From NCBI RefSeq assembly GCF_900112335.1, contig NZ_FOLG01000001.1, positions 620,001-684,000 on the forward strand: DNA of 64,000 bases. Reading direction: 5' to 3'. Below the pieces are notes generated by a model. The model was given only the letters and a program-made list of their open reading frames with translations, was not told the DNA's origin and searched no databases. The position numbers and the translations under genes are program-made. The stretch's first letter is position 1; each line of letters starts with the position of its first letter. Positions 1 through 64,000 of the stretch are shown here, piece after piece. The stretch comes from Tropicimonas isoalkanivorans (lineage in GTDB: Bacteria; Pseudomonadota; Alphaproteobacteria; Rhodobacterales; Rhodobacteraceae).

Positions 1-1988
1 ACCCCGATCACTGGCAAAAGGCCTGCGCAATCCGCGTATTGACCCTCGATGCAGTTGCCGCGGCCAATTCTGGCCATTCCGGCATGCCGATGGGTATGGC
101 CGACGTCGCCACCGTGCTTTTCGGCAAACACCTGAAGTTCGACGCCGCAAATCCCGATTGGCCCGACCGCGACCGCTTCGTGCTGTCGGCCGGCCACGGG
201 TCCATGCTGCTGTACTCGTTGCTCTATCTCACCGACTCGCCCGACATGACGCTGGAGCAGGTGAAGAACTTCCGCCAACTTGGCTCGATCACCGCCGGCC
301 ACCCGGAGTACGGCCATGCCAAGGGAATCGAGACCACCACCGGGCCGCTCGGACAAGGCATTGCCAACTCGGTGGGTTTCGCCATCGCGGAGGAGCACCT
401 GCGCGCGACCTGGGGCGATGACCTCGTCAATCACTACACCTATGTCATCGCCGGCGACGGCTGCCTGATGGAGGGTGTCAGCCAGGAGGCCATCGCGCTC
501 GCCGGCCAGCAGCAACTCTCCAAGCTCATCGTCTTCTGGGACGACAACGGGATCACCATCGACGGCCCCGTCGGCATCGCCGACCGCACCGATCAGCAGG
601 GGCGGTTCGCTGCCTGCGGCTGGCATGTGCAAAGCATCGACGGCCACGACCCGGATGCCATCGACCGCGCCATCGAACAGGCAAAGGCGGACGGCCGGCC
701 CAGCATGATCGCCTGCAAGACGCACATCGGCCTCGGCTCCCCGGCGCAGGATACGTCCAAGGCGCACGGCGCGCTGACTGACGCGCAACTCATCGCGGAC
801 ACCCGCGCCGTCTATGGCTGGGAGCATGGACCGTTCGAGATTCCCGGCGAGATCAAGGCCGCTTGGGAAGAGATCGGCGCGCGCGGCGCCGCGGCCCGTG
901 CGGACTGGGAAAGCCGCCTGGCCGCACAGGAAGGCGACCGCCGGTCCGACTTCGAGCGGGCGCAGTCGGGCAAGCTGCCCGGAACGCTTGCCGGCGCGCT
1001 GGCCGACTACCGCGCCAAGCTGATCGCTGACAAGCCGAAGGTCGCCACGCGGAAAGCCTCCGAAATGGCGTTGGAAATCATCAACCCGATCGTCACCGAA
1101 ACCATCGGCGGCTCCGCGGACCTGACGGGCTCGAACAATACCCGGACGTCGGAAATGAGCGACTTCACCGCCAATAACCGGGCCGGCCGCTACATCCGCT
1201 ATGGCGTGCGGGAGCACGGCATGGCGGCGGCGATGAACGGGCTGGCGCTGCACGGCGGGGTCCGCCCCTATGGCGGCACGTTCCTGTGCTTCACCGACTA
1301 CGCCCGCCCCTCCATGCGTCTGTCCGCCCTGATGGGCGTGCCCGTGGTCTACGTCATGACCCACGACAGCATCGGGCTCGGCGAGGACGGCCCCACCCAC
1401 CAGCCGGTGGAACACGTGGCCATGCTGCGCGCGACGCCGAACATGCTGGTCTTCCGTCCCGCCGACGTGGTGGAAACGGCAGAAGCGTGGGAAATCGCCC
1501 TCGAGCAAACCGGAACGCCCTCGGTCCTCGCGCTATCACGGCAGAACCTGCCCACGGTGCGCACGGACAATGGCCGGGAAAACCTGACCGCCAAGGGAGC
1601 CTACATCCTGGCCGAGGCGGAGGCGAAGCGGCAGGCCATTCTGCTCGCCACCGGGTCTGAAGTGTCTCTCGCGCTCGAAGCCCGCGACATGCTGGAGGCG
1701 GCCGGGATCGGCACTCGCGTGGTTTCCGTGCCCTGCATGGAGCTTTTCGAGGCGCAACCGGAGGCCTACCGCAAGAAGGTGCTGCCCAACTCCGGCGTTC
1801 GGGTGGCTATCGAGGCCGGCGTGCGGCAGGGCTGGGACCGCTGGCTGCTTGGCGAGCGCGCCCGCGCCAACAAGGCCGACTTCGTGGGCATGACGGGCTT
1901 CGGCGCATCGGCTCCGGCGGAAGAACTCTACGAGCATTTCGGCATTACCGCCGAAGCGACGGTGGCCAAGGTCAAGGCGCTGCTCTGA
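1..1988 (+). CDS. tkt: Transketolase, 5' end cut by window edge
   Basis: Transketolase is a thiamine-diphosphate enzyme that moves two-carbon units between sugar phosphates in the pentose phosphate and Calvin pathways. The reading frame is open from position 3, and the residues before the first internal start (HWQKACAIR) are normal transketolase N-terminus, so the true start lies upstream of the window. Visible motifs are the early [12 protein letters not shown] stretch, the diphosphate/Mg-binding GDGCLMEG (about 453-476), the acid-base GVREHGM in the pyrimidine domain, and a complete C-terminal domain. The gene converges on the DUF1194 gene across a strong hairpin. Identity is very secure; only the start is missing. 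Confidence 0.96.
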
Positions 1989-2000
1989 TACCGACGCGTT

Positions 2001-2031
2001 GCCGGGCCGGGGCAAGTGCACCCGGCCCGGC
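2001..2031. terminator. Hairpin between convergent tkt and DUF1194 genes
   Basis: An 11-bp perfect stem (GCCGGGCCGGG / CCCGGCCCGGC) with a 9-nt loop starts 12 nt after the tkt stop. There is no U-tract, so its use as an intrinsic terminator is inferred from position and stem strength. It could serve both converging genes. Confidence 0.55.
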
Positions 2032-2069
2032 GTACCACCCTCTGGGCCAGCACCGGAGGACCCGGCGTT

Positions 2070-2867
2070 TCAAGGCTCCCAGTACCGCCGCCTCTCCTGC
2101 CAGAGCTTTTCCCCGATCAGGCAATCGGTCGGATCGCGCGACACGAACTGCGCCGGGACGAGCCGGTCGGGCACGGCGACCCCAGCCATCTCCAGGATGA
2201 GCTTCCGCCGAACCGCCTCGCCAAAATCCTCCCACTCCAGCACAGGGATGACGAAGGCACCCGGCCCGCCGGTGACGCAGGTCTCGTAGTAGATATCCAA
2301 CCCCTCGAGGTGCCACTTGCTTCCCAATCCCTCGCGGGTCATGAGTGGCAGGCCGTTGATGACGATGCCCTTCGCGAGAACCGCATCCCGCGCCTTCTGA
2401 ACGGGGCGTCCTTGGTTGTTCGGCCCGTCACCCGAGATGTCGATCACCCGGCGCAGCCCATCGAAGGCGTTGCGCTCCATCATGTCCGCCCCGAAGATGA
2501 GCGCCTCCGAGATGGACGTGCGCCGAAGCCCTGGATTGAACGCGGTGGTCAGAACGTTCGCGAAGGCGTCCAGATCCTCGCGCGTCTCCAGCAGCCGCCA
2601 GTCGACAACGACTTCCTGAGTGCCGGACCACTCGACATAGGCCAGCGCCACCCGTTGAAGCATCCCTGACTGAACGGCAGCCAGCACGGCATCGGTGCGC
2701 AGCGCCTCCGCATAGCCGCGACGCTGGATTTCCAGTTCCCGTTCGCTCATGGAGCGCGACACGTCGACCATCAGGACAAGTTCAAGGTCGACCTCGATCC
2801 GCTCCGCGGCAGCGGGCGTTCCCATGGCAAGCGCCACGGCCAGAAGCAGTGCAGCAAGACGATGCAT
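2070..2867 (-). CDS. Exported DUF1194 (von Willebrand A-like) protein
   Basis: This is an exported protein of the DUF1194 family, which has a von Willebrand factor A-like fold and no established function. I chose the Met at 2867 because it opens a clean signal peptide (residues 1-21, hydrophobic core LLLAVALAMG, AAA cleavage site); an upstream in-frame start would add 12 residues before it. A metal-binding MIDAS motif D-x-S-x-S is present as DVSRS at residues 35-39. The length of 265 residues fits the family. It is probably periplasmic. It runs in the same direction as the downstream-facing neighbours but has no obvious operon partner. Confidence 0.82.
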   Translation of the reverse strand: MHRLAALLLAVALAMGTPAAAERIEVDLELVLMVDVSRSMSERELEIQRRGYAEALRTDAVLAAVQSGMLQRVALAYVEWSGTQEVVVDWRLLETREDLDAFANVLTTAFNPGLRRTSISEALIFGADMMERNAFDGLRRVIDISGDGPNNQGRPVQKARDAVLAKGIVINGLPLMTREGLGSKWHLEGLDIYYETCVTGGPGAFVIPVLEWEDFGEAVRRKLILEMAGVAVPDRLVPAQFVSRDPTDCLIGEKLWQERRRYWEP

Positions 2868-2941
2868 GGCACGAGGATGCACAGCGGGCGTTGGAACGTC
2901 CAATCAAATCGGGGCACGGCTCCCCCTGCGCAAAGCCTCGG

Positions 2942-3949
2942 TCATGCCTTGCGCGTGAACATCCCGGCCGCCGGAAGGATCACCCGGCTCACAATGGGAA
3001 CCAGAAGCATGCCCAGGATCAGGCCGAACACGCCGTCGAGGAAGGCCGTCACGGCCCATGCCACAGCGCCAGCTATACCTTCGGGCACGGCATGAGCCGC
3101 CCGTTCGGCCACGTCGTGGATCGCATGGCCGACGAAGGCGCCCACGTCCAGCACCTCCATCCCGTGAATGACGATGTTGCCGCCGACCCAGAGCATCGCG
3201 GCCGTGCCGACGACCATCAGGAGCGACATGAACCGCGGCATCCAGCGCACGATCCCGCGGCCGATCGCCCGTGTGATACCCAATCGGCCACGCTCGGCCA
3301 TCAAAAGGCCGAGGTCGTCGGCCTTCACGATCACCGCCACGGAGCCATAGACCATCGCCGTGATACCCACCGCGACCAGGGCCAGCGTCAGAGCCATGGA
3401 TAGTATGCCCGAATCCGGAATTGCCGAGAGCGCGATGGTCATGATTTCCGCCGACAGGATGAAGTCGGTCTTAATCGCCCCGGCCACGCGCGTTTCTTCG
3501 AGGTGCGCCGGGTCGCCGACCGGACCCTTCTCGACCACGTGATCGGCATGGGGCCGCAGGACGTGGAGCACCTTCTCGGCACCCTCGAAACACAGGTAGC
3601 ACCCGCCGAGCATCAGGAGTGGCGCAATCGCCCAAGGGGCGAAGGCACTCAGCAGTAGCGCGGCAGGCAGCAGGATGATGAACTTGTTGCGGATAGACCC
3701 CCAGGCGATCCGTCCGACGATGGGCAGTTCCCGCGCGGCAGGCAGGCCGTGGGTATATTTCGGAGTCACCGCGGCATCGTCGATCAAGGCGCCTGCAGCC
3801 TTCGTCCCCGCCTTCGCGGCGTCGTCGAGCGCCGTTCCGGCGACTTTGGCGGTGGTCTTGAATGCCTGCCCCGCGACGTCGTCCACGGAGGCCGCCGCCA
3901 GTTTGGCCAGACCCGCCACATCATCCAGAAGCGCTAGCAATCCGCTCAT
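2942..3949 (-). CDS. DUF808 family inner-membrane protein (YedI-like)
   Basis: The 335-residue protein opens with the family signature MSGLLALLDDVAGLAKLAAASVDD in which a soluble, Asp/Ala-rich N-terminal segment precedes about six to eight hydrophobic segments. It matches the DUF808/YedI family of inner-membrane proteins of unknown function. Blocks such as YLCFEGAEK and VLHVLRPHADH in the first third are typical of the family. A short purine-rich stretch (GAGGG) lies just before the ATG. No partner gene suggests a role. Confidence 0.85.
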   Translation of the reverse strand: MSGLLALLDDVAGLAKLAAASVDDVAGQAFKTTAKVAGTALDDAAKAGTKAAGALIDDAAVTPKYTHGLPAARELPIVGRIAWGSIRNKFIILLPAALLLSAFAPWAIAPLLMLGGCYLCFEGAEKVLHVLRPHADHVVEKGPVGDPAHLEETRVAGAIKTDFILSAEIMTIALSAIPDSGILSMALTLALVAVGITAMVYGSVAVIVKADDLGLLMAERGRLGITRAIGRGIVRWMPRFMSLLMVVGTAAMLWVGGNIVIHGMEVLDVGAFVGHAIHDVAERAAHAVPEGIAGAVAWAVTAFLDGVFGLILGMLLVPIVSRVILPAAGMFTRKA

Positions 3950-4115
3950 CTTACCCTCGTCCGTGCGTTGGAGTGAACCCTAGCCGCTCTCTCCAGACCG
4001 GCCAACCCGTCGGACGGCGGGAACGATCCCCTCGGGCAACCAACCCTCGGGCCTGCGCATCGTTCCGACCCGCAGCAAACCCGCGTCCGTCCGTCGCTTC
4101 CGCTGCACCGGCCGG

Positions 4116-4616
4116 TCAGCAGTTATTGTCGAATTTGCCGCGCAGCGCTTCGCGCACGGGGGGCGTCACGAAACTGGAGACGCTGCCGCCGAGGCGGGCG
4201 ATTTCCTTGACCAGCTTGGAGGCAATCGCCTGGTGCTGGGCCTCGGCCATCAGGAACACGGTCTCGATCGAAGCATTGAGCCGCCGGTTCATGCCGACCA
4301 TCTGGAACTCGTATTCGAAATCGGCGACCGCCCGCAGGCCACGGACGATAATGCTGGCGCCCACGTCGTCGGCGCAGTGGATCAACAGGTTCTCGAATGG
4401 ATGGACGAGGATTTCGCAGCCCGTCTGTTCGGAGATCTTCCGGCATTCCGCCCCGATCATCGCCACCCGCTCATCGAGGCTAAATAATGGCCCCTTGTCA
4501 CGGTTGATCGCCACTCCGATCACCAGCCGGTCGACCAGGACCGTAGCGCGACGGATGATGTCCAGGTGCCCCAGTGTGACGGGATCGAATGTCCCGGGAT
4601 AAAGCCCGATGCGCAT
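4116..4616 (-). CDS. coaD: Pantetheine-phosphate adenylyltransferase
   Basis: CoaD carries out the fourth step of coenzyme A synthesis, joining ATP and 4'-phosphopantetheine to give dephospho-CoA. The protein has 166 residues, the usual family length, when it starts at the ATG at 4616, which has an AGGGAG ribosome site and gives the standard N-terminus MRIGLYPGTFDP. The nucleotidyltransferase T/HxGH motif is TLGH (His17). The C-terminal KLVKEIARLGG segment matches the ISSxxVKE block. An in-frame extension to 4712 is possible but has no family support. It seems to be a single-gene unit. Confidence 0.95.
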   Translation of the reverse strand: MRIGLYPGTFDPVTLGHLDIIRRATVLVDRLVIGVAINRDKGPLFSLDERVAMIGAECRKISEQTGCEILVHPFENLLIHCADDVGASIIVRGLRAVADFEYEFQMVGMNRRLNASIETVFLMAEAQHQAIASKLVKEIARLGGSVSSFVTPPVREALRGKFDNNC

Positions 4617-4823
4617 GGTGCGTGCTCCCTGCCGTTCCTCCGCGCACCGGTTGCCACAGCCTCCCCGGGCAAATTGCAGGCACGCACCTTCCACCTCGCG
4701 CCGGCATAACATGCTGCAGCGGGGCGCTCCACCTCTTCTTCCTGTTTTGCTTGCCTAATTGGCGCGACGCCACGACGCGAACGGTTGCGGCGTCGCGCCC
4801 CGCCCAGGCGGGACGCGCAGCGC

Positions 4824-5258
4824 TCAGTGCCCCATGATCATCCCCTGAAGAGCGTCCTTCTCCATCGCCAGCTCGGTCAGCCGCGCCTTGACCACGTCGC
4901 CGATGGTGATGATTCCGATCATCGCGCCGTCGTCCATCACCGGCATGTGGCGAAACCGGCCTTCGGTCATCCGTTCCAACACCGATTCGGACTGGTCGCT
5001 CAGCCCGCAGGTCTCGATGATCTTCGTCATCATCTCCTCGACCTTGTCCGACATGCAGGTCGGCCCCCGCTTGCCCAGCTCACGAACGATATCGCGCTCC
5101 GAAAGGATGCCAGCGCATTGCTTTCCGTCCGTCGAAATCACTACGGAACCGATCCGGTTCTCCGAAAGCACCTGCGCGGCGGCCGCTACCGACGTTCCCG
5201 GCTTCACAGTGATCACACCCGCCGTCGGCTTTCCCTTCAGAATCTGCTGAACAATCAT
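4824..5258 (-). CDS. Two-CBS-domain protein
   Basis: This soluble 144-residue protein consists of two consecutive CBS domains (roughly residues 8-60 and 73-130), the fold that binds adenosine nucleotides and senses energy state. There is no catalytic domain, so it is a free-standing CBS pair, a common alphaproteobacterial type of unknown target. Its ATG lies inside the last codons of the LysR gene (ATGA overlap at 5255-5258), so the two are translationally coupled. An AGGAGGAG stretch precedes the start. Confidence 0.85.
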   Translation of the reverse strand: MIVQQILKGKPTAGVITVKPGTSVAAAAQVLSENRIGSVVISTDGKQCAGILSERDIVRELGKRGPTCMSDKVEEMMTKIIETCGLSDQSESVLERMTEGRFRHMPVMDDGAMIGIITIGDVVKARLTELAMEKDALQGMIMGH

Positions 5259-6226
5259 TTGGTCGAAGTCTCCTCCTCGAATTCCTTGGTCTTGTTGCCC
5301 CCCTCAGCGTTCCCAGAGCCGGCCATCTGTGTCAATGCCTGCCGCGCGTGCGCCATTTCCCGGCGCATCCCCGCCACCAGCAGCTCGGCGAACCGCGACA
5401 AGCGCCGCACGCGCGCGTCGTCTGCGTGGCGGATCAGGTAGAAATACCGCTTCAGTTCGAAGGCGCCTTCCAGCACCGGCGCCATCGCGGTGTCACCCGC
5501 CAGCGCAAAATCATGCGCCACGACGAGGCCCGCGCCCGCTCGCGCCATCTGGTACTGCACGGCGGAGGAATTCGACGCCAGTTGCGGCCGCTCTACCCCC
5601 AGCCGGTCGAGGTAGTCGAGTTCCTTGTCGAAGATCATCTCGGGAATGTAGCCGATCAGCCGGTGCCCGCGCAGATCCGCAAGGCCACGGATCGGCGGCA
5701 CTCCGGCGAGGTAACGGCGGGAGGCCGCCATCAGCAACCGGTAGTCGACGATCTTCTGCACCGTCAGGCGCCCCACCGCGGGCATGCTGACCCCGATCGC
5801 CATGTCTGCCTCACGCCGGTTGAGGTTGAAGATGCGCGGCAGCGCGACGACCTGCACCTCGAGCGCCGGGTGCTCGGCGACGATTTCGGCAACGACACGG
5901 GGCAACAGGAAGCTGGCGCAGCCATCCGGCGCCCCGATTCGCACCGCTCCGCTCAGGCGGTCGCCCTGCCCGCGCACCGCATCTTCCGCACAGGCCATCG
6001 CCTGTTCGGCCTCCTCCGCATGGGGCACCAGGCGCTCACCGGCTTCGGTCAGGGCATATCCGTGGGGCGACTTCAGGAACAGCGCGGCGCCGAGCCCCGC
6101 CTCCAGCCTCGCCACCCGCCGCCCGACTGTCGCCGGGTCGATCGCCAATGAAGTGCCGGCAGCCGACAAGCTCCCCTGCCGGGCCACTGCCAGAAACACC
6201 TTCAGATCGTCCCAACTCGGAGCCAT
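5255..6226 (-). CDS. LysR-family transcriptional regulator, divergent from mmsA
   Basis: This is a LysR-type regulator of 323 residues. The N-terminal winged helix-turn-helix (residues about 5-62, VFLAVARQGSLSAAGTSLAIDPATVGRRVARLE) is followed by a periplasmic-binding-like effector domain. It is transcribed away from mmsA across a 116-bp intergenic region that holds a T-N11-A palindrome, the usual arrangement for a LysR regulator controlling its divergent neighbour. It overlaps the CBS gene by 4 bp. The effector is unknown; an intermediate of valine, propionate or inositol breakdown would fit mmsA, but that is inference. The C-terminus carries an acidic tail (EFEEETSTK). Confidence 0.88.
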   Translation of the reverse strand: MAPSWDDLKVFLAVARQGSLSAAGTSLAIDPATVGRRVARLEAGLGAALFLKSPHGYALTEAGERLVPHAEEAEQAMACAEDAVRGQGDRLSGAVRIGAPDGCASFLLPRVVAEIVAEHPALEVQVVALPRIFNLNRREADMAIGVSMPAVGRLTVQKIVDYRLLMAASRRYLAGVPPIRGLADLRGHRLIGYIPEMIFDKELDYLDRLGVERPQLASNSSAVQYQMARAGAGLVVAHDFALAGDTAMAPVLEGAFELKRYFYLIRHADDARVRRLSRFAELLVAGMRREMAHARQALTQMAGSGNAEGGNKTKEFEEETSTK

Positions 6227-6237
6227 CGCACCGACCC

Positions 6238-6251
6238 TTGCAATTATGCAA
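6238..6251. promoter_or_regulatory. Candidate LysR operator (T-N11-A) between lysR and mmsA
   Basis: TTGCA-ATTA-TGCAA forms an inverted repeat with 5-bp arms 11 nt before the LysR start codon and about 90 nt before mmsA. It satisfies the T-N11-A rule for LysR-type regulators. Position suits autorepression and activation of mmsA. Binding is inferred. Confidence 0.5.
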
Positions 6252-6342
6252 AACCCTTTTGGAAACCTTCCGCTTCTCGGGCCATTCCTGCAAGACTATA
6301 TCAGCAGCAATCGAATCCGAACGCTATAAGGGGGAGGAACCC

Positions 6343-7842
6343 ATGGAACAGATCGGTCACTACATCAACGGCGCCCACGTCAGCGGCGGCTCCGGCCGCA
6401 CGGCGGACATCTACAATCCTGCGACCGGCGAAAAGCAGGGGCAGGTGACGCTCGCGACGAAGGACGAACTGGACGAGGCCGTCGCCAAGGCCGCCGAGGC
6501 ACAGAAAGGCTGGGCCGCCACCAACCCGCAGCGCCGTGCCCGCGTGATGATGCGCTTTGCGGCCCTCATCAATGAGCACATGGACGAACTGGCGGAATTG
6601 GTCAGCCGCGAGCACGGCAAGACCCTCCCCGACGGACGCGGCGACGTGCAGCGCGGGCTCGAGGTGGTTGAGGTCTGCATGGGCGGACCGGCGCTCCTGA
6701 AGGGCGAGTTCACCGACGACGGTGGTCCCGGCATCGACCTCTACTCCATGCGGCAGCCCCTCGGTGTGGTCGCCGGCATCACGCCGTTCAACTTCCCCGC
6801 CATGATTCCGCTGTGGAAGATGGCTCCCGCCCTCACCTGCGGCAACGCCATGATCCTGAAGCCGTCGGAGCGCTGCCCGTCCACGTCCCTGCGGCTGGCG
6901 GAACTGCTGACGGAAGCGGGTCTGCCCGATGGCGTGCTGCAAGTGGTCAACGGCGACAAGGAGGTCGTGGACGCGATCCTCGACAACGAGACCGTTCAGG
7001 CGGTGGGCTTCGTCGGCTCCACCCCGATTGCGCAGTACATCTATGGCCGGGCCGCCAACAACGGCAAGCGGGCGCAGTGCTTCGGCGGCGCCAAGAACCA
7101 TATGATAATCATGCCCGACGCGGACCTCGACAAGGCCGCCGACGCGCTGGTGGGCGCGGGCTTCGGCGCGGCTGGCGAACGCTGCATGGCGATCTCCGTC
7201 GCCGTTCCGGTTGGTCAGGAAACCGCCGATGCGCTGGTCGAGCGCCTGGTGCCGCGGATCGAGAAGCTGAAGGTCGGCCCCTACACCGCCGGCGAGGATG
7301 TGGACTTCGGCCCCGTCATCACCGCCCAGGCGAAGGACCGTATCCTCGGCCTGATCGACTCCGGCGTGGAACAGGGCGCGAATCTCGTCGTGGACGGTCG
7401 CGGGTTCAAACTGCAAGGCTACGAGAACGGCTTCTTCGTGGGCCCGTCGCTTTTCGACAACGTCACGCCCGACATGGACATCTACAAGGAAGAGATCTTC
7501 GGCCCCGTCCTGAGCCAGGTCCGCACGGACAACTACGAAGACGCCCTGGATCTCGTGATGGACAACCCGTACGGCAACGGCACCGCGATCTTCACCGCGG
7601 ACGGCGACACGGCGCGCGACTTCGCACACCGGGTGAATGTCGGCATGGTCGGGATCAACTTCCCCATCCCCGTGCCGCTCTCCTACCACACCTTCGGCGG
7701 CTGGAAGAAATCGGCCTTCGGCGACCTCAACCAGTACGGCCCGGACGCCTTCCGCTTCTACACGCGGACCAAGACGGTCACCGCCCGCTGGTTCTCCGGC
7801 ATTAAGGAAGGCGGGGACTTCCACTTCAAGGCAATGGACTGA
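6343..7842 (+). CDS. mmsA: Methylmalonate-semialdehyde dehydrogenase (CoA-acylating)
   Basis: MmsA is an aldehyde dehydrogenase that converts methylmalonate semialdehyde or malonate semialdehyde to propionyl-CoA or acetyl-CoA with NAD and CoA, in valine, beta-alanine or inositol breakdown. The protein has 499 residues from the ATG at 6343, which has a strong GGGGGAGGAA ribosome site; the long in-frame upstream extension is not used. Family landmarks are PFNFPAMIPLWK, KPSERCPS and the catalytic Cys281 in AAGERCMAIS. Unlike ordinary aldehyde dehydrogenases it has the MMSDH-type GFVGSTPIAQYIY block. A 3-hydroxyisobutyryl-CoA hydrolase at 15.2 kb serves the same valine route. Confidence 0.94.
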   Translation: MEQIGHYINGAHVSGGSGRTADIYNPATGEKQGQVTLATKDELDEAVAKAAEAQKGWAATNPQRRARVMMRFAALINEHMDELAELVSREHGKTLPDGRGDVQRGLEVVEVCMGGPALLKGEFTDDGGPGIDLYSMRQPLGVVAGITPFNFPAMIPLWKMAPALTCGNAMILKPSERCPSTSLRLAELLTEAGLPDGVLQVVNGDKEVVDAILDNETVQAVGFVGSTPIAQYIYGRAANNGKRAQCFGGAKNHMIIMPDADLDKAADALVGAGFGAAGERCMAISVAVPVGQETADALVERLVPRIEKLKVGPYTAGEDVDFGPVITAQAKDRILGLIDSGVEQGANLVVDGRGFKLQGYENGFFVGPSLFDNVTPDMDIYKEEIFGPVLSQVRTDNYEDALDLVMDNPYGNGTAIFTADGDTARDFAHRVNVGMVGINFPIPVPLSYHTFGGWKKSAFGDLNQYGPDAFRFYTRTKTVTARWFSGIKEGGDFHFKAMD

Positions 7843-7852
7843 CACCACCACC

Positions 7853-7879
7853 CGGAGGGGCGGGTTTCCCGCCCTTCCG
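7853..7879 (+). terminator. Terminator hairpin after mmsA
   Basis: A 12-bp stem (CGGAGGGGCGGG / CCCGCCCTTCCG, one G-U pair) closed by a TTT loop begins 11 nt after the mmsA stop. There is no long U-tract. It separates mmsA from the glycosyltransferase operon. Confidence 0.55.
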
Positions 7880-7932
7880 ATCCGGCCAAATCCACGCTTC
7901 CGGCGCTCAAACCACTGTGCTACGCCCGCTTC

Positions 7933-9021
7933 ATGGTCCTCAGCGCATCCCATTCCCGGCTGGCGGGCGCCAAAGTTCTCTTTGTCGCGAACCGGTTCCA
8001 CACGAACCTTTTCTTCGCGACCCGAGCTCTTCTGAACGCTGGCGCCGACGTCCGCGTCTTCGCGGAACGAACCGCGCCGGGCGCAGAAGATCACCGGCAC
8101 CTTACGCCTGAATCCTTCGAGCTTCCCGACGATGCCCAGCGGTTCACACAGGCAATCCACGCCTTCGCGCCGGATGTCTGCTTCGTTCGAGCGTCGTGTG
8201 GTTTGGCATCGGCGGCCTTCGCCGCCGGTCGCTTCGGGCGACATCCCATGTTCATCTACAACCAACGCCCGATGTCCTGGACGCTGCCTTGGGAAAAGGC
8301 CATCTCACGGCGCCTGCGGGGACTGACGACACGTCGTGTCACCCCGGTTCGCGGCACCCGCACGGACCGGCCGGACGATCCGCGCTCGGTCTACCTCCCC
8401 TGGCCGGTGGGTCCGTATGGCCCCGCCTCCCCGGACCCCGTCCGCTTTGAACAATCGCCGCTGGAAATTCTATGCGTCGGCAAGCTGGCCCAGCCGCGCA
8501 AGAACCAGGACCGGTTGATCGACGCGCTGGGCCGCCTTGCAGACCCCGCATCCGTCCGCCTCACACTCGTGGGAAGTTCGGATCTCTTGAAGAAGGTCGG
8601 ACATACCGATCATCTGAGGCAGTTGGAAGACAGGGCCGCCGCGGGCGCCGGCGGAATTCCGGTACGGGTTCATACCGACGTCCCCTTCGCAGGGATGCGC
8701 GCGTTCTATGAATCGCACCACCTCTGCATCCTTCCGTCCAACGAGGAGCCCCTCGGTTCCGCCCCTGTGGAAGCGATGGTCTATGGCACGGTTCCGGTCA
8801 TTGAACGCAGCTGCGGCAGCGCCGGGTATCTGACGGATGGCGTGGACGGCTATCGCATTGACATAAACGACCCCGACGCCATCGTCGGGCTTGTTACGCG
8901 GCTTGCCAAAGACCGCACGCTGCTCGCCCGAATGTCCGCCGCCGCCCGGAAGACCGCAGAGACCGAGTTGAGCGAGACCCGATTCCTCGACCGCGTGACG
9001 GCGCTGCTCGAAACACCCTGA
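7933..9021 (+). CDS. GT4-type glycosyltransferase
   Basis: This 362-residue glycosyltransferase has the GT-B fold. The N-terminal Rossmann half begins VLFVANRFHTN and the C-terminal half carries LEILCVGKLAQPRKNQDRLI, followed by the E-x7-E nucleotide-sugar site in EEPLGSAPVEAM. It should move a sugar from an NDP-sugar to a glycan or lipid at the cytoplasmic face. It is the first gene of a four-gene run with only 16 nt to the next gene. No good ribosome site precedes the ATG, so the start is the weaker part of the call. Donor and acceptor cannot be read from the sequence. Confidence 0.82.
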   Translation: MVLSASHSRLAGAKVLFVANRFHTNLFFATRALLNAGADVRVFAERTAPGAEDHRHLTPESFELPDDAQRFTQAIHAFAPDVCFVRASCGLASAAFAAGRFGRHPMFIYNQRPMSWTLPWEKAISRRLRGLTTRRVTPVRGTRTDRPDDPRSVYLPWPVGPYGPASPDPVRFEQSPLEILCVGKLAQPRKNQDRLIDALGRLADPASVRLTLVGSSDLLKKVGHTDHLRQLEDRAAAGAGGIPVRVHTDVPFAGMRAFYESHHLCILPSNEEPLGSAPVEAMVYGTVPVIERSCGSAGYLTDGVDGYRIDINDPDAIVGLVTRLAKDRTLLARMSAAARKTAETELSETRFLDRVTALLETP

Positions 9022-9037
9022 GGCGGAGTGGACATCC

Positions 9038-10063
9038 ATGCGCATCCTCTACATAACCCGCGACCGCTCAGGCCGCAGTCTCCGCAAACGGCTGCACCGC
9101 TGGTCCGTGGGGTTCCTCGACGGCCAGGACGGTTTTTTCGAGGCCGCGCTGCACGAAGCGGGCCGCGTGCAGCGGATGAGCTATGCCGAGGCGATGGCGC
9201 TCCCGGCGAAGCGCAGCGCCGCCTTCGACGCGGTGGTAATTAACGCCAAGTCCGGCTGGCCGTGGCAACGGGACCCTGGGGAGGCAGCCGCCGCACTGCG
9301 CCGGTTCCCCCAGCCGGTTTCACTGTTCCTCGGCCACGCCCAACCAGACGCTATGCCGCCAGACAGCCTCGTTACGCCGTTCAAGGTGGTCTTCAAGCGA
9401 GAGCCATTCGCAGACCTCGACCGCTACGGCCTCGGGCAGTCCAACGCGGCCAAGATCGTGCCGACACATCTTGCCAACCCGATGGTTTCCCACAGCTACC
9501 GGCTCGCCTGGCGCAATCGAACGCGGCCTCTTCGACGCTACGCCTGGCAAGTGCCGGACGAGCACGATGTCTTCTTTATCGGCACGGTGTCCGAGACGCG
9601 CTGTACCGAACGGGTCGCTGCCTGGCAGGCCGTCCTCGGAGCGGACGTTAAAAGCATCGGCGGGCTGTTACCCGCGAAGGGGTTCGAGCCGCACGTCCCG
9701 CCGGACCTCCTAGGCCGCCCGATCCCCCGCTCCGATTATCTGAAAGTGATGATGTCCAGCCGTATCAATCTCGCGCTCGAAGGCATCGGCCCGTTCACCT
9801 TCCGCCACCTCGAACAATTCTGGGCCGGCGCCTTCACCCTCAGCACCCCGAACATCCGCCCCCTGCGCCTGCGCGCCCCGTTGGTCGATGGGCAGGACTA
9901 CGTCGCCTTCGACGACCCTGACGACATGATGGACAAGATCCGCTGGTACCTGAACCACCCCGAGGAGCGCGCCGAAATCGCCCGCAACGGGCGGGCGGCC
10001 TATGAACGGCTCTACGACGTGCCCGCTCACGCGCGAGAAATCCGCGCGGCGCTGTCCGCCTGA
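9038..10063 (+). CDS. Glycosyltransferase, CgeB/exostosin-like C-terminal region
   Basis: This 341-residue protein begins MRILYITRDRSGRSLRKR. Its C-terminal half (SRINLALEGIGPFTFRHLEQFWAGAF, then a block on polypeptide positions about 285-335 ending in DDMMDKIRWYLNHP) resembles the glycosyl transferase group-1/CgeB and exostosin-like families. It probably transfers a sugar in the same pathway as its neighbours, which lie 16 and 15 nt away. A GGAGTGG purine stretch precedes the ATG. Family membership is moderately sure; the specific reaction is unknown. Confidence 0.65.
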   Translation: MRILYITRDRSGRSLRKRLHRWSVGFLDGQDGFFEAALHEAGRVQRMSYAEAMALPAKRSAAFDAVVINAKSGWPWQRDPGEAAAALRRFPQPVSLFLGHAQPDAMPPDSLVTPFKVVFKREPFADLDRYGLGQSNAAKIVPTHLANPMVSHSYRLAWRNRTRPLRRYAWQVPDEHDVFFIGTVSETRCTERVAAWQAVLGADVKSIGGLLPAKGFEPHVPPDLLGRPIPRSDYLKVMMSSRINLALEGIGPFTFRHLEQFWAGAFTLSTPNIRPLRLRAPLVDGQDYVAFDDPDDMMDKIRWYLNHPEERAEIARNGRAAYERLYDVPAHAREIRAALSA

Positions 10064-10078
10064 CCGGGAGGGAGATCC

Positions 10079-10777
10079 ATGCCCATCCTGCGTACACCCA
10101 AGGCCACGGTCCTTTTCGTGCATGTCCCAAAGGCGGGCGGCACCAGCGTCGAGGCCTACATGCGCACTAAGGGCCCGGTGTCGTTCCACGACTCCCAGAC
10201 GGCGCCTGGCCTGCCCACCACGCCGCAGCATTTCCACGCTGAATTGCTGGACAGCCTCTTTGCCGCCAATTTCTTCGACGCCCGCTTCACCGTCCTGCGC
10301 GATCCCATGGAGCGGCTCATCAGCGAGTTCCGCTGGCGCGCGAAAGTCCCCGACCCGAAATATGCCCGCTTCGGCCTGCGAGACCTGACCGACAAGGGCA
10401 AGTTTCTGATTCGTGGCCGAAAGCTCTTCCTCAATTTTGACCAATGGGTCGCCTACGTGTTCGATCGCTATCCGAAGGACCCGTTCATCTGCGGCAACCA
10501 TATCCGCCCCCAGCACGAATTCTTGTCCGGCAACGAGACAATGTTCCGCCTGGAGAACGGCCTCTCCCCGGTCTTCCGCTGGCTCGATGATGTGACTGAC
10601 ACCGCCCCTTCCCCCGACCCGGAGCGTCACAAGCCGGCCACCTTCCCCCGCCCAACCGTGTCCGCCGAAACGGAACGGGCGGTGCGGGAGTTCTACGCCG
10701 ACGATTACGCGATGCTCGCCCGCCTCGCTACCGATCCGGCGCCTGGCCGCACCACACAAGCGCCCAACGGGAGTTGA
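10079..10777 (+). CDS. PAPS-dependent sulfotransferase family protein
   Basis: This 232-residue protein has the two PAPS-binding signatures of sulfotransferases: the 5'-phosphosulfate loop HVPKAGGTS (residues 15-23) and the 3'-phosphate site VLRDPMERLISEF (Arg74 with a following Ser). It should transfer sulfate from PAPS to a carbohydrate hydroxyl. Sitting between glycosyltransferases with a GGGAGGGAG ribosome site, it probably decorates the glycan they build. The family also includes heparan- and chondroitin-type enzymes, and the acceptor here is unknown. It is shorter than many homologues but has no visible truncation. Confidence 0.8.
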   Translation: MPILRTPKATVLFVHVPKAGGTSVEAYMRTKGPVSFHDSQTAPGLPTTPQHFHAELLDSLFAANFFDARFTVLRDPMERLISEFRWRAKVPDPKYARFGLRDLTDKGKFLIRGRKLFLNFDQWVAYVFDRYPKDPFICGNHIRPQHEFLSGNETMFRLENGLSPVFRWLDDVTDTAPSPDPERHKPATFPRPTVSAETERAVREFYADDYAMLARLATDPAPGRTTQAPNGS

Positions 10778-10830
10778 ACCCGCGCTTCCGCCGCTCTACG
10801 ACGAGGCACCTAGACCCCAAGGGACCTGCC

Positions 10831-11970
10831 ATGAGAAGCTGCATCGCGACCGGCGACTATTACCGCCCCGGCGAGACCTTCATCAACCGGCACATCCAGC
10901 ACCTGTTCGGCGGCGAAACCTGCGTCGTCACCGGCCGGTACCACGGGGAGAACCCGCTCGGTCGACCGGTCTTCGAACGCCGCAAGCGCACCGGGGCCGC
11001 CGACCGCCTGATCGCCCCCTACTGGCTTCTCCACAACACCTGGGTCCACGGAACCTCCCGCCTGCCCTTCGGCCGCGCCAAGGCCGAACTGGCGCAATTC
11101 TGGCGCGACAACGGGGTGGAGGTCATTCTGGCCGAGTTCGGCACCCAGGCGCTCGCCGTCGCCCCCCTCGGCAACGAAATGGGTATCCCCGTGTTTACCT
11201 ACTTCCGCGGCACCGATGCGTCGAAGCACCTCCGCCGCCCCCACATTCAAAAGGCCTACCGCAAGTTGATGCCCAAACTCGCGGGCGTCTTCTCGGTCTC
11301 GCAATTCCTGCTGGACAACCTGGCCGCCCATGGCATCACCCACTCCAATGCCCACGTCATCCCCTCCGGCGTGAACGTCGACCTTTTTCGCCCTGCGGAA
11401 AAGACGCCCGCGAGCTTCCTCGCCGTTGGCCGCTTCGTGGAGAAAAAAGCCCCCGAGATTACGCTGCGCAGCTTCGCCAAGGGCACTGCCGCACACCCCG
11501 AAGCGCGGCTGGAGATGGTCGGAGACGGCCCCCTGCTCGACCCCTGCAAGGCCCTGGCAACAGAGCTTGGGATCGCAGATCGCGTCTCTTTCCCCGGCCT
11601 GCAACCGCACGACGACGTCCGCGAACGGCTCGCCCGCTCGGCGGTCTTCCTACAGCATTCCATCACGGCGGCCGACGGCAACACCGAGGGCCTTCCCACC
11701 GCCATCCAGGAAGCGCTGGCCTGCGGCTGCATCACCCTGTCGACCCGCCACGCCGGCATCCCCGAAGCGGTGGAGCACGGCGTGAACGGATTCCTGGTGG
11801 ACGAATGGGACGAGGCTGGCTTTACCGCCCAGATCGCCCGCGTACTGGACGAAGGCCGGCAGGCGGAGATGGAACACGCCGCCCGCGCCACGGCTGAAGC
11901 GCGGTTCGACAACGAGCGCCTGCTGGAAAAGCTCGAACGCACCATACTCGACACGCTCGACGCAAGCTGA
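10831..11970 (+). CDS. GT4-type glycosyltransferase (colanic-acid/WcaL-like)
   Basis: This 379-residue GT-B glycosyltransferase has the acceptor-side block NRHIQHLFGG, the linker PSGVNVDLFRP, the donor-binding start FLAVGRFVEKKAPEITLR, and the E-x7-E motif in TEGLPTAIQEALACG. It resembles glycosyltransferases of exopolysaccharide pathways. I chose the ATG at 10831 (AAGGGA upstream); the open frame reaches back to 10774 but those residues are not family-like. It closes the operon begun at 7933. The convergent cstA gene lies beyond a terminator. Confidence 0.85.
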   Translation: MRSCIATGDYYRPGETFINRHIQHLFGGETCVVTGRYHGENPLGRPVFERRKRTGAADRLIAPYWLLHNTWVHGTSRLPFGRAKAELAQFWRDNGVEVILAEFGTQALAVAPLGNEMGIPVFTYFRGTDASKHLRRPHIQKAYRKLMPKLAGVFSVSQFLLDNLAAHGITHSNAHVIPSGVNVDLFRPAEKTPASFLAVGRFVEKKAPEITLRSFAKGTAAHPEARLEMVGDGPLLDPCKALATELGIADRVSFPGLQPHDDVRERLARSAVFLQHSITAADGNTEGLPTAIQEALACGCITLSTRHAGIPEAVEHGVNGFLVDEWDEAGFTAQIARVLDEGRQAEMEHAARATAEARFDNERLLEKLERTILDTLDAS

Positions 11971-12085
11971 TCCCGATCCGCCCGTCCGCACCCCGCAGGT
12001 TCTTGTTGGCCCCAATACCCCGGGGTCCGGGGCAGCGCCCCGGTCCGCCCTCCCCGTCGGCGCGCCGCCCGCGTCGAAAGCGAAA

Positions 12086-12116
12086 CGAAAAAGCCCCGCC
12101 GAACCTCCGGCGGGGC
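12086..12116 (-). terminator. Rho-independent terminator of the cstA-like gene
   Basis: A perfect 9-bp stem GCCCCGCCG / CGGCGGGGC (12093-12101 and 12108-12116) with a 6-nt loop is followed on the minus strand by a U-rich run (complement of the A-run ending at 12092). It lies 48 nt beyond the cstA stop and also faces the end of the glycosyltransferase operon. Confidence 0.85.
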
Positions 12117-12163
12117 CACTGTCTGTTGCCGGTCCCCGTGGCCGGAGACCGAGCGGAACGCCG

Positions 12164-13600
12164 CTAGAGCGTTCCCGTCGCGGTTCCCTTGCCGCCGATG
12201 GGCGAAACCGGGTGTACATACCGAAGGAACGCCACCAGCGCCCCGCCCGCGATCACGACGCTTGCGATATTGGACAGCGTCGCGTCCAGACCGAAGCCGA
12301 TCTGGGCTTGCAGGATGAAGGCCGCATCGACCGCCGTCATGAACACGGCCGGCACGGTTGCGATCCAGTGCAGCTTGCCCCTCTGGGCGAGATAGATCGC
12401 GGCGGACCAGAGCACCATCATCGACAGCATCTGGTTCGACCAGCCGAAGTACCGCCAGATGATGGCGAAATCGGCCCGGCTCACGAAGAAGGCGAGAACG
12501 AAGAGCGGGATCGCGATCAGGAGCCGCTTGCCGATCTTCGCTTGGTCGACCTTGAAGGACTCGGCCAGGATCAGTCGCGTGGAGCGGAACGCCGTGTCGC
12601 CGCTGGTGATCGGAAGGATCACGACGCCGAGGATGGCCAGGAACCCGCCGAAGGTGCCGAGCAAGGTGTTGCAGATCTCGTTGACGACTGCCGACGGCGA
12701 GCCGGCCGCGATCACCGCCTGCATGGCATCGGAGCTTTCGTAAAACGACACACCCGCCGTAACCCAGATCAGAGCGATGACGCCTTCTGCGATCATCGAT
12801 CCGTAGAACACAAAACGACCATTGCGCTCATTGCGCATGCAACGCGCCATGAGTGGCGATTGCGTCGAGTGGAAGCCCGAGATCGCCCCGCAGCTCAGCG
12901 TGATGAACAACAGCGGCCAGATCGGCAGGTCGTTGGGATGCACGTTCGCGGTGAAGTCCAGGTTCGGCAGCAGTTCGTAGCCGTTGAAGATCAGCCCGCC
13001 GAGCACGCCGAAGGTCATGAAGAGCAGCAGCGCGCCGAAGATTGGGTAGAGCCCGCCGATGATCTTGTCGATCGGCAGGATGGTGGCGACGAAGTAGTAG
13101 CAGAAGATGAAGAAGACCAGCAGCTGCACGTTGAGCCCCGTCATGTTCGACAGAAGCTTCGCCGGGCCGAGGATGAAGACAACACCCACCAGCAGCAGAA
13201 GGATCACCGAGAAGACGCGCAGGACCTGGCGCGCGGTCGAGCCCATGAAATCGCCCACGACCTCCGGGATGGACTCGCCGCCCTTGCGGACCGACAGCAT
13301 GCCGGAGAAGTAGTCGTGCACGCCACCGGCGAAGATCGAGCCGAGAACCACCCAAAGCAGCGCCTGTGGCCCGTAGAGAGCCCCCAGGATCGGACCGAAG
13401 ATCGGCCCGAGGCCGGCGATGTCCAGCAACTGGATGAAGAAGACCTTCCAGGTGGGCATATTGATGTAGTCGCACCCGTCCTCGCGGGTCCAGCACGGCG
13501 TCTTTCGGTCAGGGTCGGGCCCGAAAACCCGCTCAACGAATACGCCATAGGTGAAGTAACCGAGTATGAGAAGGCCGACACAGGCTATGAAGAAAAGCAT
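12164..13600 (-). CDS. CstA-family carbon starvation / peptide-pyruvate transporter, short form
   Basis: This 478-residue polytopic membrane protein is of the CstA/BtsT family, which imports pyruvate or peptides during carbon limitation. Family blocks include MPTWKVFFIQLLDIAGLGPIFG in two parts, AGGVHDYFSGMLSVRKGGES and GDTAFRSTRLILAE. E. coli CstA has about 700 residues, so this is the compact form seen in many bacteria, not a truncation: it ends after the last helices with a normal stop and terminator. Substrate cannot be assigned. The upstream region has two GTCAAT repeats 10 bp apart. Confidence 0.88.
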   Translation of the reverse strand: MLFFIACVGLLILGYFTYGVFVERVFGPDPDRKTPCWTREDGCDYINMPTWKVFFIQLLDIAGLGPIFGPILGALYGPQALLWVVLGSIFAGGVHDYFSGMLSVRKGGESIPEVVGDFMGSTARQVLRVFSVILLLLVGVVFILGPAKLLSNMTGLNVQLLVFFIFCYYFVATILPIDKIIGGLYPIFGALLLFMTFGVLGGLIFNGYELLPNLDFTANVHPNDLPIWPLLFITLSCGAISGFHSTQSPLMARCMRNERNGRFVFYGSMIAEGVIALIWVTAGVSFYESSDAMQAVIAAGSPSAVVNEICNTLLGTFGGFLAILGVVILPITSGDTAFRSTRLILAESFKVDQAKIGKRLLIAIPLFVLAFFVSRADFAIIWRYFGWSNQMLSMMVLWSAAIYLAQRGKLHWIATVPAVFMTAVDAAFILQAQIGFGLDATLSNIASVVIAGGALVAFLRYVHPVSPIGGKGTATGTL

Positions 13601-13873
13601 TCATCACTCCCAAGGGTTGCCGTCCGCGCGTCCTGTTTTTTTCGCGCCCTCGGCCTGAACCTCACGTCAATTCAAGTCAATGTGACATGGGCTGTGCAGC
13701 GCCCGCATCAGGGCGCGCAAGTTGACGCACCCCCTTGCCGCGGAAACCTGGGCCCCTAGCGAGCGACCGGCACTTCATGCTCACCCGATCGCTGCGGGGC
13801 GTCCGGATGCACCCGCCGCTTGCACGGCGCGCGGGCCTCTGCCACGGTTTTCTGACGTCACCGGGAGGGGCCC

Positions 13874-15007
13874 ATGTCCACAACAGAACCCGCGCTCACC
13901 CTCGGGTTGGAGGAGGAATACCTCCTCGTCGATATAGAAACTCTGGAGCTGGCCAACGCTCCGGACGCGTTGATCGAGGAGTGCGCCGGCGCCATGGAGG
14001 GGCAGGTCAGCCCGGAGTTCCTGCAGTGCCAGATTGAGGTCGGCACCAAGGTCTGCCCCGACATCGCCACCGCGCGCGACGACCTGAAACGCCTGCGCTC
14101 CACCGTCGCCACGCACGCTGCCCGTCACGGGCTGGCGCCCATCGCGGCCTCCTGCCACCCGCTGGCGGACTGGAAGCGGCAGAGCCATACGGACAAGACC
14201 CGCTACAACGAACTGGAACAGGCCCTTGCGGGCGTCGCCCGGCGGCTGCTGATCTGCGGGATGCATGTGCACGTGGGCGTCGAGAATCCGACGCAGCGCA
14301 TCGACCTCATGAACCAGCTCACTTATTTCCTGCCGCACCTGCTGGCCCTCTCCTGCTCGTCGCCCTTCTGGATGGGGCAGGACACCGGGCTGGCCTCCTA
14401 CCGGCTCACCGTCTTCGACAACCTGCCTCGTACCGGTCTACCGCCGCAGCTCACCTCCTGGGCGGGGTTCGAGCGGATGACCGGCGTGCTGGTGGACCTC
14501 GGCATCATCGAGGACGCGTCGAAGATCTGGTGGGACCTGCGCCCCTCGTGGCGGTTTCCGACACTGGAGACCCGGATCTGCGACGTGCCGACCCTGCTGG
14601 AGGACACGCTCACCATCGCCGCGCTGACCCAATGCTTCACCCGGATGCTGTGGCGGCTGGCGGCGCGAAACCAACGCTGGCGTCTCTACGACAGCGTGCT
14701 GGTCGGCGAGAATCGCTGGCGGGCGCAGCGTTACGGGCTGGCCGAAGGAATGATCGACTTCGGCCGTCGCGAGATCCTCGGCTTCGACATTCTCGCCAAG
14801 GAAATGGTTGAGCTTCTGGAAGAAGATGCCGAGGCGCTCGGGTGCCGGGAGGAAATGGAACGCGTGGAACAGATCGTCGCCCGTGGTAACAGCGCCGACC
14901 GGCAACGCGCGGTCCGGCAGGCCCGGCTGGACGCCGGCGACGACGAGGAGGAAGCGATGCGCGCCGTTGTGCGTCACCTGATCGACGCCTTCAACGACGG
15001 GCTCTGA
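13874..15007 (+). CDS. YbdK-type carboxylate-amine ligase (GCS2 family)
   Basis: This 377-residue protein belongs to glutamate-cysteine ligase family 2. The opening [13 protein letters not shown] supplies the metal-binding acidic residues, followed by [11 protein letters not shown] and [19 protein letters not shown], all hallmarks of the YbdK branch. E. coli YbdK has weak gamma-glutamylcysteine synthetase activity; the true substrate is usually unknown. The start at 13874 has a GGGAGGGG ribosome site. It stands alone on the plus strand. Confidence 0.9.
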
Positions 15008-15175
15008 CCACCGCGCGCGCCGTACCTGCAAGCCTACGCTACGTGACCTCCGCTTCCGGGTGGCGCCCACGCATGAACGCGTTAGGGTGGCTGGCGACCG
15101 CGGGCGTAGGAAACGCCGCCGCGCCAACACCTTGCGACATCTCGCGCCGGATCGCGGCGCCCCACAGAGCGAACG

Positions 15176-16216
15176 ATGACCGACATTCTGATCCGACAGA
15201 CTGGCCGCGCCGGCCGTATCACCCTCACCCGCCCGAACGCACTCAATGCACTGTCCTACCCCATGTGCCGGGAGATCGACACGGCGCTGCGGGCCTGGAC
15301 CGACGACTCCGCGGTGGAACTGGTGGTCATGGACGCGGAGGGGGAGAAGGCCTTTTGCGCGGGCGGCGACATTGCCGAGATCCACGCCACGGCGAGCGCC
15401 GGCAACTATGACCACGGCCGCGACTTCTGGCGCGACGAATACCGCATGAATGCCCGTATCGCCGCGTATCCCAAGCCTGTCGTGTCTTTCCTGCACGGCT
15501 TCACCATGGGAGGCGGTGTCGGTATCGGCTGCCACGGCTCTCACAGGGTGGTGGGCGAGACCACGCGCATCGCCATGCCGGAATGCGGTATAGGTCTGAT
15601 CCCGGACGTCGGCGGCACGTGGTTGCTCGCCCGCGCCCCGGGACGGATCGGCGCGTATCTCGGGATCACCGGGGCGCGGATGGCAGCGGCCGATGCGTTG
15701 CTTGCAGGTTTCGCCGACCATTTCATCCCCCTGTCCGCCTGGCCCGACCTGATCGCGCGGCTCGAACAGACGGGCGACGCGTCTCTGGTTGCGGCCGCCG
15801 CGACCGACGCGCCGGATGAGGGAACCCTTGCGGCGGATCGCGCCGAGATCGACCGGCACTTCGGTGCGCGAACGATCGCGGAGATCCGGCAAAACCTGGT
15901 AAGTGCGGACACCCCGCTCGCCAGGCGGGCGCGCGAGGCGGTCGACCGCAACTCCCCGCTCTCCATGGCCTGCACACTGGAGGCCATCCTTCGCCTGCAC
16001 GGCGCCACCGACATCCGGGAGGCCCTCCGCCAAGAATACCGCTTCACCTACAGGTCACTGGAGCGCGGCGACCTCCTCGAAGGCATCCGCGCCGCGATCA
16101 TCGACAAGGATCGCACACCGAAGTGGCGCTTCACACCGCAGGAAGTGACCCCCGATTTGGTCGACGAAATGCTGGCGCCGCTCGGGGCGGCAGAGTTGGA
16201 ATTCGCAGACGGCTAG
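15176..16216 (+). CDS. 3-hydroxyisobutyryl-CoA hydrolase (crotonase fold)
   Basis: This 346-residue enzyme has the crotonase fold and releases 3-hydroxyisobutyrate from its CoA ester in valine breakdown. It has the oxyanion-hole blocks AFCAGGDI and FTMGGGVGIG and the hydrolase-type acidic residues in MPECGIGLIPDVGGT. Its length and the C-terminal HIBYL-CoA hydrolase region separate it from ordinary 260-residue enoyl-CoA hydratases. It feeds the pathway that MmsA (6.3 kb) completes, though the genes are 7 kb apart. The stop codon overlaps that of the convergent gene in a shared CTAG. Confidence 0.88.
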   Translation: MTDILIRQTGRAGRITLTRPNALNALSYPMCREIDTALRAWTDDSAVELVVMDAEGEKAFCAGGDIAEIHATASAGNYDHGRDFWRDEYRMNARIAAYPKPVVSFLHGFTMGGGVGIGCHGSHRVVGETTRIAMPECGIGLIPDVGGTWLLARAPGRIGAYLGITGARMAAADALLAGFADHFIPLSAWPDLIARLEQTGDASLVAAAATDAPDEGTLAADRAEIDRHFGARTIAEIRQNLVSADTPLARRAREAVDRNSPLSMACTLEAILRLHGATDIREALRQEYRFTYRSLERGDLLEGIRAAIIDKDRTPKWRFTPQEVTPDLVDEMLAPLGAAELEFADG

Positions 16217-16620
16217 GTGTCGGGCTGGGCGCCGGACGAAGAACTTGGCGTCTCCGGGGTCAGTTCCAAGTGGTCCGCCAGCTTGAAGCAGTACGTCCAC
16301 CACTCGATCAATGCACCGCGCTTGCCAGGGTCGTCCCAGCCATCCGCCTCCCACCGTTCGTGCCACAGGGTACGTATTTGGTCACTCATCTCCACGACAT
16401 AGTCCTCCGACGAGCGGCGGAGGGCTTCCGCCCGCATTGCATTGGATGCGGCCGCGTAGAGATCGAGCATCTCGTTTTGTCCGGGTTGGAAACTTTGCTC
16501 TCCCATCAACAGGTCGATCAGGACGGAACACTCGACGAGGCTCTCGTAGAGAGGTTGGCCAGCGTGAGTCGGGACAGCAAAACCTGACGCAAACGCGGCG
16601 GCGAAAACGGTAGATCGCAC
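16213..16620 (-). CDS. Exported protein of unknown function
   Basis: I do not recognise this 135-residue protein. A short signal peptide (residues about 1-21, ending in THAG) suggests export to the periplasm. The mature part is helical and has two cysteines (in LVECSV and WTYCFK) that could pair. The GTG start has a strong AAGGAGGGA ribosome site. The C-terminus is low-complexity (PETPSSSSGAQ). It converges on the 3-hydroxyisobutyryl-CoA hydrolase with a 4-nt stop overlap. No neighbour suggests its job. Confidence 0.65.
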   Translation of the reverse strand: MRSTVFAAAFASGFAVPTHAGQPLYESLVECSVLIDLLMGEQSFQPGQNEMLDLYAAASNAMRAEALRRSSEDYVVEMSDQIRTLWHERWEADGWDDPGKRGALIEWWTYCFKLADHLELTPETPSSSSGAQPDT

Positions 16621-16801
16621 AATGTCCCTCCTTCCGGATGATTATCTCTGGCTCGAATAACAATGAACGGCGGCAATCCTGTGACCTGCCCGGTTTCGGG
16701 CGCGGAACCGCCGACAGTGCCCCCGCGACTGGAACGTCCCCCGCCAACTCGCGTTAAGTCCTCCAGATAACCGTCTCACAAGGACGAGGAAGGACGAAAC
16801 A

Positions 16802-17197
16802 ATGAAACCGCTCATGGCTGCCCTGATTGGTGTCTCGCTGGCCGCGAATGCCGGCGCCGCACTCGCAAATAACGACAAGTCCCACGGCAAGGGTAACGGA
16901 CACGGCCAGGCCGTCCGGGTCCAACCGGCTCCGCTCGTTCAGGCCGCCGGGTGCCCGCCGGGCCTTGCCAAGAAATCCCCGGCCTGCGTTCCGCCGGGAC
17001 AGGCAAAGAAAGCCTATCCGCGCTACGGCGTCGGCGACTACATCGACGGCGACTACCGGTTCATCCGCGATCCGGGCCGTTATCACCTCGACCGCCGCAA
17101 CGATTACGTTGTCATGAACGATTACGTGTACCGGATCGACCCGGAGACTAGGAAGATCCTCAACCTGATCGGCGCGCTGACCGACCTCGTGCAATAA
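16802..17197 (+). CDS. Small exported RcnB-like protein with paired CPPG-AKK motifs
   Basis: This 131-residue exported protein has a signal peptide (residues 1-22) and a His/Gly/Lys-rich stretch (NNDKSHGKGNGHGQ). A doubled motif GCPPGLAKK / ACVPPGQAKK carries two cysteines. Its C-terminal domain (YGVGDYIDGDYRFIRDPGRY, then NDYVYRIDPETRKIL) resembles RcnB, the periplasmic nickel/cobalt homeostasis protein. Proteins of this kind beside uvrA are sometimes mislabelled excinuclease; there is no UvrA similarity here. Metal handling is plausible but inferred from the family and His-rich segment. Confidence 0.7.
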   Translation: MKPLMAALIGVSLAANAGAALANNDKSHGKGNGHGQAVRVQPAPLVQAAGCPPGLAKKSPACVPPGQAKKAYPRYGVGDYIDGDYRFIRDPGRYHLDRRNDYVVMNDYVYRIDPETRKILNLIGALTDLVQ

Positions 17198-17236
17198 TCC
17201 CCCCGGCACGGGAACGGACAGCGTGTCAAGCCGGCA

Positions 17237-17262
17237 CCCTCGCTGCAATTTTCGCGCGAGGG
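17237..17262. terminator. Weak hairpin between the RcnB-like gene and uvrA
   Basis: CCCTCGC / GCGAGGG pair across a 12-nt loop, between two convergent genes. There is no clear U-tract, so function is uncertain. Confidence 0.35.
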
Positions 17263-17342
17263 GGCCGCACAAAGCGATCCGGTCGTCGTGAGGCGATCGG
17301 ATCGCATACCAAAACCAGAAAGCGCGTTCCGGCCGTGCGGCC

Positions 17343-20210
17343 TTATTCGGCGGCCAATCGCCCCGCGGCGCGCAACATGGGTTTCAGGTACTTGCCGGTG
17401 TGGCTCTCCGGCACATTGGCAACATCCTCCGGCGTCCCGGTGGCGACGACGGTGCCGCCCCCATCCCCACCCTCTGGGCCAATGTCGATGATCCAGTCGG
17501 CGGTCTTAATGACGTCCAGGTTGTGCTCGATCACGACCACCGTGTTCCCCTGCTCTACCAGTTCGTGGAGCACTTCCAACAGCTTGCGAACGTCTTCGAA
17601 ATGCAGCCCGGTGGTCGGCTCGTCGAGGATGTAAAGCGTCCGGCCCGTTGACCGCTTCGCCAGTTCCTTGCTGAGCTTCACCCGCTGGGCCTCGCCACCC
17701 GAAAGCGTTGTCGCCTGCTGCCCCACCTTGATGTAGCCGAGCCCCACGCGGACCAGTGCATCCATCTTTTCCCGGATGCTCGGCACCGCCTTGAAAAACT
17801 CCTGCGCATCCTCCACTGTCATATCAAGAACGTCCGCTATGCTCTTGCCCTTGAACTTGATTTCCAGCGTCTCGCGGTTGTAGCGCGCGCCGTGGCACGT
17901 CTCGCAGGTCACATAGACGTCCGGTAGGAAGTGCATCTCGATCTTGATGACACCGTCGCCCTGGCACGCCTCACACCGCCCACCCTTGACGTTGAAGCTG
18001 AATCGGCCGGGCTTGTAGCCCCGCGCCTTGGCCTCTGGGAGGCCGGCGAACCAGTCCCGGATCGGCGTGAAGGCACCGGTGTATGTCGCTGGATTCGATC
18101 GCGGAGTTCGCCCGATGGGGCGCTGGTCGATGTCGATCACCTTGTCGAGATGTTCCAACCCCTTGATGGTCTCGCAGGGCGCCGGCGTCTGCCGCGCCCC
18201 GTTGAGCCGCATGGAGGCGGTCTTGAACAGCGTCTCGATGGTCAGAGTGGACTTGCCGCCGCCCGAAACCCCCGTCACGCAGACGAATTTGCCGAGCGGA
18301 AAGTCCGCCGTCACCGACTTCAGGTTGTTACCGGTGGCCTTCACCACGGTGAGTTTCTTGCCATTCCCCTCACGCCGGATCTGGCTGACTGGGATTTCCC
18401 GTTTGCCGTTCAGATAGTCGCCAGTGATCGAGTCCGGGTTGTTCGCAATCTCCTCCGGCGTACCTTTCGCAACCACCTGCCCGCCATGCACGCCGGCACC
18501 CGGCCCGATGTCGAAGACGTAGTCAGCCTCGCGGATCGCTTCCTCGTCGTGCTCCACGACGATGACGGTATTCCCCTGGTCCCGCAGGTTCTTCAGGGTG
18601 CCGAGGAGACGGTCGTTGTCGCGCTGGTGCAGACCGATGGACGGCTCGTCCAGAACGTAGAGCACACCGGTCAGCCCCGACCCGATCTGGCTGGCCAACC
18701 GGATCCGCTGGCTCTCCCCGCCCGACAGCGTGCCCGCGTTGCGGGCCAGGGTCAGGTATTCCAGACCCACGTTGTTCAGGAACCCAAGACGCTCGCGGAT
18801 CTCCTTCAGGATCGCCCGCGCGATTTCGTTTTTCTGGCCCGAGAGGCTCTCCGGCACTGTCTCGATCCAGTCGAAGGCCTCGCGGATCGACATCTGGACG
18901 ACCTCGCCGACGTGCAGCCCCGCAATCTTCACCGCCAGCGCCTCCGGCCGCAAACGGTAGCCGCCGCATGAGCCGCAGGGCCTATTATTCTGATATCTCT
19001 CAAATTCCTCCCGAACCCAGCTCGAGTCCGTCTCCCGATAGCGGCGCTCCATATTGGGGATGACCCCTTCGAAGCTGCGCGTCACCTGATAAACCCGCCC
19101 GCCCTCGTCATACCGGAACAGGATCTCCTCCTTGCCGGAGCCGTAGAGAAAAACCTGTTGCACCTTTTCCGGGAGATCCTTCCAGCGAGCGTTCTTGTCG
19201 AACGAGAAATGCCGCGCGAGCGCCTCGATTGTCTGGAGAAAATATGGCGACTTTCCCTTGCGCCACGGCGCCAGCGCACCGTCGTAGACCTTCAGCGTCG
19301 CATCGGGCACAACCAGACGCTCGTCGAAAAACAGTTCCACCCCGAGTCCGTCACACACCGGACAGGCGCCGAAGGGGGCGTTGAAGGAAAACAGACGCGG
19401 CTCGATTTCAGGAATGGTGAAGCCGCTGACGGGACAGGCGAAGTTTTCCGAAAACGTGATCCGCTCCGGTTCGCCGTCTTCCTCTCTCGGCGCGGTCTCC
19501 AGAATGGCAATGCCGGAGGCGAGGTCCAGCGCGGTGCGGAAGCTGTCCGCCAACCGGGTCTCCATCCCCTCGCGCACGACGATCCGGTCCACCACCGCGT
19601 CAATGTCGTGCCGAAACTTCTTGTCGAGTTTGGGTGCGTCGTCGAGGTCGTGGAAGACGCCGTCCACCTTTACCCGTTGGAAGCCCTGCTTGCGGAGTTC
19701 CAGAAACTCCTTCCGGTACTCCCCCTTTCGGTCTCGAACGATTGGGGCGAGCAAATAGGCGCGCGTGCCCTCCTCCATCGCCATGACACGATCTACCATG
19801 TCCTGCACCTGCTGCGCCTCGATCGGCAGCCCGGTGGCCGGTGAATAGGGCGTGCCGACCCGGGCGAAAAGCAGGCGAAGGTAGTCGTAGATCTCCGTCA
19901 CCGTACCCACGGTGGAGCGGGGGTTCTTGGACGTGGTCTTCTGTTCGATGGAGATCGCGGGTGAGAGGCCCGTGATGTGATCCACATCCGGCTTTTCCAT
20001 CATGTCGAGAAACTGCCGGGCATAGGCCGAGAGCGACTCCACATATCGGCGCTGCCCTTCCGCGTAGATCGTGTCGAAAGCGAGCGAGGACTTGCCTGAA
20101 CCCGATAGCCCGGTGATCACCACCAGCTCGTCGCGGGGAATGTCCACGTCGATGCTCTTCAGGTTGTGCTCGCGCGCGCCGCGCACTTCGATGAACTTCT
20201 GTTCAGCCAT
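17343..20210 (-). CDS. uvrA: Excinuclease ABC subunit UvrA
   Basis: UvrA is the damage-recognition ATPase of nucleotide excision repair; it loads UvrB at lesions. The protein has 955 residues from the ATG at 20210 ([18 protein letters not shown]), the standard N-terminus; an in-frame extension to 20264 lacks support. Both ATPase halves are complete: Walker [10 protein letters not shown] and GVSGGGKST, signatures LSGGESQRI and LSGGEAQRV. Zinc-binding cysteine pairs are present (CPVC, CGSCGG, CEAC and CETC). No SOS box was recognised by eye upstream. Confidence 0.97.
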
Positions 20211-20326
20211 GTCCCACCCCGTGACGGATGGGACACAGATAAGCGAGACGCGTGGATTCTCCAATCGGAAAGTGAGAACAAAAGGTAAACAACCGCCGAT
20301 CGAGGCGGATCGGCGCCAGCGGAACG

Positions 20327-20361
20327 CAAAACGCCGCTCCCGCAGGCAGCGGAAACGGCGT
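20327..20361 (-). terminator. Terminator of the glycine-zipper lipoprotein gene
   Basis: On the minus strand ACGCCG and CGGCGT (20356-20361 and 20331-20336) pair around a structured loop and are followed by TTTT. It lies 40 nt beyond the stop of the lipoprotein gene. Confidence 0.6.
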
Positions 20362-20401
20362 CATCAAGATACTCAAATTGGCCGGAAGCCCGGCCTGCGC
20401 C

Positions 20402-20608
20402 TTAGCGCGCGTTGGCCCCCACGGCCGCCCCACCGGCTGCGCCCAACGCCGTCATCGCGGTCTTGCCTTTGCCGCTACCGAACTGGTTGCCGATGGCACC
20501 ACCAACGACAGCGCCGGTCGCCGCGTTGACGCCCTGGCTGTCCGTGCAGGCCGCAACGGAGGTCAGGAGGAGAAGGCCGATCGCAACGGCGGAGAGTGAA
20601 CGAGTCAT
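20402..20608 (-). CDS. Small glycine-zipper lipoprotein
   Basis: This 68-residue protein has a lipoprotein signal peptide with a lipobox ending at Cys21 (TSVAAC), so the mature form is about 48 residues and membrane-anchored. The rest is a glycine-zipper ([16 protein letters not shown], then [13 protein letters not shown]), similar to the Gly-zipper_2/OmpA-like small lipoproteins of the outer membrane. Such proteins are common envelope components with no defined enzymatic role. It has its own terminator and is monocistronic. Confidence 0.78.
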
Positions 20609-20896
20609 GATAAGGAGTTTTCCTCTTTTTGCTGCTTCGACCCAACCCGTACCCGAAAGACCACGCGCGTCAAGCTAAGACACGTCGAGAGGCCCCGTTC
20701 GGCTGAGACGCGCCGGTGAACTGAGGCGTTTAGCTTTGCGCGCTATCGCCTTGAGAACGCCGCCGTTATCGTCAATGCGGCTGCTAACGAGGCTGCGGCC
20801 CCATGGGTACCCGCTGCGCGTCAATCGGGTCGGCGCCCGGTCGGGTCCGGAACCTTTGACCGGCCCGGGCGATGTCCTTCAACACAAGGAGGCCCC

Positions 20897-21238
20897 ATGA
20901 GCGAACGGACGGAAAACGAACGCAAGGACATCCGAAAGGACTTCCGCGAAGCGGTCAACATGAGCCCGTCGGAGCTGGAGGACTGGCTGGACACCGAGGA
21001 GTCCAAATCGGTGGGTGACAGCGAGGATGGCGAAAGCACGGGGCACAAGTCCGGCCGGCGCATCGTCGAGATCAAGCGCAAGACCGTCGACGAGTTGACC
21101 GAGGATGACCACGACTGGATGAAAAAGGTGGTGGGGTACGTTAACCGCCACCTCGCCCAGGGAGGCCCGGACGAGGATGTGGAGCATTCGCGCTGGCGAT
21201 ACAGCCTGATGAACTGGGGTCACGACCCGCTCATCTGA
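20897..21238 (+). CDS. DUF3140 family protein
   Basis: This 113-residue soluble, highly charged protein matches the DUF3140 family, with a helical N-terminal block (FREAVNMSPSELEDWLDTEES) and a C-terminal block DDHDWMKKVVGYVNRHLAQ ending in SLMNWGHDP. The family is uncharacterised; some members sit next to DNA-binding or stress genes. The ATG has a perfect AAGGAGG ribosome site. It converges with lpdA with only 9 nt between the stops. Confidence 0.85.
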   Translation: MSERTENERKDIRKDFREAVNMSPSELEDWLDTEESKSVGDSEDGESTGHKSGRRIVEIKRKTVDELTEDDHDWMKKVVGYVNRHLAQGGPDEDVEHSRWRYSLMNWGHDPLI

Positions 21239-21247
21239 GGCCGCTGC

Positions 21248-22642
21248 CTACATGTGGATCACGCGGCCGTAGGCATCCAGCACGCTCTCGTGCATCATCT
21301 CGCTGAGCGTCGGGTGCGGGAAGACCGTCTCCATCAGCTCGGCCTCCGTGGTCTCCAGCGTCTTGCCGACGACGTAGCCCTGGATCAGTTCCGTCACTTC
21401 GGCTCCGACCATGTGAGCGCCCAAAAGCTCGCCGGTCTTTGCATCGAAAATGGTCTTGATCATCCCCTCGGGTTCGCCGAGCGCAATCGCTTTGCCGTTG
21501 CCGATGAAGGGGAAGCGGCCGACCTTGACCTCGTAGCCTTCTTCCTTGGCCTTCGCCTCGGTCAGGCCAACGCTGGCCACCTGCGGCTGGCAATACGTGC
21601 AGCCCGCGATGGACCCCGGTTTGATCGGGTGCGCGTTTTTGCCGGCGATCAGTTCGGCCACCATGACACCCTCGTGACTCGCCTTGTGCGCCAGCCACGG
21701 GGCGCCCGCGATATCGCCAATGGCATAGAGGCCGTCGACCCCCGTGCGGCAATATTCGTCCGTCACCACGTGGGTCCGGTCGATCTTCACCCCCAGTTCT
21801 TCCAGGCCGAGGTTCTCGACATTGCCGACGATGCCGACGGCGGAGATCACGGTGTCGAACTCGACCTTCTCCACCTTGCCGCCGGTCTCGATGTGAGCCA
21901 CGACCTTGTCGTCCGAACGGTCCAGTTGCTTGACCATGGACTTCTCGAGAATGCGCATCCCCTGCTTGGTGAATTGCTTCTTGGCGAAGGCGGAAATTTC
22001 CGCGTCCTCCACCGGCAGAACACGGTCCAGCACCTCGACCACGGTGGTCTCGGCACCGAGGGTGTTGTAGAAGCTCGCGAATTCGATGCCGATGGCACCG
22101 GAACCGATGACCAGCAATTTCTTGGGCATATGCGGCGGCACCAGCGCGGTCTTGTACGTCCAGACCCGCTTGCCGTCTCCTTCCAGCCCGGGCAATTCCC
22201 GAGCGCGTGCGCCGGTGGCCACCACGATGGCCTTTGCGGAGAGCTCTTCGGTGCCCTTCTCGGTCTTGACCGTGACCTTGCCCTTCCCGGCCAGCTTCGC
22301 CTCGCCCATGATCGTCGTCACCTTGTTCTTCTTGAACAGGTGCCCGATGCCGTTGGTGAGCTGCTTGGCGACGCCGCGAGAGCGCTTCACCACCGCGTCG
22401 AGATCGTAGCCGAACTTCTCCGCCGACAGGCCAAAGTCCTTGGCCCGCTCCATCAGGTGAAAGACTTCCGCGGACCGAAGCAGCGCCTTGGTGGGAATGC
22501 AGCCCCAGTTGAGGCAAATCCCGCCCAGGTGCTCGCGTTCCACGCAAGCGACCTTCAGGCCAAGCTGCGCTCCCCGGATCGCCGCCACATAGCCGCCTGG
22601 CCCCGCGCCGATCACGATCATGTCGAATGTCTGGTCTGCCAT
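21248..22642 (-). CDS. lpdA: Dihydrolipoyl dehydrogenase (E3)
   Basis: This FAD flavoprotein reoxidises dihydrolipoamide for 2-oxoacid dehydrogenase and glycine-cleavage complexes. The 464-residue protein starts at 22642 (MADQTFDMIVIGAGPGGY, FAD Rossmann loop), with a GGAGGGG ribosome site. The redox-active disulfide is Cys43-Cys48 in GGICLNWGC, the NAD loop is IGSGAIGIEFASF, and the His-Glu dyad is in HPTLSEMMHE. No E1 or E2 genes lie alongside, so it is either a second E3 copy or a stand-alone locus; which complex it serves cannot be read here. Confidence 0.95.
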   Translation of the reverse strand: MADQTFDMIVIGAGPGGYVAAIRGAQLGLKVACVEREHLGGICLNWGCIPTKALLRSAEVFHLMERAKDFGLSAEKFGYDLDAVVKRSRGVAKQLTNGIGHLFKKNKVTTIMGEAKLAGKGKVTVKTEKGTEELSAKAIVVATGARARELPGLEGDGKRVWTYKTALVPPHMPKKLLVIGSGAIGIEFASFYNTLGAETTVVEVLDRVLPVEDAEISAFAKKQFTKQGMRILEKSMVKQLDRSDDKVVAHIETGGKVEKVEFDTVISAVGIVGNVENLGLEELGVKIDRTHVVTDEYCRTGVDGLYAIGDIAGAPWLAHKASHEGVMVAELIAGKNAHPIKPGSIAGCTYCQPQVASVGLTEAKAKEEGYEVKVGRFPFIGNGKAIALGEPEGMIKTIFDAKTGELLGAHMVGAEVTELIQGYVVGKTLETTEAELMETVFPHPTLSEMMHESVLDAYGRVIHM

Positions 22643-22890
22643 CTGGGGCCCCTCCGCGCTCAAAATTGGTTCAGCATTAAACTATTTAATCCGGCGCGCG
22701 AAGCCCTCGCTGCGGCTAATCGGCACCCGCGGGTCGAATTCCGTCATGTCGCCCACGCATAGCTCACGGCGCTGCGCGAATAACTCGCCGGTCGAACTCA
22801 CGCGACGGTCCGTCCGCCGACACGGACCGTGCCATGCAACTCAGCCTGCCGAACGGCAACGAACTGCCGCTCCTTGGGCGGGCGGCGGTT

Positions 22891-22924
22891 CGTGGAGGCG
22901 CCGCCGTCCAGCGGCGCCTCCACG
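22891..22924 (-). terminator. Long perfect hairpin after the DUF924 gene
   Basis: A 14-bp perfect stem (CGTGGAGGCGCCGC and its complement) with a CGTCCA-type 6-nt loop begins 4 nt beyond the DUF924 stop. No U-tract follows, so termination is inferred from stem strength and position. Confidence 0.5.
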
Positions 22925-22927
22925 GCA

Positions 22928-23518
22928 TCACGCCGTGCTTGCGGGCGCGCAGCCCTTCAGGAATTCCGCGTAGCCGTTGTTCTCCAGATACTCCGCCTCG
23001 CCCGGCAGCGTCAGGCGCCCGAGCGCCTTGTTGCGCCCAGGGAAGCGGCCGAAGCGGCGGATCACCTGGCGGTGCGCGCAGGCGTGGCGGAGATTCTCGG
23101 CCCCGGTATCCGGCATGCGCTCGACGATCAGGCGAACGGCACGGTCCTGGTCCCCGAGGTTCTCGGAGTGCACGAGCGGCAGGTAGAAGAACTGCCGACC
23201 CGGCTCGGGCACGCACAGGTCCCACCGGCGGTCGATCGCCATCTTCGCCGCCGACCGCGCCAAGGCGTCGGTTTCGAAGGCGCGTGCCTGGCCGCGGAAC
23301 ATGTTGCGCGGGAACTGGTCGGTGAGGATCAAGAAGCCGAAGGTCCCGGGTGCGTCGTGGCACCAATCGTGCAGGTCACCCCGGTGGGCGGCTTCCCAGG
23401 CGTCCTGGAAGTCCTTGCGAATCCGCTCGTCCAGATCTTCGGAGACCTCGTACCAGCCCTTCGGGCCCACCTCCTCGATCCAGAAGCGGGAGATTTCCTG
23501 CGGTGTTGCGTCCACCAT
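22928..23518 (-). CDS. DUF924 family protein
   Basis: This 196-residue soluble protein matches DUF924, an all-helical family with a tetratricopeptide-like fold and no assigned activity. Family blocks seen are FWIEEVGPKGWYE near the N-terminus, the very conserved LILTDQFPRNMFRG, FFYLPLVHSENLGDQ and RFGRFPGRNKALGR. Length is typical. It lies 45 nt downstream of the MFS gene on the same strand and may be co-transcribed with it. Confidence 0.87.
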   Translation of the reverse strand: MVDATPQEISRFWIEEVGPKGWYEVSEDLDERIRKDFQDAWEAAHRGDLHDWCHDAPGTFGFLILTDQFPRNMFRGQARAFETDALARSAAKMAIDRRWDLCVPEPGRQFFYLPLVHSENLGDQDRAVRLIVERMPDTGAENLRHACAHRQVIRRFGRFPGRNKALGRLTLPGEAEYLENNGYAEFLKGCAPASTA

Positions 23519-23563
23519 GTTTTTTCCTTTCGTAATTGCGGACGGAGTATTCTCTCGGGCCGA

Positions 23564-24853
23564 TCAGCCCCACTGCCCCGTGCCTTTGCTGTCGACCTCT
23601 GCCTCGGTGCCGGCCTCCTGGGCCGTCTCGATGAACACCTCTTGAGCAACCTCAACCGCAACGGGCGATGCCGTCGGCAGCACCGGCGCGTAGCTGACGG
23701 TTGCATCCACCGGAACCGCTTCGCTCTGCGTCATCCGCCATCCGGCATAGGCCGCGAGCGTGGAACACAAGACGGCGAGGAACAAAAAGAAGCCCTCCGG
23801 CCCGGCAACCCCCATGATCCAGCCGGTGACCAGCGGCCCGGCAACGGCCCCGACGCCGTTGATGAAGACGAGCCCGGCAGACGCCCCTGCCATTTCCTCG
23901 TAATCGAGATGATCGTTCACGTAGGCCAGCAACAGAGCGTAGAGGGGGGTGGCTGCGCCGCCGATGAAAAAAGCCGCTGCGAGAAGCGCGGCGAAGCTTT
24001 GGTCCATGGCCATCGCCAGCGACGAAGCGACGGCTCCCAGAACGGAAATCGCCAGAACCAGCCCGCGGCGATCCACCCGGTCGGACAGCCAGCCAATGGG
24101 ATACTGCATGACCATCCCGCCGAGATAGATGGCGGCGACGAACGCCGAGATCTCTGGCACGGCCATGCCGGCCTGCGCTCCGTAGACCGATGCCATGCCG
24201 TAAAGCGCGGAGAACACGCCACCCAGCAGGAAGATCCCAACGAAGCCGAGTTGCGAGCTTTGCCACAGCCTGCGCAGGCTCATCGGCTTGGAGGTCTCGA
24301 AGGCCGGCGTTGGCTGCACCGCCAGAAGGATCGGCGCGAAGGACACAGAGACCAGCACCGACGGCACGATGAAGAGCGCAAATCCCGACGGGTCCCCGAA
24401 GAGCAACAGCCCCTGGGCCGCAACGAGGCCGGCCATCTGCACGATCAAATAGAGCGACAGTGCCTGGCCACGGCGGTCGTTCGTTACCGCGTTGTTGAGC
24501 CAGCTTTCGGAGGTGACGTAGACCGCGGACAGGCAAAATCCCATCAACATGCGCCCGACCGTCCAGGCCACCGGGTTGGCGACGAGCGGGTAGAGGATCA
24601 GAATCGCCGACACCATGGAACCGAGTGCTGCGAAGACGCGGATATGACCGACCCGCCGGATCAGTTCTGGCGCCATACGGGAGCCGCCCAGAAAGCCGAG
24701 GAAGTAGGCGGACATGACGATGGACATGGAGAAGGTCGAGAACCCCTCGATACTGCCACGAATGCCGAGCAGCGTGGCCTGCACGCCGTTCCCGACCATC
24801 AACAGAAGGATTCCGAACAAGAGGGCCCAGGTCCCCGAGATCACTTTCAGCAT
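23564..24853 (-). CDS. Major facilitator superfamily transporter (YcaD-like)
   Basis: This 429-residue membrane protein has twelve predicted hydrophobic segments and MFS landmarks: an N-terminal helix pair (LLLMVGNGVQATLLGIRG), GRMLMGFCLSAVYVTSESWLN, which resembles the YcaD/UMF1-type drug and metabolite exporters, and a Pro/Val-rich cytoplasmic tail. Substrate is unknown. A GAAGGTG purine stretch precedes the ATG. It probably leads a two-gene unit with DUF924, and its promoter shares the 440-bp region with the acetyltransferase leader. Confidence 0.85.
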   Translation of the reverse strand: MLKVISGTWALLFGILLLMVGNGVQATLLGIRGSIEGFSTFSMSIVMSAYFLGFLGGSRMAPELIRRVGHIRVFAALGSMVSAILILYPLVANPVAWTVGRMLMGFCLSAVYVTSESWLNNAVTNDRRGQALSLYLIVQMAGLVAAQGLLLFGDPSGFALFIVPSVLVSVSFAPILLAVQPTPAFETSKPMSLRRLWQSSQLGFVGIFLLGGVFSALYGMASVYGAQAGMAVPEISAFVAAIYLGGMVMQYPIGWLSDRVDRRGLVLAISVLGAVASSLAMAMDQSFAALLAAAFFIGGAATPLYALLLAYVNDHLDYEEMAGASAGLVFINGVGAVAGPLVTGWIMGVAGPEGFFLFLAVLCSTLAAYAGWRMTQSEAVPVDATVSYAPVLPTASPVAVEVAQEVFIETAQEAGTEAEVDSKGTGQWG

Positions 24854-25127
24854 TCAGCACCTTCTACGGTCCGCACCGCCGCTCCAGCCGAGTCGGCATT
24901 ATCGCGGCCCGCTTTAAAACGAGGCGGCGCTCGGACGAAAGGGAAAGCTTTGCCGCGACGCGGCAACCCACATGCGTGCTGGCGCCGCACCGCCGCCTCG
25001 AGCGGCCACACGTCCCTTTGGCGTCGCGCTGAACGCGGTTTCGGCGCGACGTGGGCGCCTGCGGCGGCATTCCGCCAATGACACGGGCGCCACACCGGAA
25101 CGATTTCGTTTGACGGAGGCACGCGCA
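24854..25127. other. Intergenic region upstream of MFS gene and aromatic leader
   Basis: No gene is supported here. It must hold the promoters of the leftward MFS gene and of the rightward leader-acetyltransferase unit, but I could not place convincing -35/-10 boxes. GGAGG at 25115-25119 is the ribosome site for the leader peptide. Confidence 0.5.
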
Positions 25128-25193
25128 TTGCGCAGAACTGCCGCCATGACACGCGTCGCCGCCTCCAGCTTTTATTGGACCCGCACCACATAG
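25128..25193 (+). CDS. Leader peptide with consecutive Phe-Tyr-Trp codons
   Basis: A 21-codon frame runs from TTG at 25128 (GGAGG at 25115-25119, 8-nt spacing) to TAG at 25191-25193; a shorter version begins at ATG 25146 but has no ribosome site. It reads MTRVAASSFYWTRTT at its C-terminus, with TTT-TAT-TGG at 25170-25178. Three different aromatic codons in a row, 12 codons before an intrinsic terminator, are the hallmark of a translation-coupled attenuator. Such leaders normally control aromatic amino acid biosynthesis; here the next gene is a GNAT acetyltransferase. The peptide itself need not have a function. Confidence 0.7.
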   Translation: MRRTAAMTRVAASSFYWTRTT

Positions 25194-25224
25194 GCGCGGC
25201 CGGTGATGTCATTCCACACACACG

Positions 25225-25248
25225 AAAGCCGCCACGAGCGGCTTTTTT
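25225..25248 (+). terminator. Attenuator terminator of the aromatic leader
   Basis: The stem AAAGCCGC / GCGGCTTT (25225-25232 and 25238-25245) has a CACGA loop and runs into TTTTTT. It is the only structure in the window combining a stem and full U-tract in front of a gene, 45 nt upstream of the acetyltransferase. GCGGC at 25196-25200 can pair either with GCCGC in the leader (25158-25162) or with the terminator's 5' arm (25228-25232), giving terminator and antiterminator states. Confidence 0.8.
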
Positions 25249-25293
25249 CATCTTCGGCGCTTCGTGGCGGCAGCCACATGAGGAGACTGGAAG

Positions 25294-25800
25294 ATGCAAA
25301 ACATGGCGACGACAGCGCACCCGGTGCGCATTCGGCGTGCCGAGCGCGGCGATGCGCCGGCCCTCTTGCGGATGGTGGCGGCCCTGGCTGAGCATCATGG
25401 CGACATCGCGACCCTGACACCGCGCGCGCTGGAACGAGATCTCTTCGGTCCGTCGGCCTGCGCCAGCGCGCTTCTGGCGCTCAACGGGACGGACGCGGTG
25501 GGATATGCCGTCCTCTCCAGTTCTCCACGGCTTCACTCGGGGCGCCGTGTGATGGAGGTGCACCACCTTTTCGTCGACAGCGCGCACCGGGGCACCGGAG
25601 TGGGGCGCAGGCTGATGGCCGCCGCAGTGGTTGAGGCGCGACGGCAGGACTGCGGCGAGTTGGAAGTCGGCACGGACGCGGAGAATGCGCGCGCACAGGC
25701 GATCTATGGCTCGCTCGGATTTGCACCCCGGTCCCCGCGCGGTCCCCGCTTCGCGCTTTCGCTGCCTGCGGCGGGCACCTTGCCGGAAGGCTGGATCTGA
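25294..25800 (+). CDS. GNAT family N-acetyltransferase under leader control
   Basis: This 168-residue protein has one GNAT domain, with the acetyl-CoA pyrophosphate loop RGTGVGRRL after the beta4 strand VHHLFVDSAH and the conserved C-terminal AQAIYGSLGF. The front part (RIRRAERGDAPALLRMVAALAE) is like the diamine/thialysine acetyltransferase branch, but that does not fix the substrate. It lies just past the aromatic leader and terminator, so its expression should rise when charged Phe, Tyr or Trp tRNA is scarce. Acetylation of an aromatic amino acid or analogue is a speculation from that context. Confidence 0.85.
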   Translation: MQNMATTAHPVRIRRAERGDAPALLRMVAALAEHHGDIATLTPRALERDLFGPSACASALLALNGTDAVGYAVLSSSPRLHSGRRVMEVHHLFVDSAHRGTGVGRRLMAAAVVEARRQDCGELEVGTDAENARAQAIYGSLGFAPRSPRGPRFALSLPAAGTLPEGWI

Positions 25801-25836
25801 GGCGCGGACAGGAGGGGGCATTCTGCCCCCCGCGCC
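25801..25836. terminator. Hairpin between convergent GNAT and queA genes
   Basis: GGGGGC-ATTCT-GCCCCC is nested inside GGCGCG / CGCGCC, immediately after the GNAT stop. No U-tract follows. Probably terminates the acetyltransferase mRNA. Confidence 0.45.
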
Positions 25837-25899
25837 TGGCGGCGCTCCCCCCTGAGGATATTTTCCGACACAAGAAGCCGGTGGGGACGGACCTAGGAC

Positions 25900-26946
25900 T
25901 CAGGGCAGCAAGAGAGACGCGTCGCCGTAGGAAAAGAAGCGATACCGCTGAGCGACAGCGTGGGCGTAGACCTGCATCATCCGCTCCCGCCCCATGAGTG
26001 CGGAGACGAGCATCATCAGGGTGGATTTCGGCAAGTGAAAATTCGTCATCAGCGCATCGGTGGCCCGGAACCGATGGCCGGGGCGGATGAAAATGTCGGT
26101 GTCCCCCCGGAAGGCGGCCAGTCCGTCATCGGTCGCGGCCGTTTCCAGCAGGCGGCAGGCGGTGGTGCCGACGGGGATGATGCGCCCGCCTGCAGCGCGG
26201 GTGGCGTTGACCTCGTCCGCGGCCTGTTCGGAGACCTCGCCCCACTCCGCGTGCATCCGGTGGCGGCTGACATCATCAGTCTTGACCGGCAGGAACGTTC
26301 CCGCGCCCACGTGGAGGGTGACCTCGGTGAAGTCCACGCCCATTTCAGCGATGCGTTGCAGAAGCGGCCGGTCGAAATGCAGGCTCGCGGTCGGCGCGGC
26401 GACGGCGCCGGAGTGGCGGGCGAAGACGGTCTGGTAGTCCGTCCGGTCTCGGTCGTCGGCGGGGCGGCGGGCGGAGATGTAGGGCGGCAGGGGCATTGCC
26501 CCGGCGGACTCCAGCGCCGCCTGGAACGCATCCCCCTCGAGCGCGAAGGCGAGTGCAAGCTGCCCTTCCGCGCGGGACAGGACGCGCGCCGAGAAGCCGG
26601 GGCCGAAGTGGATCTCCTCGCCGTCCCGCACCTTTTTGGCGGGCTTGGCGAGCGCAGACCATGTGCCGTCACTCCGAGGCTCCAGCAGAGTGATCTCGAT
26701 ACGGGCCTCGGTTTCGCCCTCCACCCCTGCCCTTCGCCGAACGCCGGACAGGCGCGCGGGGATCACGCGGGTGTTGTTCAGCACGAGCCTGTCGCCGGGG
26801 CGCAGGAAGTCCGGCAGGTCGCGCACGTGGGCGTCCGTGAGCCGGTCCGGCCGCGCGACGAGAAGGCGGGCGGAGCTGCGCGGGCTGGCCGGGCGGGTGG
26901 CGATCAGTTCATCCGGGAGGGCGAAGTCGAAGTCCGAAAGGCGCAT
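25900..26946 (-). CDS. queA: tRNA preQ1(34) S-adenosylmethionine ribosyltransferase-isomerase
   Basis: QueA moves the ribosyl part of SAM onto preQ1 in tRNA, making epoxyqueuosine in the wobble position. The protein starts at the ATG at 26946 ([20 protein letters not shown], the family N-terminus) with a GGGGGGTGAG ribosome site. A GTG three codons upstream would overlap the previous stop. Diagnostic blocks are [35 protein letters not shown] and [12 protein letters not shown]. It directly follows the AsmA-like gene and is probably co-transcribed. Confidence 0.95.
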
Positions 26947-26951
26947 GCGGC

Positions 26952-29900
26952 TCACCCCCCGTTGCGAGGCTGCGGGGGCGGGGCGCGGAAGATCTCGCGG
27001 AACATGCCCGGTGTCAGCATGGAGAGCGGGTTCACCTCGACGGAGGGATCGTCGGAGGAGCCGCGCATCCGGTAGGTCACGCCGAACAGCCCCTCGCCCC
27101 GGCGGGTGAAGATGGAGCCGATGGAATTGACCATGTAGATCGGGGAGAACACGCCCTGCATGTCCAACCGGTCGCCCACCATGTCGTAGACCCCTTCCAT
27201 CGTGATGCCGAGCGAGGGCCCGACGCCGGAGGAGCGTGTGACCTGCAGGTAGCGCGGCGTCAAGCGGAAGGCGGCCTGGATATTGCTGAAGACGATGCCG
27301 GAGCCGCTCAACTCGTCCAGCAGACCCACGACCGAGATTGCGTTGGCAAGCGCCGCGATGCCGGATGCGCCGCGCAGGCGGACGTTTTCGACCTTGAGCT
27401 GGCCATCATACGCGCCCTCCTCACCGGTCGGTTGGAGCACGAGCGAGAGCGTGCCACCCTCGGCCTTGCGGAAGAAGCCGGCTGCCTTGAACACGGCGCC
27501 GGCGTTGTCGGAGCGAATGCTGACGGCGGCCCCCCCGGACTGTCCGGGCGCCAGGGATCCGCTCACGGGCGCCTGCCCATTTACGCGGCCGGTGAAGTTT
27601 CCCGCCGGTCCGCTGCCGGGAACGATGTCGCCGCGGAAGGGGGCGAGCGACAGGTTGTCGGTGACCTGAAGGCGGTCGAGAGACAGGGTGATTGGCCCGC
27701 TGGCCCCGCCACCGCCGCCACCGCCCCCGCTCCCGCCGCCGAATGGCGCACGGCGCAGGTCGAGCTGGCCGCCGGAGACAGCGATCGCCGGCGTGCGCCC
27801 CGCGCCTCGGCCGGTGAGGGTGACGGGCGCGTCGAGCCAGCCGGCGAGCGACAGCCTGTCGAACCGGGCCCGTTCGAGCGCACCCTCCGGGGTGACCGAG
27901 ACGGCGCCGGAAGCGGAGAGGCCTGAGGCCTCGATTTCCAAAACCGTCACTTCTGGCGGCTGCCCCAGGCGACCGGCGACGCGCAGGCGCCCCTCGGAGG
28001 CCGCGCGTTTGGACCAGGACAGTGTGGGCAGGGAGAGTCCGACACCGTTGAGCGCCGACGTCAGGCTGAACGTCGGCGGCGCCCCTTGCGGCAACTCAAC
28101 CCTGAACTGGGCCGGGCCGGCGCCAGTGACGCTGTTGTCCGGCAGGCCGATGCCGAAGGTTGAGACGAATTTCTCGCCGATCCGAACCGTGCCCTCCACG
28201 GCCGGGGCCTGCTCCTGCCCCGCGGGTCCGAGTGGCAGGGTGAAGGTGCCGTCGGCCGGCACGCCGTCCAGTTCGGCGGCACCTGCCACGGTCAGCGCTT
28301 CCGGCGTGGCGTGCAGGTCCAGCCGGTCCGCCGTCAGGCGCCGGTTCGGAACGACCTTGTCGGACGCCGCCCCCATGGCTTCTCCGGCAATGTCGAAATC
28401 AACATCGCTGCCGGTGAGCTTCGGGCGGATCGGGAAGGCGATGCGTCCCTGAACGGACGCCTGCCCCGTGGCGAGGTCCACCGGCTGGCCAGCTTTTTCC
28501 AGAAACCGGAAGGGCTCCTGATCGAGCAGCGACAGTCCGGCGACCACCGGAGAGGTGGAGCGCCAGAGGATCTCGGCGACCTTCGGCTCGGCCTTCAGGT
28601 CTCCGATCTTGAACACCGACCCGGCGATGTCGACCGCGCCGCCCTCCGGCGGCACGATCCGGCCCGCGTCGAGCGAGAGCGAAAAGACGTCGCGCCCGAG
28701 CGACGCGTAGCCGGTTGCCGCCTCGATCGGCGGCAGACTTTGCAAAGGGCGTATCTGGCTGTCGCGGAACTCGAAAGTGAGGGAGGCGTCGGGTCTTTGG
28801 CCTTGATCGAACCGCAGACCGGCATTGGCGTCGAACAAGGTGCCAGCACTCAGGCGGGTCTCGATCCACTCGCGCGTACGCGGGACAAGCTGCAGCGGCC
28901 ACAGGGAGAACAGCCGGCCGGCCTCGATTTCGTCCAAGCCAATGTCGAGTGCCACGTGCCATCCGGTCTGGTCGGCAGTGATCCGCCCCGAGGTCTCCAA
29001 CCGGCTCGCAGCGGACCCGTCATTCTGGGGTGTCGTCAGGACGAACTGGCCGATGCGAGCCACGAAAGGGGCAAACTCCACCTTGATATCGAGAAAGCCT
29101 GTCTCGAAGACGGCCGGGCCAGGCAGAAGGCCCGGCGGATCGAGCGTGACGTCGGAGAAGCTGAGTTGCCCGACGATGGCGGTCGGCCATCCGGTATCCA
29201 ACCCCTCGAGGTAGGCATGACCGACGGCGGCAAAAGTGCCGTCCGGCGACCGGAGTTCGAGCTCGTCGAAGCGCAGGCGGGCATCCTCCGGCTCATAGCT
29301 GAAGTAGGCCCGCGCGCCGTCGAACGGAACTGGGCGGGCCGCGCGTTCCGGCTGGAACACCCCCTCGCCGATTTCCAGGGTGCCATTGAGCGTCTCCATG
29401 CGGTCGGATTCGTCCAGAGCAGCAATCAGGGCGCCCGAGACCCGCGCGTCCAGCGGCTCCAGCCAAGACAGCGCCGGCCCTTGGGACGCGATTTCCCGAG
29501 CCGCGACCCCGTCGACGAGGGCGGAGAACTGCGCCGGCGATCCAGCCTCTGTCCCGAGGGCCAGGCGGAGCGCGACGGTTGCGGTGGGCGTCTCGGTCCC
29601 CGGATCGGCATCGCCTTCGGGCAGCGTCAGATCCACCGACAGCGAGAGCGTGTCATCGTCCCTGACCAGTGCAAGCGCCCCGTCCTCCACCCGCCAGACC
29701 TTGTCCGCGCGCTGGTCCTCGAAGTGCATGTCGAGCCCCTGAACGTCGATCCTGCGGATCGGTTGCAGCCCGGGAAGGTCGAAGGTGTCCCGTACAACGG
29801 CGATCGCCTGCTCGACCGAGCCGAGACGTGCAGGCGCCATGCCGTTGCCGAAACCGAGGTCCAGCGTGCCGTCGGGCTTGCGCCGGAGCCGGACAGTCGC

Positions 29901-30365
29901 GCCGTCGACGCGCAGAGCTTCGGGGCGCACCTTGCGCTCCAGCAGCGCGCGCTTGTCCAGCCGCACGCCAACGGCGGGTACGGCGACCAGTTCCGCCCCA
30001 TTGGGCGCAGTGACGTGCACGTCGCGAAAGGCGATTTCCGGCAGGCTTCGGTGCTCGACCCGGAGCGTCACCTGCCCGACCTCCACCTGGCCGCCGCCGA
30101 GACCTTCCGAAAGTACGGCACCGGCTTTTTCCGCGACCCACTGCGGCGCAGGCAGATCGCGACCGGCCAACATCGCGCCGCCGATCAACACCGCTACCCC
30201 CAGCACCAGCACGAGATCGAACAGCAGGAACACGCCCCACAACAGGGCACGCCGCTTGCGCCGACGCGAACGGCGCCGCACGCCTTGCCCGCCTTCCGTG
30301 GTCCGGCCGTCCTCTGCAGGGGGGGCCGCTTCCGCAGCGATGTCGTTCGGTTCCTGGTCTGTCAC
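26952..30365 (-). CDS. Large AsmA/YhdP-like envelope protein
   Basis: This 1137-residue protein has a basic cytoplasmic N-terminus ([10 protein letters not shown]), one transmembrane helix (residues about 40-66), then a long periplasmic beta-rich region of the DUF3971/AsmA-like type. Family relatives (AsmA, YhdP, TamB) form hydrophobic grooves bridging the inner and outer membranes and move phospholipid. The C-terminal part ([22 protein letters not shown], then [20 protein letters not shown]) is the AsmA_2-type domain. GTG start with an AGGGA ribosome site. A polyglycine linker sits near residue 880. It is the first gene of a unit with queA. Confidence 0.85.
27703..27742 (-). repeat. Polyglycine-coding tract in the AsmA-like gene
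   Basis: A run of GGN codons encodes [15 protein letters not shown], interrupted by one Ser, between two beta-rich segments. It looks like a flexible linker and could vary in length by replication slippage. Confidence 0.75.
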
Positions 30366-30461
30366 GTCTTTCCCTGCCGGGGGCCACCCCGGCTCGCTTT
30401 ATCTTTGCGCGCCGGGAACTAGAAAGGAAGTAGTGCTACTGTTTCGAGGAATGACATTCAA

Positions 30462-30923
30462 ATGATCGACACCGGAACCTCTGCCCCCGATTTCACCCTG
30501 CCCCGCGACGGCGGCGGCGACGTCACCCTGTCGGCGCTGAAGCCGAAGGTCGTGGTCCTTTACTTCTACCCACGCGACGACACCTCTGGCTGCACCACCG
30601 AAGCCGTCGACTTTACCGGCGCACTTGCGGAATTCGAAGCGGCGGGCGCCGTGGTGCTCGGGGTCTCGAAAGATACTGTCGAGAAACACGACAAGTTCCG
30701 CGACAAGCATGAGCTCGGGGTCATCCTGCTGTCTGACGCGGAGAGCGACGTTTGTGAACGCTACGGCGTCTTCAAGGAAAAGAAGATGTACGGCAAGACC
30801 TTCATGGGCATTGAACGTACGACGTTCCTGATTGACGGCGAGGGCATCGTGCGGGAGGTCTGGCCGAAAGTGAAGGTGCAAGGCCACGCCGATGCCGTTC
30901 TGGAGGCCGTGCGCGGGCTCTGA
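30462..30923 (+). CDS. bcp: Bcp-type thioredoxin-dependent peroxiredoxin
   Basis: Bcp reduces hydroperoxides in the cytoplasm using thioredoxin. The 153-residue length and motifs VVLYFYPRDDTSGCTTEA (peroxidatic Cys44) and GIERTTFLIDGEGIV fit the Prx-Q/Bcp subfamily. The residue corresponding to the usual resolving cysteine, five positions after Cys44, is Val49, so this is the 1-Cys-like variant; the only other cysteine is Cys98 in SDVCERYGV. It is divergent from the AsmA-like gene across 96 bp. No OxyR site was recognised. Confidence 0.92.
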   Translation: MIDTGTSAPDFTLPRDGGGDVTLSALKPKVVVLYFYPRDDTSGCTTEAVDFTGALAEFEAAGAVVLGVSKDTVEKHDKFRDKHELGVILLSDAESDVCERYGVFKEKKMYGKTFMGIERTTFLIDGEGIVREVWPKVKVQGHADAVLEAVRGL

Positions 30924-31306
30924 GCGTGACCGGCCTGCCCACCTGAACGCCGGGCCCGGAGGGCGGCGCACCACCCTCCGCGCGGCCCGATCCTACGGTT
31001 TCGGACGGGGACAGAAAGGGGCCCGTGTGCCCCCGACGGTCGATCTACGAGCCGCCCGTCTGCCCATTCTTGGCCCCGTCCCCGCAACCCCGCGCTTTGC
31101 CGCGGCGCGCGTCATGTCCGCCGGAAACCGCTGCCGGAGTAGGCGAATTATTGCCAATTCCCGGCCGATACCGCCGCCGATCAGCAACGTTTCCCCAAAA
31201 ATGTTGCGCCCTGTGGAACCGCACCGTAAGCCCGATGCCAACGGCGAGCCAGGGGACGGCATCGCCGAGTAAACACTAAACAATGGCGACGCAGAGGACG
31301 GGACGG
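30924..31306. other. Intergenic region, bcp to M23 peptidase
   Basis: No convincing gene: short frames on both strands have no ribosome sites and no recognisable protein features. A GC-rich imperfect inverted repeat (GGAGGG / CCCTCC near 30958-30980) may end bcp transcription. The stretch 31140-31220 is less GC-rich and may hold the M23 promoter. Confidence 0.4.
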
Positions 31307-32629
31307 GTGCAGACGCGACTCAACGACCGCATTCACAATTTCTTTGAGCGATGGTTTCCGGAACAGAGACTGTTCCTCCGCTCGGACAATGATAATACAC
31401 GATTCATCCGGCTCCGCCCCGGCACCATCGCGCTGGCGCTGTTCGGCTCCACGGCGACGATCGCCTGGGCCATTATCGCCTCCTCAATCCTGCTGATGGA
31501 CATGATCGGCGCCGGCAATGTGCGGGAGCAGGCCGGGCGCGACCGGGCGCTCTACGAGGAGCGGCTGAACAGCCTGTCGCAGTCACGGGAGTCCGCGGAG
31601 GCCGAGGCGCTCACGGCGCACCAACGGTTCAACGCCGCCCTCACCCAGGTTTCGGCGATGCAGTCCAAGCTGCTGGAGTCCGAGGCCCGCCTGCGCGAGC
31701 TTGAAACCGGCATCGGCGTCGTCCAGACCACCCTGCGCCGCACCATCCACGAACGCGACACCGCCATGGCGGCGAAGGAGCAGGTTACCGCCCAACTCGA
31801 AGGCCGCGCCGTGGAAGACGACGACGGCGCCTCCGTGGCGGAAGTCGACGCGACGCTCGCATTCCTGAACGAAGCGCTGGAGCGCACCGCCGTCGAACGT
31901 GACGACCTGGCCAAGGAAGCCGAGTTGGCGCTGGAGGAGGCCGAGGCGGCCACCTTCGAACGCGACCTGATCCTGGACCGCAACGACAAGATCTTCACCC
32001 AGCTCGAAGAGGCGCTGACCGTCTCGGTTGAACCGCTGGAGAAGATGTTCACCAAAGCCGGCCTGCCCCCGGAGAAGCTGCTGAACGCGGTCAAGAAGGG
32101 CTATTCCGGTCAGGGCGGCCCGCTGACGCCGATCTCGTTCTCGACCAAGGGCAGCGCGCCGTCGGCTGACGAATCCCGCGCCAACCTGCTGCTCGAAGGC
32201 CTCGACCGGATGAACCTTTACCGGATCGCGGCAGAGCGCGCGCCCTTCGGCATGCCGCTCAAGGATTCCTTCCGCTTCACCAGCCCGTTCGGTCCGCGGT
32301 GGGGCCGGATGCACAACGGCACCGATTTTGCCGCAGGCAACGGCACGCCGATTTACGCCACGGCCGACGGGGTCGTCACGACGTCTGGTTGGCATTCCGG
32401 CTTCGGACAGATGATCAAGATCCGGCACGATTTCGGCGTCGAGACATGGTACGGTCACATGTCGCGGCTTCGGGTGAAAGAGGGTCAAAGGGTCTCGAAA
32501 GGGCAGAGGATCGGTGATATGGGCAGTACCGGACGGTCCACCGGCACCCACCTGCACTACGAGGTGCACGTGAACGGCAAGCCCGTAAACCCTATGAACT
32601 TTATCAAGGCAGCCAAAGATGTTTTCTAA
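31307..32629 (+). CDS. DUF5930-M23 family metallopeptidase (LytM/EnvC-type)
   Basis: This is an inner-membrane-anchored cell-wall endopeptidase or activator of 440 residues: a short cytoplasmic start, one transmembrane helix (IALALFGSTATIAWAIIASS), a long coiled coil, then a C-terminal M23/LytM domain with zinc ligands in HNGTDF and HLHYEVHVNGKPVNP. I prefer the GTG at 31307 because AGAGGA lies 8 nt upstream and the resulting N-terminus (VQTRLNDRIHNFFERWFPEQ) matches the family; the ATG at 31283 lacks a ribosome site. It overlaps the bactofilin gene by 11 nt, which suggests joint action in cell shape. Confidence 0.88.
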   Translation: MQTRLNDRIHNFFERWFPEQRLFLRSDNDNTRFIRLRPGTIALALFGSTATIAWAIIASSILLMDMIGAGNVREQAGRDRALYEERLNSLSQSRESAEAEALTAHQRFNAALTQVSAMQSKLLESEARLRELETGIGVVQTTLRRTIHERDTAMAAKEQVTAQLEGRAVEDDDGASVAEVDATLAFLNEALERTAVERDDLAKEAELALEEAEAATFERDLILDRNDKIFTQLEEALTVSVEPLEKMFTKAGLPPEKLLNAVKKGYSGQGGPLTPISFSTKGSAPSADESRANLLLEGLDRMNLYRIAAERAPFGMPLKDSFRFTSPFGPRWGRMHNGTDFAAGNGTPIYATADGVVTTSGWHSGFGQMIKIRHDFGVETWYGHMSRLRVKEGQRVSKGQRIGDMGSTGRSTGTHLHYEVHVNGKPVNPMNFIKAAKDVF

Positions 32630-33122
32630 GAGCCGAATCAACGAGCCTGGCCCTGGGAAGGACACCGAGACCGCAAAAGGGTCCGAGGCAGCGAAGCAGC
32701 CGACGAGCAGTGCGCCCGCGATGGACCGACCGGCCTCCCCGCCCAAGGCCAAGCCACCGGCATCGGTTCTGTCGTCTGACCTCACGATCACTGGCAACAT
32801 CAAGACCTCCGGTGACATCCAGGTCGAGGGCACCATCGAGGGCGACATCCGCGCCCACCTTCTCACCATCGGCGAGAACGCCACCATCCGCGGCGAATGC
32901 GTTGCCGATGACGTGGTGGTCAACGGCCGTATCGTCGGGCGCGTCCGCGGCCTGAAGGTGCGTCTGACCTCCACCGCCAAGGTCGAAGGCGACATCATCC
33001 ACAAGACGATCGCCATCGAGAGCGGCGCCCATTTCGAGGGCTCCGTGCAACGCCAGGACGATCCCTTGAGCAGCAGCAGCCAGCGCTCCGGCAAGGCGCC
33101 TGCGCCCGCCCCCGAGGGCTGA
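32619..33122 (+). CDS. Bactofilin (polymer-forming cytoskeletal protein)
   Basis: Bactofilins self-assemble into membrane-associated filaments that place cell-wall enzymes. This 167-residue protein has the disordered Pro/Ala-rich N-terminus, a central right-handed beta-helix (residues about 52-142) with repeating turns such as ITGNIKTSGDIQVEGTIEGD and IHKTIAIESGAHFEGS, and a disordered C-terminus. It begins inside the last codons of the M23 gene; the bactofilin-LytM pairing is known in other proteobacteria (e.g. bacM-lmdC-type loci). A terminator follows. Confidence 0.93.
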   Translation: MFSKSRINEPGPGKDTETAKGSEAAKQPTSSAPAMDRPASPPKAKPPASVLSSDLTITGNIKTSGDIQVEGTIEGDIRAHLLTIGENATIRGECVADDVVVNGRIVGRVRGLKVRLTSTAKVEGDIIHKTIAIESGAHFEGSVQRQDDPLSSSSQRSGKAPAPAPEG

Positions 33123-33150
33123 TCCGGCCACAGTCACGAACTTTGCTGTA

Positions 33151-33176
33151 GGCGGTTCCTTTCGGAACCGCCTTTT
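33151..33176 (+). terminator. Rho-independent terminator after bactofilin
   Basis: The perfect 9-bp stem GGCGGTTCC / GGAACCGCC with a TTTC loop is followed by TTTT. It ends the M23-bactofilin unit. Confidence 0.9.
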
Positions 33177-33256
33177 CATTTGGGCGCCCCCGGACGGCCC
33201 CACCCCGGCCCAAATCGCGCGGAACACCTGTTGCAGGACCGACAGGAGTGCCCGCC

Positions 33257-34654
33257 ATGGCGACGATCTTCGATCTGAACGACCCGTTCGCGATCGCCCG
33301 CACCTTCGCCCCGAAGGACGGACGCAAGAGGCTCGGCCATCCAATGGCGGACAAGCTGGCCCGCATTCCGGCCGAAATGCTGCCCCACACACGTGGCCCG
33401 CTGTCTGCCATGCCACAGGCCGAGCGGTCGCGGGTCATGCTGGAGGTCCGCACCCCCTGGATCGAGGAGGCGCTGAAACTGCCGTCCGACGAACTCGGCC
33501 GGCTGATCTGGGTGCTGCTGTTGGCCCAGGCTCGAGCCGGGACCACCCCGAACCCCGATGCGGAGTTCTTCCCGGAGACGCTGTCGCGGGTAACGGACTG
33601 GCTGCTCGAATTTGACGGCGTGGAACGGCGCGCGCGGCTGTCAGACGACGACCTGCGCAACATTGTGATCCGGGACGCGGACAGGCTCATCAATACCGAT
33701 CCGCTCGCACGGACACCGCTCCTGTGGCTCAACCGCGTTCTCGCTCGCCAGGCGTCCGAAGGCCTGACCGCCCCGACTCGGCAGGCCTTCCGCGCGCTGC
33801 TGAACGGCCAGAACGGCACATGGCAGGTGGTGGACGAGGGAAAGGTCTTCGGCCTCGTCGGGCTTTGCCGGCTGGTGGGCATCCCGGAGGAGGAAACCCG
33901 CGCCTTCCGGGAAACGCGGCTGACGTTCCTGGGCGGCCTGGCCCGGGAAGCACGGATGATTTCGGAGCTTCACCCGTTCAACCGCAAGATCCTCGCCTCT
34001 GGGCGCCGTCGCCGGCAAGGGCCACGTCCCGTCGGCACCGCTGAGTTGGAACTCCTCTCTGCAGAGGAACGTGGGCACCTCATGCTCGATCTTCTGCGCG
34101 CCGGCGACCTGCTGCGCCATCGCTACTGGTCCGAACTTCGGGGTCCGAACGGCTGCCACAACCGCGCACGGATGCTCCTGAGCGCCTATCGCGGCCAGTC
34201 GCTTCCCGCCCCCCAATGGCTCGTCTCCCGCTGGAAGCAAAGATATGCGCCGGAGGAGCATGACGGCGTCAGCTTCGAAGACAGCGGGCAGGACATGCAG
34301 CAGATCAGCCTCTACTGCCTGTTGCTCGAACACGGCTTCTCCTTCCGCGACGATCAATTGGAGGAGGTGGTGGATATTGGCGTCCGGGAGGCGCAGGAGG
34401 CGGTTGAAAAACGTCAAACCGTGCACACCGTGAACGACGACATCGCCCGCGCGCTTACGCCGGGTCAGATCGGGTTCTATCTCAATCGACGGCCGAATTT
34501 CGACGAACGGGTCTTCGAGCGCATCCTGTGCCACGCCGGTGTCTCGCGCGCGATCGCGCTTCGGCCGGCCCGGCCCGATCACACAGGGGTGCTGCACGCC
34601 GAGAGGCGGCTCCGATCGGGGTTCCTTCACCTTCGGAACATGCTCCGCCGCTGA
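33257..34654 (+). CDS. Large conserved-looking protein of unknown function
   Basis: I do not recognise this 465-residue soluble protein. It has no signal peptide or transmembrane helix and looks mostly alpha-helical, with many Arg/Leu/Glu-rich segments (VTDWLLEFDGVERRARLSDD is one example). Codon use resembles that of its neighbours, so it is a resident gene. The ATG at 33257 has AGGAG 8 nt upstream; a GTG three codons earlier would overlap that site. It stands alone between a terminator and the convergent DUF2189 gene, so context gives no role. Confidence 0.75.
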   Translation: MATIFDLNDPFAIARTFAPKDGRKRLGHPMADKLARIPAEMLPHTRGPLSAMPQAERSRVMLEVRTPWIEEALKLPSDELGRLIWVLLLAQARAGTTPNPDAEFFPETLSRVTDWLLEFDGVERRARLSDDDLRNIVIRDADRLINTDPLARTPLLWLNRVLARQASEGLTAPTRQAFRALLNGQNGTWQVVDEGKVFGLVGLCRLVGIPEEETRAFRETRLTFLGGLAREARMISELHPFNRKILASGRRRRQGPRPVGTAELELLSAEERGHLMLDLLRAGDLLRHRYWSELRGPNGCHNRARMLLSAYRGQSLPAPQWLVSRWKQRYAPEEHDGVSFEDSGQDMQQISLYCLLLEHGFSFRDDQLEEVVDIGVREAQEAVEKRQTVHTVNDDIARALTPGQIGFYLNRRPNFDERVFERILCHAGVSRAIALRPARPDHTGVLHAERRLRSGFLHLRNMLRR

Positions 34655-34690
34655 CCCGGGATGCCGCCGCCTGGTATCCGCTAGCGCTGC

Positions 34691-35506
34691 TCAGGCGGAG
34701 GCGGCGATCTCGCTGCTCTCCGCCACGTCTTCCGGATGGATGAGCGCGCGTCGGTAAAGGTGCCAGGTCGCATGCCCGAGAACGGGCAAGGACACGAACA
34801 GTCCCAGGAACGCGGGGATCATCGACACGACCAGATAGACCGCGATGACAATGGCCCAGAGCAGCATCACGGCGAGATTCTCCCGCACCGCCTCGAAGCT
34901 CAGAAGCATGGCGGTCATGAAGTCGATCTCCTTGTCGACCAACAAGGGCAGGGAAAACACGGTCAGCCCGAAAAGAATAAACCCCAGCACGGCGCCCACT
35001 GCCAACTCCACCGCGATCATCGTTAGCCCATTCGCCGTCAGGAACACGTCCCATGAGCTGGACACGTTCGTCATCACAGACAGCCCCATGAACAGCGCGA
35101 ACAGCATGTGGGCAAAGAAGGAATAGAACAGAAAGTAGAACACGATGATCGCGCCCACCCACGGGATCTGCCGGTTCTTCTCGTTCCAGACCACGCCGAA
35201 TATCTGATAGAGGTCCAGCGGCGCGCCGGATTCAATCCGTCGGCTGGTCTCATAAAGCCCGACCGCGACGAATGGAGCAACGAGCGGGAACCCGAGCGCC
35301 AGGATGACCGTCTGCATGACGAACCCGCCCGATATGAAGGCCAGAAACAACCCGCCCAGAACGTAAACGGCAGAGAAGACCAGCCCGATGCCCGGCGCCC
35401 GGCGAAAATCCCGCCAGCCCATGCTGAGCGCGAAGGCGAGGTCGCTTCCGTCGAGAATGGCGATGTCCGGGCGTGGCGAAGCCTCCGCCACCACGTTGGT
35501 CGTCAT
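34691..35506 (-). CDS. DUF2189 family membrane protein
   Basis: This 271-residue inner-membrane protein has about six transmembrane segments and matches DUF2189, a family of unknown function seen in many alphaproteobacteria. Family blocks are LAFALSMGWRDFRRAPGIGL in the first loop and LVDKEIDFMTAMLLSFEAVREN between the later helices. The ATG at 35506 has a GGGAGGA ribosome site; an extension to 35533 would add nine residues without one. It lies 95 nt beyond the DUF883 gene on the same strand. Confidence 0.86.
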   Translation of the reverse strand: MTTNVVAEASPRPDIAILDGSDLAFALSMGWRDFRRAPGIGLVFSAVYVLGGLFLAFISGGFVMQTVILALGFPLVAPFVAVGLYETSRRIESGAPLDLYQIFGVVWNEKNRQIPWVGAIIVFYFLFYSFFAHMLFALFMGLSVMTNVSSSWDVFLTANGLTMIAVELAVGAVLGFILFGLTVFSLPLLVDKEIDFMTAMLLSFEAVRENLAVMLLWAIVIAVYLVVSMIPAFLGLFVSLPVLGHATWHLYRRALIHPEDVAESSEIAASA

Positions 35507-35601
35507 GAAAAATCCTCCCGCGCCTGTCGGCACGGGAAGAATGGCCGGGGGATGGCCGTCAGATCAAGAGGCGAGCGCGCGGAGCGGCCGCGATCGCCCG
35601 G

Positions 35602-35922
35602 TCAGTGGCGGGACATCCGGCCCAGCACGAGGCCGATGCCGAGCGCAATAAGCGTCGACTGCAGCGGCTTGTCGGCGACATAGGCCTCCAGCGATTCCGC
35701 CTGAGCCTCGGCGCGCGCCCGTGTCGACCGGTAGGCCCGTTCGGAGGTGTCGAGGACGTCCTGTGCGCGTGCCATGGCCTGATCGCGGGCCTCGGCGGTT
35801 TTGCTCTCGGCGAGATTTTTCAACAGCCCGGTCAGCTTGGCGACGTCGTCCCGGATCACCTTGAGCTGTTCTTCCAGATCTTCCCGCTCGGGGTCCTTCT
35901 TGGCGGTGGTTGTGGTGGCCAT
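35602..35922 (-). CDS. DUF883 (ElaB/YqjD-like) membrane-anchored protein
   Basis: This 106-residue protein has a charged helical N-terminal portion (EDLEEQLKVIRDDVAKLTGL) and a single C-terminal membrane helix (LQSTLIALGIGLVLGRM). It matches DUF883, the ElaB/YqjD/YgaM family, whose E. coli members sit in the inner membrane and bind ribosomes in stationary phase. Whether the alphaproteobacterial form does the same is not known. It starts at an ATG with an AGGAACC-type ribosome site. Confidence 0.85.
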   Translation of the reverse strand: MATTTTAKKDPEREDLEEQLKVIRDDVAKLTGLLKNLAESKTAEARDQAMARAQDVLDTSERAYRSTRARAEAQAESLEAYVADKPLQSTLIALGIGLVLGRMSRH

Positions 35923-36062
35923 GGCGGTTCCTCGCTTTCTCGGTCGGGCGGATGCGGCGTCGCCCTCGGTGTAACGCTGTCAGGCAGCGTGGGGTTCCGC
36001 AAGACCGCATTTTCACCCGGGCCTCCGGGCGACGATCCTGCGGCGAGTCCGGCGCGGCTGGG

Positions 36063-37187
36063 TCAGTCCTCCGCCTGCGCCTCGCTGCGGCTTTTGCCAG
36101 CCACGTCCATGGCCAGCGTTGCCGCCATGAAGCCGTCCAGATCGCCGTCGAGAACCCCCTGCGTGTCGGAGGTCTCGTGGTTCGTGCGTAAGTCCTTCAC
36201 CATCTGGTAGGGTTGCAGCACGTAAGAACGGATCTGGTTGCCCCAGCCTGCGGAGCCCTTGGCCTCGTGCGCCTCGGTGATTGCGGCGTTCCGCCGGTCC
36301 AGTTCCATCTGGTAGAGGCGAGATTTCAGGGCCTTCATGGCGATGTCGCGGTTTTGGTGCTGCGACTTCTCGGACGAGGTCACGACTATGCCGGTCGGCA
36401 TGTGTGTGATCCGGACGGCGGAGTCGGTCGTGTTGACGTGCTGGCCGCCCGCGCCGGAGGAGCGGTAGGTGTCGATCCGGATGTCCGACGGATTGACGTC
36501 GATCTCGATGTTGTCGTCGACCACCGGATAGACCCAGACGCTCGCGAAGGAGGTTTCCCGCGTGCCCTTTCCGAAAGGCGAAATGCGCACCAGCCGATGC
36601 ACACCGCTTTCGGACTTTAGCCAGCCGTATGCGTTCGCGCCCGAAATCTTGTAGGCGACGGACTTGATACCCGCCTCCGTACCCGGTTCCTCGGACTGAA
36701 GCTCCACCTTGTATCCGCGCTTTTCGGCCCATCGCACGTACATCCGCTGGAGCATCGCGGCCCAGTCACACGCCTCCGTGCCCCCTGCCCCGGCATTGAT
36801 CTCCAGGAAGGTGTCGTTGCCGTCGGCCTCGCCGTCGAGCAGCGCCTCCAGCTCCTTCTCCGCGGCCTTTTCGGCCAGCGCCCGCAGCGCCGCTTCGGCC
36901 TCGGAGACGACCTCGTCGTCCTCCTCCATCTCGCCCAGGTCGATCAGCTCGATGTTGTCGTTCAGCTCCTGTTCGAGGCTGCGATAGCTGGTGATGGAAT
37001 CCACCAGCATCTGGCGGTCGCGCATCAGTTTCTGCGCCGCGGCCGGATCGTCCCAGAGCGTCGGGTCCTCGACCCGGGCGTTGAACTCCTCCAGCCGGTG
37101 ATCGGCGGTCTCGAGGTCCATCCGCTGGCCCAGCAGGGTCAGCGACTTGCGAATTGCTTCGACGGTGTTCTGGATTTCGGCGCGCAT
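36063..37187 (-). CDS. prfB: Peptide chain release factor 2
   Basis: RF2 ends translation at UGA and UAA. The 374-residue protein carries the stop-codon-reading tripeptide SPF (residues 203-205) and the catalytic GGQ (residues 247-249 in GAGGQHVN). The frame is continuous from an ATG with an AGGAGG ribosome site; the +1 programmed frameshift that many bacteria use near codon 25 is absent, as is usual in this group. It is followed leftward by DUF883 and DUF2189 but the spacing (about 140 nt) suggests separate units. Confidence 0.97.
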   Translation of the reverse strand: MRAEIQNTVEAIRKSLTLLGQRMDLETADHRLEEFNARVEDPTLWDDPAAAQKLMRDRQMLVDSITSYRSLEQELNDNIELIDLGEMEEDDEVVSEAEAALRALAEKAAEKELEALLDGEADGNDTFLEINAGAGGTEACDWAAMLQRMYVRWAEKRGYKVELQSEEPGTEAGIKSVAYKISGANAYGWLKSESGVHRLVRISPFGKGTRETSFASVWVYPVVDDNIEIDVNPSDIRIDTYRSSGAGGQHVNTTDSAVRITHMPTGIVVTSSEKSQHQNRDIAMKALKSRLYQMELDRRNAAITEAHEAKGSAGWGNQIRSYVLQPYQMVKDLRTNHETSDTQGVLDGDLDGFMAATLAMDVAGKSRSEAQAED

Positions 37188-37259
37188 CGCATCCTCCTGT
37201 CAGATGAGCGTCATACCGTGCACCCCAAGCGGGAGCAAGCGACGCCGGGCCACCGCGTC

Positions 37260-38549
37260 TCAGGGAAATTCGGCGTGCGGCACGAGGGAGCGCACCATGG
37301 TCAGTCCGGCCCCGATCGCACCGATGGTGAAGACCACGCGCAGCCCCGCACTGACCGCGGTCTGCAGGCTCGCGGCGGGATCGACGGGCGATTGCGCCGT
37401 CAGCTCCAGCAGCCCGATGATCCAGCTCGTTGCCGCGCCGCCGGGGATCATGGGAATGCACCCGGCAATCGCCAGAACGCTGCGCGGCCGCCGGACCTCG
37501 AAGGGACCGAACCGCAGCAGTTCCACCGCCAGCGCAACCACGGCAGCGGCGGCAAAGGAGGCCGCCTCCAGGTTCCAGCCGGCCTGCAACGCCACCGTCC
37601 GCACGCTCAGCGCAAGCGCGCCCGCCAGGGACGCCCAGAACAACCGGCGCGCGCCGAAGTTGAACAGAACGCCGAACCCGGCGGCGGCGATGGCGCCGAA
37701 GACCGCATGATGGATCACACTGGGCTGTTGGGAGAGCAGGTTGCCTTGCCCGCCACTATTCAGGAGCTGCGCCGCGCCGAGACCCACGGTGATGAACATC
37801 AGCAGCATTGCCACAGTGACGAACCGGGCGCTCCCCATGGTGGGGTATCCCTCCATGATGTCGGTCTGCGCGTTCATGGCGGGAATGCCGGGCACGAGCA
37901 ACAGCACCGAGGCCGTCATCGCCATCGGAACCATCAGGCTGCCTACGGCAATCGCCAGCGTGCCGGAGAGGATCGAGGCGGTGAACGCCACAATGGCCGC
38001 GATGACGAAGACGTTCACTCCCCGATGCACCATGGAGACCCGAAGCCATTGACCCGCGGCGCTGGCCACGAAGATGGGGACCAGCGCCAGCCAGTCGACT
38101 CCCAGCAGCCGGCCGAACGCCGCGCAGGCGACCCCAGCCGAGACGGCCACCAGCCAGCGCGAGTGATGCGGCGTCTGCTCACGCAGGGCCTTCAGGGATG
38201 CGCGTACATCCCCCACGCCCGGCCCGCCCCGCTCCACCACCCGGCACAGCTCCCGCAGCTCGTGGTTCAAGCGCATGTTCACGCCAAGCGGGCCGACGTC
38301 GATCATTCGGGTAATGGTGTTCTCGCCGTGCGCCACGGTCAGCGCCAGCGAGGCATAGCCGATCCGGCTGTAGACCCGGTCCGCCCCGAGGCCTTCGGCG
38401 ATCTTCTTCATGCCGGCCGAGACGACGGAGGTCTTGGCGCCGGTCTCGCTCAGCATCCGCCCAACCTCCAACGCAGTCATGGCGATCTGCTCCAGGTGGC
38501 GGTGCCGCGTCACGACGAAATCGTCTGTCATCTGGTTCGAATGTCCCAT
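37260..38549 (-). CDS. ThrE-type threonine/serine exporter
   Basis: This 429-residue membrane protein has the ThrE_1 (DUF1212) and ThrE_2 (DUF3815) regions in one chain: a cytoplasmic N-terminal domain (LEVGRMLSETGAKTSVVSAG, with conserved MIDVGPLGVN later), then about ten membrane helices including VPGIPAMNAQTDIMEGYP. ThrE in Corynebacterium exports threonine and serine; substrate here is inferred. The start could be the ATG at 38549 or six codons later; neither has a strong ribosome site. Confidence 0.88.
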   Translation of the reverse strand: MGHSNQMTDDFVVTRHRHLEQIAMTALEVGRMLSETGAKTSVVSAGMKKIAEGLGADRVYSRIGYASLALTVAHGENTITRMIDVGPLGVNMRLNHELRELCRVVERGGPGVGDVRASLKALREQTPHHSRWLVAVSAGVACAAFGRLLGVDWLALVPIFVASAAGQWLRVSMVHRGVNVFVIAAIVAFTASILSGTLAIAVGSLMVPMAMTASVLLLVPGIPAMNAQTDIMEGYPTMGSARFVTVAMLLMFITVGLGAAQLLNSGGQGNLLSQQPSVIHHAVFGAIAAAGFGVLFNFGARRLFWASLAGALALSVRTVALQAGWNLEAASFAAAAVVALAVELLRFGPFEVRRPRSVLAIAGCIPMIPGGAATSWIIGLLELTAQSPVDPAASLQTAVSAGLRVVFTIGAIGAGLTMVRSLVPHAEFP

Positions 38550-38675
38550 CTATCGGCCGCGCCATGCCCTCCTGGCACCCCCAGCAAAAGGCGATGCGGC
38601 GCGGAGGCAGGGGCCGCCATGATATGCGCCCGGCGATACTGCAAGAGGACGCCGGGTCGCGGGAGGCGCGCCCCG

Positions 38676-41198
38676 TCAGTACAGGCCGCCGGAACTCATG
38701 GATCCGAAACTCGCCTTCGGTGCGATCTCCACCTTCTTGCCCGTCGACGTGGTGACGGTGGTGGAATCGGTGGCGTCGTCGTTCTCGCCGCGCGAGAACA
38801 TCGGCACGTTCGCCCCCATGGCGAAGCCGCCGTCGACATAAGCCAGCGTGCCGAAGAACGGGTCCTCGCCGACGCGGAAATACTCCGCCACGACGTTCTC
38901 TCCTCTGGCACCGTCGGGCAGGCGCGATCCGGTGTAGCGATCGATGTTCACGAAATAGCCGCCTTCAGGCACGGCGAACGGGCCGCCGCCGTATTTCGCG
39001 ATGGCTTCCTTCATGAACCGCGTGAAGACCGGCCCGCACATGCCCCCGCCGGAGGCACCGCTGCCCAGCGGGCGGGGCTGGTCGTAGCCCATGTAGCACC
39101 CTGCCGCGATGTTGGAGGTGAAGCCCACGAACCAGACGTCCTTGGCATCGTTGGTGGTGCCCGTCTTGCCGGCCACCGGCACGCCGAGGTTGGCCGCCCC
39201 GACCGTGCTGGCGGCGGTGCCGCGTTCCACCACGCCCTTCATCATCGAGGTGAGCTGATAGGCGGTGATGGCGTCGATCGCCTGCTTGCGGTTGGAGACG
39301 ATCCGCGGCGCCAGCCCCGGCTGGAGGGAAGCGACCTCGCAATCCGGGCAAAGGCGCTGGTCGTGGCGATAGATCGTGGCGCCCCAGCGGTCCTGCACCC
39401 GGTCGACCAGCGTCGGTTCCACCCGTTCTCCGCCGTTGGCAAACATCGAATAGGCCGACACCATCTTGTAGAGCGTCGTTTCCTGGCTGCCGAGCGCGTT
39501 GGCGAGGTACCGGCCGAGGTGGTCGTAGACGCCGAAATCCTCGGCATAGCGAGCGACCGTGTCCATGCCGACCTCCTGCGCGAGGCGCACGGTCATCAGG
39601 TTCCGGCTCCGCTCGATGCCCGTCCGGAGCGGCGTCGGCCCGTAGAACCGGTTGGAGGCGTTCTTGGGCCGCCAGATGCCGGCGGCGGTGTCGATCTCGA
39701 TGGGCGCGTCGATCACGATGGTCGCGGGCGTATAGCCGGAATCGAGCGCCGCCGCATAGACGAAGGGCTTGAAGGCGGAACCGGGCTGACGGGTGGCCTG
39801 TGTGGCGCGGTTGAAGACCGAGGACTGGTAGGAGAAGCCCCCCTGCATGGCCAGCACCCGGCCGGTGTGCACGTCCATCGCGACGAACGCCCCCTGGATG
39901 CGCGGAACCTGCCTGAGCGACCAGCGCAGGAATTCCCCGTCCTTGGTCATCCGGCGTACATGGACCACGTCGCCCACTTCGAAGTTGTCGAAGAAGTTGC
40001 CCTTGATCCAGCCGATATCGTCTCGGGGAACCTGAACCGGGTCCGACACCGTCTCCACACCGAGGGTCATGGCCTGATCGGCGATGTCGAGCACGACCGC
40101 GGGGAACCATTGCCCGTCGAGGTCGATGTCGCGGGCGATGCGGCTATCGCCCAGGGCGGCGCGCCAGGCGTCCTCCCCGTCAAGCTGTTCGGGCGGGATC
40201 TTGAAACGGGACTTGCGCCAGACGCCGAGCGAGCGGTCGTAGTCCTCCAGTGCCTTCCGCAACGACTTGGCCGCGGCGAACTGCAGGTCGGGATCGACGG
40301 TGGCGCGAATGGCCAGACCACCGCCGAAGAACTCATCCTTGCCGAAATCGCCCGAAAGCTGACGGCGGATCTCGTCGGTGAAGTAGTCCCGCGGCGGCAG
40401 ATTGCGCCGGAACGAGGGGAAATCGCCGTTCTGGACCGTGCGCAGGGGTTTCTCGCGCTCGGCCTCGAAGGTCGCGGTGTCGAGGTAGCCGTTCTCGTGC
40501 ATCTCCCGCAGGACGAAGTTCCGCCGCTGCAGGGCCGCGTCCTTCTGGTAAACCGGGTGGTAGTTCGACGGCGCCTTGGGCAGCGCAGCAAGATAGGCAG
40601 CCTCGTGCGGCTCCAGCTCGTCCAGCGTCTTGTTGAAATAGCTCTGCGCGGCGGCGGCGACGCCGTAGGAGTTGGAGCCGAGGAAAATCTCGTTGAGGTA
40701 GAGCTCGAGAATCTTGTCCTTCGACAGGGCCTGTTCAACGCGCGCGGCCAGCAGGATCTCCTTCATCTTGCGCTCGATCGAGCGGTCCGAGGAAAGAAGG
40801 AAGTTCTTCATCACCTGCTGGGTGATGGTGGACGCGCCCCGCAAGCGCCCGCCTTGCGCGGCGTCAAAGGCGGCCTTCGCGATGCCGGCAAGGTCATAGC
40901 CGTGGTGCTCGTAGAAATTCTTGTCCTCGGCGGAAAAGAAAGCTTCCTTCACCAGCGGCGGGATGTCCTCTGCCGGCACGAAGATCCGTCGCTCCGCCGC
41001 GAACTCGTCGATGATCTGGCCCTCGCCGGAATAGACCCGGCTGATGGTCTTGGGCGCATAAAGCGCCAGTTCCTCGTGGTTGGGCAGATCGCGGCTGTAC
41101 ATCCAGAGCACACCGCCGGCGATCAGCGCCACGAAGAGCAGGCCGGTGACGAGCAGGGTGAAAAGGCCGCCGAGTAGGCTGAAGAGCGCGCGAAGCAT
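38676..41198 (-). CDS. mrcA: Bifunctional penicillin-binding protein 1A
   Basis: This class A PBP both polymerises and crosslinks peptidoglycan. It has 840 residues from the ATG at 41198, with a transmembrane anchor (LLVTGLLFVALIAGGVLWMY). The glycosyltransferase (GT51) domain has the catalytic Glu in EDKNFYEHHG and RGASTITQQ. The transpeptidase has SxxK in QPGSAFKPF, and KTGT in VAGKTGTTNDA. An OB-like insert lies between. An in-frame extension to 41261 has no support. It follows the amidase gene at 41.5-42.7 kb on the same strand, another wall enzyme. Confidence 0.95.
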   Translation of the reverse strand: MLRALFSLLGGLFTLLVTGLLFVALIAGGVLWMYSRDLPNHEELALYAPKTISRVYSGEGQIIDEFAAERRIFVPAEDIPPLVKEAFFSAEDKNFYEHHGYDLAGIAKAAFDAAQGGRLRGASTITQQVMKNFLLSSDRSIERKMKEILLAARVEQALSKDKILELYLNEIFLGSNSYGVAAAAQSYFNKTLDELEPHEAAYLAALPKAPSNYHPVYQKDAALQRRNFVLREMHENGYLDTATFEAEREKPLRTVQNGDFPSFRRNLPPRDYFTDEIRRQLSGDFGKDEFFGGGLAIRATVDPDLQFAAAKSLRKALEDYDRSLGVWRKSRFKIPPEQLDGEDAWRAALGDSRIARDIDLDGQWFPAVVLDIADQAMTLGVETVSDPVQVPRDDIGWIKGNFFDNFEVGDVVHVRRMTKDGEFLRWSLRQVPRIQGAFVAMDVHTGRVLAMQGGFSYQSSVFNRATQATRQPGSAFKPFVYAAALDSGYTPATIVIDAPIEIDTAAGIWRPKNASNRFYGPTPLRTGIERSRNLMTVRLAQEVGMDTVARYAEDFGVYDHLGRYLANALGSQETTLYKMVSAYSMFANGGERVEPTLVDRVQDRWGATIYRHDQRLCPDCEVASLQPGLAPRIVSNRKQAIDAITAYQLTSMMKGVVERGTAASTVGAANLGVPVAGKTGTTNDAKDVWFVGFTSNIAAGCYMGYDQPRPLGSGASGGGMCGPVFTRFMKEAIAKYGGGPFAVPEGGYFVNIDRYTGSRLPDGARGENVVAEYFRVGEDPFFGTLAYVDGGFAMGANVPMFSRGENDDATDSTTVTTSTGKKVEIAPKASFGSMSSGGLY

Positions 41199-41502
41199 GA
41201 AATCGTCCTGTGCGTGACTGAGGCGGGTTATACGCAAGCCCGGGAGGGCGGTCAAAAGCATCCGCGCGGGCGGCGGCCACCACGGCAGCGGACGTGATCA
41301 CGTCTGCGTGGCCGAACCCCGGCCGGGATCGCGGCGGGACACCCCGGGGGTCTCCCGCCCATCGTCAGCGCCGCGAAGCGACGCCTCCTCCCGTTGGGCC
41401 AGGCCGCGCTGCGCGCGGCCCGCGATTTTTCCGCCGGTAGTTCGTGCTCCCGGGCGGGAGGCGCGTCGCCGAACGGCGATTGCTGTGCTCCCGCGGCCTG
41501 CA
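41199..41502. other. Intergenic region with palindromes, amidase to PBP1A
   Basis: No gene is supported. It holds a 14-bp palindrome (41291-41304), a larger 27-nt GC-rich inverted repeat (GGCGGGA ... TCCCGCC, 41333-41359) and a GGCCGCGC / GCGCGGCC hairpin near 41402-41420 followed by TTTTT on the plus strand. The minus-strand promoter of mrcA is probably here. Confidence 0.5.
41291..41304. promoter_or_regulatory. 14-bp perfect palindrome upstream of mrcA
   Basis: GACGTGATCACGTC is a perfect palindrome 93 nt before the mrcA start. Its size fits a homodimeric regulator. I do not know a matching regulator. Confidence 0.4.
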
Positions 41503-42720
41503 TCAGTGCCTGGCCAGCGCGGCACGGGCGCGGTCTTCGTCCGCCCAGTCTGCGAGCGAACTCGCGATGGCGTCGGCCGCCGCCACCCGCCACACCGGGT
41601 CCATCAGCTTCTCCAGTTCGCCCGGGCTCGACATGAACCCGAGTTCGATCAGGACCGACGGCATGTCCGGTGCCTTCAGGACCGAGAAGTTGGCCGATTC
41701 CAGCGGCCGCTTGTGCAGCTTCACCCCGGCCTTGCGGAACCCCGCCAGCAACGACCGCCCAAGGGCGTCATTGCGCGGCGAGGTCTCGGTGCGGGCAAGC
41801 GACATCAGCACGTGGGCCACCTCATCGTCCTGCCCCGTCAGGTCGATTCCCGCCAACAGGTCGTCCCGGTCGTGGCGCTCCGCCAGCTTTTCCGACGCGC
41901 GGGAAGAAGCAGCCTGCGACAACGTATAGATCTGCGCACCGCGGGCGATGCCCTCCGCCACGGCGTCGGCGTGGAGCGACAGGAAGACATCGCCCTCCGC
42001 CTTGCGCGCGAGGTCGAGCCGCGCTTCCAGCGAGACGAATTCGTCGGCCTCCCGGGTCAGCGCCACATCGAACATCCCGGACCGCAGGAGCGCCTCCCGC
42101 AGGTCCCGGGCGAAGGTCAGAACCAGATCGGCCTCGTGCACGCCGTCGCGCACCGCCCCCGGATCGACGCCGCCATGCCCGGGGTCGATCACCACCGTCA
42201 TCCGCCCGTCGTCCGCTCGCGGCGGAGGCGCAGGGCTGGCCATTCCTTCCCTCGGCACCGCCGTGCTGACCGGCGCACCGGAGCGGGCGGCGAACGTCGT
42301 CGGATCGGTTTCCCGCAGCTTCACCTCGATCCGCGCGCTCCCATCGTCGGCATCCGTCTCCATGCCGGCCAGGTCGACGGCATACGGACCCGCGAGGTCC
42401 AGCACCAGCCGGGACCAGCCGGCCTGAATCGCACCGGAGCGCACGCCCGACACCGCGGGGCTGAACCCGAGACCGCCCGGACGCAGGGGCGCGAAATCCA
42501 CCTCGCGGAAGTCCATGACCAGCCGGGGCGGATCGGCGAGCGTGGCCACGCGGTAGGGCACCGGCTGGCTGAGGGTCAGCACGACGTCGAAGCCGCCCTG
42601 GCGGTCGACGATCTCGGAGCGTTCCGGATCGAGCCGCGCCAATGCAAATAGGTCCTCTGCACTGCCTGGTGCAGACGGAACGAGCATCGCCACGAAGAGC
42701 AATGCGAGAAACCTGATCAT
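41503..42720 (-). CDS. amiC: N-acetylmuramoyl-L-alanine amidase (AmiC type)
   Basis: This periplasmic zinc amidase removes stem peptides from septal peptidoglycan so daughter cells can separate. The 405-residue protein has a signal peptide (residues about 1-21), an AMIN targeting domain (about 25-130), a linker, and an Amidase_3 domain with zinc ligands in DPGHGG, HEADL and SLHAD and the catalytic Glu in IELGFM. EnvC/LytM-type proteins activate AmiC enzymes; the M23 protein at 31.3 kb is one candidate, by inference. It precedes mrcA in the same direction. Confidence 0.93.
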   Translation of the reverse strand: MIRFLALLFVAMLVPSAPGSAEDLFALARLDPERSEIVDRQGGFDVVLTLSQPVPYRVATLADPPRLVMDFREVDFAPLRPGGLGFSPAVSGVRSGAIQAGWSRLVLDLAGPYAVDLAGMETDADDGSARIEVKLRETDPTTFAARSGAPVSTAVPREGMASPAPPPRADDGRMTVVIDPGHGGVDPGAVRDGVHEADLVLTFARDLREALLRSGMFDVALTREADEFVSLEARLDLARKAEGDVFLSLHADAVAEGIARGAQIYTLSQAASSRASEKLAERHDRDDLLAGIDLTGQDDEVAHVLMSLARTETSPRNDALGRSLLAGFRKAGVKLHKRPLESANFSVLKAPDMPSVLIELGFMSSPGELEKLMDPVWRVAAADAIASSLADWADEDRARAALARH

Positions 42721-42812
42721 GAGACTGCCCGGAGTATTTTTCCGTTATCGTTACCGCCAGCATACCCGCTGCGGCCCGATGGAGCAATTGGTACGAGTGC
42801 CCGGGTCGGGCC

Positions 42813-43952
42813 CTACCGCCGCGCCATGAAGGCCGCGAGCCGCTCCAGCCCTTCGGCAATATCCGCCGTCGCCCGCGCGTAGGAAAAGCGGAGCGTGCCC
42901 TGCCCCCGCCGCGGATCGAAGTCCAGCCCCGGCGTGACCGCGACCCCGGCCTGATCGAGAATCTCCCGGCTGAAGGCGAGGCTGTCCGCTGTCAGCCCGG
43001 AGACATCTGCATAGACATAAAAAGCTCCGTCCGGCGGTGCGATCCGGTCGAAACCGGCGCGCGGAAGGCCCTCCAGCATCTGGCGCCGGTTCTCCGCATA
43101 GACGGCAAGGTTGGCCTGCAACTCGTCCTCGCAGTCGAGCGCGGCCAGTGCGGCGACCTGGCTGGCGTTGGGCGGGCAGATGAACAGGTTCTGCGCCAGG
43201 CGTTCGTAGCGGCGCACCTCCGCCTCCGGCACGACCATCCATCCCACGCGCCAACCGGTCATGGAGAAGTACTTCGAGAACGAGTTGATGACGCAGACGT
43301 TATCGCTGAGTTCCAGGGCACTCACCGGCCGGCCGTCGTACTGTATGCCGTGGTAGATCTCGTCGGAGACGAAGGCCGCGCCGATCTCCGCCGCCCTCTC
43401 GATCAGCGCCGCGAGGGCGTCCCGGCTCAGCATCGTGCCCGACGGGTTCGCCGGGGAGGCGACGATCAGCCCGGCGAGGTCGTTCGGCACATCCTCCGGG
43501 ACGGGTTGCAACCGATTCTCGAGAGCGGTCTGCAGGCCCACGGGTTGCAGGCTCAGCGCCTTCAGGATCTGGCGGTAGGACGGGTAGCCCGGCTCGCCCA
43601 GCCCGACCCGATCGCCCGCCTCGAAGAGCGCGGTGAAGGCCAGAATGAAGGCGCCGGACGATCCGGGGGTCACGATCACCCGCTCCGGGTTGAGATCGAG
43701 CCCGTACCAGTCGCGGTAGAGCCGCGCGATGCGCTGGCGAAGCGCCGGCAGCCCGAGCGCAACGGTGTAGCCAAGCGCGTCCGTCTCCATCGCCCGGGCA
43801 AGCGCAGCGCGGGCGGCGGCTGGCGCGGGCGTGCCGGGCTGGCCGACCTCCATGTGGATCACCCGGCGGCCGGCAGCCTCCGCCTGGCGGGCGGCTTCCA
43901 TCACGTCCATCACGATAAAGGGATCGACCTCGCCGCGCCTTGATGCCCGCAT
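42813..43952 (-). CDS. PLP-dependent class I/II aminotransferase
   Basis: This 379-residue fold-type I enzyme resembles aspartate/aromatic aminotransferases. PLP binding shows in NSFSKYFSMTGWRVGW (Schiff-base Lys), VSDEIYHGIQYD, and ASPANPSGTMLS. I chose the ATG at 43952, which has AAAGGAG and the family-like start MRASRRGEVDPFIVMDVM; the open frame reaches 44309 but the extra 119 residues look nothing like the family. Amino donor and acceptor are not clear. It sits upstream of amiC on the same strand, 92 nt away. Confidence 0.9.
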   Translation of the reverse strand: MRASRRGEVDPFIVMDVMEAARQAEAAGRRVIHMEVGQPGTPAPAAARAALARAMETDALGYTVALGLPALRQRIARLYRDWYGLDLNPERVIVTPGSSGAFILAFTALFEAGDRVGLGEPGYPSYRQILKALSLQPVGLQTALENRLQPVPEDVPNDLAGLIVASPANPSGTMLSRDALAALIERAAEIGAAFVSDEIYHGIQYDGRPVSALELSDNVCVINSFSKYFSMTGWRVGWMVVPEAEVRRYERLAQNLFICPPNASQVAALAALDCEDELQANLAVYAENRRQMLEGLPRAGFDRIAPPDGAFYVYADVSGLTADSLAFSREILDQAGVAVTPGLDFDPRRGQGTLRFSYARATADIAEGLERLAAFMARR

Positions 43953-44235
43953 CGCTTTCTCCTTTACTGCCCGCAACTGCCCCGCGGGGCATAACGCAGC
44001 CGGGGCAGGAGCTTCAATGGCACAGGGAACTCGGACACACGACCACCGAGCGATGCGGCCCAACCATGACGGTGCGCACCCGGCCCGTCGGTTTGCGCGG
44101 GATGCCGCGCCCGCCCAACGCTCCTTTGCCTCAGCCCTGTTGCAGGACACGAAGGTTCGTGCCAAACGCGCTTCAAAGGCCAGTTGCCCGCGGCTTCGCC
44201 ACCGCCAAGACCCACGACAGAAGGAATTCGCGCTG

Positions 44236-44988
44236 ATGAAGACCCTGCCCCTTGCTGCCGCCCTGGCATTCGGTGTCGCCCTGCCGGCCGCCGCCCTGGA
44301 CATGACCAACTTGACCGACAGCGAGCGCGAAGCGTTCCGCGCCGAGGTGCGGACCTACCTGCTGGAGAACCCGGAAGTGCTGATGGAGGCGATCTCCGTT
44401 CTGGAGCAGCGCAACCAGGAGGCGCAGGCCGACAACGACGTGGCGCTCGTGCAGGCAAACGCGGCAGATCTGTTCGACGTCGAAACGGACTGGGTCGGCG
44501 GCAACCCCGAGGGCGACGTGACCATCGTCGAGTTCGTGGACTACCGGTGCGGCTACTGCCGCAAGGCCTATCCCGAGGTGAACCAGCTCATCGAGGACGA
44601 CGGGGAAATCCGGCTGATCCTGAAGGAGTTCCCCATTCTGGGCGAACAGTCGGTCCTGTCCACCCGCGTGGCCCTGGCGACGCGGAATGCCTTCGGCGAC
44701 GACGCCTATGGCCGGATGCACGACGCGCTCATCACCCTGCGGGGCGAGGTGAACGACGAAAGTATTCGTAGCCTCGCGGCGGATCTCGACCTCGACGGCG
44801 ACAAGATCCTGGCGGGGATGAGCGCTCCCGAAGTCGACGCCGTCATCGCCGAGAACCACGCGCTCGCCCAGCGGCTGCAGATTTCCGGCACCCCGACGTT
44901 CGTCGTGGGCGACCAGCTCCTGCGCGGCTACCTGCCCTATGACGGCATGAAGCACGTTGTCGAACAGGTGCGCGAAGCCGACGGCTGA
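44236..44988 (+). CDS. Periplasmic DsbA-family thiol:disulfide protein
   Basis: This 250-residue exported protein has a signal peptide (residues 1-20), an N-terminal helical segment typical of ScsC-like proteins, and a DsbA-type thioredoxin domain with active site C-G-Y-C (Cys105-Cys108) and the cis-Pro loop SGTPTFVVGD. It forms or shuffles disulfides in exported proteins. A GAAGGAATT ribosome site precedes the ATG. The upstream open frame reaching to 43831 is antisense to the aminotransferase and not used. Confidence 0.9.
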   Translation: MKTLPLAAALAFGVALPAAALDMTNLTDSEREAFRAEVRTYLLENPEVLMEAISVLEQRNQEAQADNDVALVQANAADLFDVETDWVGGNPEGDVTIVEFVDYRCGYCRKAYPEVNQLIEDDGEIRLILKEFPILGEQSVLSTRVALATRNAFGDDAYGRMHDALITLRGEVNDESIRSLAADLDLDGDKILAGMSAPEVDAVIAENHALAQRLQISGTPTFVVGDQLLRGYLPYDGMKHVVEQVREADG

Positions 44989-45084
44989 CGCCGGCTGCCC
45001 CGACAAAGATATTTAATATTGGCCGGATCGCCCCGCCGCGTTTAAGACGGTTCCAAACACCGTCTGAGAACGGAAAAGGGACAG

Positions 45085-45510
45085 ATGAGCGATACCGCGG
45101 CCGCTTCCGTCGGCGATGCCCCCATGCATCTGCCGAGCTATATCACGCCGCCCGGAGAGACGGACGTTCTCTTCGTGGCGGTGACCATTTTCCTCGTGCT
45201 CGCGGTCTTCGCGCTCGGGGTATTCTACTTCAAGCTCCACGCCCTGCCGGAGAAAATGGCGCACGGCAGCCATCGCGGGCAGTACCAGATCGTCGCAATC
45301 CTCGCACTCGTGGCGCTGTTCACCCATAACAACGCCTTCTGGATCGCGGCCCTGCTCCTCGCCGCGATCACGCCGCCGGACTTCCTGAGCCCGCTCAAGT
45401 CTATCGCGGTGTCGCTGCGCAAGATGTCGCGCGCGAACGACCCCGCCCCCGTGGCGCCCGCTCCACCACCCGCCCCACCGGCGGACCCGGACGTCAGAGC
45501 GGAGGTGTAG
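45085..45510 (+). CDS. Two-helix membrane protein (YibI/DUF3302-like)
   Basis: This 141-residue inner-membrane protein has two hydrophobic helices (LFVAVTIFLVLAVFALGVFY and VAILALVALFTHNNAFWIAA) separated by LHALPEKMAHG, with a Pro/Ala-rich cytoplasmic tail. It resembles the DUF3302 family (E. coli YibI/YiaW), and the next gene, 4 nt away, is the matching HlyD-type partner (YibH/YiaV). The pair probably acts together at the envelope; no substrate is known. The family call is by eye and moderate. Confidence 0.6.
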   Translation: MSDTAAASVGDAPMHLPSYITPPGETDVLFVAVTIFLVLAVFALGVFYFKLHALPEKMAHGSHRGQYQIVAILALVALFTHNNAFWIAALLLAAITPPDFLSPLKSIAVSLRKMSRANDPAPVAPAPPPAPPADPDVRAEV

Positions 45511-45514
45511 GGTC

Positions 45515-46747
45515 ATGCTGGAACTGCTGGTCTGCGCGACGTTCACCGTCCTTCCGGACTACCTCTATCGCCGTTATGCGCAAGGCAAGCGCATCGGGCA
45601 GGAAATCGACCTCTTCACGGTGTGGTACGAGCTCAGGTACGGCCTGACCGGGTGCCTGATCCTGACGATCCTGCTGATAACGACGGTCTTCTACTACCAC
45701 CCCTCCACGACGGACGTGTCCTCCTTCTTCCGCACCGTCACCATCCTTCCGGAGCGCAACGGGCGGGTGAAGGAAGTCTATGCGGAGAATGGTGCGATGC
45801 TTTCCGCAGGCGACCGGATCTTCATCCTTGAAGACGACCAACAGCAGGCGGCCGTCGAAACCGCGCAACGCCGGGTGGAGGAGATCGAGGCGCAATTCGC
45901 CCTGGTCGAGGACGAACTGGCCGCCGCACGCGGTGCCGTCAACCAGGCGGAATTCGCTCTGAAGGAAGCGCAGGACGAGCTCGACGACCAGTTGCAACTC
46001 CTTGCCTCCAACAGCCCCGCCGCCCGTGCGCGCGAGGCCGAGCGGTTGCAGAACCGCGTCGATTCCCGGCAGGGCGGCGTCGATGCAGCGCAGGCGAATT
46101 ACCAGGCGGTCGAGACCAAGAAGTCGACTCTCCTGCCCGCGCAGCTTGCCAGTGCCAAGGCGGCGCTCAAACAGGCGGAGACCGACCTGGCGCAATCGGT
46201 CGTCTACGCCAGCACCGATGGCGAGTTGCAGCAGTTCGCTCTGCAACCCGGCGACGTGGTCAACCCGGCCATCCGCACCGCGGGCATCTTGGTTCCGCGC
46301 GACGTCGGACAGGACACGTTCCAGGCCGCCTTCCATCAGATCTCGGCGCAAGTGCTGAAAGAGGGGATGGTGACGGAGGTGCTCTGCATATCCAATCCGT
46401 TTACCATCGTTCCCATGCGGATCACCGCCGTGCAGGACTTCCTGCCCTCAGGCCAGTTCCGCCCCAGCGACGTTCTGGTAGACCTGCAGGACCGGGCGCG
46501 CCCGGGAAGCGTGCAGGTCAGGATGGAGCCGATCTTCGCCGGAAGCGCGGACAGCATTCCGCGCGGCAGCAAGTGCATTGCCAATGCCTACACCGACAAT
46601 CACGAGGCTCTAGCCAATGAAGAGCACGGTTTCTGGAACGGGCTGTTCCTGCACATGGTCGACACGGTCGGCCTGGTCCATGCGCTGATCCTGCGCATTC
46701 AGGCGCTCCTGATGCCGATACAGACGCTGGTCCTTTCGGGTCACTGA
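45515..46747 (+). CDS. HlyD/YibH-like periplasmic adaptor protein
   Basis: This 410-residue membrane-fusion protein of the HlyD/EmrA class has an N-terminal membrane segment (CLILTILLITTVFYYHP), half of a lipoyl domain (VKEVYAENGAMLSAGDRIF), a long coiled-coil hairpin, the second lipoyl half (STDGELQQFALQPGDVV), and unusually another hydrophobic stretch at the C-terminus (IQALLMPIQTLVL). No transporter or outer-membrane gene is adjacent, as for the E. coli yibH pair. It probably works with the upstream small protein. A hairpin follows. Confidence 0.82.
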   Translation: MLELLVCATFTVLPDYLYRRYAQGKRIGQEIDLFTVWYELRYGLTGCLILTILLITTVFYYHPSTTDVSSFFRTVTILPERNGRVKEVYAENGAMLSAGDRIFILEDDQQQAAVETAQRRVEEIEAQFALVEDELAAARGAVNQAEFALKEAQDELDDQLQLLASNSPAARAREAERLQNRVDSRQGGVDAAQANYQAVETKKSTLLPAQLASAKAALKQAETDLAQSVVYASTDGELQQFALQPGDVVNPAIRTAGILVPRDVGQDTFQAAFHQISAQVLKEGMVTEVLCISNPFTIVPMRITAVQDFLPSGQFRPSDVLVDLQDRARPGSVQVRMEPIFAGSADSIPRGSKCIANAYTDNHEALANEEHGFWNGLFLHMVDTVGLVHALILRIQALLMPIQTLVLSGH

Positions 46748-46748
46748 G

Positions 46749-46776
46749 GCGGACGGGCGCCAGTCGCCCTGTCCGC
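46749..46776 (+). terminator. Hairpin after the YibI/YibH-like pair
   Basis: GCGGAC / GTCCGC enclose GGGCG / CGCCC with one bulge, starting 2 nt after the HlyD-like stop. The tail is only weakly U-rich. Confidence 0.5.
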
Positions 46777-46802
46777 TCCATTCCCGGCGATTCACGCGGC
46801 GG

Positions 46803-47930
46803 TCACTCCGCCGCGTCGAGCGCCTCCTGCGCCTCGATTTCCGCGGCCCGCTTTTCGACCTGTTCGACGATGTGGTCGATCATCTGGTCGTTGGACATCT
46901 TGTGGCTTTGTTTGCCTGCCAGGTAGACCATCCCGCTTCCGGCCCCGCCGCCGGTGAAGCCGACGTCGGTCATCAGCGCCTCGCCCGGCCCGTTCACAAC
47001 GCAGCCGATGATGGAGAGGCTCATCGGCGTCTTCACGTGTTCCAGCCGCTTTTCAAGGATTTCCACCGTCTTGATGACGTCGAACCCCTGCCGCGCGCAG
47101 GATGGGCACGAGATGATGTTCACTCCACGGTGACGCAGGCCGAGCGACTTCAGGATCTCGTAGCCCACGCGGACCTCCTCGACCGGATCGGCCGAGAGGC
47201 TGACGCGAAGCGTGTCGCCAATGCCCATCCACAACAGGTTGCCCAGCCCGATGGCCGATTTCACCGTGCCGGACATCAGCCCGCCCGCCTCGGTAATGCC
47301 GAGATGGATCGGCGCATCCGTCTGTTCCGCAAGCTGTTGATACGCCGCGGCGGCCATGAACACGTCCGACGCCTTCACAGAGATCTTGAACTCGTGGAAG
47401 TCGTGGTCTTGCAGGATGCGGATATGGTCCATGCCACTCTCGACCATCGCGTCCGGGCACGGCTCTCCATACTTCTCCAGCAAATGCCGTTCCAGCGAGC
47501 CCGCGTTCACGCCGATCCGAATGGAACAGTCGTGGTCCCGCGCAGCCGCAATCACTTCCTTCACCCGGCTTTCGTCGCCGATATTCCCGGGGTTAATCCG
47601 AAGACAGGCCGCGCCGCTCTCGGCGGCCTCGATGGCGCGTTTGTAATGGAAATGGATGTCCGCCACGATCGGCACCGGGCTCTCCGCGACGATCTCCTTC
47701 AACGCCCGCGCGCTGGCCTCGTCCGGCGTGGAGACGCGCACGATGTCCGCCCCCGCGTCCGCCGCCGCCTGCACCTGCGCGACAGTCGCGGCGACGTCGG
47801 TGGTGATAGTATTCGTCATGGTCTGGACGGAAATCGGCGCATCGCCCCCCACCTTCACCGACCCGACCGAGATCTGGCGGCTTTCGCGGCGGTAGATGTT
47901 CCGCCAGGGGCGCACGTGGTTGATCGACAT
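46803..47930 (-). CDS. ispG: (E)-4-hydroxy-3-methylbut-2-enyl-diphosphate synthase
   Basis: IspG (GcpE) is the [4Fe-4S] enzyme of the penultimate step of the MEP isoprenoid pathway. The 375-residue form is the compact bacterial type. Cluster cysteines are in [11 protein letters not shown] and [10 protein letters not shown], and the N-terminus [16 protein letters not shown] and the TIM-barrel blocks [10 protein letters not shown] are typical. It lies 102 nt beyond the rodZ-like gene in the same direction, an order that also occurs in gammaproteobacteria. Confidence 0.97.
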
Positions 47931-48032
47931 CGCTGACCTCCGAAGGGTGATCCTCGAGCCCTACTTAGAGTTCCCGCACGGCGGGAGCAACGGTCTGTGG
48001 GAAAGGAACCCTCCGGTCAGCCGACCGGGGCA

Positions 48033-49340
48033 TCACTCCTGCGTGGGCTCCGCGGCCGCCTCGGGCTCCGGTTCGGGGAAGATCGCCGCCTGGGCAACTT
48101 CGACCGCCTTGCGCGCATCTTCGTCGGAATTGACATCGGCCATCGCGAAGGTCTCGGTCAGTCCAGCAGGGTTCAGCGCGATCTTGTCGACCACCGCCCC
48201 CTGGGGGCCCGCCGGCCCATACGTCTCGCCGTTCACCGCGAAATAGACGGCCCCGGCCGCTCCCGTCCGCAGCGTCGGCGGCTGTTCGGTCTGGGGCACG
48301 ACATAGGTGTCGCCGGGGTTCAGGATCTTCTCCAGCAGGATCGAGCCGTCGCCAGACCGCACCCGGACCCAGGCCGGACGCACGGCGACAAGCATGACCT
48401 CGGGCACATCTTCCGTCACCTTCGGCGTATTGGCGCCAGCCGCCGCGTCGGCGGAGGCAAGCGCCGTGCCGTCGGCATTGAGCGTTTCCCCCTGCTCATG
48501 CAGGGCAGCAAGGAAGGTGTGATCCACCGGCAGCGGCTCGCGGAACGGCAACGGACCCGCCAAAGCACCCACGGTCTGCGGGTCGAGCGCGGCAATCGGG
48601 CCATCGCGGGCCACCATCACCGGCACATCCAGCGCCTGCGGGCGATAGAGCCGGTCGAGGGAATCCGCAGCCGAAGGCGCCATTCCGGCGATCTCGGGCT
48701 CGTTCTCCTCCTCCGGCTTTTCTGCGCTCGCCAGCGGGTCAATTGCGGCGACGGCCAGGGGGGCGCGATCCACCGGGGTAACCTGCACCCGCTGCACTTC
48801 CTGCAACACCGACCAACCGCCGTAACCCACGGCACCGATCAGCGCGAGCAGGACCAGCGTGGAGCCGATGGCACGCGGCTCCACCTGCGCCAGCGGACTG
48901 GCGGACTTGGGCGCGAAGGAAACGCGCGGATCCTTGAAAGGGTTGTAGCCTTCGGGCTTCGCAGTGGGGTTCTTGCGGTAGACGGGTTTGGCTGAACTCG
49001 GTGGCGCGGCGAGCTTGTCCTTTGTGGAGGCGGAAACGAAATTCGCCTCACGACAAAACGTCTCGAACGCCCACTCCGGGTCCAGCCCCAAGTACCGGGA
49101 ATAGGATCGGACATAGCCGGCAACGAAACCGGGCGTCTCGAATGCGGAGGCGTCGGCATTCTCGATAGCGGCGATGAAGGAGGCCTTGATCTTCAATTCA
49201 CGCTGAACGTCGAGCAACGACTTTCCCATCGTCGCCCGCTCGCCACGCATGACATCGCCAAGACGAAGATCATAGTCGTCGAAGCCCCTTTGCGGAGCCT
49301 GCGCCTCATCCGCCTTGGGCTGCTCTCGGCGCCCAATCAT
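48033..49340 (-). CDS. rodZ: RodZ-like helix-turn-helix membrane protein
   Basis: RodZ links the MreB cytoskeleton to the cell-wall machinery. This 435-residue protein has a cytoplasmic HTH of the RodZ/Xre type (GDVMRGERATMGKSLLDVQR, then AGYVRSYSRYLGLDP), a linker, one membrane helix (TLVLLALIGAVGYGGWSVL), and a large periplasmic part ending in the DUF4115 domain (AWVRVRSGDGSILLEKILNPGD). The start at 49340 has a GGGGACGGGC purine run; an extension to 49400 is unlikely. It precedes ispG. No mre genes lie in the window. Confidence 0.83.
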   Translation of the reverse strand: MIGRREQPKADEAQAPQRGFDDYDLRLGDVMRGERATMGKSLLDVQRELKIKASFIAAIENADASAFETPGFVAGYVRSYSRYLGLDPEWAFETFCREANFVSASTKDKLAAPPSSAKPVYRKNPTAKPEGYNPFKDPRVSFAPKSASPLAQVEPRAIGSTLVLLALIGAVGYGGWSVLQEVQRVQVTPVDRAPLAVAAIDPLASAEKPEEENEPEIAGMAPSAADSLDRLYRPQALDVPVMVARDGPIAALDPQTVGALAGPLPFREPLPVDHTFLAALHEQGETLNADGTALASADAAAGANTPKVTEDVPEVMLVAVRPAWVRVRSGDGSILLEKILNPGDTYVVPQTEQPPTLRTGAAGAVYFAVNGETYGPAGPQGAVVDKIALNPAGLTETFAMADVNSDEDARKAVEVAQAAIFPEPEPEAAAEPTQE

Positions 49341-49454
49341 CTGCCCGTCCCCGTTTGTGCCAAACGTTGTCCCCTTGGGACAGGTGATTCGGTAAATCAC
49401 CTATCCTTGAGGCGAGATTAACATAGCCTCGGAAGTCCTGCACAGGCAGAAAGA

Positions 49455-50690
49455 TCAGGCGGACAACTCTGCGCGGTTCAATGCGCAATGAGACCACAGA
49501 TTGTCCATCGCCCGGATAAGACCGTCGAGCATCTTTGGGTCGTGTACCGGCGACGGCGTAAAGCGCAGCCGCTCGGTTCCGCGGGGAACCGTCGGGAAGT
49601 TGATCGGCTGCACGTAGATGCTGAAATCTTCCAGCAGCATGTCCGAAATTTGCTTACAGTGCACCGGATCGCCCACGATCACAGGCACGATATGGCTGCC
49701 GTGGTCGATGATCGGAAGGCCCATCGCCTTTAGGCGGGTCTTCAGAATCCGCGCGTGGAGCTGTTGTTTGTCCCGCCGCTCCTGGTCCGTCTTCAGGTGC
49801 CTGACGGAGGCCGCCGCTCCAGCCGCAACTGCCGGCGGCAGCGAGGTAGTAAAGATGAAGCCCGGCGCGTAAGACCGTATCGCATCACACATTTTTGCGC
49901 TGGACGCGATATATCCGCCCATGACGCCATAGGCCTTGGCCAGCGTGCCGTTGATGATGTCGATCCGCCCCATCAGGCCGTCCCGCTCGGCCACGCCGGC
50001 GCCGCGGGGGCCATACATGCCGACGGCGTGCACCTCGTCGATGTAGGTCAGCGCGTCGAATTCAACGGCGAGATCGCAGATCGCTTCGATCGGGCCGAAG
50101 TCGCCGTCCATCGAATAGATCGATTCGAAGGCGATGAGCTTGGGCGCGGCCGGGTCGTCCGCCTCCAGCAGTTCGCGCAGGTGCGCGACGTCATTGTGCC
50201 GGAAAATCCGCTTCGCCCCACCGTTACGGCGAATACCCTCGATCATGGAGGCGTGGTTCAATTCGTCCGAATAGATGATGAGTCCGGGCAACAGTTTCGG
50301 AAGCGTCGACAATGTCGCGTCATTGGCAATATAGGCCGAGGTGAAGACCAGCGCGGCCTCCTTCCGGTGCAGGTCCGCGAGTTCCGCTTCCAGCCGCTTG
50401 TGATAGACCGTGGTGCCGGAAATGTTGCGCGTGCCGCCCGACCCCGCGCCCGTCGCTTCCAGCGCCTCGTGCATCGCGGCGAGCACCACCGGATGTTGGC
50501 CCATGCCAAGATAGTCGTTGCCGCACCAGACGACGATTTCCTTCGTGGACCCGTCGGGCTTGCGCCACAGCGCGCGGGGAAACTGCCCGCGGTGCCGCTC
50601 GATGTCGATGAAGGTGCGGTAGCGCCCTTCCTGGTGGAGCTTGTCAATCGCGCTCTCGACGGCGGCGGCGTAGCGGGCTGTGTGGGTCAC
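49455..50690 (-). CDS. hemA: 5-aminolevulinate synthase (C4/Shemin pathway)
   Basis: This PLP enzyme condenses glycine and succinyl-CoA to 5-aminolevulinate, the first step of tetrapyrrole synthesis in alphaproteobacteria. The 411-residue protein has the Schiff-base Lys252 in [13 protein letters not shown], the glycine-rich [13 protein letters not shown], and [15 protein letters not shown] start with GAGG 8 nt upstream. Its promoter region holds a FNR-like site and a TGT-N12-ACA site, so oxygen-responsive control is likely, in line with hemA of photosynthetic relatives. The divergent side holds an exported-protein gene also reading leftward. Confidence 0.96.
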
Positions 50691-50719
50691 CTGTAAAACC
50701 TCGGTTAGTTCGCGCGTTC

Positions 50720-50737
50720 TGTTCGTAATGGTTCACA
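50720..50737. promoter_or_regulatory. TGT-N12-ACA site upstream of hemA (PpsR/CrtJ-like)
   Basis: TGT at 50720-50722 and ACA at 50735-50737 are 12 nt apart, the consensus read by PpsR/CrtJ in purple bacteria. It lies about 30 nt before the hemA start. One match in a short region can arise by chance. Confidence 0.35.
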
Positions 50738-50756
50738 TAAACTGCGAACCGCTGCC

Positions 50757-50770
50757 TTGATGTGACGCAA
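50757..50770. promoter_or_regulatory. Candidate FnrL box upstream of hemA
   Basis: TTGATGTGACGCAA has the FNR half-sites TTG and CAA at the right 8-nt spacing, 67 nt before the hemA start. FnrL control of hemA is known in Rhodobacter; binding here is inferred. Confidence 0.5.
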
Positions 50771-50811
50771 ATTGTCGCTCACCTGGCGTTTCTTGAATAT
50801 GTTTTATGCAC

Positions 50812-51402
50812 TCATTGATCGGTTATAACAAGTCGGCAGTCCGACGCACCCCGTTCGGCCGCCGCCGCACTGCACCGCGCAAGGGCCCGTCCGCCATCGC
50901 CCCGGTCGAAGCCGAATACACCCGCCTGCTCCGAAATTGCCATACCTTTCGGGGCCTTCATCTTCCTGTAGTCGCCGTTGAACGCCTGCGTCGCCTGCAC
51001 CGACATCGTGAGCGGCTGCGGCTTGTACTTTTTCGGCGTGATGACAGCGATCACCACGCAGGGCTTACCGGAGGTGCGCCGCGAATTGCAGTTGGCCAAC
51101 GCCGCGGCGGAGGCCGCCTCGACCGAATGGTAGTTGGCCATTGTCGACATCAGGTTGGAGCTCGCCGGCTCCCCGGGGGAGACTGCGATTGCGCCGTAGT
51201 ACGGGATCTGGTCCGCCACTGCACGCAACGCCTTGGCCACCGCGTCGTCCATGAAATCGACGTTCGCCAACTGGGCCTCGGCCCCGCGTGTGCTGAACAG
51301 CATCCGCTTTGCGGTCTTGCCGTCCACGGGTTGGGCGGAGGCCTGCGGGGCCGCGGCACCTAGCGCCAGGGCCGCCGCGGCGATCATTGCTGCGATGCGC
51401 AT
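50812..51402 (-). CDS. Exported protein of unknown function upstream of hemA
   Basis: This 196-residue exported protein has a signal peptide (residues 1-23, MRIAAMIAAAALALGAAAPQ then ASA). I chose the ATG at 51402, which has AGGGAGAG upstream, over the extension to 51432. The mature domain has three cysteines (in ALANCNS, GKPCVV and ARCSAAAAERGASDC, which holds two). The C-terminal half, with a repeated Ala-rich helix and CRLVITD, faintly resembles DUF4189 proteins. No function can be given. It precedes hemA on the same strand with the operator region in between. Confidence 0.65.
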   Translation of the reverse strand: MRIAAMIAAAALALGAAAPQASAQPVDGKTAKRMLFSTRGAEAQLANVDFMDDAVAKALRAVADQIPYYGAIAVSPGEPASSNLMSTMANYHSVEAASAAALANCNSRRTSGKPCVVIAVITPKKYKPQPLTMSVQATQAFNGDYRKMKAPKGMAISEQAGVFGFDRGDGGRALARCSAAAAERGASDCRLVITDQ

Positions 51403-51523
51403 TTCTGCAATCTCTCCCTTGGTTCCGGGCACAACTTAAACCTCGCGCGCGGCCGGGGCCACCCCCACTGGACAGCCGCCCCGCCAGTGATAGGGTCGCG
51501 CCGCATTCAGACAGGAGCCCTAC

Positions 51524-52909
51524 ATGACCGACGCCCGCCTTGACCCCGTCCTCGACCGGATCGACGCCGAACTGCCCGCCGCGCTCGACCGGCTGATGAC
51601 GCTCCTGCGCATCCCCTCGATCTCCACCGATCCCGCTCATGCGGAGGATTGTGCACGCACGGCGGACTGGCTGGCCGAAGACCTGAAATCCTTGGGCATC
51701 GACGCCGCGCCGCGCCCGACGACCGGGCATCCGATGGTGGTGGGGCATGGGCAGGATGCCGGGCCGCATCTGCTATTCTACGGACACTACGACGTGCAAC
51801 CGGTGGACCCGCTGGACCAATGGAAGACCCCGCCCTTCGAGCCGGAGATGCAGGAGACCACACACGGAAAGGTTATCCGCGGCCGCGGCGCGTCGGATGA
51901 CAAGGGCCAGCTCATGACCTTCGTGGAGGCCTGCCGGGCGTGGAAGGCCGTGCACGGCTCCTTGCCAGCGCAGATCACCTTTTTCTTCGAGGGGGAGGAA
52001 GAGTCCGGCTCCCCCTCGCTGATTCCGTTCATGAAGGAGCACGCCGCGGACCTGACCGCCGACATCGCGCTGATCTGCGACACTTCCATGGTCTCCCCCG
52101 GTGTGCCGTCCATCGCCTCGCAGCTCCGGGGAATGCTGAAGGACGAGTTCACCATCACCGGCCCCCGCATCGACCTGCACTCTGGCCATTACGGCGGCCC
52201 GGCGCTCAACCCACTGAAGGAGATCGCCCGGATCGTCGCCTCGTTCCACGATGCCGATGGCCGGGTCGCGGTCGAGGGCTTCTACGAAGGTGTCGACGAG
52301 ATTTCCGACGAGCTGAAGCGGCAGTGGGAAAACAGCGGCTTCGACGAGCGGACCTATCTGGAGAGCGTCGGCTTCACCCAGTCCCACGGGGAGGCGGGCT
52401 ATTCCACGCTGGAGCAGCAGTGGTCGCGGCCGACGCTTGAGGTGAACGGGCTCTGGGGCGGCTACATGGGCCCCGGCAGCAAGACGGTGATTCCGAGCCA
52501 GGCGCATTGCAAGATCACCTGCCGACTGGTCGGCGACATGGACCCGGACAAACTGCGCCAGAAGATCCGCGCGCATGTCGCGGCGCAGCTGTCGCCCGAC
52601 GCCAAGGTGACATGGGACGGCGATCTCGACGGCGCCCCTGCGGCCGTCATGAACACCGACCGGCCGGAGTTCGAAGCCGCCCGCCAGGCGCTGACCGACG
52701 AGTGGAACCGGGAGGCCGTTCTGGTCGGCATGGGCGGCTCGATCCCGATCGCCGGCTACTTCAAAGACATCCTCGACATGGACGCGATGTTGATCGGCTT
52801 CGCGAAAGACGACGACGCGATCCACTCGCCGAACGAGAAGTACGACGTCGAGAGCTTCCACAAGGGCATCCGCAGCTGGGCGCGGGTGCTGGCGGCCCTC
52901 TCCGCCTGA
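51524..52909 (+). CDS. M20 family dipeptidase
   Basis: This cytoplasmic zinc peptidase of 461 residues is of the M20/M25/M40 carnosinase-like branch. The catalytic and metal ligands appear in order: YGHYDVQPVDP (His, Asp), RGASDDKGQ (bridging Asp), FEGEEESGSP (general base Glu and ligand Glu), and the dimerisation domain with LHSGHYGGPALNP. It should release amino acids from dipeptides with unknown preference. A GACAGGAG ribosome site precedes the ATG. Confidence 0.93.
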   Translation: MTDARLDPVLDRIDAELPAALDRLMTLLRIPSISTDPAHAEDCARTADWLAEDLKSLGIDAAPRPTTGHPMVVGHGQDAGPHLLFYGHYDVQPVDPLDQWKTPPFEPEMQETTHGKVIRGRGASDDKGQLMTFVEACRAWKAVHGSLPAQITFFFEGEEESGSPSLIPFMKEHAADLTADIALICDTSMVSPGVPSIASQLRGMLKDEFTITGPRIDLHSGHYGGPALNPLKEIARIVASFHDADGRVAVEGFYEGVDEISDELKRQWENSGFDERTYLESVGFTQSHGEAGYSTLEQQWSRPTLEVNGLWGGYMGPGSKTVIPSQAHCKITCRLVGDMDPDKLRQKIRAHVAAQLSPDAKVTWDGDLDGAPAAVMNTDRPEFEAARQALTDEWNREAVLVGMGGSIPIAGYFKDILDMDAMLIGFAKDDDAIHSPNEKYDVESFHKGIRSWARVLAALSA

Positions 52910-52921
52910 TCCCTCCGGCGC

Positions 52922-52946
52922 GGCGGGTTCGGTTCCCGGACCCGCC
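52922..52946 (+). terminator. Hairpin after the M20 peptidase gene
   Basis: GGCGGGTTCGG and CCGGACCCGCC pair with one mismatch around a TTC loop, 13 nt after the stop. No U-tract. Confidence 0.45.
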
Positions 52947-53094
52947 CGCCACGCAGCCGCACTTCGGTCCCTCCGCCAACGGTCGGCGTATCCGTCGCGA
53001 TCCGAAAATGAACGGCAGGCCGCACATGGTCTGATGCGCGAGCGAGCCATCGCCCGTCGACGCTCGCCATTCAAAAACTGCGATGGAGAAGAAG

Positions 53095-53171
53095 TGGCGC
53101 GGTTGACGGGGCTCGAACCCGCGACCTCCGGCGTGACAGGCCGGCACTCTAACCAACTGAGCTACAACCGC
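53095..53171 (-). tRNA. tRNA-Asp(GTC), copy 2
   Basis: A full cloverleaf reads on the minus strand: acceptor GCGGTTG / CAACCGC, T-loop GGTTCGAGCCC, anticodon loop CTGTCAC with anticodon GTC, discriminator G, and encoded CCA (53095-53097). It is identical to the copy at 53259-53335 and lies 87 nt downstream of it, so both are probably processed from one transcript. Confidence 0.95.
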
Positions 53172-53258
53172 GCATGGCCCGAAGGCCTGGTCGAAATCCG
53201 CCATCAAGCGGGAATGCCCATGGCCCCAAGGGGCGACCCGGGCCGGGTCTGGCAGCGG

Positions 53259-53335
53259 TGGCGCGGTTGACGGGGCTCGAACCCGCGACCTCCGGCGTGA
53301 CAGGCCGGCACTCTAACCAACTGAGCTACAACCGC
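53259..53335 (-). tRNA. tRNA-Asp(GTC), copy 1
   Basis: Same 77-nt sequence as the neighbouring copy, with anticodon GTC and encoded CCA. It is the promoter-proximal copy: a strong -35/-10 pair lies 45-73 nt upstream. Confidence 0.95.
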
Positions 53336-53379
53336 TCACTGCCCGCCGCATGTGCACTGCACCGCGCGGCGTGAGCGGC

Positions 53380-53408
53380 GTTCTAGGCTGAGGTTCGAGC
53401 CGCGTCAA
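53380..53408 (-). promoter_or_regulatory. Sigma70-type promoter of the tRNA-Asp pair
   Basis: On the minus strand TTGACG (53403-53408) and TAGAAC (53380-53385) are separated by exactly 17 nt. The predicted start is about 38 nt before the first tRNA-Asp. Confidence 0.7.
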
Positions 53409-53898
53409 GCAGCCATTTCCCCCTTTTTCCTCCCCTCGCCATTTGCCGCCCCAACACGGGAAAAACGCCCGATTTCCCCTGCCGCGTACGGCTGGGCTCC
53501 CGTTCCCATCACCGACCATCTGAACAAGCGGTCCGCCATTACCAGAGCACACCGAAGCACCCCACGGCCCCCTACCCCGCATTTTCAGGCTCCGTGAACC
53601 GCCTCGCGATTTCGCCGAAGGCCCAGCCGTCGGACAGCCGATTCGTGACCATTTCATGATCGGGGGTGCAGGCTTCCCTGCGATTACTCACCTAGGAGCA
53701 CCTGCCGGCTGCCTTGGTTCAGACACGCGCAGAACACGCATTAACCATTATGGCGGGCGCTCAAGAGCTGGGCGTTGTCGGCCGAAGCTCTCCTATTCCG
53801 TCCCCAATCGGGGCTGCCGGTTTGGTCCCCACCGTCAGCCATGCTACGTAAGAAGAAAGTACGACGAAGTTTTCGATTAATAGATTTAGGTGGCAATC
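53409..53898. other. Intergenic region, tRNA-Asp to TGTN-tail protein 1
   Basis: No gene is supported. It holds a TTAACCATTA motif at 53741-53750. The last 60 nt before 53899 are AT-richer than the window average and may be the promoter of the small secreted protein gene. Confidence 0.45.
53741..53750. promoter_or_regulatory. TTAACCATTA motif (CtrA half-site-like)
   Basis: TTAACCAT is the recognised 8-mer half-site of the cell-cycle regulator CtrA. The same 10-mer, inverted, lies upstream of the other TGTN-tail gene. Binding is inferred. Confidence 0.4.
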
Positions 53899-54174
53899 AT
53901 GACACGCTTCACGACGATGACGATCGCTCTTTCCCTCGGCCTCGCGGCCGCCTCGTCCGCCGCGTTCGCCCAATCCACACGGAGCACCGGCCAGGCGCCG
54001 GTCAGTCCGGCGGCGGTGGCGGCAGTCACCTCGATGCCGGAAACCCCGCCCGGACAATTGCGGGTGAAGCGGAACGGCATCACCCGTCTCGCCGGCCTGT
54101 TCTCGAACTCCACCGGCAGCACGGGGTCCACGGGCTCGACCGGCTCCACAAACTCGACCACGGGAACGAACTAG
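53899..54174 (+). CDS. Small secreted protein with GST-repeat/STTGTN tail (1)
   Basis: This 91-residue exported protein has a signal peptide (residues 1-24, ending in AFAQS). The mature part is short and polar, and the last 22 residues are a Ser-Thr-Gly repeat that ends in STTGTN. I do not recognise the family. An AGGTGG purine stretch precedes the ATG. The neighbour at 54350 ends with almost the same ten residues. The tail could be a surface or sorting element, but that is a guess. Confidence 0.7.
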   Translation: MTRFTTMTIALSLGLAAASSAAFAQSTRSTGQAPVSPAAVAAVTSMPETPPGQLRVKRNGITRLAGLFSNSTGSTGSTGSTGSTNSTTGTN

Positions 54175-54310
54175 GCCCTCGGCCCGGCTCTCCATGCCCA
54201 TGGACCCTCCGGCCATTGCCGGCGGCGGGGCTTACGATGCCCGTCTGTCACACTAAGCTGGCCACCACGCCACAAAAATTCCCGAACATTGTCACGTGCC
54301 GCTCTTCTGC

Positions 54311-54320
54311 TAATGGTTAA
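54311..54320. promoter_or_regulatory. Inverted TTAACCATTA motif upstream of TGTN-tail protein 2
   Basis: TAATGGTTAA is the exact reverse complement of the motif at 53741-53750, 30 nt before the start codon of the second tail protein. It may be a CtrA half-site. Confidence 0.4.
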
Positions 54321-54349
54321 CAAACGCAAGAGCAGCGCGAGGACATCTC

Positions 54350-54694
54350 ATGAATATCCCTGTCGGGAGCGTTCGGATCTTCTGCCTGGCGGCAATGGCA
54401 TTGGCTGCCACGCCGTCCCTGGCACAGCAAAACGACCCGCTGGCCTATTCGATCGCGGCCCGTGAGGACGCGTGCGAAGGTCGGCGCATTGAAAAGGCCT
54501 ATTTCGTGGAGCAACGCCGGATCGCGGTCGAATGCGAAGGCGAGGCTGGCGCCTTTATTCTGGGCTCGAACGGCGCCGGGGCTGCGGGCGTCCTGGCCGG
54601 CGGGGCGTTGGCCCTGCTCGGCGCGTTTGCCTCCGGCGGGAATGGCGGTTCCGGCGCGACGGGGTCGACCGGATCGACGACCGGCACGAACTAG
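54350..54694 (+). CDS. Small secreted protein with GST-repeat/STTGTN tail (2)
   Basis: This 114-residue exported protein has a signal peptide (residues 1-25, ending SLAQ). A short conserved-looking segment (REDACEGRRIEKAYFVEQRR, one Cys; second Cys in VECEGEAGA) is followed by a Gly/Ala-rich hydrophobic stretch (AGVLAGGALALLGAFASGG) that may insert in a membrane or pack as a glycine zipper, and a tail ending GSTGSTTGTN. That tail is shared with the protein at 53899. Function unknown. Confidence 0.7.
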   Translation: MNIPVGSVRIFCLAAMALAATPSLAQQNDPLAYSIAAREDACEGRRIEKAYFVEQRRIAVECEGEAGAFILGSNGAGAAGVLAGGALALLGAFASGGNGGSGATGSTGSTTGTN

Positions 54695-54822
54695 CGCCAG
54701 GTCCACCGCGCTTGCGACTGTGGCAAACGGCCGGAGTTCCTGCGGCCTTACCGCCGCTCCGAGTGCGGGCGGCGGTCTGACCGAGACGAGATCACCTCCC
54801 TGCCCGTCTCCCGGGATCCCAT

Positions 54823-55593
54823 ATGCAAACAGCGTTCTTCATAGCTTCCAAGATCATCTGGGGTCTTATGAAGCCCGAAACGCTGCTGGTCCTCGTGATC
54901 GCGCTCGCCTGCTATTTCACCTGGCGAAAGCGCATGTCCGCCGCACGCTTTTGGTCGACCCTGTCCGTTCTGCTCATGGTGGGCATTGGCGTTTTCCCGG
55001 TCGGCCGCTGGGCGCTTATTCCCCTCGAAACGGCATATCCGGCCTCCCCCCAACTTGACCGCGTTGACGGCATCCTCGTTCTGGGTGGCGGCGAACGTCC
55101 GCCCGCTTTCGGCCAACCTCAGGTGAACGAAGGCGGTGAGCGATACATCGAGGCGATGCGACTCGCCCGCCGCTTCCCTGACGCAACCGTCCTTTACACC
55201 GGCGGAAGCGGCGCACTGTCCGACGCAGGCAAAGTCACCGGCGTCCATGCGAGATCCGCCAAGTTGTTCTTCACCGACCTCGGGTTGGACCCGGAGCGAT
55301 TGAAAATCGAGAACGCCTCGCGAAACACGGCGGAGAACGCCTCAATGAGTTTCGCGCTCGCCGCCCCCGACCCGGGCGAGCGGTGGGTGCTGGTGACATC
55401 GGCATTTCACATGCCCCGCTCCATGCGCACGTTCGAGCGCGCCGGCTGGACGAACCTGACCCCATGGCCCGCGGATTTCCGCACGCGGGGCGCACGGGGC
55501 CTGGGGTGGAATATTGCGGGCACCCTCAGCGACCTGAACCTCGCCGCAAAAGAGTATGTGGGCTTGATCGCCTACGGCGTGACCGGCCGCTGA
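54823..55593 (+). CDS. YdcF/ElyC family membrane protein (DUF218)
   Basis: This 256-residue protein has two N-terminal membrane helices (PETLLVLVIALACYFTW and VLLMVGIGVFPVG) and a cytoplasmic or periplasmic DUF218 domain with ILVLGGG, VLYTGGSG, SRNTAENASMS and SAFHMPRSM blocks. ElyC and SanA relatives act in envelope integrity and undecaprenyl-linked wall synthesis. The ribosome site before the ATG is weak. It stands alone. Confidence 0.87.
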   Translation: MQTAFFIASKIIWGLMKPETLLVLVIALACYFTWRKRMSAARFWSTLSVLLMVGIGVFPVGRWALIPLETAYPASPQLDRVDGILVLGGGERPPAFGQPQVNEGGERYIEAMRLARRFPDATVLYTGGSGALSDAGKVTGVHARSAKLFFTDLGLDPERLKIENASRNTAENASMSFALAAPDPGERWVLVTSAFHMPRSMRTFERAGWTNLTPWPADFRTRGARGLGWNIAGTLSDLNLAAKEYVGLIAYGVTGR

Positions 55594-55661
55594 CGGGCGT
55601 AGCGTGCCACCGCCGCCCGACCCGAAAGGCGGACCCGCCTACCCGGGGCCGCCGCTCTCCA

Positions 55662-55997
55662 TCAGGACGCGCTGCTGTCCGAGAAGATCGCCAGCACACC
55701 GAGAATGATGAGGATACACGCCGCAATCGCGGTGACCCAGTTACCGATCGCGAACGGAACGGCGTTGGTGTTCGTTCCAAACTCATAGGTCGCCAGGCAG
55801 AGCAACACGCCCAGGAACGCGGTCGCAGCGACCAGCATGGGCAGGAGGACACGCTCCAGCACGGACCGTGCGGGCTTTGCGTTGGCTGGGGAAGACTGAA
55901 AATCAGACGTGGAGATCATTCCTGAATTGAATGTCCGAAAATTGGGAGTGCCGCCTGAAATATCTCTTTTATCCGAGCGTTCAAATTCTCGATTCAT
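55662..55997 (-). CDS. Two-helix membrane protein of unknown function
   Basis: This small protein of about 111 residues has a polar N-terminus and two membrane helices (VLLPMLVAATAFLGVLLCLATYE and WVTAIAACILIILGVLAIF in part). I prefer the ATG at 55997 with AAGGAAA upstream; the frame is open to 56222 but those residues look non-coding. A start at 55919 is also possible. No family was recognised. Confidence 0.55.
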   Translation of the reverse strand: MNREFERSDKRDISGGTPNFRTFNSGMISTSDFQSSPANAKPARSVLERVLLPMLVAATAFLGVLLCLATYEFGTNTNAVPFAIGNWVTAIAACILIILGVLAIFSDSSAS

Positions 55998-56437
55998 CTG
56001 ACCGATTTCCTTCGCGCTTTCGACATTCTTTTTAAAACCGGAGCACCCGTTTGCAGCTATTCGAATATGTTTGCCGCATTCGTCCTGATGGCGCTCCGAT
56101 CTACGTTGCTCGTCCTTGATAGCCAGAAGCCCGAAACTGTTAACGCCGGGGAAGCGCCGCGAACAACCATGTGATGCATACACGCATCGCCCGTCGGCGT
56201 ATTTCTGGCGACAATCCGCCAAATACGCCGGCCATCGGCAAAGTCCCTCTCAAGGCCTCGTGAGCCCCTCCCAGGGCAGAACGGCAGCGGCGGAGCCACG
56301 GGGCTCTCTTCGTCGGCAAAGCCCGCGCCTCCCTCCAGCCGGCGGGGACACGTGCCGCCCGCATGAACGAAAAAAGGAGCGCTCGCGCGCTCCCTTCTGA
56401 TCGAGTTATTTCCGTGAATGCCCCGGCGGAGCCGCTC
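55998..56437. other. Intergenic region before the sugar transferase terminator
   Basis: No convincing gene on either strand: short frames lack ribosome sites and family features. It contains the sugar transferase terminator (56370-56393) and the promoter of the leftward membrane protein, which I could not pinpoint. Confidence 0.4.
56370..56393 (-). terminator. Rho-independent terminator of the sugar transferase gene
   Basis: On the minus strand GGAGCGC / GCGCTCC pair around a 4-nt loop and are followed by a run of six U (complement of AAAAAA at 56370-56375), 45 nt past the stop codon. Confidence 0.85.
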
Positions 56438-57127
56438 TTAGCGGGCGCCGAATCCGGTCAGCATCACCTGGACTGTGCGCAACGCGATGTAGACATCCAG
56501 ACGCCCGGACGACGTTTCCACATAGATCTGATCGTAGTGCGCCTTGATCGACGTCGCCTCGACGCCTTCGGCGTAACCGCTTTCGATCTGCGCCAGCCCC
56601 GTGATGCCGGGCTTTACCTTAAACCGATAATCGTAATGGTCGATGGCCGTTAGGTAATGCGCGGCGTGGCGCGCGCTGTCCGGACGGGGGCCGATCACGC
56701 TCATGTCCCCCGTAAGAACATTGATGAAGTTCGGCAGCTCGTCGATCCGGTACTTCCGCAGCGCACGACCGAGCGGCGTGATGCGGTTCACTTCCAGCTG
56801 ACACGTCGCGGAGCGATCGCGACCGCTGGCCTCGGGAATCATCGTGCGGAACTTCCAGATGGAGAAAGAGGCCTTGTTCTTGCCGAGACGATCCTGCCGG
56901 AAGAACAGCGGCCCGGGATTGAAGAACGGGTTCAGGACAAGCAGCGCGAGCGCCACCATCCCTGTCAGCGCGACCCCCATCAGGGCCAGCCCCTTGTCGA
57001 ACACCAGTTTGTAGACTTTGAAACGGAGAGACCAGTGGGTGACGCTGGTGTCGTCCTTGCTATACGAATGTTGAGCGGGCCCTTGAAAAATGGCGGGCAC
57101 AGTCAGAGCGACAGCGTATTCTCGCAT
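56438..57127 (-). CDS. Undecaprenyl-phosphate sugar phosphotransferase (EPS initiation)
   Basis: This 229-residue bacterial sugar transferase (PF02397-type) starts glycan synthesis by placing a sugar phosphate on undecaprenyl phosphate. It has a hydrophobic anchor (GVALTGMVALALLVLNP), the catalytic-domain blocks GPLFFRQDRLGKN, FSIWKFRTM, RKYRIDELPNFINVLTGDMS, GPRP and KPGITGLAQI. The ATG at 57127 has GGGGAG 4 nt upstream; longer versions start at 57193 or at a TTG at 57235. It is monocistronic with a long AT-rich upstream region; the glycosyltransferase operon at 8-12 kb is a possible partner. Confidence 0.88.
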   Translation of the reverse strand: MREYAVALTVPAIFQGPAQHSYSKDDTSVTHWSLRFKVYKLVFDKGLALMGVALTGMVALALLVLNPFFNPGPLFFRQDRLGKNKASFSIWKFRTMIPEASGRDRSATCQLEVNRITPLGRALRKYRIDELPNFINVLTGDMSVIGPRPDSARHAAHYLTAIDHYDYRFKVKPGITGLAQIESGYAEGVEATSIKAHYDQIYVETSSGRLDVYIALRTVQVMLTGFGAR

Positions 57128-57589
57128 GAAACTCCCCGACAGTTGCTGATTGAAATTCTGGGCGAATGAACCGAACGGTAAACTGGCACTCATTTCGTGG
57201 TTAACTGAGGGGTACCGGTGAGTAAAGTTCGTCAAGTTTGATCTTCCGGATTTTCAGCGAATTGTCGCCACCCGATCAACGAGAGTCAGACTTTGGTTAG
57301 ATTATAGGCACTTGGATACCCGATACAGGGCGATTCGCGCATTGGCAAAAATGACATAAATTTGGCGAAGATCCAGAAAACGACAGGGGCTGAAAATTTA
57401 TCCCGACCTGTTGCATCTGAACCACGGCAAAAAATTAATGTGTATTAACGGCAGCCAGCAGGCCGTAACACCCGACCCTGGGATGGACATTTTCGCCGGC
57501 TGCAACGGTCGATGATTCGTTTCCAGAACCGTCCCCTTTGCAGACGAACCGCCCCTCCACCGAGCCCGAAACGGCCCCCGATTCCACGG
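57128..57589. other. AT-rich upstream region of the sugar transferase
   Basis: About 460 bp without a gene. It is visibly AT-richer than the rest of the window between 57220 and 57450, has a perfect TTAAT-GTGT-ATTAA inverted repeat (57435-57448) and a TTAACCAC element on the minus strand near 57199. It probably carries the promoter and regulator sites of the leftward gene. Confidence 0.5.
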
Positions 57590-57618
57590 TTGACTACGCA
57601 CCGCGCAGAACCTAACAA
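57590..57618 (+). promoter_or_regulatory. Sigma70-type promoter of tRNA-Cys
   Basis: TTGACT (57590-57595) and TAACAA (57613-57618) are separated by 17 nt; transcription would begin a few nucleotides before the tRNA at 57632. Confidence 0.6.
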
Positions 57619-57631
57619 GCGGCACCACTTG

Positions 57632-57705
57632 GGCGAGTTGGCGGAGTGGTGACGCAGCGGATTGCAAATCCGTGTACACCGGTTCGATTCCGGTACTCGC
57701 CTCCA
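57632..57705 (+). tRNA. tRNA-Cys(GCA), prophage integration target
   Basis: The 74-nt cloverleaf has acceptor GGCGAGT / ACTCGCC, anticodon loop TTGCAAA with anticodon GCA, T-arm CCGGTTCGATTCCGG and encoded CCA. The integrase gene lies 68 nt beyond its 3' end, the classic arrangement of a tRNA attachment site. Confidence 0.95.
57680..57705 (+). other. Candidate attL core at the tRNA-Cys 3' end
   Basis: Tyrosine integrases of this type usually cross over in the T-arm/acceptor part of the tRNA, leaving the gene intact. The matching attR copy would lie outside the window, so the core boundaries are inferred. Two TTGAAACA direct repeats (57753-57760, 57765-57772) just beyond could be integrase arm sites. 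Confidence 0.5.
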
Positions 57706-57773
57706 ATACTTTCAAGTACTTGCGTCATTCTGCTCGTTCTTTCGACAGTGTTTTGAAACACCCGTTGAAACAT

Positions 57774-58802
57774 TCACGTTCCGGGCTTGTTCTGTTCCAT
57801 TCGATTCCGGGCCTCTTGCGCCCGCGCTGCCAACACCTTCTGCCTGACCTGCCCTCCGTACTTCTTCAGCATCTCCACGCCGGAATGGCCCGTGACGGCC
57901 TTCACCATCTCGTCGTCGCATCCGGCCAGATAGAGTTCGATGGTCGCGTTCTTCCGCAGCCCGTGGGTGACGTACTTCGCCGCGTTCGCGTGGTTCATCT
58001 GCGCCTTCACCTTGCGCATCTCGTCGGCCACCGTCCGGTAGCGCACGGGTCGGCCGCTCGCGTCCGTGATGACTGTCAGGCCCTTCTTGTCGACCGTCGC
58101 CAGATACACTTTGAGGCGATCCGTCAGCGGTATCCACAGCGGCTTGCCGGTCTTGCCCTGAGTGAAGTCGTAGGCCCCGTCCTTGAGATGCCCCCAGCGG
58201 ATATTAAGTACGTCGCCAATCCGCTGCCCGGTGCCAAGGCAGAGTTCATAGACCAGCCGCGCGCGCGGCGTGGCGATCTTCTCAAACTCGGCCCGCACAT
58301 CATCTGGCCACGGCTCCCAGCCTTCGCTTTCCTGTTTGAACAGCGGAATGCCTTTGGCCGGGTTGCCGTGCTCTTTCCTGAGGAAGCCGATCAGCCGCGC
58401 ATGGTTCATTAGTACCACCATGACTTGCACTAGATAATTCGCTTGCCGCCAGTGCTCAGCATTGGCACGGTGCAGTTCATAGACGTGGTGCGGCTCGATC
58501 TTGGCAGGGTCTTTCGTGCCCCAGATCGCTCGGATATGGCCAATGTATTTTCGGTAATCGGACTTGGTGCGCGGCTTCAATTTCTTGAACGCATCGCTTT
58601 CATAGTAGCTGAGAATCAGCGCCTCGAAGTTGCGCGTGGTCGGGACAGGTTCGCGGCCTTTCAGGAGTAGTCGGTATTCATCCCAGAAGGCATCGGTGCC
58701 CGGTTCTCCCTTCATCATCACAGATTGACCGCGCGACCGGCGGATGAACCGGATATAGCCCCGATCCTCATAGACGTACTTCGGCAAAGCCTTCTTGGTC
58801 AT
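57774..58802 (-). CDS. int: Tyrosine recombinase (prophage integrase)
   Basis: This 342-residue integrase has a SAM-like core-binding domain (FEALILSYYESDAFKKLKPR) and a catalytic domain with Arg in GTGQRIGD, His-x-x-Arg in THGLRKNA, His306 in TGHSG, and the nucleophile Tyr315 in KKYGG. The frame is full-length and looks active. It ends 68 nt from tRNA-Cys and overlaps the preceding small gene by 4 nt, so it is the last gene of the leftward early operon. Confidence 0.94.
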   Translation of the reverse strand: MTKKALPKYVYEDRGYIRFIRRSRGQSVMMKGEPGTDAFWDEYRLLLKGREPVPTTRNFEALILSYYESDAFKKLKPRTKSDYRKYIGHIRAIWGTKDPAKIEPHHVYELHRANAEHWRQANYLVQVMVVLMNHARLIGFLRKEHGNPAKGIPLFKQESEGWEPWPDDVRAEFEKIATPRARLVYELCLGTGQRIGDVLNIRWGHLKDGAYDFTQGKTGKPLWIPLTDRLKVYLATVDKKGLTVITDASGRPVRYRTVADEMRKVKAQMNHANAAKYVTHGLRKNATIELYLAGCDDEMVKAVTGHSGVEMLKKYGGQVRQKVLAARAQEARNRMEQNKPGT

Positions 58803-58987
58803 TTGCCCATCCTCAAGTCGCTAGCCAAGAAGTTGTCGTCGCTGTCCTGATCAACCATGCCCGCATCCACTATCACGCTGCCATCCGGCTTTATCTCAAA
58901 CCTGGCTCGCGCCCAGCCCGCCGCCCGCGCCTCTCGCATGAGGGCTGCTGCGGTGTTCTTGGCGACGGTCTGGCGGCTAGCGGTCAT
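58799..58987 (-). CDS. Small prophage protein upstream of integrase
   Basis: This 62-residue protein has a helical, Ala/Arg-rich first half (NTAAALMREARAAGWARARF) and an acidic C-terminus. Its stop overlaps the integrase start (ATGA). Its place directly before int could suit a recombination directionality factor, but it lacks a clear winged-helix signature, so I do not assign that. Unrecognised family. Confidence 0.65.
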   Translation of the reverse strand: MTASRQTVAKNTAAALMREARAAGWARARFEIKPDGSVIVDAGMVDQDSDDNFLASDLRMGK

Positions 58988-59007
58988 GTGTACCTGGCGT
59001 CCTCCGG

Positions 59008-59481
59008 TCAGTCCCGTCCCACGGTCATCGCTTCGTCGTCGATCTCGTGAACGATGCGGCCCCGCAGATAGTGAAAGTTCAAAACTTCAACCCGGATGAT
59101 CTCCGGAGATGGCGAACCAGCAAATGTGGCGTGCCGCTGCGTCGTGTCGAAATCAGGAAGGTAGTAAGGCGAGCCCAATGCGGGAGTGACGATGTAGACC
59201 TGATCGGCGTCAGGGTGCTGCAGCAGGAAAGCCCGGATCTCGCAAGCCTTGTGCCCCGCCTTCGAAGGCGACAGGCCGCTTTCAATGTCTTGCTGGTACA
59301 AGCGCAGAGCGATGATGTCATTTACGTCGAACCGGCGCGCTCGGCCGGGGCTCGTCGCTGGGGCACACGGGTAGTGCCCGGCGTGGACCGCCTCATTGAA
59401 GCGATCCGAATTTACGCCAGCAATCTTGCAGGCGAGCGCCGTAGCGGCCTTGAATTTGGTGGTCTTGGGGAAGTCGTTCAT
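59008..59481 (-). CDS. Prophage protein with MerR-like N-terminal HTH
   Basis: This 157-residue protein, started at ATG 59481 (GAGGCAG upstream), has an N-terminal segment (AVHAGHYPCAPATSPGRARR, then FDVNDIIALRLYQQDIESG) that resembles the MerR-type winged helix with its D-x-x-D-I-x-x-L-R-x pattern. The C-terminal half is unrecognised. It could be a DNA-binding regulator or excisionase-like protein of the early operon. The assignment is tentative. Confidence 0.6.
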   Translation of the reverse strand: MNDFPKTTKFKAATALACKIAGVNSDRFNEAVHAGHYPCAPATSPGRARRFDVNDIIALRLYQQDIESGLSPSKAGHKACEIRAFLLQHPDADQVYIVTPALGSPYYLPDFDTTQRHATFAGSPSPEIIRVEVLNFHYLRGRIVHEIDDEAMTVGRD

Positions 59482-59557
59482 CTCTGCCTCGCAGTTATAC
59501 CTCTTGCCTTTCCCCAGAAGTATCACAGGTTCTGGGTGTCGACAAGAGGCATTGGCG

Positions 59558-59743
59558 TCAGAATGCGTCAGACTTCAGCGTGGCAACTTTGAACTCGTCC
59601 GCGACGCGGCGCAGGCCGTCGAACCAAACGCATATGGCTCCGTCCCCGTCCGTGTACTGCTTGATCTTCTCGATGGTCATCAGCGGGCCGCCGGAGCGGA
59701 GCCGCACTGTATCGCCTACCGCGAATTGGGTTTCGTTGTTCAT
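59558..59743 (-). CDS. DUF2158 (YodC-like) small protein
   Basis: This 61-residue protein has the SH3-like DUF2158 pattern: FAVGDTVRLRSGGPLMTIEKI followed without a break by a variable region and CVWFDG. It starts at 59743 with AAGGAGAG. The open frame reaching 60088 is not coding. DUF2158 proteins are common in phages and plasmids; function unknown. Confidence 0.8.
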   Translation of the reverse strand: MNNETQFAVGDTVRLRSGGPLMTIEKIKQYTDGDGAICVWFDGLRRVADEFKVATLKSDAF

Positions 59744-59795
59744 AGTGGCCTCTCCTTGGTTAAGCGGCGCTTCGGCCGCGGGTAAAAATGTGGCG

Positions 59796-60227
59796 CTAAG
59801 CCTTGTAGGGCTGATGCAGGGGTGAGAACTGAGCGGCGATGTCCTTGGCCCTGCGGGTCTTGCGCTCGATGTCGGCAAGTCCCTCCCGCGCCCGAGAGAC
59901 GAGCCAATAGAGCACATCAGTGTCAACTGCGCCGTCCGTGAAGACTTCACCGGACGCCATAGCGCCCAACAGTTCCAGTGTGGCGTGAACCGCGTAGGCC
60001 TCTTCGTCAAGATCGCCCACCAGGCCGCCCATGAGGTCCGCGATCTCGCGCAGCGCCGCCCCTTTCTTCTTCGGCAGACTGGCCTCATAGGCTTCCTGAC
60101 GCTGCCTCAGCTTCGCGACCTTCGCCGCGCGGTGGTCGTAGAGCGACTTGGTGACTATCACGTCACCCCGCACTTCGCGGTTCTCCCAATCGGCAACGGG
60201 ACGGGGGGCTTCGGTGTTCTCGCTCAT
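59796..60227 (-). CDS. Prophage early protein of unknown function
   Basis: This 143-residue soluble, helical protein (LYDHRAAKVAKLRQRQEAYE, then GKALLGDLDEEAYAVH-type acidic segments) is unrecognised. Its start overlaps the stop of the upstream gene (60224-60227), so it is coupled in the early operon. Nothing in it points to an enzyme. Confidence 0.7.
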   Translation of the reverse strand: MSENTEAPRPVADWENREVRGDVIVTKSLYDHRAAKVAKLRQRQEAYEASLPKKKGAALREIADLMGGLVGDLDEEAYAVHATLELLGAMASGEVFTDGAVDTDVLYWLVSRAREGLADIERKTRRAKDIAAQFSPLHQPYKA

Positions 60228-60478
60228 GCCGCGTCCTCCGCGCTGAAAGTCGGGATCTTCGCTTCAAGCTGGTGAATGCGCTCGATCAGTTCGCCGGCCA
60301 TTTCGTCGGCTTCTTCCAGCATTCCGCCGATGCCCCGGTCGTTGAGCGGGTGGCATTCGTTCTCGTTGGTGAAGGCGTACCGGGTGACACGGATCATGTC
60401 GCTGAGCCGGTAGGCAATTTCAGCAGGGGTGCGAATAGACACAGCGGCGTTGTTCGCGCTGGCGCGTTGGTCAGTCAT
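60224..60478 (-). CDS. Prophage early protein of unknown function, small
   Basis: This 84-residue protein starts at ATG 60478 with AAAGGAATC upstream. It is acidic and helical (GIGGMLEEADEMAGELIERI) and has no recognised family. It lies 18 nt after the Arc-like gene and overlaps the next gene by 4 nt. Confidence 0.7.
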   Translation of the reverse strand: MTDQRASANNAAVSIRTPAEIAYRLSDMIRVTRYAFTNENECHPLNDRGIGGMLEEADEMAGELIERIHQLEAKIPTFSAEDAA

Positions 60479-60496
60479 CGTTCTGATTCCTTTCAC

Positions 60497-60652
60497 TCAG
60501 GTGGTCGCCCGTTCTTCCGTCCGAGCCATACGGTCGCGCACGGCACGGATCACTTCGCTGTTCTGGCTGCTGCCGTTCTTCTCAGCCTGCGCCTTGATCC
60601 AGTCCTTCAGGTCGGCTGGGAGGCGCAGTTGCATCGGTTTTCGGTCATTCAT
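60497..60652 (-). CDS. arc: Arc-like ribbon-helix-helix repressor
   Basis: This 51-residue frame is too short for most ORF callers but is clear: MNDRKPMQLRLPADLKDWIK is the beta-strand and helix A of an Arc-type fold, and AQAEKNGSSQNSEVIRAV is the turn and helix B (compare P22 Arc, AEENGRSVNSEIYQRV). It is preceded by GGCCCAGCC, without a strong ribosome site. It is the first gene of the leftward early operon and is divergent from the Mnt-like gene. Arc-type proteins bind DNA as dimers of dimers. It should repress its own operon. Confidence 0.82.
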   Translation of the reverse strand: MNDRKPMQLRLPADLKDWIKAQAEKNGSSQNSEVIRAVRDRMARTEERATT

Positions 60653-60669
60653 GGCTGGGCCTCTGATGA

Positions 60670-60735
60670 TGTCCATAGGACACTATATGGCTAAAGGACA
60701 CTATTGCGTCAAGAGGGATATTGTGTCCATTGGAC
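60670..60735. promoter_or_regulatory. Phased operator array between Arc- and Mnt-like genes
   Basis: Two near-identical palindromes, TGTCCATAGGACA (60670-60682) and GTGTCCATTGGAC (60723-60735), have centres 54 bp apart. A half-site GGACACTAT (60696-60704) repeats one in the first palindrome at an 18-bp offset, so sites are spaced by multiples of 18 bp. P22 Mnt operators also have GTCCA/TGGAC halves (from memory). This region is the natural binding site for the two repressors. Confidence 0.65.
60684..60712 (-). promoter_or_regulatory. Promoter of the leftward early operon
   Basis: On the minus strand TTGACG (60707-60712) and CATATA (60684-60689) are 17 nt apart; the predicted start falls inside the first operator palindrome, so repressor binding would block transcription. 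Confidence 0.5.
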
Positions 60736-60741
60736 GCCATC

Positions 60742-61128
60742 ATGACTGAGCCTGAAAATCGCACGCTTTCGGATAAGTTCATGCTCCGCCTGCCGGATGG
60801 AATGCGCGAGCGCATCAAGAAGGCTGCTGAGTCTAATAATCGATCAATGAACGCCGAATTATTGGCGACCCTTGAAGAGAAGTATCCAGCCAGAGACGCC
60901 TTCGATCAACTAACCGAAGTGCTCGTAATCCTGAACGCAATGATTGAAAAACGGTTGGAGCCACAAGGAGGCTTTAACAGTCGGGATATCGCGAGATTTC
61001 AGGCCCTGTCCGATTCAATCGTCGCCGATCTCCGTACCAGATTTCCAAAGCGAGCAGCGACGGACAAGGTTGTGGCAGCCGCCCAAGTACTGGCAAACGA
61101 TAGGATCATAAAGGGTCAGGAAGACTAA
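60742..61128 (+). CDS. mnt: Mnt-like ribbon-helix-helix repressor
   Basis: This 128-residue protein has an Arc/Mnt-type fold at its N-terminus (DKFMLRLPDGMRERIKKAAE, then SNNRSMNAELLATLEEKYP; P22 Mnt reads AEANGRSMNSELLQ) and a long C-terminal extension that could be the oligomerisation helix. It is longer than P22 Mnt (82 residues). The ATG at 60742 is chosen because the frame's earlier TTG start gives non-family residues. It is the only rightward gene of the prophage segment and diverges from the Arc-like gene across the operators, as in P22 immI. Confidence 0.82.
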   Translation: MTEPENRTLSDKFMLRLPDGMRERIKKAAESNNRSMNAELLATLEEKYPARDAFDQLTEVLVILNAMIEKRLEPQGGFNSRDIARFQALSDSIVADLRTRFPKRAATDKVVAAAQVLANDRIIKGQED

Positions 61129-61231
61129 TCTGCGTCGCGGATCCGGGATGCGCATCCCGGTTTCAAGGAATGCACTGAAACTTCTACGCGCGTAGAGATT
61201 TCGATGACGAACTGTGTAAGCGCTTACACCT

Positions 61232-61570
61232 TCACCCGAACACCGCATCGAACAACGCCGGGGTGATGCCTGACCTCGGCGCTGGGTCTGCCTTCCCGCC
61301 GCCCAGCCACTCCCGGTCCATCTCGGTCAGGATCTCGACGTGGTGCGGTTCCAGCGGCATCCGGGCGAGGCGGCACCATGCCTCTATCTCCTGGTAGGTG
61401 ATCGGATTCGGCCCCAGACCGCCGTAGGAGCGTGTCCTGTGCAGGGCCATGAAGGCCCCCCAGAGCACCCGCCCCGCCTCTGGCAAGTTCGGTGCCTTCC
61501 CGGCCCGCACGCTGTCCCTGACGGCCTTCACCATGAGCCGGGTAAGCCGCCGCTGGCCCGCCGGGGTCAT
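61232..61570 (-). CDS. Phage late-region protein downstream of tape measure
   Basis: This 112-residue protein has a pattern seen in tail-region genes of tailed phages: LPEAGRVLWGAFMALHRTRS and ITYQEIEAWCRLARMPLEPHHVEILTEMD (given here in part). Such proteins are often tail assembly or hypothetical late proteins. It overlaps the tape-measure stop by 4 nt (ATGA), so it is translated from the same mRNA. I could not assign a precise role. Confidence 0.6.
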   Translation of the reverse strand: MTPAGQRRLTRLMVKAVRDSVRAGKAPNLPEAGRVLWGAFMALHRTRSYGGLGPNPITYQEIEAWCRLARMPLEPHHVEILTEMDREWLGGGKADPAPRSGITPALFDAVFG

Positions 61571-63882
61571 CCAACCCTCCGAGGGTCTTTCCTGATGCGG
61601 GCGGCAGTCTTCGGCGCAACGTGCCGGTCATAGTGCTGGAGTCCCGCCCTCGTCGCTGAGTCGGCCTCAGACCGCGATACATCCCTCACGTACCCCTGCC
61701 AGCGTCCCTGCGCGTCCATATCGACCTCGACCGACAAGCGAATGTCCTGCGCCCCGCCTCCGCCCTTCGTGTGGTCCGTCACGGTCTCCCGTGGGTGGAG
61801 TATCGCGGGGAACCCGCCCTTGCCGTCCAGGCCCCCTGTCCGTGAGCCTGAGCCTGTGTAGCCGCCGCCGTCGAAGGACAGCATCTTGCCCAGCATCGCG
61901 ACAGGATTGTTGCCGCCGCCCATCCCCGACACGCCGAGGAACGCCTGCATCATCTGGACGCGGGCAATCTCCATCAAGAGTTCCCCGACCGCCTCTTTCG
62001 CCGACTTCGAGCCGTCGATGACACCCATGAAAATGTCCGACAACGCGCCCGCCCCGCGTTCTGCGGCCGCTTCAATCTCATTCAGCTTTCCCGCCGCTTC
62101 CTCCGCCGACGTCCCGGCCTCCACATAGGCTTGCGCGAGCCGGTTGATCTCGGCTTCCAACTCCGGAGTGATCTCCTTCCCGGCCTTCTGCGCCGCGTGG
62201 AGGAGCTCCGCCTTGGTGCGGGCGAGGTCGATAGCCGCCGCATAGTTGCCGCCGCTCACAGCGACCGCCGCCAGTGCTGCCGCCTCGGCATTCAGGGCCG
62301 CAGTCTTGTCCCGGATAGCCTCCGCCTCACGCGCATAATCGTCGGCACGAGAACGGCCACCACCGCCACCCTTGCCACCACCGCCGCGAGACTTGGGCGC
62401 ATCGGGCACCCCGAAGCTGGCATCGACGCTCGGTCGTTGCGGACGGATGGAGGATTCGGGAGCGAACTCGCCCGGACGGATCTCCACGGGAATGCCGCGT
62501 CCACGTCCATTCTGCGGCCCCACAGGCAGGGATGCGCCCATACCCGCAGCCTCCCGGATCGCACTACCAAGCGCCGCCGCCACGGTCAGAACCTGACCGA
62601 TCACGCTGCCGAGTGCCTGCACCTGCGCGATCGCATTGCTGAAGTCCACCTTGTCGGCTTCGTCCAGCGCCTCGAAGGCACCCAGGGCGTTGGTCTGAAC
62701 CACGCCAAGTTCCTCGGCAAAGGCGTCGGCCTCTATCGTTCCACCTGCGAACTCACCGGCAAGGCGACGCATCTCCATGGCGCTCGCCGACAGGGTTTGA
62801 GCCACATCCGCATAGCCCCACGCGCGGGCGAGGTTGGCGGATTGCTCCAGCGCCGCTGCCGTCTGGTTCGCCTCGTCTCCAAGGCCGGCAAACTGCTTGC
62901 GAAGCTCCGTTATGTCGGTTGCGGCCTCGTCCACCACGTCCCGGTTCGCATTGAGGACGTCGTAGAAATCATCTCCCAGCACGGCCCGTCCTTGCGCCTC
63001 GGACGGAAACAGCCGGTCCAGCTTTGCCCGCAGATCGGTGGCCTCGGTTGCGATACCCGCGAAGGCGACGGCCGCTCGCTTGCCGAAGTTCCCGACCGTC
63101 ACGGAAAGCTCGTTGAACCTCCGGTCCAGCTCGTCGGCTTTGGCAATCATCGCGTCGTCCATGACCGCGCCGACTTGATGCGCTTGGGTGATGGTGCGCC
63201 TCAGGCCCTCGGCGCCCTGGTCCAGCAACTCCACGAAGCGTTCGCCCGCGCTGCCCCCGAAGACTTCATCGGCAATGCGGATCTGCGCGGCGCGGTCCAT
63301 GCCCTCCAGCCGGTCGATGATGTCGAGCATGAGTTCGGAGGGATCTTCCAGCCCCCGCTTGAGCCTGTCCGCTCCAAGGCTCAGACGCTGGAACGCCTCC
63401 GCCGCCGGGCCGCCGCCGGTCACTATGAACTCGTCCGCGCGCAGGTTCAGTTCCTTGAATCCGTCGACAAGCTGGTCGACGCCAATCCGGTTCTGTTCGG
63501 CAACGAAGCTCCATTCCTGAAACGCTTGCGCCGAAAGGCCCGACCGCTTGGCCTCGTTGCCGATCTCCGCAATGCCCTTCACGGTCCCGGCAATGTCAGT
63601 CGACAATTTCGCCAACGCTGCCGTCGCGGCTCCTGCGACGAAGCCCGCTGCCATCGTTCGACCGAAGGCGCCGATCTTCGAGGATGTGGTGGCGAGCGCC
63701 CGGTTGATCGCGCTCGTCGACCGCAACATGTCCCGTTCCATCGCGCGTGTAGCCGAACCGGAGCCTGTGCGCAGGCGGGTGTAGGACCGGGTGCCCGTGC
63801 GCTCTGCCTTCTTCATGCGCTTCTCGAACTCGTTGATCCGCGCTTCGAGCTGGACGATCAGCCGTTCCTTGTCATCTGCCAT
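61567..63882 (-). CDS. Phage tail tape-measure protein
   Basis: The tape-measure protein sets tail length and fills the tail lumen before ejection. This 771-residue protein begins with a coiled coil (LEARINEFEKRMKKAERTG), has a hydrophobic segment (AAGFVAGAATAALAKL), long helical repeats and a Gly-rich linker. The C-terminus (GGGYTGSGSRTGGLDGKGG, PAILHPRETVTDH) matches lambda- and HK97-like tape measures. It starts 9 nt after the terminase-like fragment. Length would correspond to a moderate tail. Confidence 0.85.
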   Translation of the reverse strand: MADDKERLIVQLEARINEFEKRMKKAERTGTRSYTRLRTGSGSATRAMERDMLRSTSAINRALATTSSKIGAFGRTMAAGFVAGAATAALAKLSTDIAGTVKGIAEIGNEAKRSGLSAQAFQEWSFVAEQNRIGVDQLVDGFKELNLRADEFIVTGGGPAAEAFQRLSLGADRLKRGLEDPSELMLDIIDRLEGMDRAAQIRIADEVFGGSAGERFVELLDQGAEGLRRTITQAHQVGAVMDDAMIAKADELDRRFNELSVTVGNFGKRAAVAFAGIATEATDLRAKLDRLFPSEAQGRAVLGDDFYDVLNANRDVVDEAATDITELRKQFAGLGDEANQTAAALEQSANLARAWGYADVAQTLSASAMEMRRLAGEFAGGTIEADAFAEELGVVQTNALGAFEALDEADKVDFSNAIAQVQALGSVIGQVLTVAAALGSAIREAAGMGASLPVGPQNGRGRGIPVEIRPGEFAPESSIRPQRPSVDASFGVPDAPKSRGGGGKGGGGGRSRADDYAREAEAIRDKTAALNAEAAALAAVAVSGGNYAAAIDLARTKAELLHAAQKAGKEITPELEAEINRLAQAYVEAGTSAEEAAGKLNEIEAAAERGAGALSDIFMGVIDGSKSAKEAVGELLMEIARVQMMQAFLGVSGMGGGNNPVAMLGKMLSFDGGGYTGSGSRTGGLDGKGGFPAILHPRETVTDHTKGGGGAQDIRLSVEVDMDAQGRWQGYVRDVSRSEADSATRAGLQHYDRHVAPKTAARIRKDPRRVG

Positions 63883-63891
63883 CTGTCAGCC

Positions 63892-64000
63892 TCATGCGAA
63901 GTACATGTCGTCGTTGAACCAGCTCGCCTCGGTGACGAACTGGACATCTCCGGCCGCGCAGCGTGCGACCGCCATAGCCGTTGCAACCGCCCCGTCGATC
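63892..64000 (-). CDS. C-terminal fragment, large-terminase-like
   Basis: Only the last 35 or so residues lie in the window. They read IDGAVATAMAVARCAAG and later ASWFNDDMYFA before the TGA at 63892-63894. The IDGAVAxAMA stretch is typical of the C-terminus of large terminase (TerL) ATPase-nucleases of tailed phages. With so few residues this is tentative. Confidence 0.45.
   Translation of the reverse strand, partial: IDGAVATAMAVARCAAGDVQFVTEASWFNDDMYFA

Follow-up and report, generated by a model that had tools for sequence, protein, structure and literature searches.

A putative tyrosine-codon attenuator in front of a stand-alone GNAT acetyltransferase gene in Rhodobacteraceae

In the window, by which we mean the whole 64,000-nucleotide stretch of Tropicimonas isoalkanivorans DNA that was analysed, a short leader ORF with a Tyr codon and an intrinsic terminator precede a stand-alone acetyltransferase gene of the GNAT type, and we consider it likely that this element is a ribosome-mediated transcription attenuator which reads the charging of tRNA-Tyr. 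The comparison with other genomes supports the leader, the Tyr codon and its position, the terminator, the complementarities between RNA segments and the promoter spacing, and we infer stalling, antitermination, a leaderless start and the role of an additional helix, 3:5. An earlier note on this DNA had read the region as an attenuator controlling a lone GNAT gene, with induction by a shortage of charged aromatic tRNAs. Conservation across genera and in two orders supports the attenuation, and the sensing of a shortage is retained but narrowed, probably to tRNA-Tyr.

Table 1 Features of the putative attenuator and of the gene behind it.
Feature	Position in the window	Strand	Basis
Predicted -35 box, TTGACG	25110..25115	+	TTGAC spacing across leaders
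Leader ORF MTRVAASSFYWTRTT, 15 codons, ATG to TAG	25146..25193	+	ORF listing and comparison with relatives
Hairpin 1:2, CCGCACC (25181-25187) with GGCGCGG (25193-25199)	25181..25199	+	Minimum-energy fold; 6/7 positions paired
Segment 2, GCGGCC, partner of segment 3 in the putative antiterminator 2:3	25196..25201	+	94.4% of cells paired
Intrinsic terminator 3:4, AAAGCCGC-CACGA-GCGGCTTTTTT	25225..25248	+	Letters, fold, same-genus pairing
Segment 5, TTCGTGGCGGC, complement of the terminator 5' arm plus loop (helix 3:5)	25261..25271	+	Pairing, permutation
Shine-Dalgarno-like GAGGAG of the GNAT gene	25280..25285	+	Sequence
Stand-alone GNAT acetyltransferase, 168 aa	25294..25800	+	Pfam, PDB profile, AlphaFold fold

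Leader, promoter and terminator in the window

The leader contains the consecutive codons TTT-TAT-TGG (25170-25178) described in the earlier note, with the Tyr codon at 25173-25175 and the TAG stop at 25191-25193. The Tyr codon is separated from the stop by five codons and TGG by four, not by the ten which had been counted. The leader had also been read as 21 codons long, starting from a TTG at 25128 behind a ribosome site GGAGG. We rejected this form, as neither element is conserved in same-genus relatives: an ATG equivalent to 25146, opening 15 codons, is found in seven of the eight, and none of the eight has GGAGG in the 60 nt 5' of the start (an AGGAG occurs within this distance in one of them, G002). 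Two in-frame ATGs in G006 give a leader of either 15 or 17 codons, and the TTGAC spacing of this genome fits the first of them.

Within the genus, TTGAC lies 35-36 nt 5' of the ATG (G003 has TAGAC instead), and in 25 of 35 leaders the motif starts 35 or 36 nt ahead of the leader start. This spacing argues that the leader ORF opens the transcript, so that the window leader is probably leaderless and the first thing on its mRNA. From the -35 box and a weak -10-like sequence, CAGAAC at 25133-25138, the transcript would be predicted to start at about 25145/25146. The earlier note had allowed a GCGGC at 25196-25200 to pair with either a leader GCCGC (25140-25144) or the terminator arm. The GCGGC is present and can pair with segment 3, but the position of the -35 box implies that the leader GCCGC is probably upstream of the transcript start.

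The rho-independent terminator which had been placed after the leader was found there, its stem formed by GCCGC (25228-25232) and GCGGC (25238-25242) with A/U flanks and followed by a U-run at 25243-25248. The fold of the region is more stable than that of most shuffles, with z -2.17 and 4 of 200 shuffles equally good. Scanned against Rfam at gathering scores, the window returned no T-box, only three tRNAs, and no Rfam family matched 25110-25271 at these scores. The window holds two tandem tRNA-Asp(gtc) genes on the minus strand (53095-53171 and 53259-53335) and a tRNA-Cys (57632-57705).

Conservation of the leader and of its Tyr codon

Orthologues were sought with a profile of ten GNATs against 345 genomes of the family, 60 of which matched at E<=1e-18. 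Selection by score gave 39 genomes, to which seven further members of the genus were added, making 46 examined; the lower-scoring matches L110 and L112-L115 were left out as paralogues, and the remaining family matches below E=1e-25 were outside the reading. One of those left out, L113 (G229), stands beside G354 and G357 in the GNAT tree and has no strict leader; it may belong to the orthologues, in which case the strict count given below becomes 28 of 47.

In all nine same-genus genomes the orthologue is present and is preceded by a leader and a U-run terminator, and eight of the nine leaders read FYW, the ninth (G006) having RWFYRRYS. Inspection by eye found leaders before 35 of the 46 orthologues; all 35 contain Tyr, 31 Phe and 18 Trp, and the five-codon spacing is seen in 25 of them. 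Because these were chosen with the aromatic codons in view, the count to trust is that of a strict, codon-blind scan for TTGAC, 29-32 nt, ATG and an ORF 7-30 codons long, confined to the 260 nt upstream of the gene. The scan found a leader before 28 of the 46 orthologues, 8 in the window's genus and 20 in 20 other genera, against a mean of 0.22 and a maximum of 2 in 200 dinucleotide shuffles. Tyr is present in all 28 strict leaders, Phe in 25 and Trp in 14, so that, of the three FYW codons whose conservation the earlier note had proposed to check, Tyr is conserved while Phe and Trp are dispensable. Exactly five codons run from Tyr to the stop in 22 of the 28, and the residues beside Tyr vary. 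Exceptions to the spacing include G086, where the stop directly follows Tyr, G219 (8 codons) and G271 (13 codons). In G086 (L076) the leader, MINALKIARY, ends at Tyr, and the sequence past its stop still looks like the usual end of a leader. Most leaders carry a single Tyr; classical attenuator leaders have runs of the sensed codon.

These counts bear on an alternative which we regard as distinctly unlikely, namely that the element senses Phe, Tyr and Trp together or mainly Phe. It would account for the consecutive F-Y-W of the window and of seven other same-genus leaders, the W-F-Y of G006 and the presence of Phe in 25 of the 28 strict leaders, and it has a precedent in AroR of Corynebacterium glutamicum, where, according to the available part of PMC11802643 (citing Neshat et al. 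2014), ribosome stalling on a leader with Phe-Tyr-Phe answers Phe only. A Tyr codon by itself is therefore no proof of tyrosine sensing, and our confidence in a tyrosine attenuator is slightly lowered. Nevertheless, Trp is missing from 14 of the 28 strict leaders and Phe from three but Tyr from none, it is Tyr that keeps its distance to the stop among variable neighbours, and Tyr is the sole aromatic residue in the leaders of G101, G327 and G086. General aromatic sensing was rejected as first choice on the strict-scan counts of Tyr, Phe and Trp.

The leader is not universal: 11 of the 46 orthologues lack one by eye and 18 lack one in the strict scan. A search, as the earlier note had proposed, for orthologues without the leader or the FYW codons did not refute attenuation. 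In a quickly built tree with one paralogue as root, in which the distribution of leaders was judged by eye, 8 of the 11 leader-less orthologues fall among leader-bearing ones and three (G288, G014 and G341) lie near the base. Near a weak hairpin, the leader-less orthologue of G339 has a mini-ORF that starts with GTG and contains no Tyr. A U-run terminator follows the leader in 22 of the 46 orthologues, and 13 of the 35 leaders found by eye have no clear U-run. At L079, L082, L099 and L180 a Tyr mini-ORF and a post-leader hairpin occur without a U-run, so that these loci may be controlled at translation or by Rho. Leader and GNAT remain joined where the neighbours differ, and within flanks of about 1.5 kb no operon partner is conserved beyond clade-wise synteny.

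The same leader build also occurs in front of other genes. Two RNA models, R1 and R2, were searched over the 345 genomes. R1 gave 30 matches outside the genus, and the 15 that were read comprised 9 real and 6 chance matches. The 21 matches of R2 at E<1e-6 lay before 13 GNAT genes, 7 trpS genes and 1 prephenate-dehydrogenase-like gene; 17 of them belonged to the training set of R2 and the four new ones were trpS. Among weaker matches, six new loci were read, of which five were not leaders and one was an eighth trpS leader (R2 E 2.6e-5). All eight trpS leaders found have Trp-Trp and none has Tyr, with the identity of trpS resting on a family search for L053 and on recognition by eye for the other seven. 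They combine a promoter-spaced mini-ORF with a terminator and come from eight genera (L047, L053, L057, L120, L123, L124, L125 and L127), the matches beginning at about 1501 in these loci.

The prephenate-dehydrogenase-like gene has seven close homologues among 120 genomes, six of them with a leader; counting the gene of G328, a leader precedes seven of eight, and all seven leaders have Tyr-Tyr (L046, L142, L143, L144, L145, L147 and L148; the homologue L146 has none). PF02153 was matched by L046 and L142, and L046 falls below the NCBIfam cut-offs. These eight genomes and the 39 GNAT holders do not overlap, which is not significant given such small numbers. Tyr-Tyr before this gene and Trp-Trp before trpS indicate that the leader codons follow the pathway. 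Taken together with the Tyr in every strict leader, this makes tyrosine, not aromatic amino acids generally, the probable signal. No Tyr leader was found before tyrS in the nine same-genus genomes, nor before the housekeeping-type prephenate dehydrogenase in seven examined of many weaker matches; one of these, L152, has a chance mini-ORF without Tyr.

Outside the family, plasmid records gave seven GNAT matches at E<=1e-15, of which five were read; two more Sinorhizobium records, of nearly the same DNA, were outside these five. In the Hyphomicrobiales, Sinorhizobium meliloti Ak57 and Sinorhizobium sp. K101 have the leader MIKNAPISSVYFWLFR and Shinella the leader MIKSTHIAATYFWLFR, each with a terminator before the GNAT. 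A Paracoccus marcusii plasmid (Rhodobacterales) has the leader MCMNAASIVNYYRRLN without a U-run, and the GNAT match of Methylobacterium aquaticum has no promoter-spaced leader. The leader-GNAT unit was found once on a 96-kb plasmid. In 240 genomes of the class, five distant homologues of other families were found at E<=1e-25; no promoter-spaced leader was found before these or before the homologue of Roseobacter insulae, which is 41% identical to the window GNAT. The Ak57 record (L178, CP090106.1) is labelled "pSymB" and measures 3.72 Mb, compared with 1.68 Mb for pSymB of strain 2011 in the available part of PMC10117765, and may be a mislabelled chromosome.

RNA pairings and the proposed switch

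Across the nine same-genus sequences, the proportion of cells paired was 88.9% for 1:2, 90.3% for 3:4, 94.4% for 2:3 and 97.6% for 3:5, against at most 71.1% for slid partners. Two-sided changes within the genus affect one pair in 3:4 and one in 3:5, and none in 1:2 or 2:3; helix 3:5 showed no excess over column shuffles within the genus (207 of 500 were as high). Whether segments prefer their own partners was asked in 15 genomes with a terminator, one from each genus except the window's genus, which supplied two. Segment 5 paired with its own segment 3 plus loop at -17.2 kcal/mol, against -14.0 kcal/mol with those of other genomes (permutation p=5e-5), whereas 2:3 did not favour its own partners (-13.0 and -12.5 for own and other, p=0.17). 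In a wider test, made earlier on 24 loci, p was 1.5e-4 for 3:5 and 0.39 for 2:3. Both pairings are stronger than those of letter-shuffled segments: the mean for 2:3 was -13.4 against -9.2 (p<0.05 in 11 of 22 loci) and that for 3:5 -19.2 against -12.1 (p<0.05 in 16 of 22). Of the covariation which the earlier note had suggested looking for, we saw none in the putative antiterminator 2:3 and, within the genus, one pair with two-sided change in the terminator 3:4.

The switch that we propose takes its stalled-ribosome geometry from the textbook trp attenuator. The transcript would start at or beside the leader ATG. While Tyr-tRNA is plentiful, the ribosome would reach the stop codon and cover segment 2, the terminator 3:4 would form and transcription would end at the U-run. 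If Tyr-tRNA became scarce, the ribosome would halt on the Tyr codon, five codons before the stop and over the start of hairpin 1:2, and by opening this hairpin would let segment 2 pair with segment 3, thereby blocking the terminator and allowing the GNAT gene to be transcribed. In the read-through mRNA, segment 3 and the terminator loop could pair with segment 5, just 5' of the GNAT ribosome site; this helix 3:5, possible only in read-through RNA, may adjust translation or make the mRNA more stable.

The behaviour of helix 3:5 raises a second possibility, which we consider rather unlikely: that the switch is mainly translational, with 3:5 forming just 5' of the GNAT ribosome site when the ribosome does not stall, and termination being secondary. 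Of the two pairings tested, 3:5 is the one that is species-specific, and some loci without a U-run (G246, G342 and Paracoccus L180) keep the segment-5 complement as judged by eye, duplex energies having been computed for G246 and G342. Against this, the U-run terminator is kept in 22 of the 46 orthologues, and segment 5 is made only once the terminator has been passed.

The acetyltransferase and known systems

The GNAT matches Pfam Acetyltransf_1 with E=3.6e-16 and 59.9 bits (gathering score 20.7), its PDB profile matches are 2fe7, 12jc and 2bei, and an AlphaFold model built from two sequences (mean pLDDT 79.9) matches the GNAT fold. In sequence profile and fold it resembles thialysine/diamine acetyltransferases, to which the three best profile matches belong (2fe7 ranks 2 and 2bei 7 by fold), but it has an HHGD stretch and a LHHLFV strand where those enzymes have YE and LEDLYV. 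H35-G36-D37 and R48-D49 are invariant in ten aligned GNATs. The top NCBIfam match is HaaN (NF041716), a RiPP N-acetyltransferase, with E=4.2e-13. Together with the short, aromatic-containing peptides, this match could suggest that the leader peptide is itself the product, a bioactive or RiPP-like peptide acetylated by the GNAT, an idea to which we give hardly any weight. The 49.5 bits of the HaaN match compare with a cut-off of 250 and indicate general GNAT likeness only, the leaders diverge widely except in Tyr and its distance to the stop, and in the same-genus set the leader stop codon overlaps hairpin 1:2. The peptide was rejected on the HaaN score and the leader divergence.

The GNAT gene is flanked by two minus-strand genes, upstream (23564-24853) by what we take to be an MFS-transporter-like gene and downstream (25900-26955) by a presumed queA-like gene. 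The latter adjoins the GNAT in the window and in G007 (L006) and was not noticed at other loci. Queuosine is a modification of tRNA-Tyr. The Tyr codon TAT makes up 36 of 47 Tyr codons in leaders and 50 of 115 in GNAT genes, and the Phe codon TTT 29 of 39 and 74 of 178, respectively; a queuosine link was rejected, as the preference for TAT is matched by that for TTT and is not specific to Tyr.

The unit occurs in 39 of the 345 family genomes. This patchiness, together with the proposed induction by a shortage of Tyr-tRNA, suggests an answer to a tyrosine-linked poison and not a core pathway. As a tentative but preferred role, the GNAT might counter, by acetylation, an agent that lowers Tyr-tRNA, such as D-tyrosine, an analogue of tyrosine or a nucleotide-like compound that inhibits tyrosyl-tRNA synthetase. 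The broader substrate range suggested in the earlier note, an aromatic amino acid, an analogue or an antibiotic, is also possible. It is possible, if speculative, that the Tyr-codon attenuator drives an inducible detoxification, in which compounds that block Tyr-tRNA charging or deplete Tyr-tRNA (candidates being tyrosine analogues, D-tyrosine and aminoacyl-nucleotide inhibitors of tyrosyl-tRNA synthetase) are sensed via the ribosome and removed by acetylation, and that the leader-GNAT unit, being patchy, independent of its neighbours and found once on a small plasmid, is like a resistance cassette. A GNAT-related enzyme which N-acylates D-Phe, D-Tyr or D-Trp is described in the available part of PMC8762209, and could suggest that the GNAT acts as a backup for D-Tyr-tRNA deacylase (Dtd) where a genome has no dtd. 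We regard this as very improbable and rejected the GNAT as a replacement for Dtd, since dtd is present in all 39 GNAT holders, compared with 261 of 306 other family genomes (Fisher p=0.0046, uncorrected for phylogeny). D-Tyr as an added substrate of the GNAT is possible.

If a tyrosine attenuator does control this gene, an anonymous acetyltransferase family gains a physiological signal and the search for its substrate is narrowed to tyrosine-linked compounds, a question testable in Sinorhizobium. One leaderless attenuator build would also serve both Tyr and Trp genes in these bacteria. The proposed logic has a parallel in the antibiotic-resistant trpS of Streptomyces, for which Vecchione and Sello in 2010 reportedly described a ribosome-mediated attenuator in connection with indolmycin. 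There, as proposed here, a shortage of one charged tRNA is said to induce a protective gene, the difference being a resistant synthetase and Trp codons in place of an acetyltransferase and Tyr codons.

Control by tyrosine has been ascribed to T-boxes in the accessible part of PMC1262725, and within our partial coverage of the literature none of the ribosome-mediated attenuators that we found has been shown to sense tyrosine. AroR comes closest; in the available text of PMC11802643 its operon is biosynthetic (aroF) and responds to Phe instead of Tyr, whereas Tyr is invariant here and the gene encodes an acetyltransferase. The uORFC-8-2 motif of Rhodobacterales cysS, presumed to act by ribosome-mediated attenuation in the available part of PMC8632094, comes from the window's own taxonomic order and shares a uORF with regulatory codons, a stem containing these codons and a U-run terminator; its codons are Cys in tandem and its gene encodes a tRNA synthetase, where the window has Tyr, an acetyltransferase and the conserved helix 3:5. 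In the alphaproteobacterium Caulobacter crescentus a small leader CDS lies upstream of trpS, as in the trpS leaders found here, and the accessible part of PMC4117421 concerns no acetyltransferase. Finally, rnTrpL/peTrpL of Sinorhizobium meliloti is likewise an alphaproteobacterial attenuator, with an RNA that begins at the ATG of a 14-codon leader, and differs from the window element in its Trp codons and its biosynthetic operon, as far as the available parts of PMC7298713 and PMC10117765 describe it.
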